Source of the DNA: Alloscardovia criceti DSM 17774
Lineage (GTDB): Bacteria; Actinomycetota; Actinomycetes; Actinomycetales; Bifidobacteriaceae
Assembly (NCBI RefSeq): GCF_000376885.1
Contig: NZ_AQXR01000009.1
Coordinates: 248,001 to 312,000 of the forward strand
Direction of reading: 5' to 3'
Length of the DNA stretch: 64,000 nt
Both the position numbers and the translations under genes were made by a program. The first letter of the stretch is position 1; every line of letters starts with the position of its first letter. This document shows positions 1 through 64,000 of this stretch, in pieces. The notes beneath the pieces are model-generated. The model did no database searches and was not told the DNA's origin. It worked only from the letters and a program-made list of their open reading frames with translations.

Positions 1-1801
1 CGGCTGCACGCGCAATGGAAATGAGCTGACGCTGACCTTGGGACAGACCGCTACCATCACCGGTGATAATGGTGTCATAACCGTGAGGCAACATGCGGAT
101 AAATCCATCAGCATTGGCCAACTTTGCGGCGCGAATGCACTCATCATCCGTAGCGTCGAGGCGACCATAACGGATATTGTCCATGACCGTGCCCGTAAAG
201 AGGTTCACATCCTGTAGAACTACGCCCAAGCTTTGACGCAAATCTTTCTTATTGATATTCGAAATATCGATGCCATCATACAAAATCTGGCCCGAGCGAA
301 TGTCATAGAAGCGATTCACCAAATTTGTAATCGTGGTCTTGCCTGCACCGGTTGCGCCCACCAGAGCCACTTTCTGGCCTGGCTTTGCATACAACGTAAT
401 GTCATGCAAAATCTCACGATCCGGATTGTAGCTGAAGTCCACATTGGTAAAGCGGATATCGCCGCGCAAACGCGTGTACACGCCTGCGCCAGTTTCTGGG
501 CGGCTGACAGGGTGCTGGGTAGAGATGCTGTGTGCTAGGGCAGACACCGCAGAAGAATGTGCATCGTCCACGCCCAGAGCTTGTGCGCTTTGCTTTGAAG
601 GAGCCACGGTGACTTCTGCCACATCTTCGCGCACTTCGATGCCTTCTGGCACCTTCCATGCCCACACATTAGTGTAGCGCGAGGTTTCCGTCAGAGTGCC
701 ATCATCTGCCACCATCGCATTGACCAGCGTAACCGTGCCATGATCTTCTTCCACCGGTTCATCCAGCAGACTGAAGATGCGCGAAGCACCAGCCAAAGCC
801 AGCATGACCATGGTGAATTCGTTAGAAATCTGAGCAATAGGGTTGATAAAGCTGCGCGACAAGGTGAGGAAGGAAATCAGAGTGCCAATGGTCAAGGCGG
901 ATGCTCCACCTAAACCGAAGTTCGCAAAGCCATTTAAGCTGGCATAAGCGCCCACCAAAGCTATCAACACGTAGAGCAAATATCCGAGATTGCCTACCAC
1001 AGGCATGGTGATATTACCGTAGGTATTTGCGGTATACGAAGAATTGAAAAGCTTCTCATTTTGCTCGTCAAACTGTTTTTGCGAAGCCTCTTCATGCGTG
1101 AAGACCTTAATAACTTTCTGGCCATTAATAGCTTCCTCGATGAAACCGTTGATATCGCCCAAGGCCTTTTGCTGCTTGACAAAGAAGTGGCCAGAGGTCG
1201 TGGCTAGATAACGGATGACGATAAAAACGATAGCCGTGTATGCGATAACGCCTAATGCAAAGGGCACGCTTAAGATAAACATGGCCACCAAGGCAGCAAG
1301 CATAGAAATCGATGAGGAGAATATAGCCGGCAAGGACTGGGAAATAGCCTGGCGCAACACATCCGTATCGTTCGTATAGTAGCTCATCATGTCGCCGTGC
1401 TGATGCGTGTCAAAGAAACGAATAGGTAATTTTTGCATATGCTCAAACATTTCGTCACGCAGCTTTTTCAGTGTAGACTGCTCGATTTTGACGAGAAGTC
1501 GGGCATAAATAAGATTTGCTATCACGCCTGCAGCAAAGACCACTGCCATAACGCCCAAGATTTGTGCCAGCGGCGCAAAGTTAGGATTGACGGCGCTTAC
1601 TAATGGCAAAATGTACTGATCGATTAAAGCGCGCACAAACAATGCCATTGCAGCATTTGCTACAGCGGTAATAACAATACATACAATCACTACAAACAAA
1701 GGGCGCGTATTGCCTTCAAAAAGCGTCTTCAGTAGGCGTTTCAACGTGCCTGGATTGACGCTGTCCTTACGCTTTTCATCTTTTTCATGTGTATTACTCA
1801 T
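1..1801 (-). CDS. ABC multidrug exporter half-transporter, consensus-type subunit (C-terminus outside window)
   Basis: Membrane-fused ATPase subunit of a type IV ABC exporter. About 600 codons are visible: an N-terminal six-helix membrane domain, then the nucleotide-binding domain with Walker A GATGAGKTTIT near 331-366 and the signature LSQGQRQ near 30-50. Walker B and the H-loop lie beyond the left edge. The start ATG at 1801 overlaps the stop of the preceding ABC gene by 8 bases (ATGAGTAA), so the two are translationally coupled. The variant signature LSQGQ matches the TM288-like half of heterodimeric exporters (family knowledge); the upstream gene has the degenerate TM287-like features. 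I infer one heterodimeric drug or lipid efflux pump; the substrate cannot be read from sequence. Confidence 0.93.
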   Translation of the reverse strand, partial: MSNTHEKDEKRKDSVNPGTLKRLLKTLFEGNTRPLFVVIVCIVITAVANAAMALFVRALIDQYILPLVSAVNPNFAPLAQILGVMAVVFAAGVIANLIYARLLVKIEQSTLKKLRDEMFEHMQKLPIRFFDTHQHGDMMSYYTNDTDVLRQAISQSLPAIFSSSISMLAALVAMFILSVPFALGVIAYTAIVFIVIRYLATTSGHFFVKQQKALGDINGFIEEAINGQKVIKVFTHEEASQKQFDEQNEKLFNSSYTANTYGNITMPVVGNLGYLLYVLIALVGAYASLNGFANFGLGGASALTIGTLISFLTLSRSFINPIAQISNEFTMVMLALAGASRIFSLLDEPVEEDHGTVTLVNAMVADDGTLTETSRYTNVWAWKVPEGIEVREDVAEVTVAPSKQSAQALGVDDAHSSAVSALAHSISTQHPVSRPETGAGVYTRLRGDIRFTNVDFSYNPDREILHDITLYAKPGQKVALVGATGAGKTTITNLVNRFYDIRSGQILYDGIDISNINKKDLRQSLGVVLQDVNLFTGTVMDNIRYGRLDATDDECIRAAKLANADGFIRMLPHGYDTIITGDGSGLSQGQRQLISIARAA

Positions 1802-3695
1802 CGATTGCACCTCCCTTTGACTGTGATAAGGCAATAGAACGGTACTCTTCACAGCTTTCCATCAACTCATCATGAGTGCCGTGGTCCATAATTTGCCCGT
1901 TGTTCATGACGATAATCTGATCTGCATGCTGCACCGAGCTAATGCGCTGCGCGATAATAATTTTGGTTGTATCCGGAATTTCGCTGGCAAAAGCCGCACG
2001 GATGCTGGCATCTGTTTTGGTATCCACCGCAGACGTCGAATCATCCAAAATCAAAACCTTTGGTTTCTTGAGCAATGCACGCGCAATGCACAAACGTTGC
2101 CTTTGACCGCCGGAGAAGTTGGCGCCGCCTTGCTCTACGCGCGAATCATAGCCATTTGGCAATTGCTCGATGAATTCATCGGCACTGGCCAAGTGTGCGG
2201 CGTGACGCAGCTCCTCATCGGTAGCTTCAGGATTTCCCCATCGCAAATTCTCCGCAATAGTGCCGCTAAAGAGGATATTCTTCTGCAAAACCATACCCAC
2301 TTCATTGCGCAGGACATCGAGATCATAGTTGCGCACATCGCGCCCACCAATGCGCACGGACCCCTCCGTAGCATCGTACAGACGTGGAATCAGCTGCACT
2401 AAAGAGGACTTTGCCGAGCCCGTACCACCCACGATGCCTACAGTAGAACCGGAAGGAATGCTGATATCAATGTGGGAGAGTACGTCCTTTTCAGAGTCGT
2501 CAGAGTACCTAAAAGATACATCCTTAAACTGTACAGAACCATCAGCCACCTCCGTCAAAGCATTGTCTGGAGTAGTTACTGTGGATTCCTCGGTCAATAC
2601 TGCAGCAATACGGCTGGCCGATGCGCGCGAAATAATAATCATGATAAAGATGAAGGAAATCATCATCAAAGCCATCATGATCTGCATGGTGTAGGTAATC
2701 AGCGATGTCAAATCACCCGTCGTCAAGCCCAGTGCCGGATTATTGCCCGAAGCTACGATTTGGTGAGCAGCCATCCAGCTGAGAGCCAGCATTGCCACAT
2801 AAATCGAACCCGTGAGCACAGGGTTGAAGAAGGTTAAACGCATTTCAGCCTTGACAAAGAACTTGTAAATGGTTTGAGAAATGTGCTGGAATTTCGTATT
2901 CTCATGATCTTCACGTGTGAAGGACTTCACCACGCGCACGCCCAGCAAGTTTTCCTCCACATTTGAATTCAGACGATCATAAATGCGGAAAACCCTTACG
3001 AAAATAGGATGCACAGTTGCGGCAATCCAAATCAAAGCGCCACCCGCAAGCGGAATCAAAATCAAATAAATTAAGGAAATACTCGGGCTTGTGCGGAAGG
3101 TAAAAAGCCATGCGAAGACGATCATCAACGGGGCACGGAATGCCACACGAATCAACATCTGGAACGAGTTCTGCACATTTGTCACATCCGTGGTCAAACG
3201 CGTTACCAACGAGCCGGATGAAAAGCGGTCAATATTAGTAAAGGAAAAGCCTTGCACCTTCTTAAACAGGTCATGGCGCAAATTCCTTGACAATCCAGTT
3301 GCTACGCGTGCCGCAAAATGACCAGCGCCGATACCAGCCGCCAACGAAGAAAGGGAAACGACCAGCAAAATGCCTCCCCATTTCCATACATTGCTAATAT
3401 TTCCTTGGCTCAAGCCTTGGTCGATGAGATACGCCATCAAGGTTGGAATTAGCACCTCAAAAAGTGCCTCGATTGCCACCAAAATAGGTGTAAGAATTGC
3501 TGCCGGTTTAAACGAACGCAGACTTTTAAACAGGATAAAATAATCGCGAACGGAACCATCTCCATCGCCATATCCCGTATTATCTTCTAACTGCTGCATC
3601 GTCAGCTCGGCCTGCTCTAAAGCCGCGCGCTCACGAGCGGATAGATTCTCACGTCCATCAGCAGCTACAGTTGTTGTCGATTTTTTTGCCATCAT
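1794..3695 (-). CDS. ABC multidrug exporter half-transporter, degenerate-site subunit
   Basis: First gene of the exporter pair, 633 residues: membrane domain about 45-370, ATPase domain about 390-625. Walker A reads GGTGSAKSS and the signature FSGGQRQRL is canonical. Walker B ends LILDDS, with Asp replacing the catalytic Glu, and the H-loop reads IIAQRISSV, with Gln replacing His. These two changes mark the degenerate ATP site of heterodimeric exporters such as TM287/288 (established for the family), so this subunit probably binds but poorly hydrolyses ATP. Two adjacent ATGs (3695 and 3692) follow a GAGGAGGAAGAAAGGAG purine run, and either may be used. A longer reading from 3770 lacks a ribosome site at its start. 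Confidence 0.93.
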   Translation of the reverse strand: MMAKKSTTTVAADGRENLSARERAALEQAELTMQQLEDNTGYGDGDGSVRDYFILFKSLRSFKPAAILTPILVAIEALFEVLIPTLMAYLIDQGLSQGNISNVWKWGGILLVVSLSSLAAGIGAGHFAARVATGLSRNLRHDLFKKVQGFSFTNIDRFSSGSLVTRLTTDVTNVQNSFQMLIRVAFRAPLMIVFAWLFTFRTSPSISLIYLILIPLAGGALIWIAATVHPIFVRVFRIYDRLNSNVEENLLGVRVVKSFTREDHENTKFQHISQTIYKFFVKAEMRLTFFNPVLTGSIYVAMLALSWMAAHQIVASGNNPALGLTTGDLTSLITYTMQIMMALMMISFIFIMIIISRASASRIAAVLTEESTVTTPDNALTEVADGSVQFKDVSFRYSDDSEKDVLSHIDISIPSGSTVGIVGGTGSAKSSLVQLIPRLYDATEGSVRIGGRDVRNYDLDVLRNEVGMVLQKNILFSGTIAENLRWGNPEATDEELRHAAHLASADEFIEQLPNGYDSRVEQGGANFSGGQRQRLCIARALLKKPKVLILDDSTSAVDTKTDASIRAAFASEIPDTTKIIIAQRISSVQHADQIIVMNNGQIMDHGTHDELMESCEEYRSIALSQSKGGAIDE

Positions 3696-4165
3696 GCTCC
3701 TTTCTTCCTCCTCAAACAGCCCTTCACGCCCCTCTAGCGGTGGTATGGATGCCATTACTAAGGTCCACACATGCGATGTGCGGTTCGCATCTGCTATCTC
3801 TCACATCGAGACGCGGACTTTTGGGCATAGCAGTGCCACCGTCCGTATTTCATTGCGAACGATTGCGTAGGGTGTGAAAAGGGTAAATATAGTTTTTAGT
3901 TTAACAAAGATAGTGAAAACTCGCCCTGAATTTTCGTTGATATCTCGTAGAGAAAACAAAATTGAGTTACGGATGTTTTCGTGCGCATAGAGCGGTAAGG
4001 GTGGTGTTGAAGGAGGACTTTCTGCTCTATGCCGGACGAACTGAGGTGTACCGAGACCGGCTGAGGTGAGCATGCTGAACTACGTTGTCCGCGAGAGTCA
4101 CCTAAATCGTGAAATCGGCTAGCGCAAGTGGCTTACCATCTTTAGTACGCTAGCCGAAAGGGAAT
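3696..4165. other. Intergenic region, 470 bp, no recognised gene
   Basis: The region lies between the ABC operon start and the DUF2089 gene. Short open frames here match nothing I recognise. It must hold the promoter of the ABC operon, but I cannot place convincing -35/-10 boxes. Its right end holds the hairpin listed separately. Confidence 0.6.
4115..4157 (-). terminator. Long-loop inverted repeat, possible terminator of the DUF2089 gene
   Basis: Perfect 10-bp inverted repeat TCGGCTAGCG / CGCTAGCCGA with a 23-nt loop, 9 bases beyond the stop codon of the minus-strand gene at 4166. Only a short T stretch (TTTC) follows on the minus strand, so termination strength is uncertain. Confidence 0.45.
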
Positions 4166-4474
4166 TCATGAGTTACTTTTACCTGACTTGCCAGCCTGCT
4201 GATAATACCTATCAACAAGCAGTCGAGCGGTTTCCGCATCAATTTTCTTTTCAACAGTTAAAGCATTAATTGTCAAAATGAAAACATCTTCGGCATCGCT
4301 GTCATATACGCGGATCTTTTCTATGAGTCGATTTAGACGTCCGCGCAAAGTAGGGTAAGAAACCTGGTACAACTCGCTCATTTGCTTTAATGATCCAGAC
4401 GCAAGAACAAAGTTCTTAACAAAGGCTGCATCTGAGTCTGTTAAGCGTTGCATCCAAGATTTTGCTGTAGTCAT
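4166..4474 (-). CDS. DUF2089-like small HTH regulator
   Basis: 102 residues resembling the C-terminal part of DUF2089 proteins. It has a leading helix (LTDSDAAFVKNFVLASGS), then the typical segment LKQMSELYQVSYPTLRGRLN, a helix-turn-helix in which the YPTLRGRL stretch is the likely recognition helix. The usual N-terminal zinc ribbon with CxxC pairs is absent, so this is the short form. A strong ribosome site (GAGAGGGGG, 6 bases before the ATG) fixes the start. It is transcribed alone and diverges from the alcohol dehydrogenase across 281 bp of AT-rich DNA. Control of that neighbour is possible but not shown. Confidence 0.7.
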   Translation of the reverse strand: MTTAKSWMQRLTDSDAAFVKNFVLASGSLKQMSELYQVSYPTLRGRLNRLIEKIRVYDSDAEDVFILTINALTVEKKIDAETARLLVDRYYQQAGKSGKSNS

Positions 4475-4755
4475 GTTTTACCCCCTCTCTGAACTGTATA
4501 AGCGGCTTTTGCAGGCTACCTTAAAAGTCGCCTATATTAAACAATTTTAGTCTTCCTGAAAAGAAATATCCAATTTCAAAAAGGGTGAGAACTTTTGATT
4601 CTCTTTTTGTCATCTACAGATAAAATTAGAAGGGACAACGGGTGTATTGAGTTCAAAATATGTACTTTTTCAATAGTATTTAATTAAGTTTGGATTTCAT
4701 ACATTTGTTAAATTAATGCAAAACATTTTCAAAGGAACAGTGAAGGAAATCGAAA

Positions 4756-5784
4756 ATGGCAAAGATGAAAGCAACTTTCATGTACGATCCGGGCGATGTT
4801 CGCGTTGAAGAAGTGGAGCGTCCAAACATTCAAGAACCAACGGATGCCGTCATCAAGATGGTGTCAACCTGTGTGTGTGGATCAGATTTGTGGTCATGGC
4901 GTGGACTGGAAGGCGAGCAGACTGAACCTCGTCGTATGGGCCACGAGTATGTGGGCGTAGTGGAGGAAGTAGGTGCGGATGTAACGTCCGTAAAGCCCGG
5001 TGATTATGTGGTCGGTAGCTTCTGTTTGTCCGATGGCACCTGTGCGGTATGTGAGGCGGGCTATCCGAGCCGATGCATGCACGGTGGTTTCGTAGGCGAA
5101 GCTCAGGCTCAGTATTTGCGTGTGCCATTGGCGGACGGTACGTTGGTGGCAACGCCGGGCGTGCCAACGCAGGAGCAGATTGTGGATTTGACAGCGGCTT
5201 CTGATGTTTTGGGCACGGGTTGGTTTGCGGCGGATGAAGCGAAGGCTCGTCCGGGCAAGACCATCGTCGTCGTAGGCGATGGCGCTGTGGGCTTGAGTGC
5301 GGTTTTGGCTGCTAAGCAGCTGGGTGCTTCTCGCATTATTGCCATGAGCCGTCATGCGGATCGTCAGGCTTTGGCCAAGGAATTTGGTGCAACCGATATC
5401 GTCGAAGAACGCGGTGAAGCGGGTGTGGCAAAGATTAAGGAGCTCACCAACGGCGTCGGCGCGGATGGCGTCGTAGAAGCTGTGGGTACGCAGGAGTCCA
5501 TGATGCAGGCCATCGCATGCTGCCGACCAGGCGGATATGTGGGCTATGTCGGCGTATCTCACGGCGTGCAGCTCGATGGCGGGCAGCTCTTCTTCAGTGA
5601 AGTGCACCTCATGGGTGGCCCAGCTCCAGTACGTAAGTATCTGCCAGAACTCATCCATCTCATCTTCGATGGCAAGATTCACCCAGGTAAGGTCTTTACG
5701 AAGACTGTGGATTTGGATGACATTGCGGAAGGTTACAAGGCAATGGATGAGCGCAAGGCCATTAAGGTGCTTGTGCGTCCATAG
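4756..5784 (+). CDS. Zinc-dependent alcohol dehydrogenase family protein
   Basis: 342-residue medium-chain dehydrogenase/reductase. Catalytic zinc ligands are visible as C41 (CVCGSD) and H63-E64 (MGHEY). Four cysteines at about 90, 96, 99 and 107 (FCLSDGTCAVCEAGYPSRC) form the structural zinc lobe. The Rossmann motif VVVGDGAVGLSAVLAA (residues 171-186) binds NAD(P). The ATG follows GAAGGA with 8 bases of spacing. The gene is monocistronic, with an intrinsic terminator 27 bases downstream. The natural substrate cannot be told from sequence. The long AT-rich upstream region suggests it has its own regulation. Confidence 0.92.
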   Translation: MAKMKATFMYDPGDVRVEEVERPNIQEPTDAVIKMVSTCVCGSDLWSWRGLEGEQTEPRRMGHEYVGVVEEVGADVTSVKPGDYVVGSFCLSDGTCAVCEAGYPSRCMHGGFVGEAQAQYLRVPLADGTLVATPGVPTQEQIVDLTAASDVLGTGWFAADEAKARPGKTIVVVGDGAVGLSAVLAAKQLGASRIIAMSRHADRQALAKEFGATDIVEERGEAGVAKIKELTNGVGADGVVEAVGTQESMMQAIACCRPGGYVGYVGVSHGVQLDGGQLFFSEVHLMGGPAPVRKYLPELIHLIFDGKIHPGKVFTKTVDLDDIAEGYKAMDERKAIKVLVRP

Positions 5785-5810
5785 CTTATGGTGCTTCTTC
5801 GCACAGTCGG

Positions 5811-5844
5811 TGAGGAGTTGTGCTCTGCGCGACTCCTCATTTTA
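5811..5844 (+). terminator. Intrinsic terminator of the alcohol dehydrogenase gene
   Basis: Stem TGAGGAGT / ACTCCTCA, extended by two further pairs including a G-U, directly followed by TTTTAT. Confidence 0.75.
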
Positions 5845-5942
5845 TGCGGTATAAGTCTTTCGGCAAAACTGCAAGAAAAAGGTGTGACAACAGCAGAAAT
5901 TAAGCTGTTTCCACACCTTTCTGTTTGGAAGGGAAGAATAAA

Positions 5943-6494
5943 TTACTCGGCAATCTTCTTCAAGAATGCATCCACCTGTGCGTCAATCTGAGTCTGCTCA
6001 TCTGCGCTGATTTCCACGGTTCCGGTAGCCCATTCGTTGCCGAGAATGTGAGCAAGCATAGGGTCATCCATGACGTCCATACCGATGAAGTTAGCCAAAG
6101 CTACGACATCGCGGAACATGTTAGTGGAGTAGTTTTCTCCAGAAGTGGCGGAGGAGAAGGTGATCTTCGTGCCGTTGGACACGCTGGTGCTGCGGTCGCC
6201 ATCGACAACTGGACGAGAAATCTAGTCCAACAGATTCTTCACTTGTGCAGGGTAGCTGTTGTTATATACAGGGGAAACGATCCAGACGCCATCAGCAGCC
6301 TTGAAAGCTTCACGAGCTGCGGTTACGCCTTCAGGGGCTGGGAATTCGATGTCCTGGTTCACGAATGGTACCTGGGAAATGTCGAAGAAAGAAACTTCTG
6401 CACGGTCGCCGATGGTATCGGTGATCTTCTGTGCGAGCTGAGCGTTAAAACCATTCTTGCGCTGGGAAGCTACCACCATAAGAATCTTTGCCAT
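5943..6494 (-). pseudogene. NAD(P)H-dependent FMN reductase interrupted by an in-frame amber codon
   Basis: A flavodoxin-fold FMN reductase of about 183 codons is readable in a single frame. It starts at 6494 (MAKILMVVASQRKNG), with GGAG six bases before the ATG, and contains the family segments DGVWIVSPVYNNSYPAQVKNL and SATSGENYS. The frame is interrupted only once, by TAG at 6222-6224 between KNLLD and ISRPVVDGDRS. Family members have Trp here (NLLDW), so one TGG to TAG change explains the break. Translation would stop after about 90 residues, losing the second half. A suppressor tRNA or a base-call error are alternatives. Downstream, an internal GTG at 6182 could restart translation, but it has no ribosome site. 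Confidence 0.88.
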
Positions 6495-6781
6495 AATATT
6501 CTCCAATTGTGAAGTCTAAAGTTTTCTGTGCTAGTTTTCGAGAGCCTGAACTCCGGTGAGTTGCTTAGCCTCAGTCATGCTTAACGGGAATTAAACAAAC
6601 CTAGCACTATAAAAAGTTTAGTATCTTACATAGAGCGCATCCAGTAATATCGTTTAAGGCGGAAAATTTCAAGGAAACAAAAATTTTTTTCATGATTCAT
6701 AATCATTCACATCTTGACGATAAATGAAAAAATAATCATAAGCGCATAACGCAAGGAAGCAAAGCGGAAGGGGAACGTAGC

Positions 6782-7453
6782 GTGGTAGCACAACAATTGC
6801 CAGCAGCAGTCATGTGGGATCTAGATGGAACGCTTATTAATTCAGAGCCTTATTGGGCTGAAAGTGAGAAGGTGCTGCTGAATTCTGCAGGACAGGAATG
6901 GAATTACGATATTGCTGCTAAATTGCAGGGAAATTCACTGACTTTTGTGGCCGAATATATGATCAGCTCGGGCGTCACCGATAAAAGCGTGGAGGAAATC
7001 GCACAATTCATGGTGGAGTACGTGTATCGTAAGGAAGTAGAGGTGCTTCCATGGACGGCGGGCGTGTACGAATTTGTGGGAATGCTGCGCGATGCTGGAA
7101 TTCCTCAAATGGTGGTCACAAGTTCGCCGGAAAAATTGGCGAAAAACGTGGTGGCACAGGCGCCGGAGGGTGCATTTGTGGGCTTTGTGAGCGACGACAC
7201 GGATGTGGAGCACAAGCCGAGTCCGGAACCATACTTGTATGCGGCGCGCCATATGGGTGTAAAGATCGAGGACTGCTTGATCTTTGAGGATTCGGTGCCG
7301 GGGCTGACGGCGGCGGGTGCGAGCGGAGCCTCGTGGGTGTCCGTCACGGGCTACTCGAGTATCGATGCGCGAGAGCTGGGGTTGGCCAAGCATTTCATCG
7401 AGAACTTTGAGGGCTTGGGGCTTGAGGATGTGCAGGGCTTTATGGCGCGGTAG
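6782..7453 (+). CDS. HAD-superfamily sugar-phosphatase/phosphoglucomutase-like hydrolase
   Basis: 223 residues with all HAD motifs. Motif I is WDLDGTLINSEP (D13, D15), where the first Asp is the nucleophile. Motif II is MVVTSS near residue 111. The motif III lysine is in HKPSPEPYLYAA, and motif IV is LIFEDSVPG. The four-helix cap between motifs I and II places it with beta-phosphoglucomutase-like phosphatases; the substrate is unknown. The start is GTG at 6782, preceded by GGAAGGGG about 8 bases upstream. It is transcribed alone, facing away from the broken FMN reductase. Confidence 0.9.
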   Translation: MVAQQLPAAVMWDLDGTLINSEPYWAESEKVLLNSAGQEWNYDIAAKLQGNSLTFVAEYMISSGVTDKSVEEIAQFMVEYVYRKEVEVLPWTAGVYEFVGMLRDAGIPQMVVTSSPEKLAKNVVAQAPEGAFVGFVSDDTDVEHKPSPEPYLYAARHMGVKIEDCLIFEDSVPGLTAAGASGASWVSVTGYSSIDARELGLAKHFIENFEGLGLEDVQGFMAR

Positions 7454-7566
7454 TGTGCTGCGGCTTTTGGGCTCTGTGGGGTTTCACGCTTTAGACGGTT
7501 TTGGTTGTGTCTGTTTTAGCGGTTGAGGCGGTTTAGCCTGCGGAGGTGTCGCGTTTTTCTCGCATT

Positions 7567-7585
7567 TTTTTGCAGATTGGACTAT
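7567..7585 (+). repeat. Dispersed 19-nt repeat, diverged copy D
   Basis: TTTTTGCAGATTGGACTAT differs at two positions from TTTTTGCAGATGGGACCAT, the sequence found three times between 9229 and 9606. Confidence 0.6.
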
Positions 7586-7639
7586 CCAAGGTATTGCTCT
7601 CATTTTTTACGCGCAGGTAAAACAGAATTTTTGGCTTAA

Positions 7640-7676
7640 AACAAGGCTTAGAGAGGTGCACGCTCTAAGCCTTGTT
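7640..7676 (-). terminator. Intrinsic terminator downstream of the ClC gene remnant
   Basis: A 14-bp stem AACAAGGCTTAGAG / CTCTAAGCCTTGTT is followed on the minus strand by further T residues. It lies about 90 bases past the ClC stop codon. Confidence 0.7.
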
Positions 7677-7764
7677 GCGTATTGAGTTTGCCGATGGTCC
7701 GTTATGCAAAAAATTGCATTGATGTGAGATTTTACCGGCGCATGACGCTTTCGGTGCTCTTGTG

Positions 7765-9120
7765 CTAACCATGTCCGGCGTTTGTCAGCCACCGTGGAAG
7801 AAGGCCCAGGCAGATGATGGCGAGGACACTGGCAAGGAATACCACGGGAATCGCATAGGAGAAAATCAGCGAAGCAATAAGCAGGGCGACAAGTGATTTG
7901 TTGAGTCCTACTGGCGTAGCGGCGGTGATGCCGGCAATGATGGCGAGCGTCACGCTCATGCCTGGAATAAGCGCTGACACGGCCGTGCACGAAAGGGCGC
8001 CGATAAACGCTAAGGCGGAAGAATTCGCCGCCGAGCCAGCCTACACGAACCGACAATGTAGTTGCCAGAATTTTCATCAGGGTCAGCACCAAGAAGAATC
8101 CTGCTGGTTTGCTCTGCACAAGGTTAGGGAGCAAGCCTACGGACTCGTGGCCGAAGAATCGCAAAACAGGAATCGCGGCAAGAAGCAGTCCGAGCACGGC
8201 AGAGCCAATCATAATCAGCCAAACCGGCAGATGTGGATGCTGGACGTAAGCAGTCAAACGGCCTAATGCGTGACGTACAAGAAGATAGAGCGTGGCCATC
8301 GCGCAAGCGACCAAAGCAGCAAGTGCACTAAGGACAAACTGCTTGACGCTGGGCTCAGGAACGGCGGGCAAGTCAATTGGGTGCGAACTGACAGAGGACA
8401 ATTTGAGCAATAGCCAGAAGGTGAGGAAGCCGCTAATGGCTGCCGTCCATGTGGATATCTTGGTGGACAATTTGTGTGTGCCGGATTGTTTCGAAGTATA
8501 CAGGACGGCACCCGGCGCAGAGCCATACAATCCCGCCAGTGCAGCGGCTTGCGTGCTTTCATTCATCTCGTCGAACTGTGCTTGTGTTTGAGCCGCACGG
8601 AGAGAAATCAATGTGTCGCACAGGGGCACGATAGATAACAGCCCAGCTTCGGGCCCAATTGCGCCGCCGAAAGCTACGGACACGATGGCGATGAGGAAGG
8701 CTAGCGCGAGATGCTGACGGAAAATGGAGCGTGTATGTGCGGAAAACCGCATGTCTGCCGGGGGTAGTTAGTGGTGGTCGGTTTGATATCGACGGCTTGG
8801 GCTTTATCGGCGCTGTCTGTGTGAGCCGGCTGGGCGGTCGTGTGCGCATCAGGCAGCTTGAGTAGATCAGGGATTGGTTCGAGGCGTGAATCTTTCAGCC
8901 ACGTCAGGGCGGCGATAATGCAGCCGCCGATTGACACGATGAGAAAAATTTCCCAGAAGCCATCGCGCCCGTTCCATAGGAGGTGTTGGAGCTGTTTCAT
9001 CGCGATGAAGGCTAAGGCGGATATAAGACCTGCGATAGCTCCAAGAAATGTGGATATGCCTAAAATCTGCGATTGCCTAGTTAACTGTTGCTTATCCAAC
9101 CGTCGCCTTGCTGGTGACAT
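7765..9120 (-). pseudogene. ClC-family chloride channel/antiporter gene with two frameshifts
   Basis: About 450 codons of a ClC-type membrane protein are recoverable by reading three segments. The first runs from 9120 to about 8765 (frame A), with a first hydrophobic helix and a cytosolic linker. The second runs from about 8765 to 8020 (frame B) and contains GGAIGPEAGLLS, the ClC selectivity-filter motif. The third runs from about 8020 to 7765 (frame A again) and contains SALIPGMSVTLAIIAGIT. The first shift sits at a C5 run (8760-8764, minus-strand sense), where six Cs would restore NYPPADMRFSAHTRS. The second lies at 8015-8026 in GAATTCTTCCGCC and behaves as one extra base. The segments join without other loss, so decay is recent or the calls are wrong. 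A G10/T9 run lies 27 bases upstream of the start. Confidence 0.85.
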
Positions 9121-9146
9121 TCATGTTGTTCCGCTCTTCTCTGGTG

Positions 9147-9165
9147 TTTTTTTTTGGGGGGGGGG
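9147..9165 (-). repeat. Homopolymer tract (C10 then A9 on the coding strand) upstream of the ClC gene
   Basis: T9 followed by G10 on the plus strand, 27 bases upstream of the ClC start codon. Such tracts slip during replication and can vary expression, but they are also frequent sites of sequencing error. Confidence 0.8.
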
Positions 9166-9228
9166 TAGGTACCTGATAAATTGTGCTTATTTCAGAATAT
9201 CGATGTGTAAGGGCAATACGTGCTGCGT

Positions 9229-9247
9229 TTTTTGCAGATGGGACCAT
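9229..9247 (+). repeat. Dispersed 19-nt repeat, copy A
   Basis: Exact TTTTTGCAGATGGGACCAT, followed by ATGCGAAATGG. Confidence 0.85.
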
Positions 9248-9462
9248 ATGCGAAATGGTTGTGGATCGGCGTGTATGTGCGGCAATCTGGAATCGGCTTA
9301 AATCAAGGCTTTACGAAGCGCTTTTGAGGTGGTATGCGTGGGCGCGTTGTGCAGGTGGGTCGACCTGCAAAAATATCACATAATGTGGGGCAGAATCGAG
9401 TGAATTGTAATCAGAATAGCGTTCTGGATTTTTCCTCGACTCGTGGGTGGATTTACGCTGAG

Positions 9463-9481
9463 TTTTTGCAGATGGGACCAT
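9463..9481 (+). repeat. Dispersed 19-nt repeat, copy B
   Basis: Exact TTTTTGCAGATGGGACCAT, followed by CGTAAATGG, so similarity to copy A extends past the core. Confidence 0.85.
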
Positions 9482-9587
9482 CGTAAATGGCGTCCTGTTT
9501 TGTGCAGCGTTCTGAGCTGCGAAAAGCGTTGGAAAATCAGAGATCGAACGGTGCGTCCGAAATCGGCAAACCTACGGGTTTTGGCAA

Positions 9588-9606
9588 ATGGTCCCATCTG
9601 CAAAAA
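9588..9606 (-). repeat. Dispersed 19-nt repeat, copy C (inverted)
   Basis: Exact reverse complement of the core, ATGGTCCCATCTGCAAAAA on the plus strand, preceded by GGCAA. Confidence 0.85.
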
Positions 9607-9713
9607 AACATAGATAAATCGACTAAGAAGCGCATTCCGCCCGAGAAAAATCACAATGAGTTGTCCTACGCGGAACCGCCGAAAACCTAGGAATTACAAG
9701 GCTTTCAGGCATG

Positions 9714-9744
9714 AAAAAAGGTTTCAAGTTATTTACCTGAAACC
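9714..9744 (-). terminator. Intrinsic terminator, probably the original tRNA-Ala terminator
   Basis: On the minus strand GGTTTCA, a short loop, then TGAAACC and six Ts. It lies just outside the left 14-bp repeat. Before the element integrated it would have followed the tRNA-Ala 3' end directly, so I infer it was that gene's terminator. It now follows the recombinase gene. Confidence 0.65.
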
Positions 9745-9750
9745 CTGCTC

Positions 9751-9764
9751 GTGGAGCTAGGGGG
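9751..9764. repeat. Left attachment-site core (attL)
   Basis: GTGGAGCTAGGGGG, identical to 14 bases at the tRNA-Ala 3' end. It is followed by five more Gs, making a G10 run at 9760-9769. The stop codon of the recombinase (TAG on the minus strand, 9757-9759) lies inside this core. Confidence 0.8.
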
Positions 9765-11330
9765 GGGGGAAGCAGTCGAACTCAACGCTTCCCCCTTTAA
9801 CAAAAGGGGATTCGTCGGTCCAATACTCATCCAGCGAGAACCAGTCCCGCCACGTGATTTCCTGCTTGTCGTCCTCGGAGAACCACATGCTCACGACGAG
9901 CTTGTCATCGTACAGATAGACCTTGTCCACGAAATACTCGAACACTTGGTCTCGAATCCCCGGGTCGTTCACGTCAGCGTGCAGGAACTTGTCGAAGTAC
10001 GCCTGAATGCCGTGCTTGTCCTCGCACAACGACACGCGGACGTTTTCCGTCTCTATGGCATCGTTCAGGGCGCTCTTTTGCTCTTCGAGCTGCGTGAGAC
10101 GTTCCGTCACCGTATCGCTGACCACGCCCTTCTCGATGACCTTCACGAGGTTCGCAAGGCTTTTCTCCACTTCCCTGCGCTTCGCTTCCAGCGCTTCGAG
10201 ATATGCGGTGTCGTTGTGGTTCTTCTCGTAATACTCCGCCGCATCCAGAGCGAGCGCCGTCACGTTCTCCTCGTCGTCAACGATGTTGTGCAGGGCGAAC
10301 AGCACCATGTCCTCTAAGTCCCGCTTGCGGGCCTTGTGCAGGTGGGACTCTTTCCTGCGCTGGGCGGAGCAATAGTAGTAGTAATACGTCCGTCCGGTCT
10401 TGCTCGTACCGGACACGCCCTGCATGGTGCTCCCGCACTCACCGCAATAGAGCTTGCCCGTAAGCCAATAGCGCGGAGCCTCGTTCTCGTCCATGCCGTG
10501 CGCCCGCTGGGAACCCTTGCGCTTGTTCTCGGCGAACCGCCTTTGCGCCCTGTCGAAAGTCGCCTTGTCGACAAGGACGGGCATTCCGCCCTCGACCACG
10601 ATGTCGCCGTGGTGATACTCGCCGATGTAGGCGCGGTTCTTGAGCATCTTGTTCAGCATGTTCACGCTGAACTTCGCGTTCCTCGGCGTGCGCAGGCCCT
10701 GCGCGTTCATCTCCTCGGCAATGGTCTTCAGCGGCTTGCCCGATGCGTATTCCCCGAACGCCCACTGCACGAACGGCGCTGTGTTCGGGTCTGGGATGTA
10801 CTTCTTCGTGGACCTGTCCACGTTGTAGCCGAACAGCTTGTGGCCGTTGTACAGGGCGTGCTGCGCGTTGTAGTCCATGCCGCGCTGGATGTTCTGCGAC
10901 AGCTGGCGGCTGTAATACTCCGCCATGGCCTCCATCAATCCCTCGATGAGGACGCCTTCGGGTCCCTCCGTCGGGATGTGCTCGGCCAACAGGTGAATCT
11001 CGCATCCCGCGTCGCGGATTTTCTTCTTCGCCATCGCCAGAACGTATTTGTCGCGTCCCAGACGGTCGGTCTTCCACATGATGAGGGTATGAGGACGGAT
11101 TTTGCGACTTCCGACAGCATCTGCTGGAACCCCGGTCGTGCGTCCGTGGTGCCGGATATTGCCGCGTCCTCATACTCCTGCACGATTTTGAAGCCGTGCG
11201 CATCCGCCCAGTCGTGGGCAAGCTCGCGCTGCTGGTCCATGCTCGCGTCGTTCTGCGAGTGGGACGAGAAGCGATAGTACGCTATCGCAAGATTGTTGTC
11301 GTTCGGCGCGAATTTCTTCTTACGTGCCAT
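9757..11330 (-). pseudogene. Large serine recombinase (integrase) with a 1-base frameshift
   Basis: About 524 codons of a large serine integrase. The N-terminal resolvase domain has the catalytic serine in IAYYRFSSHSQNDASMDQQ and then YEDAAISGTTDARPGFQQML. The recombinase domain holds KLFGYNVDRSTKKYIPD and MLKNRAYIGEYHHG. The zinc beta-ribbon reads LYCGECGSTMQG with a second cysteine in YYYYYCSAQRR, and a coiled coil and C-terminal domain follow. The frame breaks at an A4 run (11100-11103); five As would give VAKIRPHTLIMWKTDRLGRDK without a gap. The break lies inside the catalytic domain, so neither piece should work. The start at 11330 has a strong ribosome site (GGGAGGGGG). The C-terminus ends FPPP, encoded by the C10 run at the element boundary. 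Confidence 0.9.
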
Positions 11331-11371
11331 AGGTTTACCCCCTCCCGTAATTTCTGCTTATAGGCTTTCAT
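11282..11371 (-). CDS. Possible 29-residue leader ORF overlapping the recombinase start
   Basis: ATG at 11371 is preceded by AAAGGAG with 7 bases of spacing, a better ribosome site than most here. It encodes a 29-residue basic peptide (begins MKAYKQKLREG, ends RTTTILR) in a different frame that overlaps the first 49 bases of the recombinase gene. It may couple or attenuate recombinase translation. No homology is recognised. Confidence 0.35.
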   Translation of the reverse strand: MKAYKQKLREGVNLWHVRRNSRRTTTILR

Positions 11372-11390
11372 GGTTCACTCCTTTGGAAAT

Positions 11391-11420
11391 TAGCCCGCCG
11401 CCCAAAATAGCGACGGGCTA
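11391..11420 (-). terminator. Hairpin downstream of the specificity-subunit gene
   Basis: TAGCCCG / CGGGCTA outer stem with additional inner pairs, 9 bases past the stop at 11429. The T-run is weak, so this is a candidate only. Confidence 0.5.
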
Positions 11421-11428
11421 TCCGACAT

Positions 11429-12493
11429 TTAGCTGATTGACTGCATCGCGAGCAAATCGGACTTAGTGCGTTCCATCACAGTCCGCATGTACTCGTCCAT
11501 ATACGCCCAATCAGGCTCGTTATCACTGGTGCACGGCAATGTCACAGTCAACAGCTTCGCTTTGTCCCATACACACTTATCGTCATAGCTAAACTTGTCC
11601 TTGATTGCCTTTTCGAGCACAGTTGCAAGAAACATCAACGTGAACGCTGAATCAATCTTTGCTTTCGGCTTCACCAGATAGGCATCCCATAGCACACCCG
11701 TTCTCTGCGGTTGCGCATACACATCGCCTGTTGCGATAGCACCGTTCTGCACAATATCAATCGTCATCTCAGCGGTTTCAAAATCGGCCTCGCGCCCGTA
11801 ATACATGATGCCGTTATTGCCATGTTTGGCGTTCACAAGGGGAAGATTGAACTCCTCTGTACGTTCCTCAGACACATCGAACGTCTTGTTGAAGTCCTCT
11901 TTCTTGACATCAAGCTGGAGCTTTTCGAATAAGTCCCCGATGATGAACTCCCGCCACCCGGATACACTCAACGCATGTTTTTCTCCATCGGTCTGTCTCA
12001 GACTCTCAAGGCTTGCCCCAGACTCTCTCATGACCGCCGACATGTATTCATCCATATAAACCCAGTCAGGCTCACCGGACGGCGTTGCAGGGAGTTTGAT
12101 AAACTCGTTCTCGACCTTTCGAAAACTACACATGTTGTCGTATGCATAATTCAAGAACTGTCGATTCAGCACGCCCGCCACGAACTGTCCAACGGACTTG
12201 GAAACAACATTTTTCGGAATCAACGCAAACACGCGAGCGTGCGTGACCATCGTATACGGATAATCACGAAAAATCGTATGGCCGAACATATCGACGGTGA
12301 TGGTGTTCCCCGAAATCGGAGCGACGTCCACTTCGGTCCTACCGATAATTCCATTATTCGCCGTCCCAGCAGAAACGACCAGCGTGCCATCATCTGATAA
12401 ATGTTGTGGTCGAATATCGAAGCTGCCGGTCTTCGAATCAAACAAGTCTCCGACCCGGAACTCCTTCCACCCGCTTGTATCAATCTTCGCCAT
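11429..12493 (-). CDS. Restriction-modification specificity subunit (BcgI B-like / HsdS-like)
   Basis: 354 residues made of two homologous halves, the mark of two-target-domain specificity subunits. WKEFRVGDLFDSKTG near the N-terminus repeats as WREFIIGDLFEKLQ in the middle. EPDWVYMDEYMSAVM at the end of half one repeats as EPDWAYMDEYMRTVM at the end of half two. Each half would read one part of a bipartite DNA site. The length is close to BcgI subunit B (about 340 residues, known for that family). The start at 12493 overlaps the catalytic-subunit stop by 14 bases and has AAAGGTGG upstream. The gene looks intact, unlike its partner. Confidence 0.87.
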   Translation of the reverse strand: MAKIDTSGWKEFRVGDLFDSKTGSFDIRPQHLSDDGTLVVSAGTANNGIIGRTEVDVAPISGNTITVDMFGHTIFRDYPYTMVTHARVFALIPKNVVSKSVGQFVAGVLNRQFLNYAYDNMCSFRKVENEFIKLPATPSGEPDWVYMDEYMSAVMRESGASLESLRQTDGEKHALSVSGWREFIIGDLFEKLQLDVKKEDFNKTFDVSEERTEEFNLPLVNAKHGNNGIMYYGREADFETAEMTIDIVQNGAIATGDVYAQPQRTGVLWDAYLVKPKAKIDSAFTLMFLATVLEKAIKDKFSYDDKCVWDKAKLLTVTLPCTSDNEPDWAYMDEYMRTVMERTKSDLLAMQSIS

Positions 12494-14283
12494 CGCCGCC
12501 ACCACCTTTCTGCATGGTCACGGTCACGGACTCGCCGTCGGCGCTCACGCGGCTCGAATACATCGCGGTGTCCAGCAGCTTCTCACCGAGCTCCTTCGCG
12601 TCGATACCCTGCTGGAGCATCAGGTAGTCCATCGCCGTCTTGCGGAAGTCCTCCTCATAAATCTCGAACGGCTTCTGTGGCATCTGATAGGACAGGTGCT
12701 CGGCCGGGTTGACCCACTGGCACGTATCGTCGCCGGACTGCTTCTCAACCACATCGACCCAATGCGCCTCGATAGCCGACCACTTGCCGTAGACGTCATG
12801 GCGTCCCTTGTTCTTGACTGTCGCCAACCCATCGGACTCCATATAGCAAGCGAAAAATTCCTTGCCATCCTGCGCGACACCCGCCTCGAACACGAAGATG
12901 CTCGTGGTCACGCCCACGCCGAAGAACAAGTCTTCCGGCAGCTTGATGACCTTGCGCAGGCGGTTGTTCTTCAGAATGCGCTTCATCTGCGCCTTCGATG
13001 CCTTCTCCAGCTTCTTGTCCGGCAGGATGAACGCGCACTGGGTATGCGTGGGAACGCTGTCCAGCACGTTCTCGACGATGGTCATGCAGCCGTACTTGTT
13101 CTCGTACGGCGGGTTCATCAGCACCTTCGTAATCGGCTTGGACTGCATCCATTCGCTGGCTGCATCCGTGCGGGCGTCCATCTGTTTCAAGGTTCGTCTT
13201 GCCGTCCTTGTGAATCAGCATGTTCGCGCACGCCAGCGCGTAAATCTCGCGGTCAAACTCGATGCCGTAGAGCTGCTTGGACTTAATCTCTCCGGCCTTC
13301 TTCGTCTCCATACCGCCAGCCTCGCGAATCATGTTCGCCATGGCCTTCACGAGGAAGCCGCCGGAACCGCACGTGGCGTCCAAGATGCAGTCGTCCATGT
13401 TCACTTCGAGAATCTTGTACATGAAGTCCGTGATGTGTTCCGGCGTGAATATCTGTCCTGACTCGGACTTCTTCTTGTAACGGTTGAACTCGTTGAAGAA
13501 GATGCCCATCACGTCTTCGCCGCGCCACTCGTTCGAGTTGATGCACTCGGAAATCTCGACGACCCAGTCGATGAAGTCATTGATTGCCTTCTGATTGTCG
13601 GTCGTGTTCATCTTGATGTCGGAATATTCCTCCAGCAGGATGTCAATCTTCGCATTCTGTTTGCGACTGGCTATCAATGATTTTGCAAGCGTCGAGTGAA
13701 TCGCCGTATGGAACGTCTCATACCCAAGGTCTTTCAGACGCTTCAATCCCGCACCGTAACGCTCGGCAACCAACGCGCATGCCGTGAAAATCATGCGGTG
13801 ATATAGATTCTTGATGCCGAACTCGAAGTGCAGGCAGTTGTTGATACGCGCCGTCAGCTGGTAAATGCGCTCCTTGTCAATGCTGTCGACGGTGTAGAGC
13901 GACAGGTAATAGCCGACGTGCTGTAATTTGTCGGGCGTCTTAACTTCCTCCTCGGCCTTGAACACGCGCACGTCCTCGCCGTTGTACAGAACACCAACAA
14001 CCTTCTCGTACTGCGTTTGCACAATGCGGACGTTCTTCAGCACCTCGTCCACCTGTGCATTGCCAAGGGCAATGCGTGTCGCCTTCGTCTCCAACACCAA
14101 CGCCACGTCTGCCTTGTTCTTCGGCAGATACCAGCCGTCCGGCTTGTCCGCCACGCCCGCAAACCCCAGCTGATTGAACGTCGTAAGCTGACCGACACCG
14201 GCACGTGCAATATCACTATCTACAAGCCCGAGGATATCACGCGCCAAATCACGCACCGCATCCTCCGTCAAATTCTTTGCCAT
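12480..14283 (-). pseudogene. BcgI-like restriction-modification catalytic subunit (nuclease plus N6-adenine methylase), frameshifted
   Basis: About 600 codons in two frames. Near the N-terminus, KADVALVLETKA gives D59, E65 and K67, consistent with a PD-(D/E)xK nuclease core. The methylase domain has GQIFTPEHI (276-284), SAM motif I DATCGSGGF (about 302-310) and, after the break, the catalytic NPPYENK. A nuclease fused to an N6-methylase, paired with a separate two-domain specificity subunit, is the type IIB arrangement of BcgI (A subunit 637 residues). The frame breaks at about 13186-13192, where one extra base separates KTNL from KQMDARTDAASEW. Restriction and modification should both be lost unless the shift is an error. 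Without the nuclease reading it would be a type I HsdM without HsdR. Confidence 0.82.
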
Positions 14284-14514
14284 CTACTCATCCGCCCCCT
14301 CAAGATGCTCCTGAATCCACTCGTGGATGATTGCGGCAATCGTCGTCTCGCGCTCCGCAGCCATCATCTTGAGCGCCTTCTTATCGCTCACAGTGAGCGA
14401 CAGTGAGAGGGTGGTGCGCTTCTCGTCCGCAGTCGTGTCGGCGACGACAGCCTTCTCTATCTTCTTCTGCTCGGCCTCGCGGTCGGCAGCGTATTTCTCG
14501 AACATATTCGCCAT
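14284..14514 (-). CDS. Ribbon-helix-helix-like protein, probable partition partner or plasmid regulator
   Basis: 76 residues. A charged N-terminus (FEKYAADREAEQKKIEK) precedes RTTLSLSLTVSDKKALKMMA, a beta strand and helix typical of ribbon-helix-helix DNA-binding proteins, then ERETTIAAIIHEWIQEHLE. The start at 14514 is fixed by AAAGGAGG 6 bases upstream. The stop TAG directly abuts the ATG of the methylase gene, giving tight coupling. It lies just downstream of a ParA remnant, the position of small ParB/ParG-type partners (family context), so partition is a reasonable inference. An RM transcriptional regulator is the alternative. Confidence 0.7.
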   Translation of the reverse strand: MANMFEKYAADREAEQKKIEKAVVADTTADEKRTTLSLSLTVSDKKALKMMAAERETTIAAIIHEWIQEHLEGADE

Positions 14515-14604
14515 TGCTCGACCTCCTTTAATCATTTATATATTTATACATTTATACATCATAGAGATGCATTTGTCCATACGCAGCACGGCTTTGACCT
14601 GCGG

Positions 14605-14830
14605 TTACTCCCTCGGTAACCCTACAGCCTTGCGCACCGTGTCCACCAGCTCGCGCGTCGCCTTCGCAGCCTTGCCGCGTCGGTCGAACTCGACCACGGA
14701 CTTGCCGGCGGCTCCCGCCTGAACGAACGCCTCGGACTGGGGCAGCGTGGCCACCGTCTGGTCGCCGGCCAGACCCTCGAACCACGCCATGAAGTCGCGG
14801 GACGCCTTGAAGCGATTTCGCCAGAAAGAC
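14605..14830 (-). pseudogene. ParA-like partition ATPase, C-terminal remnant
   Basis: The frame ending at 14605 encodes FMAWFEGLAGDQTVATLP, then EAFVQAGAAGKSVVEFDRRG and KAAKATRELVDTVRK. The pattern of an arginine- or serine-led helix, A..GKSV.E, then KA..E..L is the usual ParA C-terminus. Walker A, Walker B and everything N-terminal are missing. The fragment joins the primase remnant at about 14820-14830 in another frame, consistent with a deletion that removed the end of the primase gene and the beginning of parA. The RHH gene follows 90 bases later. Confidence 0.6.
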
Positions 14831-15544
14831 CAGCTCGGGGTCAAAATCCATCAGAATCTTGTTGCCGTAGTCATAGATGCCATTGTTCACGGCAACGAGG
14901 TCTTTGTCCGTGCATGCCCTCTTCTTCTCGCAGATGTCGCGAAGGGTGGCAACCGTCTCGGTGACGCCCTTCGTGGTGATTGCCATGTTGTAGCCGCGAA
15001 TCAAGCGCGTCAGGACCTCTTCGGTCGTGTCATAGCACCCTTTGTTAGGACCGCTCTCCTGATAGACGCCTATGTCGAAATTGTCGTCGTCAGCCCTGTT
15101 GCAGGGTATCCCGATAGCGTGATGCAGCTCGCGCAGGACAATGGCAATCTGCAAGAAATGGAGACCCGACAGGCGCTTGTAACGCTCCGCGCCCTGCTTC
15201 TGGTCGGGGTAGGCGTCCTTCGACTTCGCGCCGGGACCTGCGTTCGGGTCGCGCTTGCCCAAGTTGTACGCGTCGATGCAGCGGTTCGTCAGCGTCAGAA
15301 GCTCGAACTTGAGCGTGTCGCGCGAGGGCGGGTTCTCGGGGTCGATGCCCTGAAGGTAGGACAGGGCGGCGTACGCGATGATCTGCTCTTCGCAAAAGGC
15401 CACCATATCGGCACAATCCTCGGGCAGGCACAGCCAGCCCTTTTCCTCTTGAATATCAGGCGCATCTGTGCTAAGATATTTATATATTGATTTGGCCGTC
15501 CCGGAAGCTGCGCAGGCATCGGGGCGGTTTTCTTTTGCCTTCAT
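14815..15544 (-). pseudogene. Phage/plasmid primase-helicase, N-terminal remnant
   Basis: The N-terminal 240 or so residues resemble the region ahead of the D5/SF3 helicase in phage and plasmid primases, ending with DKDLVAVNNGIYDYGNKILM DFDPELVFLAK. In intact relatives this segment is followed by several hundred residues of primase-helicase with a Walker A motif. Here the reading frame passes into parA-derived DNA in a wrong frame and stops at 14552. A 330-residue chimeric protein could still be made. The gene begins 12 bases after the excisionase-like gene, suggesting one transcript. I cannot tell whether the lost part was deleted before or after integration. Confidence 0.7.
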
Positions 15545-15556
15545 GTTCTCACCTCC

Positions 15557-15778
15557 TTAATTCGTCAGCTCGACGCGCTTCACGTTCGCGTTCTTCCACG
15601 CCTCAACGTCGTCAATCTTGTAGCGAACCGCGTTTCCGACCTTGTAGTAACTCGGACCCTTGCCCTGAGAGCGCCAGACGCAGAGCGTCCCCGCGCTCAA
15701 ACCGAGGAACGCCGCCACCTCGCGCGTCGTCATGTAAGAAGGATTTACCTCTTTTACCTGCTTCTTTCCTTTAGCCAT
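15557..15778 (-). CDS. Excisionase-like MerR-type helix-turn-helix protein
   Basis: 73 residues, basic, with the HTH_17/excisionase pattern: YMTTREVAAFLGLSAGTLCVWR is helix-turn-helix, then GPSYYKVGNAVRYKIDDVEAW forms the wing. Proteins of this class direct excision or regulate early genes of integrated elements. It is the first gene of the minus-strand operon of the element, and its ATG at 15778 follows GGAGGTGGCTGGTT. Partner recombinases for such proteins are usually tyrosine integrases, while this element has a serine recombinase, so regulation is as likely as excision. Confidence 0.8.
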   Translation of the reverse strand: MAKGKKQVKEVNPSYMTTREVAAFLGLSAGTLCVWRSQGKGPSYYKVGNAVRYKIDDVEAWKNANVKRVELTN

Positions 15779-15815
15779 AACCAGCCACCTCCATGCTCAA
15801 AGTCCTTTTCGCGAA

Positions 15816-15891
15816 ACAAAAAAAGCTCCCGTGGAAACCAAAGAAGGACAGAGGCGCAAAGCCTTGTCTATCTCGGTTTCCACGGGAGCTT
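15816..15891 (-). terminator. Large hairpin with T7 tail ahead of the excisionase operon
   Basis: On the minus strand AAGCTCCCGTGGAAACC pairs perfectly over 17 bp with GGTTTCCACGGGAGCTT, separated by 35 bases that can form a second hairpin (GACAAGGC / GCCTCTGTC), and followed by seven Ts. It sits 38 bases before the excisionase ATG, so it may attenuate that operon or terminate an upstream RNA. Confidence 0.7.
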
Positions 15892-16170
15892 CGTGTTCGT
15901 TGTTTCGCCCGTGACGCACGGCCTATTCGACCGAGCGCTCGGCTCCTATTCCCGATAGCAACCCCGCATCAAGGACGGGACGGGTGCTGAGCCATTCATC
16001 TTTATGTATTCATAATACGCCATTAGGGCAATTAAAGCAATATCAATTTTCCCGTCACCGCAGGTCAGAGCCTATTTCCGCTCATATATGGGCAGAAATC
16101 GGTTCAAATAATCTTCTGCCCGCGCCCCGAACGCATCGGCGGGGGAAGAGGACGTACGCCAAGGATTGCG

Positions 16171-16506
16171 GGGTCTGTTCCAGTTTGTTCTAAAAAAGTT
16201 GGAACAAGATTTTTCCGTGTTTACCTGCGTCTTTGCGCGATTCGCTGAATCTTGTTCCAACTCCGTTTTTCAAATTGGAACAGGATTTTCCCGTGTTTAC
16301 CAGGCTTTATGGTCGTTTGTTCCAATTGTTCCAGTTTTCAACAAGTCCTCTATATATAAATACATATATAGAAACCCCTTCCTGTATTCTTTTTTCCGCG
16401 CTTTAGGTTTGACAATAATTGGAACAACTGGAACAAATGGGACATTTTCAGGAAAAACCCTCATAAATGAGCATAAAATCGAATTTCAAAACTGGAACAA
16501 ACCTTC
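16171..16506. other. Origin-like region: eight YTGGAACA repeats around an AT-rich dyad
   Basis: YTGGAACA or its complement occurs at 16199-16206, 16253-16260, 16275-16282, 16318-16325, 16327-16334, 16419-16426, 16428-16435 and 16492-16499. Two tandem pairs with 9-bp spacing (16318-16334 and 16419-16435) face each other across an AT-rich segment that holds the dyad TCTATATA / TATATAGA (about 16349-16372). Two 27-bp near-identical direct repeats begin at 16199 and 16276. Repeats plus an AT-rich dyad, next to primase and partition remnants, fit a plasmid replication origin. A regulatory region is the alternative. Confidence 0.55.
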
Positions 16507-16665
16507 TATACGTTAATAGGCTTTAATGAATGGGCCCATGCCGCATCCCTTCTGTACGTCCACCCACATCCAACCGCCGCCCGCAGGGCGACCATCCCCA
16601 GCATCGAGCGGCAGCGAGATGCACACCTGCGCTCCGTCTGACGCTCTCAGAGCCGTCTTAAGGCA

Positions 16666-16707
16666 CGAAAAAGCCCTTCAGGGTACACGAAGTATCCTGA
16701 AGGGCTT
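16666..16707 (-). terminator. Intrinsic terminator downstream of tRNA-Ala
   Basis: AAGCCCTTCAGG / CCTGAAGGGCTT, a perfect 12-bp stem, with five Ts after it on the minus strand. It lies about 135 bases past the tRNA 3' end. Confidence 0.8.
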
Positions 16708-16841
16708 AAAACGTCTTAAAACGCCAAATATGGCGTCCACATGATGACAGCCGAAACGGGAGCACCCTTACCGGGTACCCCCGAATCTATAAACAAGCGC
16801 GAACTCATTCTTGTAAAAGAAGAGTTCGACGCTTCCTCTTT

Positions 16842-16917
16842 TGGTGGAGCTAGGGGGAGTCGAACCCCCGACCTTTTCGATGCGAACGAAACGCGCTACC
16901 AACTGCGCTATAGCCCC
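16842..16917 (-). tRNA. tRNA-Ala (anticodon CGC)
   Basis: Folds as a complete cloverleaf: acceptor GGGGCTA with TAGCTCC (containing the G3-U70 pair that defines alanine tRNAs), D arm GCGC/GCGC, anticodon stem TTTCG/CGAAA around loop TTCGCAT (anticodon CGC), T arm GGGGG-TTCGACT-CCCCC, discriminator A73 and an encoded CCA. A -10-like TATACA at 16937-16942 lies 20 bases upstream. The last 13 acceptor- and T-arm positions plus flanking base form the right attachment core (16844-16857), so the element replaced but restored the tRNA end. Confidence 0.96.
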
Positions 16918-16990
16918 AAGGTCTAGCGTGTTTAATTGTATACGCACACTGGACCAAAGCAAGATGCACGTGTACCGTGTCGGAAAAATC

Positions 16991-17701
16991 TTACTGTTCG
17001 TCTGTCTGAGAAGTCTCAGATTCCTCAGCAGCAGCTTCCACGGTTTGTGCCTTCTTCTTACGATTGATAAGGCCCCGAATGGCCGCCACAATTGTAGGAG
17101 CCAACGACACGAGCAAGATTGCTACGATAACAAGCTCGAAGTTCTTTTGAACGAATGGAATGCCGCCAAAGAAGTATCCGAGCAGCGTAAACAAAGAGCT
17201 CCATACCAGACCACCGAGCACGCTAAACGGCGTGAAACGACGCCAGCTCATGCCGGAAAGCCCCGAGATAAATGGCATGAAGGTACGAATGAATGGGAAG
17301 AATCGTCCCAAGAACACAGCCAGAGGTCCCCACTTTTCAATCATGGCTTCTGTTTTTTCGATGCGTTCTGGAGTCATTGCCTTGACCTTACCCGAATCGA
17401 CAATCTTGCGACCGAAGAAGTGACCGATGAAGTAATTGCACTGATCGCCGATAATTGGGGCGGTCCACACAATAGGCAACAACACAGCTAAGCTCATACC
17501 AGAGCTTGGTTCTGCTGCGAAATATCCAGCAGCAAAAAGCAAGGAATCGCCAGGCAAGAATGGCATGAAGACCACACCGGTTTCCACAAAGATGATGAGG
17601 AAGATAAATGCATACGTTGGAGCTAATCCCATTGCAATCCAACCTGCGATAGCTCCGCGTGGATTTTTAAGAAGCTCGATGAAGAAATTAATAATGCCCA
17701 T
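16991..17701 (-). CDS. DedA/VTT-family membrane protein
   Basis: 236 residues with about six hydrophobic segments. DedA hallmarks: FVETGVVFMPFLPGDSLLFA at residues 40-60, GDQCNYFIGHFFGRKI near 95, and the conserved FLGRFFPFIRTFMPFISGLS with the arginine pair. The C-terminus is hydrophilic and acidic (AEESETSQTDEQ). DedA proteins sit in the inner membrane and are linked to lipid carrier (undecaprenyl phosphate or phospholipid) translocation and proton-motive-force homeostasis. The start at 17701 follows AGGAGAATC. It is monocistronic and divergent from rsmI. Confidence 0.92.
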   Translation of the reverse strand: MGIINFFIELLKNPRGAIAGWIAMGLAPTYAFIFLIIFVETGVVFMPFLPGDSLLFAAGYFAAEPSSGMSLAVLLPIVWTAPIIGDQCNYFIGHFFGRKIVDSGKVKAMTPERIEKTEAMIEKWGPLAVFLGRFFPFIRTFMPFISGLSGMSWRRFTPFSVLGGLVWSSLFTLLGYFFGGIPFVQKNFELVIVAILLVSLAPTIVAAIRGLINRKKKAQTVEAAAEESETSQTDEQ

Positions 17702-17964
17702 GATTCTCCTGGGTGACACATATTGCTAACAAACCCTTCTAAGTGTAATGAGAATCTGCGCTCACTCCATAAGAATGAATTAACATCAACATTTTCCACA
17801 TAAAAACCTGTCAGAACTTTTGTAACTTTATAGATTACCTCCATAAAAAACGCGCGAATTTGTGTAAAATCACAGGAAAGCGCCGCGGCGAAGATGAGGA
17901 TTCGCGTAGCAACACCGTTGACGAGAGTACCGAAGTTTTCATAGAGCTTGGGTACTCTAAAAGT

Positions 17965-18858
17965 ATGAGCACACTTCAGGGAACGGTTATCCTCGCAGCA
18001 ACACCTATCGGAAATACGGCGGATGCCTCAGCACGTTTGGTGTCGTTGCTGTCTTCTGCGGATATCGTGGCAGCAGAAGATACACGCCGTTTGTATGACC
18101 TCGCGCGCCGGCTGGATGTGCATGTGAACGGTCACGTGGTCGCTTACCACGATCACAACGAGCGTGGGAAAGCAGACGGTTTGCTCGATGAGGTGGAGAA
18201 CGGGGCCACGGTGCTCGTGGTATCCGATGCGGGTATGCCTACGATTAACGATCCAGGTCTTGCGATTGTGCGTCGAGCAATTGAGCGCGAGTTGCCTGTG
18301 ACCTGTGCGCCAGGGCCTTCTGCAGTGTTGGATGCACTAGCTTTGTCGGGTCTGCCTACGGATCGTTTCTGCTATGAGGGTTTCGTGCCGCGCAAGCATT
18401 CGGACCGTATGAAACGTTTCCGCTCCTTAGCTGCTGAAATGCGCACCATTGTTTTCTATGAAACGCCGCATCGCATTGCAGAAACCATGGATGACATGGA
18501 AGCTGTTTTTGGCGAAAATCGTCGCATGGCATTGGCAAGGGAACTCACTAAGGACTTTGAAGAGATTCGCAGGGGTAGTGTTCATGCGATTCGTGAGGGT
18601 GTAATCAATAAACCTCCTCGTGGTGAGATTGTGCTGGTGATTGAAGGGGCGACAGAGGAAGAAGCCATAGAAGCTGCGGGAAATACCGTGCTTGGCATCG
18701 ATGATCTGGCACAGATTTCCCTGGAGGTGTCTGAGCGTGAGGGCATGCGCATCAAGGATGCTATCGCGCAGGTCGTGAAGGAGCATCCTTTGCCGGATGG
18801 TTCCTTCGTATCCCGCAAAGACGTGTATGCGCATGTTTTGGATATGAAGGCTCAGTAA
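17965..18858 (+). CDS. rsmI: 16S rRNA (cytidine1402-2'-O)-methyltransferase
   Basis: 297 residues of the tetrapyrrole-methylase fold. Characteristic segments are LAATPIGNTADAS near the N-terminus, AAEDTRRLYDL, VVSDAGMPTINDPG, and CAPGPSAVLDALALSGLP around residues 110-130. RsmI methylates the ribose of C1402 in the ribosomal decoding centre using SAM. I chose ATG 17965 because the family begins right before GTVILAATPIGN; a longer reading from 17860 has no family match. No Shine-Dalgarno is visible. A 7-bp inverted repeat GAGTACC / GGTACTC (17925-17957) lies just ahead of the start. Confidence 0.94.
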   Translation: MSTLQGTVILAATPIGNTADASARLVSLLSSADIVAAEDTRRLYDLARRLDVHVNGHVVAYHDHNERGKADGLLDEVENGATVLVVSDAGMPTINDPGLAIVRRAIERELPVTCAPGPSAVLDALALSGLPTDRFCYEGFVPRKHSDRMKRFRSLAAEMRTIVFYETPHRIAETMDDMEAVFGENRRMALARELTKDFEEIRRGSVHAIREGVINKPPRGEIVLVIEGATEEEAIEAAGNTVLGIDDLAQISLEVSEREGMRIKDAIAQVVKEHPLPDGSFVSRKDVYAHVLDMKAQ

Positions 18859-18896
18859 ACTAGATGCCCGCCTTTCAACTTGTGCCGTCTGGCGAG

Positions 18897-19184
18897 CTAT
18901 ACGGTGTGCTCTGCTACGCTGTCTCCAAACAATATTTCAAAACTTTCCTTCACTCGAGGACCTCCTGCTTGAGACACGCATTCTAGTAGTTCGGGCGAGG
19001 CGCGGAGATTGGCGATGAGCCAGTATCTCAGATCCGGACAATGCTCGGCGATATACCATAAAATCTGCGGATTCGTGTGAGGATTCGTTGCAATGAGCGG
19101 CGTAAGGTGAAGTGGCGCTGCGGGCGGTGGACTGCCCGGGTAGGGATGTGGGCACGGTGAAGAGGCATAAAAGTATTCAGACAT
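18897..19184 (-). CDS. Small LRV (variant leucine-rich repeat)-type protein
   Basis: 95 residues. A proline-rich N-terminus (SSPCPHPYPGSPPPAAP) is followed by LTPLIATNPHTNPQILWYIA and CPDLRYWLIANLRASPELLE, two copies of the variant leucine-rich motif common in actinobacterial proteins of unknown role. The gene starts 2 bases after the stop of the AbiEi-like gene upstream and is surely co-transcribed with it. The function is not known; the repeat usually mediates protein contacts. Confidence 0.65.
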   Translation of the reverse strand: MSEYFYASSPCPHPYPGSPPPAAPLHLTPLIATNPHTNPQILWYIAEHCPDLRYWLIANLRASPELLECVSQAGGPRVKESFEILFGDSVAEHTV

Positions 19185-19186
19185 GG

Positions 19187-20014
19187 CTATCCTTGTCGTT
19201 GCGTTCTTGACGAGGCTTTACTGGGATCGGCATTGTCCTCTTCGTGTTGCTGTGGCTGAGTTTGTGGCGGTGCATTCTGCGAGGCAAAAGTGCGTAAAAT
19301 CAAATTCATACCTGCCGTATACCGCGGTTGGCGCGTATTCACACGCATGACTTCTATACAATCGCGCTCGCCGAAATCATAGTTCGTTGCTAATTCCAAA
19401 ATCATGGCACTGATAAGATGCGGGCGAAAGCGAGCATCTTCGCTGCAGGCAAGATCGCAGGCGGTGCGTTCAGGCGTGGTGACTAAAAGCTGGGGAAATT
19501 CCGCGATAAAAGAGCTGTGGATTTGCCGTGATGTTGAGCGCACTTTTCGCCCAAAAAGAATGGAATGATAATGGTTATCGCGCGCCACATCGATATGTCG
19601 TGGAAATTCGCCGCCCAACCAAATCCACGCAGCCAAAAAACCTGAAGCGATAGCTCCGTGTGGCATAATATCGCGCGCCACATGCGCACGCGTATGACTG
19701 GAGGCTAGAAAACGCGTGGAAAAATAGGTGCTGGCATCCAGCTCGGTAAGTGTATTATTGTCCTTCAACCTCCTCAAACACATGGGTCCTGGAAAGTCGC
19801 TCACGTGGTGGAGGGGATGCTCAAGTGTTGCTTGGAAACTTGCATCAGTGCGCGCAATGCGTTGATGGTACACGTGCGCGGACATAGATGATTTGAGGTT
19901 AACAAAATCAGAATCCTGCTCGGGCAGGGCGCGGGGAGCCATTGCAGGTGTCGGGGTTGGTATCGGGGTTGGATTTGGTTCCAGATCCGGCGTCGTTGTC
20001 GTTGAATTACTCAT
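19187..20014 (-). CDS. AbiEi antitoxin-like / uncharacterised DNA-binding-type protein
   Basis: 275 residues from ATG 20014. The middle part, ARDIMPHGAIASGFLAAWIW followed by LGGEFPRHIDVARDNHYHS and then LLVTTPERTACDLAC, resembles AbiEi-family antitoxin or regulator-like proteins of actinobacteria, in which the VTTPxRTACDLA stretch is conserved. The N-terminus is low complexity (TTTTPDLEPNPTPIPTPTP) and the C-terminus is Q/S-rich, so only residues 60-260 are likely folded. No AbiEii toxin is adjacent; the partner is a small LRV protein. An extended -10 like TGCTATAGC lies 10-18 bases before the ATG, so the mRNA leader is very short. The role is uncertain. Confidence 0.6.
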   Translation of the reverse strand: MSNSTTTTPDLEPNPTPIPTPTPAMAPRALPEQDSDFVNLKSSMSAHVYHQRIARTDASFQATLEHPLHHVSDFPGPMCLRRLKDNNTLTELDASTYFSTRFLASSHTRAHVARDIMPHGAIASGFLAAWIWLGGEFPRHIDVARDNHYHSILFGRKVRSTSRQIHSSFIAEFPQLLVTTPERTACDLACSEDARFRPHLISAMILELATNYDFGERDCIEVMRVNTRQPRYTAGMNLILRTFASQNAPPQTQPQQHEEDNADPSKASSRTQRQG

Positions 20015-20174
20015 GAGGGTCAGGCTATAGCAAGGCCGTTCAAAGACGAAAACCGAATCCGCATTTTTGTGGATAACTGGAGAATTGTTGATAATCTCAT
20101 GTGTTTTCACATTCGTCCACAGGGTGGATATGTGGACGAATGTGAAAAAATACCGTGGGTGTGAAGAAGGGTTA

Positions 20175-22070
20175 ATGTCGGCTCAATTAGAGATAATCGA
20201 CAGCATGAGTCATGTATTAGTAGCAGTAGCTTGGCCGTATGCCAACGGCCCTCGCCACATTGGCCATGTGGCAGGTTTCGGTGTTCCTTCGGATGTGTAT
20301 GCGCGTTTTGAACGTATGAAGGGCAACGATGTATTGATGGTTTCGGGTACGGATGAGCATGGTACCCCAATTTTGGTGCAGGCCGATGCAGAAGGCGTAA
20401 GCGCACAAGAGCTTTCAAACCGCTACAATCGTGTCATTTCACAGGATTTGTGCAATCTGGGACTGAGTTACGATCTTTTTACACGCACCACCACGAAAAA
20501 TCATGAACTTGTGGTGCAGGATATGTTTAAGCAGTGCCTTGACAACGGTTATATTTACAAGGGCACTCAAATGGTGGCAATTTCGCCATCTACGGGGCGT
20601 ACGCTTCCGGACCGTTATATCGAGGGCACTTGCCCAATTTGTGGATATGACGGCGCGCGCGGTGATCAGTGCGATAACTGCGGTAATGAGCTCGATCCTA
20701 TCGATTTGAAGAATCCTGTATCTAAAATCAACGGTGAAACGCCACGTTTTGAGGAAACAGAGCACTTCTTCCTCGATTTGCCAGCACTAGCAGAAGCAAA
20801 CTTGGAATGGTTGAAGTCACGCAAGGGCTGGCGTACCAACGTCATTAACTTCTCCATCGGCTTGTTTAACGAGGTGAAACCTCGCGCCATTACGCGCGAT
20901 ATCGACTGGGGTATCCCTGTGCCGGTGGCAGATTGGATCGATAATCCAAATAAGAAGCTGTACGTGTGGTTCGATGCGGTGATTGGCTATTTGAGCGCAT
21001 CCATCGAATGGGCACGTCGCAGTGGTGACGACGATGCATGGCGCAAGTGGTGGAACGACCCAGAAGCGTTGAGCTATTACTTTATGGGTAAAGATAACAT
21101 CACCTTCCATTCCCAGATTTGGCCATCAGAGATGCTCGGCTACAACGGCGCAGGCTCCAAGGGTGGCGAGCCAGGCGATATGGGCACTTTGAATTTGCCT
21201 ACGGAAGTGGTGTCTTCTGAATTCCTTTCTATGGAAGGACGCAAGTTCAGCTCCTCACGCGGCATCGTGATTTATGTGAAGGATATTTTGGAGCGCTATC
21301 AGGTGGATGCCGTGCGGTACTACATTTCCGTGGCGGGCCCTGAAACCTCCGATTCAGACTTCACCTGGGCAGAATTTGTGCGTCATAACAACGACGAACT
21401 CGTGTCCGGATGGGGCAATCTTGTCAATCGCGTAGCCACTTTGCTGCACAAGAATTTCGGCGAAATTCCACAAGTTAGCGAAGATCAGCTAACCGAGCAG
21501 GATCGCACACTTTTGGAGACTACACTTCAAGCCTTCGATACTGTGGGCGATTTGATTAGCCAGCACCACCAAAAGGCTGGTTTGAACGAAGCCATGCGCG
21601 TAGCCGCAGAAGTGAACAAGTACATCTCTGCCACAGAGCCATGGAAGATTAAGGATAATCCTGCACGTTTGGCCGCCGTTTTGTACACGGCTGCTCAGGC
21701 CGTTATGGATATCAATGTGCTACTTTCTCCATACTTGCCTCATTCGGCTCAGAAGGTCTGGGAAACCATGGGTGGTGAGGGCGAATTCTCGCCATTGCCA
21801 CGCATTGAAGAGGTGACGGATTTGGATAATCCAGACTTCAGCTACCCAATTATTACGGGCGATTACAAGCTGGGCGTAAATGTGCACCCATGGCAACGTG
21901 AAAAGCTCGTCGCCGGTACAAAGATTGCGAAACCAAGCCCAATCTTCCAAAAGATTCCTGTGGAAGCTGTGGAAGAGGAGCTCGAGCGTTTCCAAACAGA
22001 GCTGGATGAGCGTAAGAGCAAAGAAATGGCCCGTTTAGAAGCAGAAAAGGCAAAGCTGCAAAAAGACTAA
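20175..22070 (+). CDS. metG: Methionyl-tRNA synthetase
   Basis: 631 residues; charges tRNA-Met with methionine in the cytoplasm. Class I signature HIGH appears in [10 protein letters not shown]. The zinc knuckle is CPICG...CDNCG in the connective peptide. The second signature is GRKFSSSRG, a variant of KMSKS. An anticodon-binding helical domain and a lysine/glutamate-rich tail ([16 protein letters not shown]) follow; there is no C-terminal EMAP-like domain. ATG 20175 has AAGAAGG upstream; ATG 20205 ([12 protein letters not shown]) is where many relatives start and is the alternative. It is divergent from the AbiEi-like gene. Confidence 0.96.
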
Positions 22071-22199
22071 GAATGCAGATACCGCAGAGAAATAATTGAA
22101 AAGAGATGCGAGCAGAAGAGTTCACAGGTGATTGTTTACAATTTCTTTACAAAATTCTCAGCTTATCCTAAGACTTTTTCCACATTCGGCTCAGAAACC

Positions 22200-22312
22200 G
22201 GGTGTTATATATAAGTTATCAGCTGAAAGGCTGGCAGGTAACACTGATAATTGAACCTCTCTTCTCTTTCTCTTCTAGCCCGAGTTTTTCGCTCGGGCTT
22301 TCTCTTTTCTGT
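22200..22312 (+). ncRNA. Candidate structured small RNA between metG and tatD
   Basis: TTATCAG (22216-22222) pairs with CTGATAA (22244-22250) and encloses a smaller hairpin CAGC / GCTG. A pyrimidine-rich linker and a strong intrinsic terminator (22277-22299, then TTCTCTTTT) follow. TATATA at 22206-22211 could serve as a -10 box. It may instead be only the 3' end of the metG mRNA. No Rfam family is recognised. Confidence 0.3.
22277..22308 (+). terminator. Intrinsic terminator after metG
   Basis: AGCCCGAG / CTCGGGCT with a 7-base loop, followed by TTCTCTTTT. Confidence 0.85.
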
Positions 22313-22495
22313 CAGCATTATGATCTTCGATCTTCCACATTCGCTGGAAGCTAGGCACTGTGCGTCTCACCCACGAACCACTTACAACAGAACTATCACT
22401 CAGAACTATCGCTAACGACTGCTACGCGCAGTCATTAAACATCACGCCATGATTGTGTACCATCCGCAAGAGTGGCGAGGAAGTGACACTACAGT

Positions 22496-23464
22496 ATGGC
22501 TAAAAAGCATCGCAACCGCTCCTGGGCACCTGCGCCGGAAGCTTTGGAATCCATGATTATCGACAATCACACGCATGTGGCCTCGGTTGTCGATTTCGCA
22601 ATTTCCATGAGCAGTCAGGCGGCGCAGCGCCATATGCCGCCCGTGCCAGTTTTCTCCGTGGAGGAGCTGATTCGCAAGGCACAGGGCACAGGTGTGGCGC
22701 ACATGATTGACGTGGGCTGCGAGTTGCCAAATCTCATGCGGGCTGTGAATATCGCTAAGCAATATCCGGACATCCTCAAAGCCGCGGTAGCAATTCACCC
22801 GAACGAAAGCGTGCTCCACGGCCATCGCGGCGATGTGGGGCCGGATGGACTAGACATTCACTATCAGCCGTGGCATGACGTGACCATCGACGATGCGCTC
22901 GCAACCGTGTATCGCATCGCCACGCACAACCCAGACGATGTGGTAGCCATTGGCGAAACAGGTCTCGACTACTTCCGCACCGGTCCGCAGGCCCGCACAG
23001 CCCAGCGAGAGGCCTTCCGTGCGCATATTGCCATGGCCAAAGAGCTGAACCTCGCCTTACAAATCCATGATCGCGACGCCCACGAGGATGTTATCGATAT
23101 CCTCCTCAAAGACGGCGCACCAGAGCGCACCGTCTTCCACTCCTTCTCTGCGGATAAAGAAGTGGCGGAGCTCGCCAATAAACACGGCTGGTATCTGAGC
23201 TTCTCTGGCACGGTTACATACAAAGCCAACGAACGCCTGCGTGAGGCACTCAGCGTGCTGGATAAGAGCCGCATCCTCGTAGAAACGGATGCGCCGTATC
23301 TGACGCCAGAGCCTTACCGTGGCCGCACAAATTCCTCCTATTTGATGCCTTTTACGTTTCGAGTTATGGCGGAGGTTTTACAATTGAACCATAAGGAAAC
23401 AGCGGAAATTACATACGAAAACACCGTTCGTGCATATGATTTGCCCTACCGCAGTGTAAAATAA
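22496..23464 (+). CDS. tatD: TatD-family metal-dependent deoxyribonuclease
   Basis: 322 residues, amidohydrolase TIM barrel. Metal ligands are visible in order: IIDNHTHV (HxH near residue 25), AIGETGLDYFR (Glu), LQIHDRDAHED (His), VFHSFSADKE (His) and VETDAPYLTPEPYRG (Asp). TatD enzymes act as 3'-5' DNA exonucleases in DNA repair and quality control (established for E. coli). The N-terminal 20 residues (AKKHRNRSWAPAPEALES) precede the core. The usual neighbours in actinobacteria are metG and ksgA; here metG lies just upstream but behind a terminator, so tatD has its own promoter. Confidence 0.93.
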   Translation: MAKKHRNRSWAPAPEALESMIIDNHTHVASVVDFAISMSSQAAQRHMPPVPVFSVEELIRKAQGTGVAHMIDVGCELPNLMRAVNIAKQYPDILKAAVAIHPNESVLHGHRGDVGPDGLDIHYQPWHDVTIDDALATVYRIATHNPDDVVAIGETGLDYFRTGPQARTAQREAFRAHIAMAKELNLALQIHDRDAHEDVIDILLKDGAPERTVFHSFSADKEVAELANKHGWYLSFSGTVTYKANERLREALSVLDKSRILVETDAPYLTPEPYRGRTNSSYLMPFTFRVMAEVLQLNHKETAEITYENTVRAYDLPYRSVK

Positions 23465-23610
23465 ACGTCTATTGCTAAAGTGCGTGGCAAACCACGTGCT
23501 TGGTCGAGCCTGATATTTCGCGAGAATTTGACGGATTCGAAAGAATATCTAGGTCACTTCAAGAGGTAGAGGGCTCATGGAGAAAGTCCTGGAAACAGGT
23601 GGAGAATTAT

Positions 23611-26259
23611 ATGGTGTCTGAAATGGACGCAGGAACTAATCAAGACTCCGGTCTTGCAAACCTTGCAAAAGATACTGCAGAGCAAACCGAGAAAGAGCAA
23701 TCTTCTGCTGATGATAAAGGAGATAAACGTATCTGTACGACCACAGATTCGCTAGCTCTCGATTTAGCTCAAACAGGTGCAATCTTGCCACCAGAAGGCA
23801 TTACTAAAGCCCCAAAAGTTGACGAACATGCAGTTTCTGAAGAAGAGCTCGAAGCCAAGCGTTTAGCGGAAAAAGAAGCAAAACGCACGGCCGAACTGCA
23901 AAATAAAAAGGCGCGCACGCCGTTAGGGCGTTGGTGGCGCAAAATCCAAACTTCCCAAGATAAAATCAGCCTCGGCATGATGATTGTGGCCTTGGGCGTG
24001 GTATACGGCGATATTGGTACTTCGCCGTTATATCTTTCCCAGTCCTTCATTACAGGACAAGGCGGCATTCAGAACGCAAACCGCGAGTCCGTGCTCGGCA
24101 TGCTCAGCTTGCTCTTCTGGTCCGTAACCTTGATTACGACGGTCAAGTATGTGTTCATCGCCATGCGCATTGACAACAAGGGTGAAGGCGGCATCTTTGC
24201 GCTGTATTCCTTGGTCAAGCGCTACGCAAAATGGCTGTGGATACCGGCAATGGTGGGTGGTGCGGCATTTCTTGCTGATTCCGTCCTAACTCCAGCCGTG
24301 TCTATTTCTTCGGCTGTGGAAGGTTTGCGCACGCTGGCACCGCTCAAGCAGGTCTTTACCGAAAATCCGAATATTTCGCTGGGCATTACGGCCGTGATTA
24401 TCGTGGCACTCTTCCTCATCCAATCGCGCGGTACGGAAAGTATTGGAAAAATTTTCGGTATTGTCGTTTTTATTTGGTTCACCTTCCTTGCCATCACAGG
24501 CATTTCAGCAATTGGCACGGATTGGAGCATCTTCGAGGCGCTGAACCCCGTACTCGGCATCCAATACCTGTTCTCGCCGCATAATCACGCAAGCCTAGCC
24601 ATTATGGGCACAGTCTTCCTTGCCACCACCGGTGCAGAGGCCTTGTACTCCGATATGGGACACGTGGGTCGCGGAAATATTTACGCTACGTGGCCGTACA
24701 TCAAGGTGTGCTTGATGCTCAATTACTTCGGCCAGGGCCAGTGGATCATCGAAAATCAAAACAACACGGCTATGCAACAGTTGGAAAATCTCAACCCATT
24801 CTTCCAAATGATGCCGGAAGCCGTGCGTTATGTGGCGGTTATTCTCTCTGTGGTGGCGGGTATTATTGCTTCTCAGGCGTTGATTTCCGGCGCGTACACC
24901 ATGGTTTCAGAAGCTACGGGTTTGAACTGGATGCCGCATTTGCAGGTGCGCTACCCAAGCCGTACCCGCGGCCAGTTGTATATCCCAGTGGTGAACTGGG
25001 TTCTGATGGTTGCAACGCTTTCTGTGCTGGCCATTTTCCAGGATTCCGAGCGTATGACCGCCGCATATGGTCTTGCATTGACGGTCACCATGATTACCAC
25101 CACCATTCTGCTGGCAGCCTATATGTGGTGGGGGAAGAGGCGTCGACTCTTCGCCGTTATCTTTACCATCGTCTTCCTCGCCATCCAGATCCTCTTCTTC
25201 ATCTCCTCGATGTCGAAGTTTATGACCGGAGGTTGGTTCACCACCTTAATTACCATCGCTATTTTCGGCATCATGTATGCGTGGGATACGGGAACGAAGG
25301 TGGAGCGTAGCCAGAGGCGTCACATGTCGCCAGAGGACTTCTTACCTTCGCTGAATGTGCTGCACAACGATGAAGACATCCCGTTATATGCGGATAATTT
25401 GGTGTATCTGACTTCTGATACGGAGCTGCGACGATTGGATACGGATATTTTCTATTCCATTTTCGCTGGGCATCCTAAGCGTGCTCGGGCCTGGTGGGCC
25501 GTATCCGTGTTTGTTACCGATGATCCGTATACGCGTGAGTATTCCGTAGAAAACTTCGGCACGGACTTCCTCTTCCGTGTGCGCATCCGATTGGGCTTTA
25601 AGGTCAGTCAAAATGTGGCTACCTATTTGCACCAAATCATGCATGAGCTCATTGATGACGGCACGCTACCGCCTCAAACTACCATTTATCCGCAGGTGGA
25701 TGAGGATCCGGAAATTGGGTCCATCCGCTATGTGCTTATCCACAAGGAACTCATGCCAGAGTCCAAGGTGCCGCGCTCGGGTGCTATTGCGTTGCGCATG
25801 AAGTACGCCATTCGTAAGGCGGCAGGTTCGCCTATTAAGTGGTTCGGTTTGGCGACGTACAATCCGCTTATCGAAGTGCAGCCGCTCTTTGTATCCACCT
25901 CGCCGGTGGCTCCGTTGCGTCGCGTGAATTTGCGCAAGACGAAGAAGCGCATCACGCTGGAGGCGGTGCTGGCTGAAAAGGCTGCGAAAGCGGGTATCAC
26001 CGTGGAATTGGAAGATGCTGAGGGAAACCCTCTAGAAAATCCTGCAGAGAAGACGGATGCGCAAGCGGATGCGGCAACGACAGCGTCTCAGGAGCCAGCT
26101 CAGGGGCAAACTGGTCATCAGGACAGCGCAGATAATGCTGAGGATGCCCACAATGCATCTGAGTCTGAAGATACGCAGCAGACTGAGGAAACGGCAGATG
26201 CGCCTTCCGAAGCGTCTTCAGATGCGCGAAACGGTCAGCAAGACAGTCGGCAAGACTAG
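23611..26259 (+). CDS. kup: Kup/HAK/KUP potassium uptake permease
   Basis: 882 residues. The Kup signature LGVVYGDIGTSPLYLSQSF opens the first transmembrane segment; about twelve membrane helices run to residue 570. A long cytosolic C-terminal domain follows, ending in a 90-residue acidic, Q/A/D-rich low-complexity tail (about 800-882) that is unusual in length. Kup symports K+ with protons at low potassium. The N-terminal 110 residues are charged and cytosolic. ATG 23611 is fixed by GGAG with 7 bases of spacing; the frame is open to 23500 but without a ribosome site. It is monocistronic, and no c-di-AMP riboswitch is visible upstream. Confidence 0.95.
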   Translation: MVSEMDAGTNQDSGLANLAKDTAEQTEKEQSSADDKGDKRICTTTDSLALDLAQTGAILPPEGITKAPKVDEHAVSEEELEAKRLAEKEAKRTAELQNKKARTPLGRWWRKIQTSQDKISLGMMIVALGVVYGDIGTSPLYLSQSFITGQGGIQNANRESVLGMLSLLFWSVTLITTVKYVFIAMRIDNKGEGGIFALYSLVKRYAKWLWIPAMVGGAAFLADSVLTPAVSISSAVEGLRTLAPLKQVFTENPNISLGITAVIIVALFLIQSRGTESIGKIFGIVVFIWFTFLAITGISAIGTDWSIFEALNPVLGIQYLFSPHNHASLAIMGTVFLATTGAEALYSDMGHVGRGNIYATWPYIKVCLMLNYFGQGQWIIENQNNTAMQQLENLNPFFQMMPEAVRYVAVILSVVAGIIASQALISGAYTMVSEATGLNWMPHLQVRYPSRTRGQLYIPVVNWVLMVATLSVLAIFQDSERMTAAYGLALTVTMITTTILLAAYMWWGKRRRLFAVIFTIVFLAIQILFFISSMSKFMTGGWFTTLITIAIFGIMYAWDTGTKVERSQRRHMSPEDFLPSLNVLHNDEDIPLYADNLVYLTSDTELRRLDTDIFYSIFAGHPKRARAWWAVSVFVTDDPYTREYSVENFGTDFLFRVRIRLGFKVSQNVATYLHQIMHELIDDGTLPPQTTIYPQVDEDPEIGSIRYVLIHKELMPESKVPRSGAIALRMKYAIRKAAGSPIKWFGLATYNPLIEVQPLFVSTSPVAPLRRVNLRKTKKRITLEAVLAEKAAKAGITVELEDAEGNPLENPAEKTDAQADAATTASQEPAQGQTGHQDSADNAEDAHNASESEDTQQTEETADAPSEASSDARNGQQDSRQD

Positions 26260-26351
26260 ACTTCACAGCGCAACCTGAGTGATCACATTCGGAGCGAAAG
26301 CGCAACTGTGCTCAATCTCACACCGCGTAATCGCTCGTTATAACTAAACAC

Positions 26352-26400
26352 AATAACTGCATGGGCGTGTAATACAGTTCATGCAGTTATTTTTATAATT
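26352..26400 (+). terminator. 12-bp hairpin with T-run abutting the next start codon
   Basis: AATAACTGCATG / CATGCAGTTATT is a perfect stem, followed by TTTATAATT and then immediately the ATG of the amidotransferase at 26401. It has every mark of an intrinsic terminator for kup. TATAAT at 26394-26399 is too close to that ATG to be its -10 box. Confidence 0.8.
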
Positions 26401-27255
26401 ATGTGCCGTTTACTAGGATATGTTTCATCTCAAACCGATATCACACTGCGCGATGCCATTGGTTCCGCGCAGCTCGACGAGTTTAAGGAAATCTCGCGCA
26501 TCCACAACGATGGCTGGGGAGCGGACACCTTCAGTAGCACACACCGCGCCGCACATGTAGAAGACGGTGGCGCACCAAGTCCCGAGGTTTTTGAAAGTAT
26601 TTATCGCACCACAGAACCGGCATATTTGGATCATAATTTTGAATCCTTGGTGTCCACTAGCGCACGTAGTGCTATCTTCCATCTGCGTTTGGCTTCCTCA
26701 AATTTGCCTTTAATTCCAGAAAATCAGCAGCCTTTTACGGCGCACGGCATCAGTTTTACCCATAACGGCGATATTTCATCCACTGAGGGCGTAAATCTCG
26801 TACACAATCCCCATGTGCTCGTCTCTTCCGAAGAGGTCGCCCAAACGGGTGGTAAATCGGATTCGGCGATTTATTTTGCGCATATTTTGCACTTCATAGA
26901 TGCGGGCTACCCAGTCGATCAGGCGGTGGAGCAGGCCATTGCGGAGCTGCGTAAGCAATACAGAGATTCCTCCTATAACTGCTTTGTGCAAACCGATACG
27001 CAACTCGTCTGCGTAAACGCCACCGGTCATGAAAACTTATCCACGCGCATTGCAGACATTTACGAGGCATACAACCAGCGTGAGAAGGCAAAAGATTACC
27101 GTGTCATCCGCTATAAGGAAATTCCAGGCGGAGTCGTCGTGGCATCCTCCGGTTTTGAACAAAACGAGGAGGAGGGGTGGAAAGACTTGCCGAAGAATCA
27201 CATGCTCGTGGCAGATACGGCCACAGGCGAGTATGAGATTCGAGCTCTGTCTTAG
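26401..27255 (+). CDS. Class II glutamine amidotransferase (YafJ/EgtC-like)
   Basis: 284 residues. The protein must start MCRLLGY because Cys2 is the N-terminal nucleophile of Ntn amidotransferases, which fixes ATG 26401. Other family marks are IHNDGWGADTF, IFHLRLASSN and FTHNGDI. EgtC and YafJ relatives cleave gamma-glutamyl amide bonds (EgtC in ergothioneine synthesis). The next gene is a glutamate-cysteine ligase, so a role in gamma-glutamyl thiol metabolism is a fair inference, although egtB and egtD are not present here. There is no Shine-Dalgarno: a terminator-like hairpin occupies the space, so expression must use a very short leader or readthrough. Confidence 0.85.
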   Translation: MCRLLGYVSSQTDITLRDAIGSAQLDEFKEISRIHNDGWGADTFSSTHRAAHVEDGGAPSPEVFESIYRTTEPAYLDHNFESLVSTSARSAIFHLRLASSNLPLIPENQQPFTAHGISFTHNGDISSTEGVNLVHNPHVLVSSEEVAQTGGKSDSAIYFAHILHFIDAGYPVDQAVEQAIAELRKQYRDSSYNCFVQTDTQLVCVNATGHENLSTRIADIYEAYNQREKAKDYRVIRYKEIPGGVVVASSGFEQNEEEGWKDLPKNHMLVADTATGEYEIRALS

Positions 27256-27336
27256 TGTGCAGTAAGCGGCAAGCGACCATGAATCCGCAGGAAGTGACGC
27301 TCAATACAGGCATTTATGCGCGAAGGGAGCAGACCT

Positions 27337-28599
27337 ATGTATAAAGATTTTCCTTATTTTCATCTGGATCGATCCGTCAATCCCAAGCATCTGCAGTCGG
27401 TGGTGAACTTTTACGCCTCGGGCTGTGTGCCGTGCGAAGAGTACGGCATCGGCGTGGAAATTGAGCATTTACCCGTGCGCAAGGGCAGTCATGAAGCCGT
27501 TACATATGCGCAGGAGCACGGCATTCGCGATATTTTACACGACCTTGCGCCGCTTTATGATGCCAGCAAAGAATATTATGATGGGGGTCATCTTCTGGGT
27601 CTTGCCCGAGGAAAAATTGCGATTTCTCTGGAACCCGGCGGACAGATTGAGTGTTCCTTGGGCGTGCTCACATCACCTGAAGAGCTAGATGCCGTATATG
27701 CGCAGTTTAGGGCGGACATCGACCCCATTCTCGAAAAGCACCAGGTAGAACTGCTGAATTACGGCTACACGCCGGTCAGCAGTGCGCGTGATATCCACAT
27801 CATCCCTAAGCAACGCTACGCCGCTATGGACAAGTATTTGGGGCGTCTGTCGAGCTATGGCTGGAATATGATGCGCGCCTCGGCTTCCACGCAAATCAGC
27901 CTTGATTACTCCAGTGAGGAGGATGCCATCGCCAAAATGCGCATGGGTGTGGCTGTGGGGCCGCTGCTGAATTATTTCTTTAGAAATACGCCGTTCTTTG
28001 AAGGCCGCACAAACAGCATCCCACTGCTGCGTCAGCACATGTGGGATGGCGTGGCCACGGGCCGCACGGGCATCAACCCAGGCTTGTTTGATAAGGATTA
28101 CAGCTTTGAAAAAGCTGCGTATGACGTGCTTGCCACGCCCATGATGGTGGCTGATGTGACGCATACCCCCGAGGCGCAGGGCTCTGAGCCGCAGGTGTGG
28201 ATGGCCAGCTTCGACAACGCCGCAGACGTATATCCGGACCGCGAACTCAACGAGGCCGAAATTACGCATATTATTTCCACACATTTCAACGATGTACGCC
28301 TAAAAAACTTTATAGAGTTGCGCCACTGGGATTCCTTGCCTATAGAACGTGCGCGCATTCTCGCCGATATCGTGGTCAATCTCTTTACCCAGCCGGCTGA
28401 GCTCGACCGTTTACAAGGGTATTTTGAAGGCATAAGTGTATTCGATATCAACCGTGCAAAGCTCGAAATACAAGCGCAGGGCCGAGAGGCCAAACCATAT
28501 GGTCAAAGCCTAGAATTCTGGCGCGAATTCCTCCATGCCGAGTACACGGGAGACGATATCCCGGGAGATCCCCATAACCCAGACGTCTTCCAGAATTAG
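27337..28599 (+). CDS. Glutamate-cysteine ligase (GCS2 family)
   Basis: 420 residues of the GCS2/EgtA-like fold. Substrate- and ATP-binding segments are GIGVEIEHLPV (residues 39-49), ISLEPGGQIECSLGV, and MRASASTQISLDY. It joins glutamate to cysteine with ATP, giving gamma-glutamylcysteine. No glutathione synthetase is in the window, so the product may be gamma-glutamylcysteine itself or may feed the amidotransferase just upstream. ATG 27337 is chosen for the GGGAG site 7 bases upstream. The 81-bp gap from the previous gene, with no terminator, suggests an operon. Confidence 0.85.
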   Translation: MYKDFPYFHLDRSVNPKHLQSVVNFYASGCVPCEEYGIGVEIEHLPVRKGSHEAVTYAQEHGIRDILHDLAPLYDASKEYYDGGHLLGLARGKIAISLEPGGQIECSLGVLTSPEELDAVYAQFRADIDPILEKHQVELLNYGYTPVSSARDIHIIPKQRYAAMDKYLGRLSSYGWNMMRASASTQISLDYSSEEDAIAKMRMGVAVGPLLNYFFRNTPFFEGRTNSIPLLRQHMWDGVATGRTGINPGLFDKDYSFEKAAYDVLATPMMVADVTHTPEAQGSEPQVWMASFDNAADVYPDRELNEAEITHIISTHFNDVRLKNFIELRHWDSLPIERARILADIVVNLFTQPAELDRLQGYFEGISVFDINRAKLEIQAQGREAKPYGQSLEFWREFLHAEYTGDDIPGDPHNPDVFQN

Positions 28600-28766
28600 T
28601 TCCGAGTGCGTGTGCCGAAACACGGCACTTTAAGGCGTACACAGCGGACACAACTGCACACAATGACGACATGTGGTGCGTACACGCTCAGCGAAAGCTA
28701 TGCCTGCGTTCCAGCGCCACTACTAAACTGGAAGCCAGATCCATTAGCAATAGAAAGCGTAGAAAA

Positions 28767-30209
28767 ATGGCAGAAGCACAAGCAAATATTGGCGTTGTAG
28801 GCCTTGCAGTTATGGGTTCAAATCTTGCCCGTAACCTCGCTCATCATGGAAACACAGTAGCTGTGTACAACCGTTCTTATGGACGCACAGAAACCCTTAT
28901 GAAGGAGCACGGCTCCGAGGGCAACTTCGTGCCTTCCGAAACTATCGAAGACTTCGTAGCAAGCCTGTCCAAGCCACGCACTGCAATTATCATGGTGAAG
29001 GCAGGCGCGCCAACCGACGCCATGATTAATGCTTTGGCAGATGCCATGGAGCCAGGAGACATCATCGTCGATGGCGGAAACTCCTACTTCCCAGACACTA
29101 TTCGCCGCGAAAAGGAAATCCGCGCTCGCGGTTTACACTTCGTAGGTTGTGGCATCTCCGGCGGTGAAGAAGGCGCTTTGAACGGCCCATCCATGATGCC
29201 GGGCGGTACGGATGAATCCTGGAAGACTTTGGGACCAATTTTGGAGTCCATCGCCGCAGTAGCTGAAGGCGAACCATGCGTGACCCACATCGGACACGAT
29301 GGTGCAGGACATTTCGTCAAGATGGTGCACAACGGCATTGAGTATGCAGATATGCAGCTCATTGGCGAATCCTACGATTTGCTACGCCGCGGTTTAGGCA
29401 TGAGCGCTGAGGAAATCGCGTCCACCTTCGACGAGTGGAATAAGGGCGAGTTGGACTCGTATCTTGTGGAGATTACCGCTGAAGTTTTGCATCATGTGGA
29501 TGCGAAGACCGGCAAGCCATTCGTGGATATCGTAGTCGATCATGCAGGCATGAAGGGTACCGGTACCTGGACAGTGCAGACCGCTTTGTCTTTGGCTACC
29601 CCAGTTACAGGCATTGCAGAAGCAGTATTTGCACGTGGCTTGTCCTCCATGACCGCTCAGCGTGAAGAAGTCAAGACCAAGCCACTGGCAGGCCCTGACG
29701 GCAAGATCAATGTAGAAGACAAGACTGCTTTCGTAGAAGCCGTACGTCAGGCTTTGTATGCCTCCAAGATTGTGGCTTATGCACAGGGCTTCGATGAGAT
29801 CCGAGCCGGCGCTGCAGAGTACAACTGGCAGATCGATTTGGGTGCAGTAGCACGTATTTGGCGTGGCGGCTGCATTATCCGCGCGAAGTTCCTCAACCGC
29901 ATCTCCGATGCTTATGATTCAGGCGAAAAGTTTGAGTCTTTGCTTCAGAATGCTTACTTCAAGGACGCCGTAGAAAATGCACAAGATGCATGGCGTGAAG
30001 TTGTATCCACTGCAGCGCGCGTAGGCATCCCAGTTCCAGCATTCTCTAGCTCCCTGTCTTACTACGATGGTTTGCGCTCCGATCGCTTGCCAGCTGCCTT
30101 GATTCAGGGTCAGCGCGACTTCTTCGGCGCTCACACCTACGGTCGTGTGGATATGCCTGGCACCTTCCACACCTTGTGGAGCGAGGACCGCTCTGAAATC
30201 CAAGAGTAA
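28767..30209 (+). CDS. gnd: 6-phosphogluconate dehydrogenase, decarboxylating
   Basis: 480 residues, the full length of the long-chain family. It oxidises 6-phosphogluconate to ribulose 5-phosphate with NADP+. The Rossmann motif is VVGLAVMGSNLARN and the NADP loop is YNRSYGRT. Catalytic segments are DGGNSYFPDT and GISGGEEGAL, and KMVHNGIEYADMQ holds the catalytic Lys. The C-terminal ALIQGQRDFFGAHTY is typical. ATG 28767 begins MAEAQANIG; the upstream extension is not conserved. The oxidative pathway partners zwf, opcA and pgl lie 1-4.5 kb downstream on the other strand. A 15-17-nt tandem repeat begins inside its last codons. Confidence 0.96.
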   Translation: MAEAQANIGVVGLAVMGSNLARNLAHHGNTVAVYNRSYGRTETLMKEHGSEGNFVPSETIEDFVASLSKPRTAIIMVKAGAPTDAMINALADAMEPGDIIVDGGNSYFPDTIRREKEIRARGLHFVGCGISGGEEGALNGPSMMPGGTDESWKTLGPILESIAAVAEGEPCVTHIGHDGAGHFVKMVHNGIEYADMQLIGESYDLLRRGLGMSAEEIASTFDEWNKGELDSYLVEITAEVLHHVDAKTGKPFVDIVVDHAGMKGTGTWTVQTALSLATPVTGIAEAVFARGLSSMTAQREEVKTKPLAGPDGKINVEDKTAFVEAVRQALYASKIVAYAQGFDEIRAGAAEYNWQIDLGAVARIWRGGCIIRAKFLNRISDAYDSGEKFESLLQNAYFKDAVENAQDAWREVVSTAARVGIPVPAFSSSLSYYDGLRSDRLPAALIQGQRDFFGAHTYGRVDMPGTFHTLWSEDRSEIQE

Positions 30210-30257
30210 GAAATCTAGGAGTAAAAGAAATCCAGTAGTAAGAAATTCAGGAGTAAC
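30195..30257 (+). repeat. Four imperfect tandem repeats at the gnd 3' end
   Basis: GAAATCCAAGAGTAA, GAAATCTAGGAGTAAAA, GAAATCCAGTAGTAA and GAAATTCAGGAGTAAC follow one another. The first copy contains the gnd stop codon, so the array grew out of the coding end by slippage or duplication. Confidence 0.85.
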
Positions 30258-30316
30258 AACGGGGAGTAAATCCTCGGTAGCTAATTTCTACACCTGAGTG
30301 AAACTTATGAAAAGTG

Positions 30317-30353
30317 ACCGCGATTGCCGTATTAACGGTAATCGCGGTTCTTT
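30317..30353 (+). terminator. Intrinsic terminator of gnd
   Basis: ACCGCGATTGCCGT / ACGGTAATCGCGGT, a 14-position stem with one mismatch and a 4-base loop, followed by TCTTT. Confidence 0.8.
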
Positions 30354-30408
30354 ATGCAATAATGTTGAATCCCAAGTAAAGCCCATTTGTATTGTGAGGA
30401 GCTTCGTT

Positions 30409-31146
30409 ATGCGCAATATTTCTTCTCATCTTTACGCCAGTGACGGTGAAGAATTTAGCTTTGGGCCTCTGAAAACCGGCACAAAAACTGCCATGCTTAC
30501 CGTTTCATTCCTCGCATGGGCCGGCGTTATCGTCACTAACATTGGCAATATTTTTGACCTCTATCCACGCGTTTCCGGACAATGGAAGGGCTTGTATGGG
30601 CACTCCGCTCGCGGCATGGCCGGCGCAGGGCAACGCTTCATTGAAGGCATGAGCTACTTTACGATGGTGTCCAATGTGCTGGTTGCCGTGGTGTTTCTCA
30701 TGCTGGCCCTGAGTGCACGTAAAACGAAGCGACGTGTGGTTTTGGTAGATTCGGCCGTGCTCATGATTACTATCACATCGCTGATTTTTCTCACCGCCAT
30801 TCTGCCGTATATCCAGCTTTCCGGCCTCAGCCTCGTGACATCGCCGTGGCAGCATGTCGTTGTGCCTTTCAGCGCATGGATTGTGTGGCTGCTATGGGGG
30901 CCACGCGATTTTTATGTGGGTTCACGGCTGATGACCGTAGCGCACACGCTGGTATTGCCGGCATTATGGATCGTATGGATGCTCATATATGGGGCGTTTA
31001 CAGGGTATTACCCGTATGGTTTTGTGAATGTCAACGAGCTGGGGTACGCCGGTGTAGCCCTGAGTTTGCTTGTGGTAACGGCCCTGGGCATTGTGATAGA
31101 AATTGCTTTAGGCTATGTAGACCGCATATTGCTACGCAAGAAATAA
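30409..31146 (+). CDS. Pr6Pr-family membrane protein
   Basis: 245 residues with six predicted membrane helices. The pattern matches the Pr6Pr group found across actinobacteria: YFTMVSNVLVAVVF in helix 2, HVVVPFSAWIVWLLWGPRDF in the middle, and YYPYGFVNVNELGYAG before the last helix. Residues of these segments resemble the FAR-17a/AIG1 hydrolase family, with a conserved His in HVVVP, but no enzymatic activity is established for the bacterial group. ATG 30409 has GAGGAG with 7 bases of spacing. It is preceded by the gnd terminator and followed by its own. Confidence 0.8.
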   Translation: MRNISSHLYASDGEEFSFGPLKTGTKTAMLTVSFLAWAGVIVTNIGNIFDLYPRVSGQWKGLYGHSARGMAGAGQRFIEGMSYFTMVSNVLVAVVFLMLALSARKTKRRVVLVDSAVLMITITSLIFLTAILPYIQLSGLSLVTSPWQHVVVPFSAWIVWLLWGPRDFYVGSRLMTVAHTLVLPALWIVWMLIYGAFTGYYPYGFVNVNELGYAGVALSLLVVTALGIVIEIALGYVDRILLRKK

Positions 31147-31154
31147 AATAAAAC

Positions 31155-31186
31155 GGGCGTGGAGCTCGATAAGGAACTCCACGCCC
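31155..31186. terminator. Terminator between convergent genes
   Basis: GGGCGTGGAG / CTCCACGCCC with a 12-base loop; TTGCTTT follows on the plus strand, and an A-rich stretch on the left gives a T-run on the minus strand. It can serve both the Pr6Pr gene and pgl. Confidence 0.8.
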
Positions 31187-31211
31187 TTGCTTTAAGAAAT
31201 GTACGAAACAG

Positions 31212-32009
31212 TTATGCCAAATTCGTTGCGGCAGAACTGTCAATCATCCACAGGGTTTCTTCCTTGCCACGGGCGAATGAACTTGGTACGTGCTGATTAT
31301 CCGCCTCATACAGGGCACGGCCCACAGCATCGCTCTTGCGCTCGGTGGAGGCAAAGACCCATACAAAATCGGTCTGCTGGATAAATGGCACGGTTAAGGT
31401 GACACGCAGTGGTGGCTTCTTTGGCGAATGCGCAACGCCCAAGCACTTAATCGACGGGTCTGTGGATAAGACCTCATCATGGCCTGGGAAGAGGGACGCG
31501 AAGTGGCCATCTGGCCCCACGCCGAAGAGTGCTAAGTCCAAAGAGCCATCTGGACCGAGCTCGCGGTCGAGTTCTGCCTGGTAGGTGCGTGCTGCTTCCA
31601 GAAGCACAGCATCATTTTCAGCATCGCTGGCGGCAGCGACCTGCTCAGCTGTACGCGTTTCGGCCGGCATTTCGTGGATATTCTTTTCTGGCAGTTCTCC
31701 GCTTTCCACCAAGCCATTGAGCCATGCATCGCGCGCCTGCAGAGCATTGCGATCTGCATGATCAACTGGCACATACCTCTCATCGCCCCACCAGAAGTGG
31801 ACACGAGAGAAGTCGACAGCGGCAGCCAAAGGGCTGGATGCTGCGGCTGCTAGTACTTCGATGCCATCCGTGCCGCCTGTTAAGGCCACATCAACGCGCT
31901 CCTGAGCGGTGAGAAGGTCAGAAATGCGCAGAAGTAAACGCGCTGCTACTGTTTGGATAAGTGTTTCTTCAGTGGCATACACCATGATGCTGCGTTGTGT
32001 TTTATCCAT
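31212..32009 (-). CDS. pgl: 6-phosphogluconolactonase
   Basis: 265 residues of the SOL/DevB-type lactonase. Family motifs are DVALTGGTDGIEVL, FSRVHFWWGDERYVP, and LALFGVGPDGHFASLFPGH with the catalytic His; VTLTVPFI is near the end. It hydrolyses 6-phosphogluconolactone made by Zwf. ATG 32009 is chosen because GAGG lies 5 bases upstream; longer readings lack a site. It is the last gene of zwf-opcA-pgl, with 37 bases from opcA. Confidence 0.94.
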   Translation of the reverse strand: MDKTQRSIMVYATEETLIQTVAARLLLRISDLLTAQERVDVALTGGTDGIEVLAAAASSPLAAAVDFSRVHFWWGDERYVPVDHADRNALQARDAWLNGLVESGELPEKNIHEMPAETRTAEQVAAASDAENDAVLLEAARTYQAELDRELGPDGSLDLALFGVGPDGHFASLFPGHDEVLSTDPSIKCLGVAHSPKKPPLRVTLTVPFIQQTDFVWVFASTERKSDAVGRALYEADNQHVPSSFARGKEETLWMIDSSAATNLA

Positions 32010-32046
32010 ATAAACCTCATTGCTTGATATGTATGAGTCGCGGGTT

Positions 32047-33024
32047 TTACTTAGACCAGTGCTCATGACTAATCTTATCCCAGCCCTCGGTAAGAACGGC
32101 GTTGTAGATTTCGTCAGGATCCAAACGGCGCAATTCCTCGGTCATGCACTCCTTCAATGTGCGGTGAGGCACAGAAACGGTTTGCTTATGCTGACCCGGT
32201 GTAGTGATGAAAATATCCGAGGATGTGTCATCCGGACGCTCAATAGCACTATCGCCTTCTGCAAGGTGGAAAATAACACCGCTGACGGCAGAAACATTAG
32301 GATCAAATTCGAACTTGACAGGCACCTTCAGCGCCCACGCCAGCCAAGCGGCCAGCAAATCCACGGACAAGTGAGAACGGCTACCGCGCACAGTCACCGA
32401 CTGGATAGGACTCTGTGGTTGATCGTCAAACATAGCGGCCAAAAGTCCGCGCCACACCGTTAAACGCGTCCAAGAAAGATCCGTTTCCTCTACGGAGTGG
32501 TTGGCGCGCAACTTCATAAAGGTTTCGTATGGGTTTTCTGTCATTTGAGCATCGGTAATGCGACTGCGTGCCATGCTGCCGAGCAGGGAATTGGCAGGGG
32601 ATGCAGGTACGCTGCTGGTCCACCACGCTACGACTGGGGAATCCGGCACGAGCAGCGGAATCACCAGCGTATCCAAATGGCGCAGCAGACTCTCCGATGG
32701 GCGCATCACGATGACCTCGCCGGCGCCGCCATCAGAGCCTAAACGAATTTCTGCATCCAAAGGCGCCAAAGTACCCACCGCCACGGCTGGCAGAGTATCC
32801 ATATCAGGAGCCTCCGTACGGTCCGTAACGATAGCAATAATGCGGCTCGGATGCTCTTGACTTGCGTGGATAGCAGTTTTGAGCACGTCTTCGAGTTCTT
32901 TTTCGCTGGTAGAGACGAGCAAGGTCAGTACGCGACCCTGAGACGCCTCACCGCGTTCCTTGTGCGCCTGGTCCAGCTTGGAGGAAATTTCAGACGTGGT
33001 GCTGGATGGTAAGTTTACAATCAT
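32047..33024 (-). CDS. opcA: Glucose-6-phosphate dehydrogenase assembly protein OpcA
   Basis: 325 residues. The conserved N-terminus (MIVNLPSSTTSEISSKLD), RVLTLLVSTSE, SRIIAIVTDR and VVAWWTSSVPASP are OpcA marks. OpcA binds Zwf and is needed for, or modulates, its activity and redox control in actinobacteria and cyanobacteria (established). The order zwf-opcA-pgl is typical of actinobacteria. It lies 72 bases after zwf. Confidence 0.94.
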   Translation of the reverse strand: MIVNLPSSTTSEISSKLDQAHKERGEASQGRVLTLLVSTSEKELEDVLKTAIHASQEHPSRIIAIVTDRTEAPDMDTLPAVAVGTLAPLDAEIRLGSDGGAGEVIVMRPSESLLRHLDTLVIPLLVPDSPVVAWWTSSVPASPANSLLGSMARSRITDAQMTENPYETFMKLRANHSVEETDLSWTRLTVWRGLLAAMFDDQPQSPIQSVTVRGSRSHLSVDLLAAWLAWALKVPVKFEFDPNVSAVSGVIFHLAEGDSAIERPDDTSSDIFITTPGQHKQTVSVPHRTLKECMTEELRRLDPDEIYNAVLTEGWDKISHEHWSK

Positions 33025-33096
33025 TGTCTTGTCTTTCTTGCTTTTCTAGCTTTTTCTAACGACTTCAATGGATGCAATGCATAGAATGGGGCAACT

Positions 33097-34686
33097 TTAC
33101 GGCAAACGCCAAGCGCGACCATCGCGAGCCAGCATATCGTCTGCTTCCTGAGGACCCCACGTACCCGCGCGATAGGCCTGTGGCTGCGGCTGCGTAGCCC
33201 AGAACTTTTCGATAGGGTCGAGAATTTCCCAGCTGAGTTCCACCTCACGTGTCGTAGGGAAGAGTGGTGGCTCGCCCAGAAGCACATCCAAAATCAAGCG
33301 TTCATAGGCTTCTGGAGACTGCTCAGTAAAGGCCGTGCCGTAATTGAAGTCCATATTCACATCACGTACTTCCATAGCAGTGCCTGGCACCTTGGAACCA
33401 AAGCGCATGGTGACGCCCTCATCCGGCTGTACGCGGATGACGATGGCGTTATTGCCCAATTCTGAGGTGGAGGTGTCTTCGAATGGCAGGTGTGGAGCGT
33501 GCTTAAAGACCACGGCAATTTCCGTGACACGCTTGCCTAAACGCTTGCCCGAGCGCAGATAGAATGGCACTCCAGCCCAGCGGCGCGTATCGATATCGAG
33601 GCGGACGGCTGCGTATGTTTCCGTCTTATCGTCCTTTTCGATGCCCTTTTCATCCAAGAAACCGTTCACCTTCTCTGCGCCCTGCCAGCCTTCTGCGTAC
33701 TGACCGCGTGCCGTGTGCGCGCCCAAATCCTTCGGCAAGCGCACAGCAGAGAGCACCTTAATCTTTTCAGCGACCAAATCCTTGGCAGAGAAGCTCACCG
33801 GCTCTTCCATAGCAGTCAGTGCCATCAGCTGGAGCAAGTGATTCTGGATGACATCACGCGCAATGCCGATGCCGGAGAAGTAGCCGGCACGTGTACCAAT
33901 GCCAATATCTTCTGCCATGGTAATTTGCACGTGATCGACGTAATTCGAATTCCATACAGGTTCAAACATCATGTTTGCAAAGCGCAAAGCAAGGATGTTT
34001 TGTACGGTTTCCTTACCGAGATAGTGATCAATACGGAAGACGGATTCCTGATCAAAGACCTCCGAAACCACGCGGTCGAGTTCCTGAGCGCTTTCCAAAT
34101 CGTGCCCAAATGGCTTCTCGATGATGACGCGACGCCACGCACCCTCCGTGGACTTTGCCAGTCCCGAGTCCGCAAGCTGGCGGGAAACGGTAGGGAAGTC
34201 GCGAGGAGGAATAGACATGTAGAAAGCGTGATTTCCGCGGGTGCCACGCACCTCATCCAGCTCGGATACGGTGTCAGACAAGCGCTTGAAAGAATCGGCA
34301 TCATCGAAGGTACCCTGTACAAAGCGAATACCGCCCTTTAAATACTGCCACGTGGATTCATTAAATCCCGTACGTGCATGCTCAAGAATATTTTCCTTAA
34401 TAAATTCAGCAAAATCTTCATGGCTCCACTCACGGCGTCCGAAGCCTACAAGACCGAAACCAGCAGGCAACAAACCACGATTCGCAAGATCGTATACAGC
34501 AGGAATCAGTTTCTTTTTACTCAAATCACCCGTAACACCAAAAATCACCAAGGAGCACGGACCTGCAATACGTGGCAGACGCATATCACGAGGATTGCGC
34601 AAAGGATTATTCCAATGATGTGCTGAGGAAGTGCGGTCAGAGGAAACATGTCCTTCAGAATTGTGACCATTCAAAGCGTTATTCAT
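33097..34686 (-). CDS. zwf: Glucose-6-phosphate 1-dehydrogenase
   Basis: 529 residues. NADP-binding LVIFGVTGDLSKKKLIPAVY near residue 47; the catalytic signature RIDHYLGKETVQNI; substrate and coenzyme domain through PFYLRSGKRLGKR. A 35-residue hydrophilic N-terminal extension precedes the fold. It oxidises glucose 6-phosphate to the lactone that Pgl opens. ATG 34686 has GAGGAG with 5 bases of spacing. It heads the zwf-opcA-pgl operon; gnd, the next enzyme, is close by on the other strand. Confidence 0.97.
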   Translation of the reverse strand: MNNALNGHNSEGHVSSDRTSSAHHWNNPLRNPRDMRLPRIAGPCSLVIFGVTGDLSKKKLIPAVYDLANRGLLPAGFGLVGFGRREWSHEDFAEFIKENILEHARTGFNESTWQYLKGGIRFVQGTFDDADSFKRLSDTVSELDEVRGTRGNHAFYMSIPPRDFPTVSRQLADSGLAKSTEGAWRRVIIEKPFGHDLESAQELDRVVSEVFDQESVFRIDHYLGKETVQNILALRFANMMFEPVWNSNYVDHVQITMAEDIGIGTRAGYFSGIGIARDVIQNHLLQLMALTAMEEPVSFSAKDLVAEKIKVLSAVRLPKDLGAHTARGQYAEGWQGAEKVNGFLDEKGIEKDDKTETYAAVRLDIDTRRWAGVPFYLRSGKRLGKRVTEIAVVFKHAPHLPFEDTSTSELGNNAIVIRVQPDEGVTMRFGSKVPGTAMEVRDVNMDFNYGTAFTEQSPEAYERLILDVLLGEPPLFPTTREVELSWEILDPIEKFWATQPQPQAYRAGTWGPQEADDMLARDGRAWRLP

Positions 34687-34755
34687 AAGTTCTCCTCAAT
34701 ATTAGTTACTTTCATTTTAAACGTGTGAAGGCTGTAAAATCCAAGAAAAAATAAA

Positions 34756-35451
34756 CTATGCGATGCGTGAAACACGAATATAATCCGCGTCGGCACGTTT
34801 CACGCAAAAGGCCTCGCCCTCGTCGGATTGCAAAACGATATCCGTCGGCGTCAGAGCCTTTACCGTAATAGTGCTGTCAATCATGGCATTGTGCTCTTGC
34901 AGGATGTGCAACAAATCCGTGTGATCGTCATTCACACGACTAATAACGGCGCGCGCGCCCACCGGTACAAGATTGACATTAATCGTGTCAAACTGAGGAA
35001 TGTCGCCTGCGCGGTCGGGGATGGGGTCTCCATGTGGATCGCGGTCGGGGAAGCCCAAATGTTCCTCCATGCGCTCTATCATCATAGAACTCGCCACGTG
35101 CTCCAAAGCCTCCGCTTCCTCATGCACCTCATCCCACGTGTACCCTAAAGCGTGCACGAGGTAGGTTTCGATAATGCGATGTCGGCGTAGCATTTGGATG
35201 GCCAACGCGCGGCCCTTTTCCGTAAGTTGGATGCCGCCGTAGGGTGCGTGCATGACAAATCCCTGATCCGTCATGCGTGCCAAGGCGCCGGACACGGTAG
35301 ACGCACGCATGCCTGTTTCATTCGCCAAATCAGAAGGGGAGATAATGTACTGCTCCAAGGATGCAGGATTGGACTCCATGTGATGCCACTCGTGCAATTT
35401 CCAAATCGCTTTGACATAATCCTGGGTGCTGGCAGAGGTAGAAATCGTCAT
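34756..35451 (-). CDS. DtxR/MntR-family metal-dependent repressor
   Basis: 231 residues in three parts: winged helix (about 8-75; SPSDLANETGMRASTVSGAL is the HTH), dimerisation and metal domain (about 80-150), and an SH3-like FeoA domain at the C-terminus. Metal ligands line up as H91, E95, H110, E114, E117 and H118. E114 takes the place of Cys102 of diphtheria DtxR; a Glu here is the MntR situation, so manganese sensing is more likely than iron. No Shine-Dalgarno is seen before the ATG. Targets probably include Mn or Fe uptake genes not in this window. Confidence 0.9.
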   Translation of the reverse strand: MTISTSASTQDYVKAIWKLHEWHHMESNPASLEQYIISPSDLANETGMRASTVSGALARMTDQGFVMHAPYGGIQLTEKGRALAIQMLRRHRIIETYLVHALGYTWDEVHEEAEALEHVASSMMIERMEEHLGFPDRDPHGDPIPDRAGDIPQFDTINVNLVPVGARAVISRVNDDHTDLLHILQEHNAMIDSTITVKALTPTDIVLQSDEGEAFCVKRADADYIRVSRIA

Positions 35452-35594
35452 AATACTTCTATTTTACGGAGGAAAAGTTTCATAAAGAGGTAAAGGTGAC
35501 GAATTGTTCGCATATGGGCAGTTTTAGGCCTTGGGCACCGAGAGCAATCAGAGAATCCACCGGTATTTACGTCTCGCTCGTTACAATACGAATT

Positions 35595-36266
35595 ATGGTG
35601 TGGAACGGCTGGCAGACAACGGCTAATACAGAAAAATTATGGCAACTCCATAAGGCTATCGCCTCACGCAGTGCTCAGCCGGAGCAGGCATTTGCGCTCA
35701 TTGCTACACACTGCGAAATCGTGGCACGGCTCGCCGAGATTATCGCGCGCGTCTGGGGCAAGCCGCTCGACTCGGAGCACAAAAACCTCCTCATAGAAGG
35801 CGCGCTCGCACACGATATTGGCACCTATAGTGTGCTGGATGACAGCAATTTCACTGCCCAACGAGAGCCTATTTTCCAGCGCGGGGTTTATATACAGCAT
35901 GGCGTACGCGGCTACGAACTCCTACGCAAAGCCGGGTTTAGCGAGGATATCGCCCAGTTCGCCCGCAATCACACGGGCGTAGGCATTACCTACGACGACT
36001 GCCTCAAGCAAAGTCTCGCCATACCTGCGGCAGATTACACGGCCCAAAGCACACTGCAAGCCATCGTGATGCTAGCGGATAAATTCCATACCAAAAGCCT
36101 GCCGGCGCGCTTCGTCAGCGAGGATGCGGCCCGCACGCGCTGCGCAAAATTCGGCGCAGAAAATCTCCACAGGTGGGATAAACTAGTGGCTGAATATGGC
36201 GTTCCGACTGCGGCAGAGCTGACGAAGCTGGCGAGCGAATATGCTATGGACATTATTGAAAAATAG
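35595..36266 (+). CDS. HD-domain metal-dependent phosphohydrolase-like protein
   Basis: 223 residues. The HD motif pattern is visible: IATHCEIVARLAEIIA (His), EGALAHDIGTY (His-Asp pair), VYIQHGVRGYELLRKAGF (His) and FARNHTGVGIT (His), then MLADKFH (Asp). Such proteins are nucleotide or phosphoester hydrolases; the substrate is unknown. ATG 35595 lies 7 bases after TACAAT (35582-35587), which suggests a leaderless mRNA starting at the ATG; a longer reading from 35496 has no site. It precedes the MFS gene by 45 bases and may share its transcript. Confidence 0.82.
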   Translation: MVWNGWQTTANTEKLWQLHKAIASRSAQPEQAFALIATHCEIVARLAEIIARVWGKPLDSEHKNLLIEGALAHDIGTYSVLDDSNFTAQREPIFQRGVYIQHGVRGYELLRKAGFSEDIAQFARNHTGVGITYDDCLKQSLAIPAADYTAQSTLQAIVMLADKFHTKSLPARFVSEDAARTRCAKFGAENLHRWDKLVAEYGVPTAAELTKLASEYAMDIIEK

Positions 36267-36311
36267 GTCAACAATTATCTACACGACAACGACTGAGAAC
36301 TTGAGAAAACT

Positions 36312-37484
36312 ATGAAGAAGAGCATTCTTGCGCTAGCATCAGGCACTTTTGCACTGGGTGCGGCTGAATTCGTCATGATGGGGGTTTTGCCGCGCGCGGC
36401 TGATGAAACGGCGGTCAGCATTCCGACGGCTGGTCACTATGTGTCGGCGTATGCCATTGGTGTGTGCGTGGGCGCGCTGTTTCTCATTTTTGGTCGCAAA
36501 ATCAAGCCGCGCAATCTCATTGTTCTTTTTATGGTTATTACCCTCGTGGGTAATCTTCTTGCTGCACTTGCTCCAAATTTTGCCGTGCTCGTGCTGGCAC
36601 GCTTTATCTCCGGTCTGCCGCATGGTGCGTATTTCGGTACGGCCACGATTATGGCGAAAGTGCTGGCAGATAAAGGCAAAGAGGGCATCGCCGTGTCGCA
36701 GATGGTGCTGGGCCAAACCGTGGCAAATATGATTGGTGTACCCGTGGGCACATGGCTGGGCAGCACGCTGTCGTGGCGACTTGCCTTTGCCATCCTGTCC
36801 GCATGGGCTGTGATGACGATTATCCTCGTTATCGCGTGGGTGCCCGATGTGAGCGCAATTAAGGATGCGGGTTTGATGGGACAGTTTAAGTTCCTCAAAC
36901 GCATCAAGCCGTGGTTCGTGATTTTGGCTGTATTCTTTGGAAATTCAGGCATTTTCTGCTGGTGGAGCTACGTGTCACCATGGCTGCAAAAGACGGGCGG
37001 CTGGAGCGAGGCGGCTGTGCCGTTGCTTATGACGCTGGCTGGTTTCGGTATGGTTGTGGGCGGACTCGCGGGCGGTAAAATTACGGATAAATTCGTCCCA
37101 GGTGCGGTGGCAGGATTTGGTCAATTAATTGCCGTTTTCGCCTTGATTGCGATTTTCTTGGATCCGGGTTCGCGCCCCACATCGGCGCTGCTCACCTTTA
37201 TTTGCGCAGTAGGCATGTTCTTCATTTCCTCGCCTCAGCAGTTACTGATGGTGCAACTCGGCGAAGGTGGCGGCGAAATGCTGGCCGGTGCGATGGTGCA
37301 GATCGCCTTTAATGGCGGAAATTCTGTCGGTTCGCTCATGGGCGGCTGGGCTTTGGATAATTCCCAGGAAGACTACCACATGTCAGCGCTGACGGGCGTG
37401 CCCTTTACACTTTTGGCTGTGATCCTGCTCTTTGCCTTCTACTTCCTGTATGAGCGCAAGAAGCGCAATCAGGACATTCTGTAG
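36312..37484 (+). CDS. MFS exporter, DHA1/AraJ-like
   Basis: 390 residues, twelve membrane helices. The segments GAAEFVMMGVLP, FISGLPHGAYFGTATIMA (helix 4-5 antiporter region) and GVPVGTWLGSTLSWR are typical of the AraJ/YdhP/Cml-type drug or arabinose efflux group. It probably exports a drug or sugar by proton antiport. It lies in the same orientation just after the HD gene and converges on sdaA, with 41 bases between the stop codons. Confidence 0.9.
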   Translation: MKKSILALASGTFALGAAEFVMMGVLPRAADETAVSIPTAGHYVSAYAIGVCVGALFLIFGRKIKPRNLIVLFMVITLVGNLLAALAPNFAVLVLARFISGLPHGAYFGTATIMAKVLADKGKEGIAVSQMVLGQTVANMIGVPVGTWLGSTLSWRLAFAILSAWAVMTIILVIAWVPDVSAIKDAGLMGQFKFLKRIKPWFVILAVFFGNSGIFCWWSYVSPWLQKTGGWSEAAVPLLMTLAGFGMVVGGLAGGKITDKFVPGAVAGFGQLIAVFALIAIFLDPGSRPTSALLTFICAVGMFFISSPQQLLMVQLGEGGGEMLAGAMVQIAFNGGNSVGSLMGGWALDNSQEDYHMSALTGVPFTLLAVILLFAFYFLYERKKRNQDIL

Positions 37485-37525
37485 TAATTCCCGTCATCGC
37501 CACGAGCTAGCGAGTACGCTACGAC

Positions 37526-38953
37526 TTAGCACTCGACCACATTGACAGCGAGACCTCCTTGTGAGGTCTCTTTGTATTTGCTCATCATGTCATCGCCCGT
37601 TTCTTTCATCGTGCGAATGGCATTATCCAAAGAAACAATGTGTGAACCATCGGAAAGCAGTGCCATATGAGCCGCGTTAATCGCCGTATTTGAGGCCAGA
37701 GCATTGCGTTCGATGCATGGAATTTGCACCAGTCCTGCAATAGGATCGCAGGTGAGGCCTAAATGATGCTCGATGCCAATTTCCGCCGCATTTTCCACTT
37801 GCGCAGGCGTACCGCCCAGCACTTCGCACAGTCCAGCCGCTGCCATGGAGCTGGCCGAGCCCACCTCGCCTTGGCAACCCACTTCCGCGCCGGAAATAGA
37901 CGCATTGCTTTTAAAAAGATAACCAATGGCGCTAGCCGTGAGCAAGAATTTAATAATGCCCTCCTCGTTTGCGCCATCCACAAACCACCAGTAGTAGCTC
38001 AAAACGGCTGGGATGATGCCAGCAGAGCCATTCGTAGGAGCGGTAACGATGCGTCCGCCACCGGCATTTTCTTCGTTAACGGCCAGTGCAAAGAGATCTA
38101 CCCAGGAGCTTTTATCGTGTGTGGGATGCGCAAGAGGACGGTGTGCGGCTGCATCGGTAGCAAAAATATCAAAGTCGGTTTGTGCGAACTTCTTATACAG
38201 TTGTGGCGCACGCCGGCGCACATTGAGACCGCCTGGCAAAATTTCTTCCGTAGAGCGGCAGCCCGACTCAATGCAGCCTTGCATGGTATGCCAGATGCGC
38301 AACAGGTACGCGCGCACTTCTTCGGCCGGGCGGAGAGCCGTTTCGTTTGCCCACATGATGTCGCACATACTTAAGCCCGTTTCCTCACACAAGGCGACGA
38401 GTTCGTTGCCCGTAGAGAAGGGGTATGGAATGGCTTCTTGCGCGTGTACGGGGCTGGAGTTGGATTCACTCTCGAGAGCCTCGATGTCTTTTTCGTGGAC
38501 GACGAAACCGCCACCCACCGAAAACGCCGTGTCTTTTAGCAGAATTTCCTGAGCCGCATTAAAAGCCGTAATCGTCATGCCATTAGGGTGATATGCCAAC
38601 TTCTCCCAGCGTTCGAATTCGATGTCAGAGCGCGAAAATGCGATGGCATGAGTGCCGCCTACGAGCAACTGACCGGCCTGATCGCACTCATCCAAAGCAT
38701 TCAGCACAATCTGAGGATTGACATCTTCTGGTGTGTGCCCAAGGAGACCGGCTACAATGGCGCGATCCGTGCCATGTCCCAACCCCGTTTGCGACAAAGA
38801 ACCATACAGTTTCACATGAATGCGCGCCACGTCGTGCACAAGTTGAGCATCGCGCAATGTGGAAATAAAATCATAGGCTGCCCGCATAGGTCCCACGGTA
38901 TGCGAGGATGATGGCCCAATGCCAATGGAAAACATATCAAAAACACTGAGCAT
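37526..38953 (-). CDS. sdaA: L-serine ammonia-lyase, iron-sulfur type, single chain
   Basis: 475 residues. The beta domain begins MLSVFDMFSIGIGPSSSHTV and GPM. The alpha domain carries TAPTNGSAGIIPAVLSYYWW, GCQGEVGSASSMAAAGL and TCDPIAGLVQIPCIERN, whose cysteines hold the [4Fe-4S] cluster. It deaminates serine to pyruvate and ammonia. ATG 38953 is chosen for GGAAGG with 5 bases of spacing. The C-terminal Cys in VVEC, needed as an active-site plug in the Legionella enzyme, is present as the final residue. Confidence 0.95.
   Translation of the reverse strand: MLSVFDMFSIGIGPSSSHTVGPMRAAYDFISTLRDAQLVHDVARIHVKLYGSLSQTGLGHGTDRAIVAGLLGHTPEDVNPQIVLNALDECDQAGQLLVGGTHAIAFSRSDIEFERWEKLAYHPNGMTITAFNAAQEILLKDTAFSVGGGFVVHEKDIEALESESNSSPVHAQEAIPYPFSTGNELVALCEETGLSMCDIMWANETALRPAEEVRAYLLRIWHTMQGCIESGCRSTEEILPGGLNVRRRAPQLYKKFAQTDFDIFATDAAAHRPLAHPTHDKSSWVDLFALAVNEENAGGGRIVTAPTNGSAGIIPAVLSYYWWFVDGANEEGIIKFLLTASAIGYLFKSNASISGAEVGCQGEVGSASSMAAAGLCEVLGGTPAQVENAAEIGIEHHLGLTCDPIAGLVQIPCIERNALASNTAINAAHMALLSDGSHIVSLDNAIRTMKETGDDMMSKYKETSQGGLAVNVVEC
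37550..37578 (+). terminator. Possible terminator of the MFS gene, inside the sdaA tail
   Basis: GAGACCTC / GAGGTCTC with a 5-base loop, followed by TTTGTATTTG. It overlaps the last codons of the opposite gene, an economical arrangement. Confidence 0.5.
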
Positions 38954-39266
38954 GAGAGCCTTCCCTGTGATTCGATGGATACGCATTGCCTTTCATGGAG
39001 GCGTACTCATTTTAAGCATGTGGGTGCATTTTCCCGCCTTGCACACGCCGAGCAAAACGGTCGGGTTAAGGAGGGAATTTTATGAGGATTACTGCAAAAA
39101 TTTTTCGTTAAATTCAGAATATTTCATCATGCTCGAAAAATACCAGTTGAGAAGATGAAATAAGCGGAGATGTCAGAATGTCTCATTGATAGGATAGAAG
39201 TACTGAGAGGGTAAAGGGCTATGAGTGCGAGAAGCTCATAAACCAAAAGAGAAAAGGGGATCCAAG
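38954..39266. other. Divergent region between sdaA and the adhesin, 313 bp, with mini-ORFs
   Basis: It holds promoters for both flanking genes (not precisely placed) and two tiny ORFs with good ribosome sites on the adhesin side. The first at 39082-39111 encodes MRITAKIFR after TTAAGGAGGG. The second at 39221-39241 encodes MSARSS after GAGGG. Confidence 0.5.
39082..39111 (+). CDS. Candidate 9-residue leader peptide ahead of the adhesin
   Basis: ATG-AGG-ATT-ACT-GCA-AAA ending TAA, with AAGGAGGG six bases upstream, a stronger ribosome site than that of most full genes here. No function is known; short ORFs in long leaders can couple translation to transcription. Confidence 0.3.
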   Translation: MRITAKIFR

Positions 39267-42200
39267 ATGAGGTGGAGAAATCTTATCATCAGCGCGGCCT
39301 TGACGGTTTCCATGATTCTGCCAATATCAAGTGCCTTTGCGGCGCAAAGTACGCAAGATTCTGCGAATAATCAAACAACGACTTCCGTGCAGCCTGATTC
39401 GACAACGCAGTCGGATTCTGCTTTAGAATCGGATGGACAAGCAACGAATAATAGCGCAGGAACTGAGTCCATTAATCAGGATTCTGCTGCAGATGCGCTG
39501 GATTCCGATGCGAGTGCGAGTACGAGTGCAGACAACTCTGACAATAATTCTGACAATTCCGACAACTCTGCTGATTCTACGTCCACGTATACACAGGATG
39601 GTGCGGCAACTCAGGACAGTGACGCCCAAGACGAGGCAGCAACGCAATCCGATTCGCAATCAGAAGCACAAGCTCCTGCTGCGCGTGCACCGCAAGCCCG
39701 AGCGCAGGCTCAAGCACAGCCTATTGTTGAAGCGACACTGCGTGATAGGAATCAGGAAGCCACTCAACGCGCGGAGCTAACGGACCCATTCGGCGATTTC
39801 ACTACAGGGCGTAACGCTGCCTATTATCTGCGCATTCACGCTGTTTTCCCTGCGGCTTCTGAAAAGCGCATTGCGGTGCGCCTCAATTACGGTGTGCAGT
39901 ATGGGAATTACAGTTTTGACACCACGGCTGGCTGGTACCTCGCGCTGAAGGAGAACGGTATTACGTACCCGGGCGATCAACCACATGCCGAAGATAAGAA
40001 TACGAAGCTTTATGGTGCAAACTTCCAGGACGGCACGCTCAGCTTTGACTTCCAAGATGGCACTCAGGAAGTAACCTTCGATGTGCCTATCCGTGTTTCA
40101 TGGTCACAAGATAACGGCGGTGCTAATGCTGATGGTATGTCGTCTATTCCACAGGCTGTGTCTGTCACGCAAAGCTATACAGAAGAAGATGGCACAGAAG
40201 TTTCAACGAAGATTGGCACGAATTTCACTATTACTAATCTACGCGCGGTCGTTATTGGCCTGCAACGCCGCATAAACAACATGTTCAACGACAACGGCAA
40301 TATTGCAATTGCATCGGATTCGCCAAAGGGCACGGGCGATGACGTGACGTACAACGCCGGCTTGAACGACAACAGTGGCGCCATGCTCGATGACTATTAT
40401 GTGGCGATGCTGGCTCCTGCAGATGCGGAATATTTGGGCATCTCTACGAAGAACGGCGCATTCGGCGATGGTACGCAATATCTCAGAACCATCGATGCTG
40501 GTGAGCACTTTACCCTGAGCACAGGCGAGGATTATGTGGTGCCAGACGGTCAAAAGTTGTATGTGTGGCAGCGCACAAATTCATATACGAATACCGATGT
40601 TAATCGCGGCTTCAACCCTATGTGGCGCTTCCCTAGCGATAAATTCCCAGCCGGTACGGTTGTAGAAATTAAACAGATTGATGTGGGCATCAAATTCTAC
40701 AACCCTTATCAGGAACGCTCCTATCTGCCATACAATGCGAATAATCGCGCTACGGTAAGATACGAAATTACGCCTCCTCAAGAGGACGTGTATGTCAACA
40801 CGACAATGTACTGGCAAGGTAACACGAAGCCTCAGGGCTGGCCGCTGTGGGAAGGCTATATTGCAGACAATAACGTCTATATGGGTGCACCGGGATATGA
40901 ACACACCCAGGAGCGCACCTTCGGTTACTTTACCGTGGGCAATCGTGGTACGGGTGACTCCCGCGCGAAGACAATTATCATCGATTACGATGTAAATAAC
41001 ACGGGCGTCGGTGGTGTCACCGGTCAGGCTTTGCCGTTCTTGTCTCATGAATACTTGGGCTTGCAACCTACCCAGGTGACGGATTTTAAAGCGGTTTTGT
41101 GGGATAGCAATACCAATACGACGAAGGAATATACGCTGGATAATCCTCCGCAGCGTTTCCGCGTACAAACCCTGCTCGGCGAAGGTGCGCATGAAGGCAT
41201 CTATATCAAGCATATTGAGTACAAGATTGACACCATTCCTGCGAAAACGGCTTTGGTGAGCTACAACAATAACGATTATGCGACCGAAAACTTTGGCTCG
41301 CCAACGGCAAGCTTCCCTTACTTCGGTGTAGTACGTAATAACACGTACATAGAAAAAGGTAAGTGGGGTGATGATCCGAGTTTGTTTAAGACGCGCATTC
41401 GCATTGAAAATACGGGCGCAGAGGAACCAAACTGGAATAAGCGGCATCAAGAGGAGGGCGATCCTGACGGGGACGGAAAAAACGAGTATCTGTGGTACGA
41501 AGGACGCTCAGCTGATCACGTCACTATTGGTGATACCTTTACGGCCTTTACGGGAAAGAGTTACATCGAAGGTCACGGTGAAGTGCGTGGCTGGCATGGT
41601 GGCGACTTTACAATAAACCTCGGTGATCAGTTCAGGGATGGAGGCATCTCGTACTTCTCTCCTGTATGGGGAGACGGCAGTAAAAACGGCATCGAAACCT
41701 ATAAAGCAGCCTATTTGATTAGCCCTTATGGTTCGGATATGTCCATTCACGTGAAATATCGTGCATACAACTCAAAGCCATGGTTGACCAGTAAATCGAA
41801 TAACGAGTATGAAGCAGCACAACCGAAGATTTATAAGGTTCCTGCATCGGAAGCATTAAAGGCAGAATACCCGAATGCAGTGGTGTATAAACTCGATTTC
41901 TCTGTACTGACATCTCAGCAGGATATTTATGAATCTCGTGCATTCGGTCCGAGTGTGCTCTGGCGTGAAGCCTCGTCAACGATTCCTTACGCCACAAATC
42001 AAAGTTACTGGGCGTATATGGGATATCCTATCGTGCAAGTGAGCTACACATCGGACCCAGAAAAAGATGTGCCGGGCGTCTTCAGAGGCATGCTGTGGTA
42101 CGAATACGATACGGACACGCCTGAAGAGCTTGTATACGGTGACGGATTTACCAATGATAAGTGGGATGTGAACGGCGACGGCTCTACGGAAGATAAGATT

Positions 42201-45200
42201 GGTCTGGCATACGGCAGCTTGACTATTAAGGCCCCAACCGATGTAGTCGTGCGGTCCTCCGCAAAAATGGCCTCACAGCCAGACAGCCGTTACGTCACCT
42301 ACGATGGTCGAAGCAAGGCCGTAGTAGGTGCGCAAAGCACGGTGGATTATCGTTTGATTGCCAATAACCCTACGGTTATGGATGTGAACGGCTTTGAAAG
42401 CTACTGGCCGGTGCCGAAAGCAGGTCAGAATTGGGGTAACAGGCTGCAACCAGAGGGCGCATTCAAGTTCAATATGTATCTCAACGGCGGTATCCGCTCT
42501 GAAATCCCAGACGGCTACAAGGTGTATTACGCCAAGAACGCTACCCCGACCCAAAATGAGCTGAAATGGGCCGACTTCGAATGGACAGAGCAAAGCGGCA
42601 CGTCCTCATGGACTCAGGGCGACTGGGATCAGGTGAACTTCGTCAAAGTGGTATCGCCAGATAATGCCGTCTTTGCTTCGAAGCAGACACTGCCTATGAA
42701 GTTCAATTTGATGGTGCGTGAAGGCGAAAACAAGGATGCCGTCAACGGTCTGCTGAACGTATACAAATCGGCATATCTGCGCGATCTCGGTAGCGGTAAG
42801 ACGTGGGCGTACGGACAGCCCGTAGGCATCGTCATCGCCACGGGCACTATCGGCGGTACGGTCTGGTACGACAAGGACTACGATGGCGTCATGGATGACA
42901 CCGATGCTGAGCCGCGCATTGCGGGGGCAAAAGTGGAGCTGTACAACGACCGTGGAGAACTCGTGGATTCCCGCGTGACGGACGCCGCCGGTCAGTACCA
43001 ATTCGATGGATTACTCAAACCAACGGCATCCACGGATACGGCGAATGCGCTGGCATCCCGTTTTGCGGCGAATAGTGCTTTACCGGACTCGCCATTGGCT
43101 TCGCTGTCGAGAGCGGCAGCAGCTGCAAACGATGCTCAAGATGACAGTGGTCTGGATCAGTACACGGTGAAGATTACCAATCCGGACACGGAGAAGTACA
43201 GTCGATTTACGGCACAAGGTGCAGATATGCGCTTCACCTCGGATGAAAATTCGGCGAATACAGCCACCTCCGTGGCCGTCAACACGCTGAGCGCTGTGGC
43301 GAATGATTTGAACGTGGGCTTGACGCAGACCAGGCGCATCACAGTGTCAAAGACTTGGGCAGAAACCGATGCTCAAAAGACACCTGTGACGATCAAACTA
43401 CGCGCCGATGGCCAGCCGGTTAAGGATATCGATGGCCATGAGGTCGCAGACCTCACGCTCAACGACTCCAATAATTGGACGGACGTGTTTACCAATCTCA
43501 TCATCAATAATGCTGAGACAAATACGGAAATCCAGTACACGGTGGCTGAAGATCCGGAACCAGAAGGCTATTGGTCTGCAGTAACGGGCAACATGACGGA
43601 CGGCTTTAGCGTAACGAATACGAAGATTCGCGGCACGGTCACCGTGACAAAGGTGGATGCGGATGATCAGACGCCACTGGCAGGAGCGAAGTTCGCGCTT
43701 CAGCAAGATGGGGTGACGAAGTACGAAGCTACCTCGGACGACCATGGCGTAGCCACGTTTAGCGACGTGCTGTATGGCACCTACATCGTGGTCGAAACCA
43801 AGGCTCCTACCGGTTATGTACTGTCCACTCAGACGCTGACTGTGCAGGTGAAGGGTAACGGCGACACCGTCAATGCGGGCACCATTACCAATGCCAAGAT
43901 TCGCGGCACGGTCACCGTAATGAAGGTGGATGCCGATGACCAGGCACCGCTGCCGGGCGCTAAGTTTGCGCTGCAGCAAGCGGGTGAAACGAAGTACACA
44001 GCTACATCCGAGGCTAACGGCGTAGCTACCTTTGAAAATGTCGTTTACGGCAACTATGAACTTGTAGAAACGCAAGCTCCAGAAGGCTATGTGCTGTCCG
44101 ATACGAAGCTGGATGTAAAGGTAGACAAGGATGGTGAAACAGTCAATGCGGGCACCATCGAAAATGCGAAGATTCGTGGCACTGTCAAGGTTACGAAGCT
44201 GGATGCAGAAGACCAGAAACCACTTGCGGGTGCAAAGTTTGAGCTTCAGCAAGGCGGCGAGACGCAGTATGAAGCTACGTCTGGTGCCGATGGTGTGGCT
44301 ACCTTCGAGAATGTCATTTATGGCAACTATGAACTTGTAGAAACTGTGGCTCCGGAAGGCTATGTGCTGTCCGATACGAAGCTGGATGTAAAGGTGGACA
44401 AGGATGGTGAAACAGTCAATGCGGGCACCATCGAAAATGCGAAGATTCGCGGCACCGTAACCGTGAAGAAGGTCGATGCGGATGATCAGGCACCACTGGC
44501 GGGTGCGAAGTTTGAGCTGCGACAGGGCGACGAAACAAAGTACGAAGCGACTTCTGGTGCCGATGGCATAGCCACCTTCGAAGGCGTCATTTACGGTGAT
44601 TATGAACTCGTGGAAACTCAGGCGCCGGAAGGCTATGTGCTCAATAACACGGTGCGGCAGGTCCGCGTCCGCGAGCATCAGCAGAACGTAGATGCCGGAA
44701 GCGTCGAAAATGCGAAGATTCGTGGCACTGTCACCGTGAAGAAAGTCGATGCGGATGATCAGACGCCACTGAGCGGAGCACGCTTCGAGCTTCAGTACAA
44801 CGGGGTAACAAAGTATGTAGCAACCTCTAGCGCCGATGGCGTGGCTACGTTTGAAAACGTCATTTACGGCGACTATCAGTTGGTCGAAACGGTAGCGCCG
44901 GAAGGATATGTCCTGAACAAGGAACCTATAGCGGTGAGCGTGCGTGAGAATGGCGAGACCGTAGAGGCGGGCATCGTACAGAATGCCAAGATTCGTGGCA
45001 CGGTCATCGTTGCAAAGAAGGACAAGGACGATAACAATGCTCCTTTGGCTGGAGTTACCTTCGCATTGCAGCAAAATGGCGAAACCAAATACGAGGCGGT
45101 CAGTGGTGCGGATGGCTTGGCAGTCTTCAACGATGTAGTGTACGGACGCTACACCTTGCGTGAAACCAAGGCCGCTGAGGGCTATGTCATCACAGATGAG

Positions 45201-46532
45201 AGCTTCGACGTCACCATCGACACAGATGCCCAAACCGTTGAGGTGGGCGATGTACTGAACGCAAGAATTCGCGGCACCGTTACAGTGACCAAGAAGGATG
45301 CGGACGACCAAACACCACTCGCAGGCGCACAGTTCGCTTTGCAACGTGAAGGCAAAACCTTGTACGAGGCTACTGCTGGCGAGGACGGCGTGGCCACCTT
45401 CGAGCGGGTGCTCTACGGCACGTACACACTGGTGGAAACTGAAGCGCCGGTGGGCTACAACCTCTCCACGGAGTCTCTGAACGTCACCGTTGCACAGGAC
45501 GGCGAAACCATCAATGCTGGTGATATCCACAATACGAAGATTCGTGGCACGGTGCTAGTAACCAAGAAGGATGCGGATGACGAGACGCCTTTGGCGGGTG
45601 CGAAGTTTGAGCTCCAGCAGGATGGTGAGACGAAGTATGAGGCCAGTTCTGGCGAAGATGGGGTAGCTACCTTTGAAAACGTCATTTATGGCGACTATCA
45701 ATTGGTAGAAACCCAAGCGCCGGAAGGCTATGTACTAAACGATAAATCCATACTCGTCAGCATGCGTGAAAACGGCAAGACCGTGGATGCGGGTGACGTG
45801 CTCAACGCCAAGATCCGCGGCGCGGTGATTGTGACGAAGAAGGATGCGGATGACGAGATGCCTTTGGCGGGTGCGAAGTTTGAGCTGCAGCAGGATGGTG
45901 AGACGCAGTATGAGGCCACCTCGGGTGAAGACGGTGTGGCTACCTTCGAGGGCGTCATCTACGGTGATTACGAACTCGTAGAAACCGCGGCTCCAGAAGG
46001 CTACGTCCTCGATGAGAAGCCAATCGACATCAGCATCACAGAAGATGGCAAGACCGTGGATGCGGGTGACGTGCTCAACGCCAAGATTCGCGGTGCACTC
46101 AAGGCGCGCAAGATTAATGCGGCCATGGGCTGGGCACTAGCGGGCGCACGCTTCGAGTTACGCGATGCCACATCGCAGGTCGTCGCCGAAGTCACATCTG
46201 CTGAGGATGGCACGATACTCGTTGAGAACCTCCCATACGGCATGTATACGCTGGTAGAAACAAAGGCTCCAGACGGATACATACTGGATCCTGCGGTGCG
46301 CAAGTTTGACATTCAGACCAACGGAGAAATCGTAGACCTAGGGGATATCAAGAATGACCCAATTATCGTGGACACTCCAGAGCAAAAGCTGGCTCGCACG
46401 GGTGTGAACGTGGTCTATGCGTTGCTTCTCGGTGTGGGACTCGCCTTTGGTGGTGTGCTTTTGCGTACCTCCACCGATATGGCACCGGCCGCGGGATCGA
46501 GGAAGCGCGGTGGTAGGCATGCGCGGCGATAA
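39267..46532 (+). CDS. Giant wall-anchored adhesin with SpaA-like repeats and LAxTG sorting signal
   Basis: 2,421 residues. Signal peptide MRWRNLIISAALTVSMILP ending SSAFA. A 140-residue Q/S/D/N-rich linker follows, then about 1,000 residues of unrecognised folded region containing two calcium-loop-like stretches (DPDGDGKNE, DVNGDGSTED). An SdrD B-like domain GTVWYDKDYDGVMDDTDAEP lies near 1,195-1,250 and a Cna-B-like domain near 1,350-1,450. Ten SpaA-like repeats of 91 residues (each starting KIRGTV) span about 1,453-2,363. The end is LARTG (about 2,375), a membrane helix and a basic tail RKRGGRHARR. LAxTG with an Arg-rich tail suits class E sortases of actinobacteria. It is exported and cross-linked to peptidoglycan; adhesion is inferred. 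ATG 39267 follows AGGGGA. Confidence 0.92.
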   Translation: MRWRNLIISAALTVSMILPISSAFAAQSTQDSANNQTTTSVQPDSTTQSDSALESDGQATNNSAGTESINQDSAADALDSDASASTSADNSDNNSDNSDNSADSTSTYTQDGAATQDSDAQDEAATQSDSQSEAQAPAARAPQARAQAQAQPIVEATLRDRNQEATQRAELTDPFGDFTTGRNAAYYLRIHAVFPAASEKRIAVRLNYGVQYGNYSFDTTAGWYLALKENGITYPGDQPHAEDKNTKLYGANFQDGTLSFDFQDGTQEVTFDVPIRVSWSQDNGGANADGMSSIPQAVSVTQSYTEEDGTEVSTKIGTNFTITNLRAVVIGLQRRINNMFNDNGNIAIASDSPKGTGDDVTYNAGLNDNSGAMLDDYYVAMLAPADAEYLGISTKNGAFGDGTQYLRTIDAGEHFTLSTGEDYVVPDGQKLYVWQRTNSYTNTDVNRGFNPMWRFPSDKFPAGTVVEIKQIDVGIKFYNPYQERSYLPYNANNRATVRYEITPPQEDVYVNTTMYWQGNTKPQGWPLWEGYIADNNVYMGAPGYEHTQERTFGYFTVGNRGTGDSRAKTIIIDYDVNNTGVGGVTGQALPFLSHEYLGLQPTQVTDFKAVLWDSNTNTTKEYTLDNPPQRFRVQTLLGEGAHEGIYIKHIEYKIDTIPAKTALVSYNNNDYATENFGSPTASFPYFGVVRNNTYIEKGKWGDDPSLFKTRIRIENTGAEEPNWNKRHQEEGDPDGDGKNEYLWYEGRSADHVTIGDTFTAFTGKSYIEGHGEVRGWHGGDFTINLGDQFRDGGISYFSPVWGDGSKNGIETYKAAYLISPYGSDMSIHVKYRAYNSKPWLTSKSNNEYEAAQPKIYKVPASEALKAEYPNAVVYKLDFSVLTSQQDIYESRAFGPSVLWREASSTIPYATNQSYWAYMGYPIVQVSYTSDPEKDVPGVFRGMLWYEYDTDTPEELVYGDGFTNDKWDVNGDGSTEDKIGLAYGSLTIKAPTDVVVRSSAKMASQPDSRYVTYDGRSKAVVGAQSTVDYRLIANNPTVMDVNGFESYWPVPKAGQNWGNRLQPEGAFKFNMYLNGGIRSEIPDGYKVYYAKNATPTQNELKWADFEWTEQSGTSSWTQGDWDQVNFVKVVSPDNAVFASKQTLPMKFNLMVREGENKDAVNGLLNVYKSAYLRDLGSGKTWAYGQPVGIVIATGTIGGTVWYDKDYDGVMDDTDAEPRIAGAKVELYNDRGELVDSRVTDAAGQYQFDGLLKPTASTDTANALASRFAANSALPDSPLASLSRAAAAANDAQDDSGLDQYTVKITNPDTEKYSRFTAQGADMRFTSDENSANTATSVAVNTLSAVANDLNVGLTQTRRITVSKTWAETDAQKTPVTIKLRADGQPVKDIDGHEVADLTLNDSNNWTDVFTNLIINNAETNTEIQYTVAEDPEPEGYWSAVTGNMTDGFSVTNTKIRGTVTVTKVDADDQTPLAGAKFALQQDGVTKYEATSDDHGVATFSDVLYGTYIVVETKAPTGYVLSTQTLTVQVKGNGDTVNAGTITNAKIRGTVTVMKVDADDQAPLPGAKFALQQAGETKYTATSEANGVATFENVVYGNYELVETQAPEGYVLSDTKLDVKVDKDGETVNAGTIENAKIRGTVKVTKLDAEDQKPLAGAKFELQQGGETQYEATSGADGVATFENVIYGNYELVETVAPEGYVLSDTKLDVKVDKDGETVNAGTIENAKIRGTVTVKKVDADDQAPLAGAKFELRQGDETKYEATSGADGIATFEGVIYGDYELVETQAPEGYVLNNTVRQVRVREHQQNVDAGSVENAKIRGTVTVKKVDADDQTPLSGARFELQYNGVTKYVATSSADGVATFENVIYGDYQLVETVAPEGYVLNKEPIAVSVRENGETVEAGIVQNAKIRGTVIVAKKDKDDNNAPLAGVTFALQQNGETKYEAVSGADGLAVFNDVVYGRYTLRETKAAEGYVITDESFDVTIDTDAQTVEVGDVLNARIRGTVTVTKKDADDQTPLAGAQFALQREGKTLYEATAGEDGVATFERVLYGTYTLVETEAPVGYNLSTESLNVTVAQDGETINAGDIHNTKIRGTVLVTKKDADDETPLAGAKFELQQDGETKYEASSGEDGVATFENVIYGDYQLVETQAPEGYVLNDKSILVSMRENGKTVDAGDVLNAKIRGAVIVTKKDADDEMPLAGAKFELQQDGETQYEATSGEDGVATFEGVIYGDYELVETAAPEGYVLDEKPIDISITEDGKTVDAGDVLNAKIRGALKARKINAAMGWALAGARFELRDATSQVVAEVTSAEDGTILVENLPYGMYTLVETKAPDGYILDPAVRKFDIQTNGEIVDLGDIKNDPIIVDTPEQKLARTGVNVVYALLLGVGLAFGGVLLRTSTDMAPAAGSRKRGGRHARR
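43623..46355 (+). repeat. Ten tandem 273-bp repeats (SpaA-like domains) in the adhesin
   Basis: Repeat units start at 43623, 43896, 44169, 44442, 44715, 44988, 45264, 45537, 45810 and 46083. Nine steps are 273 or 276 bases (the sixth unit has one extra codon). Units share KIRGTV, ADD..PLAGAKF.LQ, EATSG.DGVATF and APEGYVL. Several neighbours are nearly identical over long stretches. Confidence 0.95.
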
Positions 46533-46553
46533 GACTCGCTAAATGCATTGTTC

Positions 46554-46592
46554 AAGGGACGATAGTGTTTTGTACTATCGTCCCTTTGTCTA
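46554..46592 (+). terminator. Intrinsic terminator of the adhesin gene
   Basis: AAGGGACGATAGT / ACTATCGTCCCTT, perfect 13-bp stem with a 7-base loop, then TGTCT. Confidence 0.85.
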
Positions 46593-46609
46593 TCCGTAAG
46601 AAAAACGGC

Positions 46610-46659
46610 ATAAAAAAGCTCTGGCAGCTCATGCTGACACAGCACAGAAAGCCAGAGCT
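46610..46659 (-). terminator. Intrinsic terminator of upp
   Basis: On the minus strand AGCTCTGGC / GCCAGAGCT is followed by TTTTTTA; it lies 24 bases past the upp stop. Confidence 0.85.
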
Positions 46660-46683
46660 AGAGAAAAGAAAGTGAGGCTAAAA

Positions 46684-47328
46684 TTAGTCCACCAGACCGT
46701 ACAAACGATCACCCGCATCACCCAAACCAGGGACGATGTATGCCTTTTCGTTGAGCTTCTCATCCTCAGCGCAGACCACAAGCTTGAAATCGATAGAAGG
46801 ATCGACTTCTTTCTCCAAGCGCTCCAAGCCTTCTGGTGCGGCGAGAATGCAGATAGCAGTAACGTCCTTAGCGCCGAGCTTCTTCAAATACTCGATAGCG
46901 GCCACCAATGTGCCACCGGTTGCCAGCATAGGGTCCACGACGAAGACCTGACGGCCCGTCAAATCATCCGGCAAGCGGTTTGCGTAGGTGACGATATCCA
47001 AGGTATTTTCGTCGCGCTTCATACCGAGGAAGCCCACTTCAGCCGTTGGAATCAGACGGGTCATGCCGCCAAGCATGCCCAAACCAGCGCGCAAAATTGG
47101 CACAACCATAGGGCGAGGCTTCGTCAGTTTCTTGCCCACCATAGGAGCTACAGGGGTTTCAATAGGCGCATCTTCCACGGTGAGATCGCGCGTAGCTTCA
47201 TAAGCTTCCAGCATGACAAGTTCAGAAACAAGTTCACGGAAAGTGTTAGAAGGAGTGTTCTTATCACGCAAAACAGTGAGCTTATGGGCGACCAAAGGGT
47301 GGTCCAAAACAGTCAAATGCATAGTCAT
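46684..47328 (-). CDS. upp: Uracil phosphoribosyltransferase
   Basis: 214 residues; salvages uracil with PRPP to UMP. PRPP-binding loop [18 protein letters not shown]; uracil loop near the C-terminus [35 protein letters not shown] is the family N-terminus. The ATG at 47328 lies only 6 bases after a TATGCT hexamer (47335-47340 on the plus strand) and has no Shine-Dalgarno, so the mRNA is probably leaderless. The start codon is 23 bp from that of the divergent tadA. Confidence 0.96.
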
Positions 47329-47351
47329 ACTTTCAGCATAGTCTTAGGTGT
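47329..47351. promoter_or_regulatory. 23-bp divergent, apparently overlapping promoters of upp and tadA
   Basis: For upp, TATGCT ends 6 bases before its ATG; for tadA, TAGTCT (47339-47344) ends 7 bases before its ATG. The hexamers overlap by two bases on opposite strands. Each -35 element would have to lie inside the other gene. The layout suits leaderless transcripts and mutually exclusive polymerase binding. Confidence 0.5.
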
Positions 47352-47807
47352 ATGAACTCGCCATTTTCACACGCTATGGGCGTGGCTCTCGAGCAGGCAC
47401 AGCAAGCCCTAGACAGCCACGAAATTCCTGTGGGAGCCGTGCTACTGGATGAAGATGGTGCTGTCATAGCCGCCGCCCACAATCTGCGCGAGACGCATGG
47501 AGACCCTTTAGCGCATGCTGAAGTGGAAGTCCTGCGTAAGGCTGCGCAGCTTAGAGGAGACTGGAAGTTTGACAACTGCACCTTAGTCGTCACGCTGGAG
47601 CCGTGCCCTATGTGTGCAGGAGCGGCCGTCAGCGCCCATATGGGACGCATTGTTTTTGGTGCGTGGGACGAAAAAATGGGTGCCTTGGGCTCAGTGTGGG
47701 ATATAGCGCGCGATCCGCATGGGGGATTTCAGCCCGAGGTGTTTGCAGGAGTTCGCGCGTATGAGTGTGCACAGCTGCTGACGGAGTTTTTCCGCACGAA
47801 ACGATAA
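47352..47807 (+). CDS. tadA: tRNA-specific adenosine deaminase
   Basis: 151 residues. Zinc and catalytic residues are H55-A-E57 (DPLAHAEVEV) and C85-P-M-C88 (TLEPCPMCAGA). TadA converts A34 to inosine in tRNA-Arg(ACG), and is essential in many bacteria. The family N-terminus is short, so ATG 47352 fits. No ribosome site is visible, in line with a leaderless mRNA. Confidence 0.95.
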   Translation: MNSPFSHAMGVALEQAQQALDSHEIPVGAVLLDEDGAVIAAAHNLRETHGDPLAHAEVEVLRKAAQLRGDWKFDNCTLVVTLEPCPMCAGAAVSAHMGRIVFGAWDEKMGALGSVWDIARDPHGGFQPEVFAGVRAYECAQLLTEFFRTKR

Positions 47808-47856
47808 GTAATCTGGCTATTTCTTAAAATTCTCTGGTTTGGCTGGGCGTTTTGCC

Positions 47857-47874
47857 CAACCGGTTCGATATAAT
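47857..47874 (+). promoter_or_regulatory. LacI-type operator over the alpha-galactosidase promoter
   Basis: CAACCGGTTCGATA (47857-47870) runs into the -10 box TATAAT (47869-47874). The same motif occurs before sucrose phosphorylase and twice before the sugar-binding protein. A GGGCGTTTTGCCC-like hairpin that could end tadA lies immediately upstream. Confidence 0.75.
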
Positions 47875-47991
47875 TTCTTGTAGACGGAAAATAAATACCG
47901 TAAACTAATTAAAACAAGCGGTACGGGGCAATGATGGCCCACGGCTGCTCACAACGACTCAAAGGCGCGACACAACAAGTAAGGACCAATG

Positions 47992-50373
47992 ATGGTAAAT
48001 TCTTCCACCCTTTCTCGCAACGTATACGCAGACAGCGGCGATCCTGTGGATGGTAAAACGCAATCCATATATACTTTGGAAAACTCGGGCGTGGCGGTGA
48101 CCCTATCCGTGTTTGATAACGAACTCCCGCGCATAGTGTACTGGGGCAAGTCCTGGGAGAGCGCTCCTGCACAGTCAGCACATTCAGTACAGCCCGATAC
48201 TTCCGTAGCACATCTGTACGCGGCTCTGCGTCCACAGCGCATTTCCGGTGGTTTGGATGATACGAGCTTTCCTTCCGTTTTGCCTACACAGGCAGAAGGA
48301 TGGACGGGTGCGCCACGTTTTGTGGTGACGCGCGATGGTCAAGAAATTTTCTGCAAATTTACGGTGACGGATGTGCAGGCAAATGTGGAAGGCAAGGTTA
48401 TCGATGGCTTATCTGATCTTGCACGCCAGCTTTCTGGTCTCAGTGAGGAAGAACTCCAACAGGCGGAGGAAACCAGCTCCACCTATCCATCTGGCCTCGC
48501 TCAGGTACCACACGTGGTGGTGACGGCAGAAGACGCTCAGCAGGCTGTGAAACTGGTCTGGGAAATGCAAATTCTCAACGGTGGCTTGGTGCGTCAGCGG
48601 GCGCAAGTGTCTAACATGGACTCAGCGGCGCCAGATTCTGTACTGTCCGTGCAGACGTTGGAGCTGTCCTATCCTGTGCCAGCCATTGCTCAGGAAATCC
48701 TCACCACAGCCGGGCATCACTTGCGCGAACGTCATCCACAGCGTCAAAACCTCACCATGGGCCGCTTTGAGCGCGTGGTGGAAATTGGCCGCCCAGACTT
48801 TGATGCCACGCTGCTGCTCAATATCGGCTCCCGCGGCTTTGATTTTGAGCATGGTGAAGTGTATTCCACGCATGTGGGTTGGTCGGGAAATTCCATTACG
48901 GCAGTAGAACAGACCGTGTATACCCTGCCAATCATTGGCGGTGGTGAGCATTTGTATGCAGGCGAAGTGCAGCTCACTGCGGGCTCACAGGATACCTATA
49001 CTTCACCATGGGTGTATGGTTCGTACGGCGAGGGGCTCAATGCAGTTGCACAGCGTTTCCATGCTTACGTTTCCAGCTTGCATCCAAACTTCCGTGCTAA
49101 GCCTCGCCCGGTTATTTTGAATACGTGGGAGGCCGTGTACTTTGATCATGACTTTGATACGTTGAAGAGACTTGCGGACAAGGCGGCGCAGTGCGGCGTA
49201 GAGCGCTTCGTTGTGGATGATGGCTGGTTTGGCAGCCGCCGCGATGATACCTCGGGCTTGGGTGACTGGTATGTGTCGGAAGAAGCCTGGCCGGAAGGTC
49301 TCAAGCCGCTGGCGGATTATGTGCACGGTTTAGGTATGGAATTCGGCTTATGGTTTGAGCCGGAAATGGCGAATATCGTATCTGATCTGGTAAGCCAGCA
49401 TCCGGACTGGTTGCTGGCGCCAAACAGTGCTCGCAAGCCTATGCAAGGCCGCTTCCAGCAGGTCGTGGATCTGTCTAATCCAGAGGCATTGCGCTATATC
49501 TTCGACGCCATGGATCGCTTAGTAGATGAAATTGGCATTGACTATATCAAGTGGGATCACAACAAGCTCGTCACCGAGCCGGGGTCGCCAATTCATGGAT
49601 TTGCAGCCACGCAGCGCAAGCAGGTCGAAGCTGTGTATGCCATCTTTGATGCGCTCAAAATTAAGCATGATGGTTTAGAAATCGAATCCTGCTCCTCGGG
49701 CGGTGGTCGCGTGGATTTGGGTATCCTCGAGCGTGCTGACCGCATCTGGACCTCCGACTGCGTAGATCCTGTAGAGCGCGCGGATATCCAGCGCTACACC
49801 TCGCTACTCCTGCCAGAAAGCATGATGGGCGAGCACGTCGGAGCCTCTCCAGCGCACTCCACTCAACGCGCCACGTCACTATCTATGCGTGCGGCCACTG
49901 CACTCTTTGGGCATCTTGGCATCGAGTGGGATCTCAATAGCCAGCCACAGGAGGATCTGGATGCCTTGGCCCAGTGGGTGGATTTGTACAAGCAAAGCAG
50001 ACCATGGGCTGGCTTTGGTGTGAACGTGCACGGGGATAACAATGATGACAATGTCCGCCTCGATGGCGTGATTGCCCTCGATGGCTCGAAAGCCTTGTAT
50101 CGTTTCGCACAGGTGCGCACCTCGGTGCATTACCCAGCCTTGCCAGTGCGCTTACCAGGTCTCGATGACCACACTCTGTATCGTGTACGTCCTGTAGATA
50201 TCCAGCGCGAGCTGACCGTGCATGAAATGAATGGTCAGTCAGAGCTGCTGTGGTGGAATGCCGAGGGTGTTATACTCAGCGGTGCAGCATTGAAGAACTT
50301 TGGCATTCGCCCACCACAACTGCACCCAGCACAGGCCGTTGTATTCCAGGTGGACGCGGTAGAAACGTTGTAG
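47992..50373 (+). CDS. Alpha-galactosidase, GH36
   Basis: 793 residues, cytoplasmic (no signal peptide). It removes alpha-1,6-galactose from raffinose, stachyose or melibiose. The catalytic nucleophile is D522 in DYIKWDHNK and the acid/base is D589 in WTSDCVDPVERADIQRY; CSSGGGRVDLGIL is the GH36 substrate-site motif. The N-terminal beta-sandwich (about 1-300) and C-terminal sheet are of normal length. Two ATGs adjoin (47989 and 47992); the second has AAGGA at the better 6-base spacing. It is followed by the lacI-type gene after 18 bases, so both share one operator-controlled transcript. Confidence 0.95.
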   Translation: MVNSSTLSRNVYADSGDPVDGKTQSIYTLENSGVAVTLSVFDNELPRIVYWGKSWESAPAQSAHSVQPDTSVAHLYAALRPQRISGGLDDTSFPSVLPTQAEGWTGAPRFVVTRDGQEIFCKFTVTDVQANVEGKVIDGLSDLARQLSGLSEEELQQAEETSSTYPSGLAQVPHVVVTAEDAQQAVKLVWEMQILNGGLVRQRAQVSNMDSAAPDSVLSVQTLELSYPVPAIAQEILTTAGHHLRERHPQRQNLTMGRFERVVEIGRPDFDATLLLNIGSRGFDFEHGEVYSTHVGWSGNSITAVEQTVYTLPIIGGGEHLYAGEVQLTAGSQDTYTSPWVYGSYGEGLNAVAQRFHAYVSSLHPNFRAKPRPVILNTWEAVYFDHDFDTLKRLADKAAQCGVERFVVDDGWFGSRRDDTSGLGDWYVSEEAWPEGLKPLADYVHGLGMEFGLWFEPEMANIVSDLVSQHPDWLLAPNSARKPMQGRFQQVVDLSNPEALRYIFDAMDRLVDEIGIDYIKWDHNKLVTEPGSPIHGFAATQRKQVEAVYAIFDALKIKHDGLEIESCSSGGGRVDLGILERADRIWTSDCVDPVERADIQRYTSLLLPESMMGEHVGASPAHSTQRATSLSMRAATALFGHLGIEWDLNSQPQEDLDALAQWVDLYKQSRPWAGFGVNVHGDNNDDNVRLDGVIALDGSKALYRFAQVRTSVHYPALPVRLPGLDDHTLYRVRPVDIQRELTVHEMNGQSELLWWNAEGVILSGAALKNFGIRPPQLHPAQAVVFQVDAVETL

Positions 50374-50391
50374 AAAAGGTGTGAAGGCACA

Positions 50392-51558
50392 ATGGTTGGA
50401 ATACGTGACGTTGCGAAAAAAGCAGGCGTCTCCACAAGCACAGTTTCGCTGGTTATCAATAACAGCGGGTACGTTTCGGACAAAATGCGCGAACTCGTCA
50501 CCGCTGCGATGCAGGAACTCAATTACATTCCAAACGATTTAGCGAAAAACCTGTCTAAAGGCCGCACCAATACGGTGGGCGTTATCATCCCTACGCTCCA
50601 GCACCCCTTCTTTGCCTCGCTTGTGGCAAGAATTCAGCATTACTTGGACGTGCAAGGTATGCGAGCTCTGCTGTGTTCTACAGCCGATCAGCAAACGGGG
50701 GAAACTCAGTATGTAGATATGCTGCAAAGGCATACACTCGATGCGCTGATTATGGGCTCGCATTCCCAGCTGAGCCAGGAGTACTGGGAAACGATTCATC
50801 GTCCCATTGTGGGCTTTGACCGTTATCTGTGTGATTCCATCCCAACCGTGGGTGCAGACCACGTCTCTGGCGGGCGTATCGTGGCGCAAAAGCTCATCGA
50901 AACGGGCGTGCAGCATGTGGTCAACATTGGCGGCCCGCGCACGCGTTTCCATGACCGCGACCGAGGTGTGGAGCTGCTCAATGCCCGTGCAATGAGTTCA
51001 CGGCCAGACAGCTCCTTCCCTACGGTGCGCTATCAGTTGGTCATGGAGGATGAGCTACTGACCGCAGGTATTGAGACGGATTACATTACGGTGGAGGACC
51101 TGTCGGATTTGTCGCTCTTCTTGAGCTCTGCGCAGCGAGCTTTCGACGATTTTGCGGATGTGGATGCCATTGTGGCGCCGGATTTGGCGGCCGCCGCGGT
51201 GATCCAAGAGGCGACGAAACGCGGCATCCGCATCCCGGAGGATCTGCAAGTCATCGCCTATGACGGTACGTACATTACGCAATTTGCGGGTCAACAAATT
51301 TCATCCATCGTGCAAAATGTAGATGAAACCGCGCGCCGCTTGGTGGTGCATACCATGCAGGAAATCGAAAGATATGCCCATGCCGAACGGTCAAAAACGC
51401 AGATTAGCGCGGATCAGTCCGGTGAGAAGATTTCCAATGATCATCAGGACTACTTCTCCGTTTCTGATAATTCTGAGGGCGTGCCGTATCGCTTCGATGC
51501 GGTCAAACTCGAATTTGTGGAGCGGCACACAACCAAGCGTATGGATATCAATAAATAA
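50392..51558 (+). CDS. LacI-family sugar-responsive repressor
   Basis: 388 residues. The helix-turn-helix is IRDVAKKAGVSTSTVSLVIN at the N-terminus, with hinge NYIPNDLAKNLSKGRTNTVG, then a periplasmic-binding-like effector domain. The last 60 residues are hydrophilic and longer than usual. It is co-transcribed with alpha-galactosidase. The shared operator before three sugar transcripts in this locus is probably its binding site, and the effector is likely raffinose, sucrose or a product; both points are inference. The ATG has GAAGG 4 bases upstream. A strong terminator follows. Confidence 0.93.
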   Translation: MVGIRDVAKKAGVSTSTVSLVINNSGYVSDKMRELVTAAMQELNYIPNDLAKNLSKGRTNTVGVIIPTLQHPFFASLVARIQHYLDVQGMRALLCSTADQQTGETQYVDMLQRHTLDALIMGSHSQLSQEYWETIHRPIVGFDRYLCDSIPTVGADHVSGGRIVAQKLIETGVQHVVNIGGPRTRFHDRDRGVELLNARAMSSRPDSSFPTVRYQLVMEDELLTAGIETDYITVEDLSDLSLFLSSAQRAFDDFADVDAIVAPDLAAAAVIQEATKRGIRIPEDLQVIAYDGTYITQFAGQQISSIVQNVDETARRLVVHTMQEIERYAHAERSKTQISADQSGEKISNDHQDYFSVSDNSEGVPYRFDAVKLEFVERHTTKRMDINK

Positions 51559-51577
51559 ATCCATCAGCAGTGCCTTC

Positions 51578-51616
51578 AAGGGCTTCCGATTCAGCGCAAT
51601 CGGAAGCCCTTATATT
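51578..51616 (+). terminator. Intrinsic terminator of the alpha-galactosidase/lacI operon
   Basis: Perfect 14-bp stem AAGGGCTTCCGATT / AATCGGAAGCCCTT with a 6-base loop, followed by ATATTATT. Confidence 0.85.
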
Positions 51617-51678
51617 ATTCCCGAGCGCCAAGAATTTCATGAATCGCGCCAAAAATTACCTGAGTAGCCGATTAAAAT

Positions 51679-51707
51679 TTGCTCTTATCAAACGGGTTCG
51701 ATATAAT
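51679..51707 (+). promoter_or_regulatory. Sucrose phosphorylase promoter with LacI-type operator
   Basis: TTGCTC (51679-51684), 17-bp spacer, TATAAT (51702-51707). The operator AAACGGGTTCGATA (51690-51703) covers the spacer end and part of the -10 box. Confidence 0.75.
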
Positions 51708-51744
51708 AGGAGAGTCTGAAAAATTGATCAGCCATGGAGGACTG

Positions 51745-53247
51745 ATGAAGAACAAAGTTCAATTAATTACCTATGCAGATCGCCTTGGTGATGGGACATT
51801 GCAGTCTATGACCGAGACCATCCGCAAGCATTTTGATGGCGTGTATGAGGGCGTGCATATTCTCCCATTCTTCACACCGTTCGACGGAGCTGATGCAGGC
51901 TTCGACCCAGTGGATCACACGCAAGTGGATCCACGTTTGGGCTCTTGGGATGACGTGGCAGAGCTTTCCAAGACGCACGACATTATGGTCGATACCATTG
52001 TGAACCACATGTCGTGGGAATCCAAGCAGTTCCAGGACGTGATGGCTAAGGGTGAGGAATCTGAGTATTATCCAATGTTCCTGACCATGTCTTCGATTTT
52101 CCCAGATGGCGTCACCGAAGAGGATTTGACCGCCATTTATCGTCCACGTCCAGGTCTGCCATTTACGCATTACACCTGGGGTGGCAAGACGCGTCTGGTC
52201 TGGACAACCTTTACGCCTCAGCAGGTGGATATTGATACCGACTCAGAAATGGGTTGGAATTATCTGCTCACCATTTTGGATCAGCTGTCTCAGTCGCATG
52301 TATCCCAGATCCGTTTGGATGCGGTGGGCTACGGTGCGAAGGAAAAGAATTCGTCCTGCTTCATGACGCCGAAGACCTTCAAGCTCATCGAGCGCATTAA
52401 GGCTGAGGGCGAGAAGCGTGGCTTGGAAACCTTGATTGAGGTGCATTCCTACTACAAGAAGCAGATCGAAATTGCTTCCAAGGTGGATCGCGTGTATGAC
52501 TTCGCCATCCCGGGTCTGCTTTTGCATGCTTTGGAATTCGGCAAGACCGATTCGTTGGCCAAGTGGATTGAAGTACGTCCGCACAATGCGGTCAACGTAC
52601 TGGATACGCACGATGGCATTGGCGTTATCGACATCGGCTCTGACCAGATGGATCGCTCCTTGCTGGGTCTCGTACCAGATGAGGAAGTCGATGCTCTGGT
52701 GGAGTCCATTCATCGCAATTCCAACGGCGAATCCCAGGAAGCAACCGGTGCGGCCGCATCTAACCTTGATTTGTATCAGGTCAACTGCACGTACTACTCC
52801 GCTTTGGGTAGCGATGACCAGAAGTACATCGCTGCGCGTGCCGTGCAGTTCTTCATGCCAGGCGTGCCACAGGTATATTATGTTGGCGCTTTGGCGGGTA
52901 AGAATGATATGGAGCTGCTCAAGAACACCAATGTGGGCCGCGATATTAATCGTCACTACTACTCCGCAGCCGAAGTCGCTCAGGAAGTGGAGCGCCCAGT
53001 GGTGAAGGCTCTCAATGCATTGGGTCGTTTCCGCAATACTCTGTCCGCCTTCGATGGTGAATTTAGCTACACCGAAGCAGACGGCGTGCTTACCATGACT
53101 TGGGCGGATGACGCTACCAGCGCCAAGCTCACCTTCGCCCCTCAGGCCGGTGCTCACGATGTATCCGTAGCCCGCTTGGAGTGGAAGGATAGTGCTGGCG
53201 AGCATGCTACCGATGATCTCATTGCAAACCCACCAGTGGTGGCATAG
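51745..53247 (+). CDS. scrP: Sucrose phosphorylase, GH13_18
   Basis: 500 residues, near the 504 of the Bifidobacterium adolescentis enzyme. It splits sucrose with phosphate into fructose and glucose 1-phosphate, saving one ATP. Catalytic residues fall at the same numbers as in that enzyme: nucleophile D192 (RLDAVGYG), acid/base E232 (LIEVHSYY) and D290 (DTHDGIG). ATG 51745 has GGAGG 4 bases upstream. Its own operator-bearing promoter separates it from lacI. The galactose-free sucrose left by alpha-galactosidase would be its substrate. Confidence 0.97.
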   Translation: MKNKVQLITYADRLGDGTLQSMTETIRKHFDGVYEGVHILPFFTPFDGADAGFDPVDHTQVDPRLGSWDDVAELSKTHDIMVDTIVNHMSWESKQFQDVMAKGEESEYYPMFLTMSSIFPDGVTEEDLTAIYRPRPGLPFTHYTWGGKTRLVWTTFTPQQVDIDTDSEMGWNYLLTILDQLSQSHVSQIRLDAVGYGAKEKNSSCFMTPKTFKLIERIKAEGEKRGLETLIEVHSYYKKQIEIASKVDRVYDFAIPGLLLHALEFGKTDSLAKWIEVRPHNAVNVLDTHDGIGVIDIGSDQMDRSLLGLVPDEEVDALVESIHRNSNGESQEATGAAASNLDLYQVNCTYYSALGSDDQKYIAARAVQFFMPGVPQVYYVGALAGKNDMELLKNTNVGRDINRHYYSAAEVAQEVERPVVKALNALGRFRNTLSAFDGEFSYTEADGVLTMTWADDATSAKLTFAPQAGAHDVSVARLEWKDSAGEHATDDLIANPPVVA

Positions 53248-53290
53248 CAGGAGAGTAGTGGACATTTAGAATAATTCTTCTCCTTCATAT

Positions 53291-53340
53291 GCGTCCCTTT
53301 GCGCGCTTCACAACGAGCTAGCTCAGGGGCGCACTTTTAT
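53291..53340 (+). terminator. Weak terminator candidate after sucrose phosphorylase
   Basis: GCGTCCC pairs with GGGGCGC (one G-U) across a 28-base loop, followed by ACTTTTAT. The long loop makes it doubtful, so readthrough into the DUF624 gene is likely. Confidence 0.35.
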
Positions 53341-53373
53341 ATGTGCTGGATGTATGAGTGTAAGGTTTTTCCT

Positions 53374-54012
53374 ATGAGTGGCTTTTTCGATCAAAACAAC
53401 TGGTTTTACAAACTGATGGGCATGCTGTTTGATTTAGTGGTGCTCAATGTCATCACCCTCATTGTCAGCATCCCACTGTTTACAGCTGGCGCGGCCTTAA
53501 CTGCCTTACATTACACGTTGTGGCGCATGGTGAGGGGAGAAGAGGGCTCGCTGCTGAAAATGTATTTTTCTGCCTTTTCTTCGAATTTCAAAAAAGTCAC
53601 ACCCATCTGGCTGGTGGTACTCGTGCTGGCAGGCATTGGAGCGGCCGATGTGTACTTCGTCACGCATTTTGAGGAAGTTGCTCCGGGACAACCGAATGCC
53701 TTGCGTGCTGTGCTGATTGTGGCATTTAGCATTATGGCGGTTATTGTCGTCGCCATCACCCAGTGGTACACCATTTTGGTCTCGCGGTATGAAAACACGA
53801 ATGCTGCACACCTGAAAAATGCGGCCTTGAGTGCTATGGGCTTTTTCCCACAAACGCTGACCATGCTCATCCTGCTCGTTGGCACCGCCGTTGCCTGCGT
53901 GATTTTTTACGGATACGCTGTGCCTTTTGTTCTGTTGCTCGGCATTTCTCTGCCACAGTATTGCTGTGCGCTGGTGTATAACCCAGTGTTCGAGAAATTA
54001 GATAATAACTAG
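53374..54012 (+). CDS. YesL/DUF624-family membrane protein
   Basis: 212 residues with about five membrane helices. It begins MSGFFDQNNWFYKLMGMLFD and LVVLNVITLIVSIP, a pattern standard for YesL-type proteins, which sit beside sugar ABC importers in Firmicutes and bifidobacteria. Molecular function is not established; an accessory role to sugar uptake is inferred from context. ATG 53374 follows AAGG with 8 bases of spacing. Confidence 0.88.
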   Translation: MSGFFDQNNWFYKLMGMLFDLVVLNVITLIVSIPLFTAGAALTALHYTLWRMVRGEEGSLLKMYFSAFSSNFKKVTPIWLVVLVLAGIGAADVYFVTHFEEVAPGQPNALRAVLIVAFSIMAVIVVAITQWYTILVSRYENTNAAHLKNAALSAMGFFPQTLTMLILLVGTAVACVIFYGYAVPFVLLLGISLPQYCCALVYNPVFEKLDNN

Positions 54013-54031
54013 CAGAAACAGAAAAGACGAG

Positions 54032-54056
54032 AAGCCCGGAATTACCGGGCTTTTGT
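54032..54056 (+). terminator. Intrinsic terminator after the DUF624 gene
   Basis: AAGCCCGG / CCGGGCTT with a 5-base loop, then TTGTGCTTT. Confidence 0.85.
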
Positions 54057-54095
54057 GCTTTCTGTGTGAATTTTATCGGACAATTATCACACACG

Positions 54096-54147
54096 TATCG
54101 AACCCGTTTGACATCCCTGTGATTTTTAGGTATTATCGAACCGGTTG
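54096..54147 (+). promoter_or_regulatory. Promoter of the sugar ABC importer with two LacI-type operators
   Basis: TTGACA (54108-54113), exact 17-bp spacer, TATTAT (54131-54136). Operator 1, TATCGAACCCGTTTG (54096-54110), overlaps the -35. Operator 2, TATCGAACCGGTTG (54134-54147), overlaps the -10 and start. Both are inverted copies of the motif before alpha-galactosidase and sucrose phosphorylase. Confidence 0.85.
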
Positions 54148-54226
54148 CATAAAGAAGTGACCGGCAAAGAAGCAGTAACTTGTGCTTGCTTTTCAAGGAC
54201 GGAAAGTAAAGCAAAGGAGAGATAAA

Positions 54227-55516
54227 ATGTTGAAAGATTGGAAGCGCTGGGCTACCGCAGCAGTAGCAACCGTTGCAGCAGTTGGATTATTGGGTGCTTG
54301 TGGAGCAGGTTCTGGCAGTGGCGACAGTGACCGCACAAAGATTACAATCTTTAATTCCAAGATGGAAATTCAGTCCCAATTCGAAGAGCTGGCTGAAACA
54401 TATAGCGAAGCGCATGATGTAGACGTGGAGGTCTACTACTCCAGCGATACCGTTGCAGCTCATTTGGCTACAAAGTACGCAGCAAACCAGCCTTATACCA
54501 TTTCTATGGTGGATGCAAAGGATGTATACTCCTTGGCTGAAGAGCATGCTCTGGATTTGAGCGACCAGTCTTGGGTGAGTGACACTGACCAGGCCATCGC
54601 CATCGATGGTAAGACCTATGGCTTCCCAGTCACCATCGAAGCACGCGGACTTATCTATAATGCAGATGCCATTAAGAAGGCTACGGGCAAGGACTTCGAC
54701 CCATCAACTATTAAGACTACTGAAGACCTCGAGCAGCTCATTTCTGATTTGAAGGCGGGCGGCATGGAAACCCCAGTGGGCATCATGAAGGAAGACTGGT
54801 CCCTTGCAGCTCACTACCTCCCACAGGTCTATGAAGAGCAGACCGATCCTGCAGCATTCATTCAGTCCTTGCATGATGGCGCAGATTTGAACGCCGATGC
54901 ACGCTGGACCTCCTTGATGAACACCTTCGATGTGCTCAAGGAAAACAACTACGCACAGGGCGATAAGGCTATTTCCGCAGAGCGCGAGGTGACCGAGCAG
55001 AAGCTGGCACAGGGCGATATCGCTTTGATGTTTGGTGGAAACTGGGATTGGTCCGTGCTCAACCAGTATGAGCCAACCGAAAACATGGGCATGATGCCAG
55101 TGCCACAGGATGACAACGATCTCGAAGTGCAGGACAAGCTCGTAGGTGGCGGTTCTAAGTACTTCTTCATTGATAGCTCTGAAAATACCTCCGAAGCACA
55201 ACAGAAGGCTGCTAAGGACTTCCTCACCTGGTTGGCTGAAGACAAGGAAGGCCAGGAATGGCTGGTAAACACGGCTAACCTCGTTTCTCCATTCAAGAGC
55301 AATACGCTGACCGTGGCTGACCCATTGGGTAAGTCCGTGAAGGAATACGCAGATGCGGGCAAGCTCATCGACAACTACAACTACCTCCCGGATGATCACT
55401 ACTCTGTGCTCGGTGCTCAGTTCCAGAAGTACCTCGCAGGTCAGTCTGATCGCGCAACCTTGGCTACCCAGATTGTGGATTACTGGAAGTCCAACGATAT
55501 GAGCACCATCAAGTAA
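54227..55516 (+). CDS. Sugar ABC transporter substrate-binding lipoprotein
   Basis: 429 residues. Lipobox AVGLLGACG with lipidated C25; mature N-terminus GAGSGSGDSDRTK. Family 1 solute-binding fold: TKITIFNSKMEIQSQFEELA at the start of lobe one, ALMFGGNWDWSVLNQYEP in the hinge region, and a C-terminal helix before STIK. It is anchored outside the membrane and delivers an oligosaccharide, probably raffinose or sucrose type given the neighbours, to the two permeases downstream. No ATPase gene is in the operon, so a shared MsiK-type ATPase elsewhere is expected (known in actinobacteria). ATG 54227 has AAAGGAGAG. Confidence 0.93.
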   Translation: MLKDWKRWATAAVATVAAVGLLGACGAGSGSGDSDRTKITIFNSKMEIQSQFEELAETYSEAHDVDVEVYYSSDTVAAHLATKYAANQPYTISMVDAKDVYSLAEEHALDLSDQSWVSDTDQAIAIDGKTYGFPVTIEARGLIYNADAIKKATGKDFDPSTIKTTEDLEQLISDLKAGGMETPVGIMKEDWSLAAHYLPQVYEEQTDPAAFIQSLHDGADLNADARWTSLMNTFDVLKENNYAQGDKAISAEREVTEQKLAQGDIALMFGGNWDWSVLNQYEPTENMGMMPVPQDDNDLEVQDKLVGGGSKYFFIDSSENTSEAQQKAAKDFLTWLAEDKEGQEWLVNTANLVSPFKSNTLTVADPLGKSVKEYADAGKLIDNYNYLPDDHYSVLGAQFQKYLAGQSDRATLATQIVDYWKSNDMSTIK

Positions 55517-55575
55517 TTTCCGCTCGGAAATCTTGATGCACTCCATCTCAATCAAAAAATTAATATGAAGAGCCC

Positions 55576-55640
55576 AAGAAAAGTGACGCATGGGGAGCTT
55601 TCACCAGAGAACCTTCTTATGGTGTCACTTTTCTTCTCTT
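55576..55640 (+). terminator. Long-loop hairpin between binding protein and permease genes
   Basis: AAGAAAAGTGAC (55576-55587) pairs perfectly over 12 bp with GTCACTTTTCTT (55624-55635). A pyrimidine-rich stretch CTCTTCGCTCTTG follows rather than a clean T-run. It probably works as a partial terminator or 3'-end stabiliser, giving more binding protein than permease. Confidence 0.55.
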
Positions 55641-55736
55641 CGCTCTTGTCTTCACGACGTACATTATGCAGAGCATCACACAGTCGCGGTGCTACGCATA
55701 TATCCACATCCATTACACACACTAATGGTGAGAGAA

Positions 55737-56615
55737 ATGAAACAGAATAAACTTTCCTATAAAATCGGACAATATTTAATGTTCGCAGGCCCGGCAACGA
55801 TACTCTTCGTTGCAGTGGTGATCGTGCCCTTTATTTACGGTCTGTATTTAACCTTTACCAGCTGGGATGGCGTCGCAAATACCAAGCCATTCGTCGGCTT
55901 CCAAAACTATCGCGATGCTTTCGCAGATACCGATTACTGGTCGGCTCTGGGACGCACCGCAGTCTACTCGGTAATTTCCGTGATTTTGGTCAACATCGTA
56001 GCCTTTGCTTTGGCTTACCTTGTAACCTCCGGTCTGAAGGGCCAAAACATCTTCCGCGCAGGATTCTTCATTCCAAACCTTATCGGCGGTATTGTCTTGG
56101 GTTATGTCTGGAAGTTCGCATTTAATCGCGCATTCGTCGCCATCGGCACGGCACTGACCGGGCATGACGGGGCTTCGCTCCTAGGCACGACCAATGGAGC
56201 CTTGTTTGCGCTGATTCTCGTATCCGTCTGGCAATACGCCGGCTATATGATGTTGATTTATGTGGCGGGCTTCATGGGCGTGGATAATTCCCTGAAGGAA
56301 GCCGCACTTATCGATGGCTGCAGCAACGGACAGGCCATGCGTCACGTCATCATTCCTTTGATGCGTTCCTCCTTCGTGCAGTGCATCTTCTTGTCCACCA
56401 CACGTTGCTTCATGGTCTACGATTTGAACCTCTCCTTGACCAAGGGCGAGCCATTCAACTCCTCCGTTTTGGCTGCTATGCACGTGTACAACAAAGCATT
56501 CGTATACAAGAATTACGGCGTAGGTCAGGCTGAGGCTTTGATCCTCTTCATCATCTGCGCAGTCATCGGCATGATTCAGGTATACGTTGGTAAGAAGGGC
56601 GAGGTGGCAGCATAA
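55737..56615 (+). CDS. Sugar ABC transporter permease (MalF-type)
   Basis: 292 residues, six membrane helices. It begins KQNKLSYKIGQYLMFAGPAT. The EAA loop that contacts the ATPase is SLKEAALIDGCSNGQAMRHV near residue 180. It is one half of the importer channel; the partner starts within its stop codon (TAATG overlap). I chose ATG 55737 because GGTGAG lies 4 bases upstream; an in-frame ATG at 55725 is possible. Confidence 0.93.
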   Translation: MKQNKLSYKIGQYLMFAGPATILFVAVVIVPFIYGLYLTFTSWDGVANTKPFVGFQNYRDAFADTDYWSALGRTAVYSVISVILVNIVAFALAYLVTSGLKGQNIFRAGFFIPNLIGGIVLGYVWKFAFNRAFVAIGTALTGHDGASLLGTTNGALFALILVSVWQYAGYMMLIYVAGFMGVDNSLKEAALIDGCSNGQAMRHVIIPLMRSSFVQCIFLSTTRCFMVYDLNLSLTKGEPFNSSVLAAMHVYNKAFVYKNYGVGQAEALILFIICAVIGMIQVYVGKKGEVAA

Positions 56616-57502
56616 TGGCTCAGTTAGCTCAAATTCAAACACACGATAACCGTAAGGCTGTTATTCGTCAGCGCATTGCACATGGTTTGACCATTGCCTT
56701 GCTGACCATCCTCTTGTTGATGTTCCTGTGGCCATTCTTCTTGGTTCTCACGAACGCCTTCAAGTCCATGAGTGACATCACCAGCCAGCCGTTAAGCATT
56801 GTGGGCGATCATGGCTTTACCTTAGATAACTTCACCAAAGCTATGAAGAGGATGCACTTCTGGCGTGTATTTGGTAATTCTGCCATTATTACCACCTGCG
56901 CCACCGTGCTGACCGTACTCTTCTCCGCCATGGCGGCCTACGTACTGGTGCGCAATCCAAAGTGGACCGCTTCCAAGCTGACCTTCTCGGCTATGGTAGC
57001 GTCGATGGTCATCCCATTCCAGGTCGTCATGGTGCCATTGGTCTCCGTATACGGTGGTTACCTCGGCATCCTCAACTCCCGCACCACTTTGATCTTCATG
57101 CACGTGGGCTTCTCCGTCTCTTTGGCGGTGTTCATGTTCCACGGTGCCATCAAGACCAACGTGCCGATCGAATTGGAAGAGGCAGCCGAAATCGATGGTG
57201 CGTCCAAGTGGCGAACCTTCTGGACTGTGGTCTTCCCATTGCTCAAGCCAACGGCTGCCACCGTAGCCATCATTGATGCCATGGCATTCTGGAATGATTA
57301 CCTCCTGCCATCCCTCGTCCTGACGGACAAGAAGCTGTACACCATTCCTATTGCTACGCAGGTCTTTTACGGTACGTACTCCACGGATATTGGTCTGGTT
57401 ATGGCCGCACTTCTGCTGGCTATGCTCCCAATCCTCATCTTGTACTTGGCTTTGCAGCAATTTATTGTAGCTGGTGTGACTGCAGGTGCAGTAAAGGGTT
57501 AA
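56615..57502 (+). CDS. Sugar ABC transporter permease (MalG-type)
   Basis: 295 residues, six membrane helices. The EAA loop is PIELEEAAEIDGASKWRTFW near residue 190, the MalG-type version. The start ATG shares its A with the upstream stop (TAATG), so translation is coupled to the first permease. With the lipoprotein it completes an importer lacking only the ATPase. Two hairpins follow the gene. Confidence 0.94.
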   Translation: MAQLAQIQTHDNRKAVIRQRIAHGLTIALLTILLLMFLWPFFLVLTNAFKSMSDITSQPLSIVGDHGFTLDNFTKAMKRMHFWRVFGNSAIITTCATVLTVLFSAMAAYVLVRNPKWTASKLTFSAMVASMVIPFQVVMVPLVSVYGGYLGILNSRTTLIFMHVGFSVSLAVFMFHGAIKTNVPIELEEAAEIDGASKWRTFWTVVFPLLKPTAATVAIIDAMAFWNDYLLPSLVLTDKKLYTIPIATQVFYGTYSTDIGLVMAALLLAMLPILILYLALQQFIVAGVTAGAVKG

Positions 57503-57517
57503 GACTAAGCTCCGCAA

Positions 57518-57546
57518 ACCCCGCGGTTTCGCTCATGCTGCGGGGT
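57518..57546 (+). terminator. First hairpin after the sugar importer operon
   Basis: ACCCCGC / GCGGGGT with a 15-base loop; it lacks a T-run and probably acts together with the next hairpin. Confidence 0.5.
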
Positions 57547-57575
57547 GAGCGCGTTCATAAAATTTCTCTCACCAT

Positions 57576-57606
57576 CCCTTGCCTCGTAATGAGGCAAGGG
57601 AATTTC
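57576..57606 (+). terminator. Intrinsic terminator of the sugar importer operon
   Basis: Perfect 10-bp stem CCCTTGCCTC / GAGGCAAGGG with a 5-base loop, then AATTTCTTATTTTT. Confidence 0.8.
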
Positions 57607-57670
57607 TTATTTTTGGTAAGAAAATCTTAAAAATGGCACAATCATACCCTTTTTCGTCTCTTTCACCCTC

Positions 57671-57700
57671 TATAATGTAAATCGGTAAAAGCGCTGCAAC
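57671..57700 (+). promoter_or_regulatory. Promoter of the MFS permease with a possible second-type LacI site
   Basis: TATAAT at 57671-57676; the -35 is unclear. AAAGCGCTGC a few bases after the likely start of transcription resembles the AAGCGCTT core of MalR-type LacI operators, and differs from the operator used by the other sugar units. Confidence 0.45.
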
Positions 57701-57729
57701 GTGGCGCCTTTTTTATGTGAGGGTAAAAC

Positions 57730-59262
57730 ATGGCACAGAATAATTCGCCGTTGCCAGGATCTGGAAAATTCCAGCGCCCAGGCATTGATGATCGCCCAGA
57801 TTTGGACGAAGCATTCGATGACGAACAAATGAACGCTATCAACAGATTAGCTGTACCAATGAAAACAACAAATATCGAAGAAGAACCTACTCTTGAAGAT
57901 CCAGACGTGCAGGCCACGCGCATGAGCGCAGAATCAGGAGCCGCAGCCGCGGCGGCAGTACCGACCGAAGTGCCGGGCACTGCATCCGCATTTGTAGATC
58001 TGCGCGATCCTATGGTCAGCGCCGATGGACACCGCCCAACGCGTGCAGAAATTATCCGTCTTGGCGTGGGCTTTACTATCACAGCTGTTTTGGGTGCTAT
58101 CCCATGGCTGGCTATGAACTCCATCTTGCTACCAGATTTGCTGCAATCCATCGATTATGCCAGCAAAGACGCAATGATTTCCCTGATTAGCTCTGTGGGC
58201 GCAGTCGTTGCACTGTTTTCCAATCTTATTTTTGGTACCTTCTCTGATTTGACGCGTTCGCGCTTCGGCCGCAGAACGCCATGGATTATCGCCGGTGGTC
58301 TGGTAGCCGGCGCTGCAGTGGCCCTGATTTCCACGGCTACGACTGCATGGGCAGTCGTCGTGCTGATGTGTTTGGCTCAGTTGGGTTACAACATGATGCT
58401 GGCTCCGTTTGTGGCCACCATGTCCGACCGCGTGCCAGATAAGTTCCGTGGTACCGTTTCCGCCTTCTATGGCGCGGGCATTACGACCGGTCAAACCCTG
58501 GGTACCTTGGTGGGCTCCATGATGAAGGATACGGCTACAGGCTTCCTCATTGGTGGTGCTATTTTTGCCATTTTAGGTATTTTGGTCGTGACCATTTGGC
58601 CGCGTGAAAAGAGCAATAAGGATCAGCACCGCGAAGCATTTAGCATCAAGATGATTCTCAACTCCTTCCGTCCACCGCGCAATGCGCCAGATTTCTACCT
58701 CGCGCTGGTGGGACGCACGCTGATGATGGCAGGTTACTTTATGATTTCCAGCTACCAGCTCTACATCGTGCAGTACTACATTTTCGGCGGTGGCGAAGGC
58801 TCAAATGACTCTGCGAAAAGCGTGATTGCCATCATGTCCACGATTACTTTGGTCGTCTCCTTGGTGGCAGCCTTCGTGTCTGGGCCAATTGCGGACTATA
58901 TCGGCAAACGCAAACTGCCAGTAGCGCTGTCCAGCTGCCTCTTCGCCGTGGGTGCCGCTATGCCATGGCTCTTCCCAAGTGCTATGGGTATGTACTTATT
59001 CGCCGGTATTGCAGGCTTTGGATATGGCGTGTATAACGCTATTGACCAGGCTTTGAATGTGGCTATTTTGCCCAATCCGGAAGAAGCTGGAAAAGATTTG
59101 GGCATTTTGAACCTTGCTAATACTATTTGCACCGTGCTCGGTTCTGTCTTTACAGCCACCATCTTTATGCTCTTCAACAGCTATGCGCTGGTCTTCCCAG
59201 TGTGTATCGTGGTCGTACTGGCCGCCGCATTCATCATTATGCGCATTAAGGGCGTGGAGTAA
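57730..59262 (+). CDS. MFS sugar permease with long N-terminal cytosolic extension
   Basis: 510 residues with twelve membrane helices starting near residue 105. The segments SNLIFGTFSDLTRSRFGRRTP and RVPDKFRGTVSAFYGAG are helix 2-3 and 4-5 loops of the SLC45/GPH-like sugar transporter group; VYNAIDQALNVAILPNPEEA is also characteristic. The first 100 residues are hydrophilic, acidic and low complexity, as in other bifidobacterial relatives. It likely imports a disaccharide by proton symport, complementing the ABC importer. ATG 57730 has GAGGG upstream. Confidence 0.88.
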   Translation: MAQNNSPLPGSGKFQRPGIDDRPDLDEAFDDEQMNAINRLAVPMKTTNIEEEPTLEDPDVQATRMSAESGAAAAAAVPTEVPGTASAFVDLRDPMVSADGHRPTRAEIIRLGVGFTITAVLGAIPWLAMNSILLPDLLQSIDYASKDAMISLISSVGAVVALFSNLIFGTFSDLTRSRFGRRTPWIIAGGLVAGAAVALISTATTAWAVVVLMCLAQLGYNMMLAPFVATMSDRVPDKFRGTVSAFYGAGITTGQTLGTLVGSMMKDTATGFLIGGAIFAILGILVVTIWPREKSNKDQHREAFSIKMILNSFRPPRNAPDFYLALVGRTLMMAGYFMISSYQLYIVQYYIFGGGEGSNDSAKSVIAIMSTITLVVSLVAAFVSGPIADYIGKRKLPVALSSCLFAVGAAMPWLFPSAMGMYLFAGIAGFGYGVYNAIDQALNVAILPNPEEAGKDLGILNLANTICTVLGSVFTATIFMLFNSYALVFPVCIVVVLAAAFIIMRIKGVE

Positions 59263-59290
59263 ATCTCGGTATATCCTATCCACGCTTTAA

Positions 59291-59323
59291 ACGGGTTGCG
59301 TGTCACATGCAGCCCGTTTTTTC
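59291..59323 (+). terminator. Intrinsic terminator of the MFS permease
   Basis: ACGGGTTGC / GCAGCCCGT (one G-U pair) with a 9-base loop, followed by TTTTTC. Confidence 0.8.
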
Positions 59324-59345
59324 TGCGCTTTGTTGTCGTAATTCA

Positions 59346-59375
59346 GTTGTAATAATTCGAGTTACAACGTATGAT
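59346..59375 (+). promoter_or_regulatory. Rrf2 gene promoter with overlapping palindromic operator
   Basis: TTGTAA (59347-59352), 17-bp spacer, TATGAT (59370-59375). The palindrome GTTGTAA / TTACAAC (59346-59352 and 59362-59368) covers the -35 and the spacer, the expected place for autorepression by the Rrf2 dimer. Confidence 0.7.
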
Positions 59376-59438
59376 GGAATATTCGAAAGACTTTTACCAA
59401 CGGAAGTAAAAACTACAGACGCAAAAGAGTACAGAAAC

Positions 59439-59891
59439 ATGCAAATTTCCAGTCGATTTACTATAGCTATACATATTTTTTCCTGCATCGAATACTTCCA
59501 GAGTGCGCATAAGATAACTAGTGAGTTTTTGGCCGATAGTATCCAAGTCAATCCGGTAATCATTCGCAAAATCTTGGCGCAACTGAAGAAAGCAGGGCTG
59601 GTGAATGTAGCGCGCGGTGCAGGTGGTGCTACAAGTGCCAAGCCCGTGGCTGATATTACGCTTTTCGACGTGTATCAGGCCGTGGATAGCGTGGAAAATG
59701 GCGAGCTATTCCATTTTCATGACAACCCCAATCCGCAGTGTCCAGTTGGGCGCAATATTCACAATGCCTTAGATGACAAGCTCGCCCAAGTGCAGGCCGC
59801 CTTTGAAAATGAGATGAAAAGCATCACCATTCAAGATGTCGTACGCGATACCCAGCATTTCATTGCGTTGGAAGGGAATTCAGAGGCATAA
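59439..59891 (+). CDS. Rrf2-family transcriptional regulator (YwnA-like)
   Basis: 150 residues: N-terminal winged helix-turn-helix with SEFLADSIQVNPVIIRKIL (the Rrf2 HTH), wing GLVNVARGAGGATSAKP, then a dimer helix. The cluster of three cysteines found in IscR/NsrR is missing; only the QCPVG cysteine remains, so it does not hold an Fe-S cluster of that kind and is closer to YwnA. The ATG at 59439 is conserved in family position. A palindrome over its own promoter supports autoregulation. Targets are unknown. Confidence 0.9.
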   Translation: MQISSRFTIAIHIFSCIEYFQSAHKITSEFLADSIQVNPVIIRKILAQLKKAGLVNVARGAGGATSAKPVADITLFDVYQAVDSVENGELFHFHDNPNPQCPVGRNIHNALDDKLAQVQAAFENEMKSITIQDVVRDTQHFIALEGNSEA

Positions 59892-60033
59892 TCTTAGATA
59901 CTGACCCACACATAATCATAAAAATCCAACAAAATAAAGAATTTTCCTAAATTAACCATATTGTGGTATGCGATGTCTTAAAACTGGAAAATCTCGATAC
60001 TATAGTGCCAAGAGTTGGGACAAAATCCTGCGA

Positions 60034-60062
60034 TTGACACATTCGCGTTAAGAGAATAAACG
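60034..60062 (+). promoter_or_regulatory. Probable ilvC promoter
   Basis: TTGACA at 60034-60039, 17-bp spacer, TAAACG at 60057-60062. The upstream 140 bp is AT-rich; no T-box or leader-peptide attenuator is visible. Confidence 0.5.
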
Positions 60063-60083
60063 CAGTATTTTAAGGAGCGCCTC

Positions 60084-61139
60084 ATGGCAGCACAAATTTG
60101 GTATGAAAAGGATGCAAACCCTTCCGTTCTCGATGGCAAGAAGGTTGCAATTATTGGTTATGGTTCCCAAGGCCACGCACATGCACTCAACTTGCGTGAC
60201 TCCGGTGTGGACGTAGTTGTAGGTCTTCGCCCAACCTCCAAGTCTGTAGAATTCGCTAAGGAACAGGGTCTGGAAGTTCAGTCCGTAGCGGATGCAACGG
60301 CAGAAGCAGATATCGTGATGATTCTGGCTCCAGATCAGTACCAGCGCACCATTTGGGCCAATGACATCGAGCCAAATTTGAAGCCAGGCGCAGCTATTGC
60401 TTTCGCTCATGGTTTCAACATCCATTATGGCTACATTAAGCCATCTGCAGACCACCCAGTATTTATGGTGGCTCCAAAGGGACCAGGCCATATCGTGCGT
60501 CGTCAGTACACCGAGGGACGCGGCGTTCCAGTAGTTGTAGCAGTGGAGCAGGATCCACAGGGCGATGCTTGGGATATCACCTTGGCATACGCTGCAGGTA
60601 TTGGTGCTCTGCGTGCAGGTGCTATCAAGACCACCTTTAAGGAAGAAACCGAAACCGATCTCTTCGGTGAGCAGAACGTACTGATGGGTGGCGTCAACAA
60701 GCTCGTAGAAATGGGCTTTGAAGTATTGACGGATGCCGGTTATCAGCCAGAAATCGCTTACTTCGAGGTTTGCCATGAGCTTAAGATGCTCGTGGACCTC
60801 ATGAACGAGGGCGGTTTGAACAAGGCTCGCTGGTCTTGCTCCGATACCGCTCAGTATGGTGACTACACCAACACCGTCATCGACGAATCCTGCCGCAAGC
60901 GCATGGAGTACCACCTTGGACGCATTCAGGATGGCTCCTTCGCGAAGGAATTCATCGATGATCAGGATGCGGGCGCTCCAAAGTTCAAGGAACTGCAGGA
61001 AAAGTACTCCAACGTACGCATCGAAACTGTGGGTCCAAAGCTGCGTGCTATGTTCTCCTGGAATAACGAAGGCGTCGCAGATGCTGATGAAGGCCAGTCC
61101 TTCAATGGTAAGATTGCGCGTACTCAGGTACAGGAGTAA
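60084..61139 (+). CDS. ilvC: Ketol-acid reductoisomerase, class I
   Basis: 351 residues, the short (class I) form. It converts acetolactate to dihydroxyisovalerate in valine/leucine/isoleucine synthesis. Rossmann motif [20 protein letters not shown]; cofactor loop [12 protein letters not shown], whose Arg and Ser residues suit NADPH; the knotted C-terminal domain holds Mg ligands in [11 protein letters not shown] and [15 protein letters not shown] 60084 has AAGGAG with 7 bases of spacing. It is monocistronic, ending in a strong terminator. Confidence 0.97.
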
Positions 61140-61170
61140 TTGCTAACCCAATCTTAACATTTCGCTCGCT

Positions 61171-61203
61171 AAGGAGAGATCTTAATCAAGATCTCTCCTT
61201 TTG
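61171..61203 (+). terminator. Intrinsic terminator of ilvC
   Basis: Perfect 13-bp stem AAGGAGAGATCTT / AAGATCTCTCCTT with a 4-base loop, followed by TTGC. Confidence 0.85.
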
Positions 61204-61240
61204 CATTAGAATTGTTAAAGAATTGAATGACAATATTTCT

Positions 61241-62845
61241 ATGAGTTGGATTCCTGTGCCTGCAAATAATAAAAGAATAGTAGATTTAAGTGCAAGTGAC
61301 GCACGTGAGCAATTACTAGACCCTCGAGCGTATTGCACGATTCCACTGCCTGAATATATAAATTCTAAGCCAATCTTAGACGTGGCGAATGCTTTCGTGT
61401 TTTTTTGTTGGGATGGCAAAAGCATAAAAGAATTGAAGCAAACGGATGCCAGTTGGAAGAATCTGATGAATGCAACTGACTATGTTAATTATAAATTATT
61501 AACCAATAAAGATGGGTTATTGAGTTGGCGCCCTATTGAGCTTATGGAGCCAATCTGCTATGTACAGCTAGTAAGAACAATCACAACTCCAGAAAATTGG
61601 GAAATAATTGTAAATCGTTTTAAAGAGGTTGAGTCTTGCAACGTGATAGAGTGTTGCTCTCTCCCATCGGTAAGAAGTGATGACGAACATCTCAGTAAAA
61701 CATCAATTCTAAACTGGTGGAGTGGCTTTGAACAGAGGTCGGTTGAGCTGTCTTTGGAATACCAATTTATGATCACAACCGATATAGCGGATTGTTATGG
61801 ATCAATCTATACGCATGCAATCTCTTGGGCACTACATGGAAAACAATTAGCAAAAAAGAAAAGAAATGCTGATGCTTTATTAGGGAACAAAATTGAAACA
61901 ATTCTCAGAGCTCCACGTGCTAACCAGACTAATGGAATTCCTCAAGGCAGTATGCTCTCTGACTTGATTGCAGAAATGGTTTTAGGTTATGTAGACATTG
62001 AACTTCAGAAAAGGTTGGATGTAATCTTTAGTTCTAATGACGGAGAGACAAACAGAAGCAATAAACCAAAGTTTAAAATTCTTCGTTATCGTGATGACTA
62101 CCGGATTTTTTCTGATGACCATGCAGTAGCGCAAACGGTCCTACTAGAACTTATGCAGGTCTGTGCTGAAAACAATTTTAAATTGAATTCAGGTAAAACA
62201 AACCAATCAGAGGATATAATTATCAGTTCGATTAAGCCAGATAAAATAGCTTGGCTATCAATTGGATGTTATCCAAAAAATTTGCATAAACAGCTGTTAT
62301 TAATAGCTGACTTTTCAAGACGTTTCCCCAATTCGGGCACCCTACTGAAAGAAATATCACGTTTTGCCGATCGGCTTGAGCATCTTAAAGGGAGACCTGA
62401 GCAAAATCAAGTACTGATTGCGCAGGTTGTAGATCTTATGGTACGTAATCCACGGTGCTACCCTTCGGGGTGTCGTGCACTGAGTATTCTTTTGAAGTAT
62501 GAGTCGGAGGAATCCCAAGCACGTCTTTTCGAATTAATTCTTAAGCGTTCTCAATCAGTACCGAATAGGGGGCTGTTCGAGATATGGTTACAAAGGATTG
62601 CAGTGAGGCTAGAATGTTTCGTCTCACACAAATGGGAAGAACGAATTTGCGAGTGTCTGCCTCAAACCTCAATAGGTGACACTCAAAGACAAAACCCATT
62701 CAATTTTGACTGGGTTGATAAGGAGTCTTGTGCTTTGATCCAAAATGTGCCAATTGTGGATCAAAGCAAGTTGGAAGTGATAACGCCAGAAATTTCTGCC
62801 GATGAGGCGAATGAGCCTTTTACTTACACAGGCTTTTTATGGTAG
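61241..62845 (+). CDS. Stand-alone reverse transcriptase, probable defence-associated (UG/DRT-like)
   Basis: 534 residues from ATG 61241 (a TTG at 61223 is possible; neither has a clear ribosome site). Reverse-transcriptase motifs are in order: TTDIADCYGSIY (D181, D184; motif A region), NGIPQGSMLSDLIAEM (about 231-246; motif B) and LRYRDDYRIF (YRDD at 283-286; motif C). The RT core is followed by a 200-residue helical C-terminus. There is no maturase, endonuclease or intron sequence, so it is not a group II intron protein, and no msr-msd retron RNA is evident in the short upstream gap. The gene is much richer in A+T than its neighbours and sits between ilvC and a GNAT gene, so it was probably acquired. 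Membership of the unknown-group/defence RTs is inferred; I cannot name the DRT class. Confidence 0.85.
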   Translation: MSWIPVPANNKRIVDLSASDAREQLLDPRAYCTIPLPEYINSKPILDVANAFVFFCWDGKSIKELKQTDASWKNLMNATDYVNYKLLTNKDGLLSWRPIELMEPICYVQLVRTITTPENWEIIVNRFKEVESCNVIECCSLPSVRSDDEHLSKTSILNWWSGFEQRSVELSLEYQFMITTDIADCYGSIYTHAISWALHGKQLAKKKRNADALLGNKIETILRAPRANQTNGIPQGSMLSDLIAEMVLGYVDIELQKRLDVIFSSNDGETNRSNKPKFKILRYRDDYRIFSDDHAVAQTVLLELMQVCAENNFKLNSGKTNQSEDIIISSIKPDKIAWLSIGCYPKNLHKQLLLIADFSRRFPNSGTLLKEISRFADRLEHLKGRPEQNQVLIAQVVDLMVRNPRCYPSGCRALSILLKYESEESQARLFELILKRSQSVPNRGLFEIWLQRIAVRLECFVSHKWEERICECLPQTSIGDTQRQNPFNFDWVDKESCALIQNVPIVDQSKLEVITPEISADEANEPFTYTGFLW

Positions 62846-62897
62846 TAATTATAGGGGCTATTGAATTTTCAGAATTAACAAGTGCCCATAAATCGAA

Positions 62898-62934
62898 AAA
62901 GGGCGCAACTCTGAACTGTGCCTTTTATAATTAG
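62898..62934. terminator. Hairpin between the convergent RT and unknown genes
   Basis: AAAGGGCGCA pairs imperfectly with TGTGCCTTTT; T-runs are possible on both strands, so it could terminate both genes. Confidence 0.45.
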
Positions 62935-62945
62935 AGAAGAATAAT

Positions 62946-63434
62946 TTAACCGATGTCAATAATCTTCTTCTCGATAATTTCCCTGATACTTTTTATTTCA
63001 TCGGGGCACAAGGGTAATTCTAAATTCGTAATTGTCTTACGAACAAACTCTGGATCAAAGATGTTTTCAACATTATATCTCGACATTACTGACTGCAGAT
63101 ATGAGTCACTGTCTCCTGAAAGAACGTCATGGTTCTCATCCCTAAATACATCAATGCTAACTCGATCAAAAAGAGCATGAATGTTTTTGGTTTTTGAATC
63201 TTGCTCAATGGTTTGGAGGTTGATAACTGCTGTAAAGTTATTTTTTCTAACAACAATCCACTTCCAAATCCCTAAATTATACGGCGATATATTCCTCCTA
63301 GATGTATACCTTGGAGACCCTTGACGCCCAGATACTTTGAAATCATGTTTTCTTAAATCTTCGATAATTTTTGAACGCTCAATATTTCGTGCATCATTAT
63401 ATTTTTTCCTTAATTCTTCAAATGAGGATTCCAT
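62946..63434 (-). CDS. Unrecognised 162-residue protein next to the reverse transcriptase
   Basis: 162 residues, AT-rich like the RT gene and convergent with it. The N-terminus is helical and charged (SSFEELRKKYNDARNIERSK). A basic stretch with aromatic residues follows (RQGSPRYTSRRNISPYNLGI), then strands (WKWIVVRKNNFTAVINLQTI) and a helical C-terminus. There is no signal peptide or membrane segment, and I recognise no family. The paired low GC and location suggest it arrived with the RT, but a functional link is not shown. Confidence 0.7.
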   Translation of the reverse strand: MESSFEELRKKYNDARNIERSKIIEDLRKHDFKVSGRQGSPRYTSRRNISPYNLGIWKWIVVRKNNFTAVINLQTIEQDSKTKNIHALFDRVSIDVFRDENHDVLSGDSDSYLQSVMSRYNVENIFDPEFVRKTITNLELPLCPDEIKSIREIIEKKIIDIG

Positions 63435-63465
63435 ATTAAATAATAATAATTACTATTCTTGATTT

Positions 63466-63954
63466 CTAAAGAATGCTCTCCATAATCGTTTCCTGAGGCT
63501 TCATTCCAAGGCTTTCATAAAAAGCCCGTGCGCCTGCGTTGAGTTCCCACACGCCTAGGGTGATGTTGTAATATCCCTTTTCGCGTGCCCAATCGCGCAC
63601 AAATTCGAGTAAGGTCCTGCCCACGCCTAAACCGCGTGCCTTTTCATCGACACAGACATCGTCGATGTACAAGGATGTGATATCCGTAAACAGCGGATTA
63701 TCCCGGTAATCGCGCCTTTCGCAGAAGCAGTGTCCATACACCTGAGACGGCTCATATGCAGACACGGCCACGAAAATCGGATTTTCCGAAGCGGTATCCG
63801 TCAATCTTTTCTCCAACTCCGCCGCAGAATACTTTGTGCCCAGCTCAAATAAGTCCGGACGTCCGTCATGATGGACGCGGTTTACCTGTTTCAGTAGCTC
63901 CATAAGCGTTGGAATATCCTCGATTTGTGCTGGTCGAATGGAGATTTTCTTCAT
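63466..63954 (-). CDS. GNAT-family N-acetyltransferase
   Basis: 162 residues. The acetyl-CoA binding signature is ARGLGVGRTLLEFV (Q/RxxGxG/A) near residue 108, preceded by the strand LYIDDVCVDE and followed by NITLGVWELNAGARAFYESL and GM, the usual GNAT end. The substrate is unknown. No Shine-Dalgarno is visible; TAAACT lies 6 bases before the ATG at 63954, so the mRNA may be leaderless. GC returns to the chromosomal level here, marking the right edge of the AT-rich insertion. Confidence 0.92.
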   Translation of the reverse strand: MKKISIRPAQIEDIPTLMELLKQVNRVHHDGRPDLFELGTKYSAAELEKRLTDTASENPIFVAVSAYEPSQVYGHCFCERRDYRDNPLFTDITSLYIDDVCVDEKARGLGVGRTLLEFVRDWAREKGYYNITLGVWELNAGARAFYESLGMKPQETIMESIL

Positions 63955-64000
63955 ATGTACAGTTTAGGGCGAAGAATGTATATTCCACTGTTATAAAATG

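Follow-up and report, generated by a model that had tools for sequence, protein, structure and literature searches.

The closest described relative of the reverse transcriptase (RT) considered here is Abi-P2, the product of orf570 of the P2-like prophage P2-EC30 (PDB entry 7r08). According to the available excerpts of PMC9508834, the Abi-P2 gene product gives resistance to T5, its DNA synthesis requires Tyr61 but not Tyr46, and the Y61F variant makes no DNA; the same excerpts describe AbiK as a protein-primed, untemplated polymerase and state that the helical domains of AbiK and Abi-P2 are not homologous in sequence. In the relevant passage of a preprint (PMC13174585), the class 1 UG RTs, which have a helical repeat domain, synthesize DNA without a template where studied; that passage names AbiK and not AbiP2, and the AbiP2 fold fits class 1. 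The RT of Alloscardovia criceti DSM 17774, encoded in the window (the whole 64,000-nt stretch of DNA that was analysed), looks intact and is an ordinary representative of the AbiP2 (Abi-P2) family, new only as a further member. It is very probably a chromosomal, single-gene AbiP2 abortive-infection polymerase that was brought horizontally between ilvC and a GNAT acetyltransferase gene and that probably works like Abi-P2.

The RT gene and a gene for a 162-residue protein that faces it form a two-gene insertion between ilvC and the GNAT gene (Table 1). This 2.26-kb island has a GC content of 0.375, as compared with 0.510 for the window, and is the stretch of lowest GC for its length in the window when scanned in 200-base steps. 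GC is 0.394 in the RT gene and 0.348 in the small gene but 0.518 in ilvC and 0.498 in the GNAT gene, and the corresponding GC3 values are 0.348, 0.327, 0.538, and 0.556, in agreement with an earlier note on this DNA that had described an AT-rich two-gene island poorer in GC than its flanks. In all four other genomes of the genus that were compared, ilvC is followed by the convergent GNAT gene, with gaps of about 60, 210, 310, and 570 bp, and neither the RT nor the 162-residue gene was found in any of them (E ≤ 0.001). Because the island is low in GC and absent from these four genomes, the RT is considered to have been gained by horizontal transfer. The open reading frames listed for the island include nothing beyond the two genes, with no integrase or transposase seen, and the repeats in 60900–64000 include no plausible pair of attachment sites. 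The RT frame is taken to start at TTG 61223; an alternative in-frame ATG at 61241 would give a protein of 534 residues. The coordinates and motifs given earlier for the island were correct, with residue numbers that assume the ATG and shift by six when the TTG is used, as it is here.

TABLE 1. Features of the island and its flanks (positions in the window)
Feature	Position	Strand	Basis or remark
ilvC, left flank, native	60084..61139	+	DNA 86–88% identical in 4/4 other same-genus genomes
Terminator-like intrinsic hairpin behind ilvC, left insertion edge	61171..61200	+	Perfect 13-nt arms
AbiP2-family reverse transcriptase-like DNA polymerase, 540 aa	61223..62845	+	Open reading frame, PADLOC, PDB 7r08, model
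Tyr45 codon, equivalent of Abi-P2 priming Tyr61, motif PxY	61355..61357	+	Alignment with 7r08; Y in 117/118
Catalytic Asp187 codon	61781..61783	+	D in 118/118 aligned
YRDD catalytic motif, residues 289–292	62087..62098	+	D291, D292 in 118/118
C-terminal helical domain in place of RT thumb, boundary approximate	62255..62842	+	Predicted model helices, within 471-residue Abi-P2 fit
100-nt intergenic stretch between convergent genes	62846..62945	.	Fold z −2.4 (+), −2.0 (−)
162-residue gene, convergent with RT	62946..63434	−	Open reading frame; two remote relatives, both on plasmids
GNAT acetyltransferase gene, right flank, native	63466..63954	−	Protein 56–66% identical, adjoining ilvC, 4/4 other same-genus genomes

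The AbiP2 profile of PADLOC matches residues 15–530 of the RT with 555 bits (E 3.2e-167), whereas the next families (Drt6, 155.5 bits; UG14; Drt4, 137 bits) match only part of the protein with about 136–156 bits. The nearest solved structure by sequence is Abi-P2 (7r08, E 8.6e-80; second best E 1.6e-13). Only RVT_1 was recognized by Pfam, and the scores with the NCBIfam profiles Drt4 (122 bits, cut-off 450) and Drt3b (112 bits, cut-off 350), with the group II profile (46 bits, cut-off 300), and with the retron St85 profile (19 bits, cut-off 235), which is the only retron profile among the matches listed, are all below the respective cut-offs. A structure predicted with AlphaFold2 from 67 aligned sequences (pLDDT 88, pTM 0.90) superimposes on 7r08_A with a Z score of 37.5 and an rmsd of 2.4 over 471 residues (TM 0.80/0.87), as compared with Z scores of 17.6–24.2 for DRT6 (the next best, 24.2), DRT4, a UG15 structure, and AbiK, and of less than 15 for retron and group II RTs (TM 0.26–0.46 among the matches listed). 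The stand-alone RT that the earlier note had tentatively assigned to the Abi/UG/DRT defence type can therefore be named AbiP2 from the PADLOC score, the match to 7r08, and the fit of the model, and the profile scores and structure fits also place it outside the group II intron and retron RTs. No maturase, intron, or retron part was recognized by Pfam, Rfam, or the group II and retron profiles, as had been stated. In the predicted model the RT has no thumb and has instead a C-terminal helical domain as in 7r08, which accounts for the long helical C terminus noted previously.

Abi-P2 and the RT have in common a match over the full length of the sequence, the fold, the catalytic Asp residues, and the priming tyrosine, and both are stand-alone genes gained by transfer. 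They differ in that they are only about 33% identical, in that Abi-P2 belongs to a P2-like prophage and the RT to a bacterial chromosome, and in that the RT has a small convergent neighbor and, in the alignment, a longer loop before YRDD (about residues 270–282). AbiK (7r06) also has an RT core followed by a helical domain but is more distant from the RT (PADLOC 98 bits as compared with 555 for AbiP2; Z 19.8). DRT6 (9wy8), DRT4 (9vdo and 9vdv), and the UG15 structure 9l9s have a broad fold in common with the RT (Z 21 to 24), although DRT6 and DRT4 are set apart from it by the profile scores given above.

The RT holds both NGIPQGS and YRDD. In an alignment of 118 proteins, comprising the window RT and 117 homologues (L005, L124, and L125 of the 120 fetched RT loci were left out because they scored under 150 bits or had fewer than 400 residues), the positions of D187, D291, and D292 are occupied by Asp without exception; some homologues had been found via the motif YRDDY, so that the conservation of YRDD is partly built in. 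The column of D190, by contrast, contains Asp in 83 proteins, Asn in 33, and Gly in 2, and D190 is therefore not an essential catalytic residue. Of the intact catalytic motifs claimed earlier, D181 (D187 in the present numbering), NGIPQGS, and YRDD are upheld, but D184 (D190) has to be removed from the list. When the RT is aligned with 7r08, Tyr61 of Abi-P2 corresponds to Tyr45 and Tyr46 of Abi-P2 to a glutamine; by this alignment Tyr45 is the equivalent of the priming Tyr61, which Abi-P2 carries in the loop that connects its helices 2 and 3. Tyr45 is conserved in 117 of the 118 proteins, the sole exception (L012) starting downstream of this point, and because the search patterns did not include Tyr45, its conservation was not built in. 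L012 (5899–7374), from an Enterococcus faecium plasmid with a predicted vanZ-A, is an RT copy that begins after the priming tyrosine and adjoins an IS30 transposase gene; it therefore looks naturally disabled. In many further E. faecium records the match begins at this same position.

By analogy with Abi-P2, the RT would form trimers, perhaps hexamers, would join the first nucleotide to its own Tyr45, and would extend the tyrosine-bound nucleotide without a template. Upon phage infection, the polymerase activity would stop the infected cell.

An RNA-templated enzyme resembling the class 2 DRTs, with a hidden non-coding RNA, would be a different kind of system. Such RNAs accompany DRT2, DRT3, and DRT9 in the available excerpts of the literature, and the earlier note had likewise considered an associated non-coding RNA. 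Rfam gave no match in 59800–64000 at E ≤ 1, and the gaps in the island are small (about 18 nt from the hairpin to the TTG, 100 nt, and 31 nt). In the folds of the island a single strong structure stands out, that of 61140–61240 (z −6.0), which contains the hairpin behind ilvC. Hairpins of other sequence are present behind ilvC in the four same-genus relatives, as judged by eye; because each relative has a hairpin of its own sequence at this place, the hairpin at 61171–61200 is read as the ilvC terminator and not as an RNA associated with the RT. The intergenic hairpin between the convergent genes, which does not appear in the terminator scan, may end both transcripts. Folding and Rfam thus gave nothing beyond terminator-like hairpins in the island, although an RNA within the coding region is conceivable. 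With these results and the AbiP2 fold with its helical domain, an RNA-templated enzyme is extremely improbable, and the associated RNA is not borne out.

The sequence upstream of the RT says little in favor of expression. The start codon, whether TTG or ATG, lies directly behind the terminator-like hairpin with no evident ribosome site, and promoter-like sites occur about as often as expected by chance (8 found, 7.7 expected), so that expression of the RT is putative. The gene might then be a dead relic, inserted but silent, as the lack of a convincing promoter or ribosome site and the possibly non-ATG start would suggest. However, 540 codons have stayed open and all catalytic and priming residues are kept, and we consider a relic very unlikely as compared with an intact AbiP2 polymerase.

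Relatives of the RT were found in chromosomes, plasmids, and phages. In the host family, 4 of 189 genomes match it at 1e-5, including its own genome and one weak match. The genome contigs contain 464 confirmed AbiP2-type RT stretches, of which the best 80 were used, so that this set leans towards relatives of the window RT. There are also matches in 30 viral contigs, in 202 plasmid records at E ≤ 1e-5 (80% or more of the query is covered in 112 of them, and many of the rest match the RT core only), and in 9 phage records (6 cover at least 80% of the query), and P2-like prophages are among the relatives. In one of the phages, the P2-like Escherichia phage pro147 (L014, 1553–5542), an effector of the retron Ec48 type and its polymerase lie near the AbiP2 RT, a neighborhood that is recorded in the available part of PMC8934634. 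The nearest proteins in a FastTree tree of the 118 sequences are L003, from the same family, and L079, from Actinomyces oris, which form one clade with the RT (support 0.986) and are about 38–41% identical to it in local alignments; full-length homologues of the RT are about 41% identical at best.

The 162-residue protein gave only weak matches with Pfam, NCBIfam, PADLOC, and PHROGs (best E 0.014), its profile matched none of the solved structures, and a model of the protein folded alone was not usable (mean pLDDT 48). It had been said to match nothing known; no library names it, but two remote relatives exist, each of which stands alone. (i) WP_144239925.1 (E 3e-6; 31% identical in the alignment; L006, 5995–6534) is encoded on the phage-like plasmid phiCATYP2070I of Corynebacterium atypicum, where its gene is reversed between the terminase and portal genes. 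(ii) WP_109991488.1 (26% identical; L136, 7463–7924) is encoded on p14B4, a Lactococcus lactis plasmid with transfer genes, between genes for an Fst toxin and a Y-family polymerase; it is the less sure of the two because it was reached only through the first relative (E 8e-4). All three proteins have 26 residues in common, including a W-x-W pair and ALFDR, and possibly constitute a small unnamed family of mobile-element accessory genes. Because the Corynebacterium gene opposes phage structural genes, its position suggests an accessory ("moron") gene, perhaps for the exclusion of other phages. Two further candidates were rejected: G321 (E 0.009), a 78-residue open frame with an internal stop, and G183 (E 0.003), which matched over 45 positions within a long frame. 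WP_144239925.1 and WP_109991488.1 were the total obtained from 5 genomes of the genus, 189 of the family, 396 spread evenly over the phylum, 401 of another family of the class, and from viral contigs, genome contigs, phages, and plasmids; because the genome contigs were scanned with two short patterns and the search of the 401 genomes had no positive control, the small gene may be less rare than this suggests.

The earlier note had suggested that the small gene may be a partner of the RT. The two genes could indeed constitute a single defence system in which the small protein would be trigger, regulator, or effector, since both are low in GC, occupy the same site, and are missing from all four of the other same-genus genomes, and the island contains nothing else. 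Recurrence of the small gene beside RT homologues, which the note had proposed to check, was not observed: no relative of it is encoded at any of the 120 fetched RT loci, of which 58 extend by 5 kb or more on each side and 31 by under 1.5 kb on one side, and among which are P2-like prophage copies that resemble each other closely and two loci matched in the core only (L005 and L125). Conversely, an RT of this family is absent from phiCATYP2070I and p14B4, as searched over the whole plasmids with tblastn (one chance hit, E 0.33). The genes are convergent and do not form an operon. The T5 resistance given by the Abi-P2 gene product also counts against a required partner, as does AbiK, which is a single gene in the excerpts of PMC9508834. 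A two-gene system is accordingly improbable. The sole link between the RT and the small gene is the one insertion site that they share, and the small gene is most likely an independent passenger: a mobile-element accessory gene that arrived together with the RT or at the same site.

Many of the relatives of the RT, in contrast to the window RT itself, are located among restriction genes. Type I restriction genes are present at 34 of the 80 genome loci (L016–L095, the best 80 of the 464 confirmed), and at 18 of the 36 of these that extend by 5 kb or more on each side. Within the same 80, the RT lies between hsdM/hsdS and hsdR in 19 loci, for example L088 (2839–10671, order hsdM-hsdS-RT-hsdR), and is directly behind hsdS in 21, where the distance from the hsdS stop to the RT start ranges from −25 to +123 nt; in 11 cases the RT frame overlaps this stop by 4 nt. 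The RT start was taken as the first start codon of the frame, and the gaps and overlaps are therefore approximate. To label the type I genes, profiles were built up from a single locus, L088 of Nitrosomonas sp. HPC101; Pfam agrees with the labels of all three genes there, of the L079 genes hsdS and hsdR, and of L024 hsdR. The hosts are varied, including Bacteroidota, Pseudomonadota, Planctomycetota, Chloroflexota, Spirochaetota, Actinomyces, and an archaeon, and type I genes were found at none of the 30 viral-contig RT loci. The RT of L079 lies behind hsdR, and that of L003 follows a gene whose product has the Pfam domain RE_endonuc, which corresponds to the nuclease portion of type III restriction enzymes. 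In the genome that contains the window, hsdS and hsdR are found in the lower-GC start of another contig (C10; L140, 1–4249), unlinked to the contig of the RT.

The available excerpts of the literature, including those of PMC4244168 and PMC8934634, do not report AbiP2 from type I operons; because a 2022 survey of UG/Abi RTs may well report it, no priority is claimed. PMC8934634, in the part available, describes an AbiK in a restriction-modification neighborhood and some AbiP2 RTs in CRISPR-Cas loci. Since the homologues are at most about 41% identical to the RT and many AbiP2-type RTs are located among restriction genes, the RT may have another role in the cell than the P2 prophage enzyme.

The RT could thus be a last-resort partner of restriction-modification, acting in trans with the type I system of its own genome, such that a phage that blocks restriction releases the polymerase. 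This logic would resemble that of PrrC with its type I system. It is consistent with the 34 of 80 loci with type I genes and the 19 of 80 with the RT between hsdM/hsdS and hsdR (both from the best 80 of 464), with the restriction genes that precede the RT in its two nearest relatives in the tree, and with the presence of hsdS and hsdR on another contig of the same genome. However, the window RT has no restriction genes next to it, the viral-contig loci have no type I genes, and co-location, counted here without a background rate, does not show dependence. To our knowledge, a need for a type I system has not been reported for the Abi-P2 of P2 prophages. A restriction partner is doubtful for the window RT, and the preferred reading is that of a single-gene AbiP2 polymerase. 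A broader and more speculative proposal, to which we give a slim chance, is that AbiP2-type polymerases are built-in last-resort effectors that an intact type I complex restrains and that are freed when a phage blocks this complex; the copy in the window would then act in trans with its own type I system or would have swapped its sensor for the 162-residue protein.

The locus described here adds one member to AbiP2, a family for which PMC9508834 counts the trigger among the questions still to be answered. The type I neighborhood of its relatives (34 of the best 80 of 464 loci, with 11 overlaps of the hsdS stop) provides a testable lead on that trigger: because of these associations, restriction may hold or release the polymerase.
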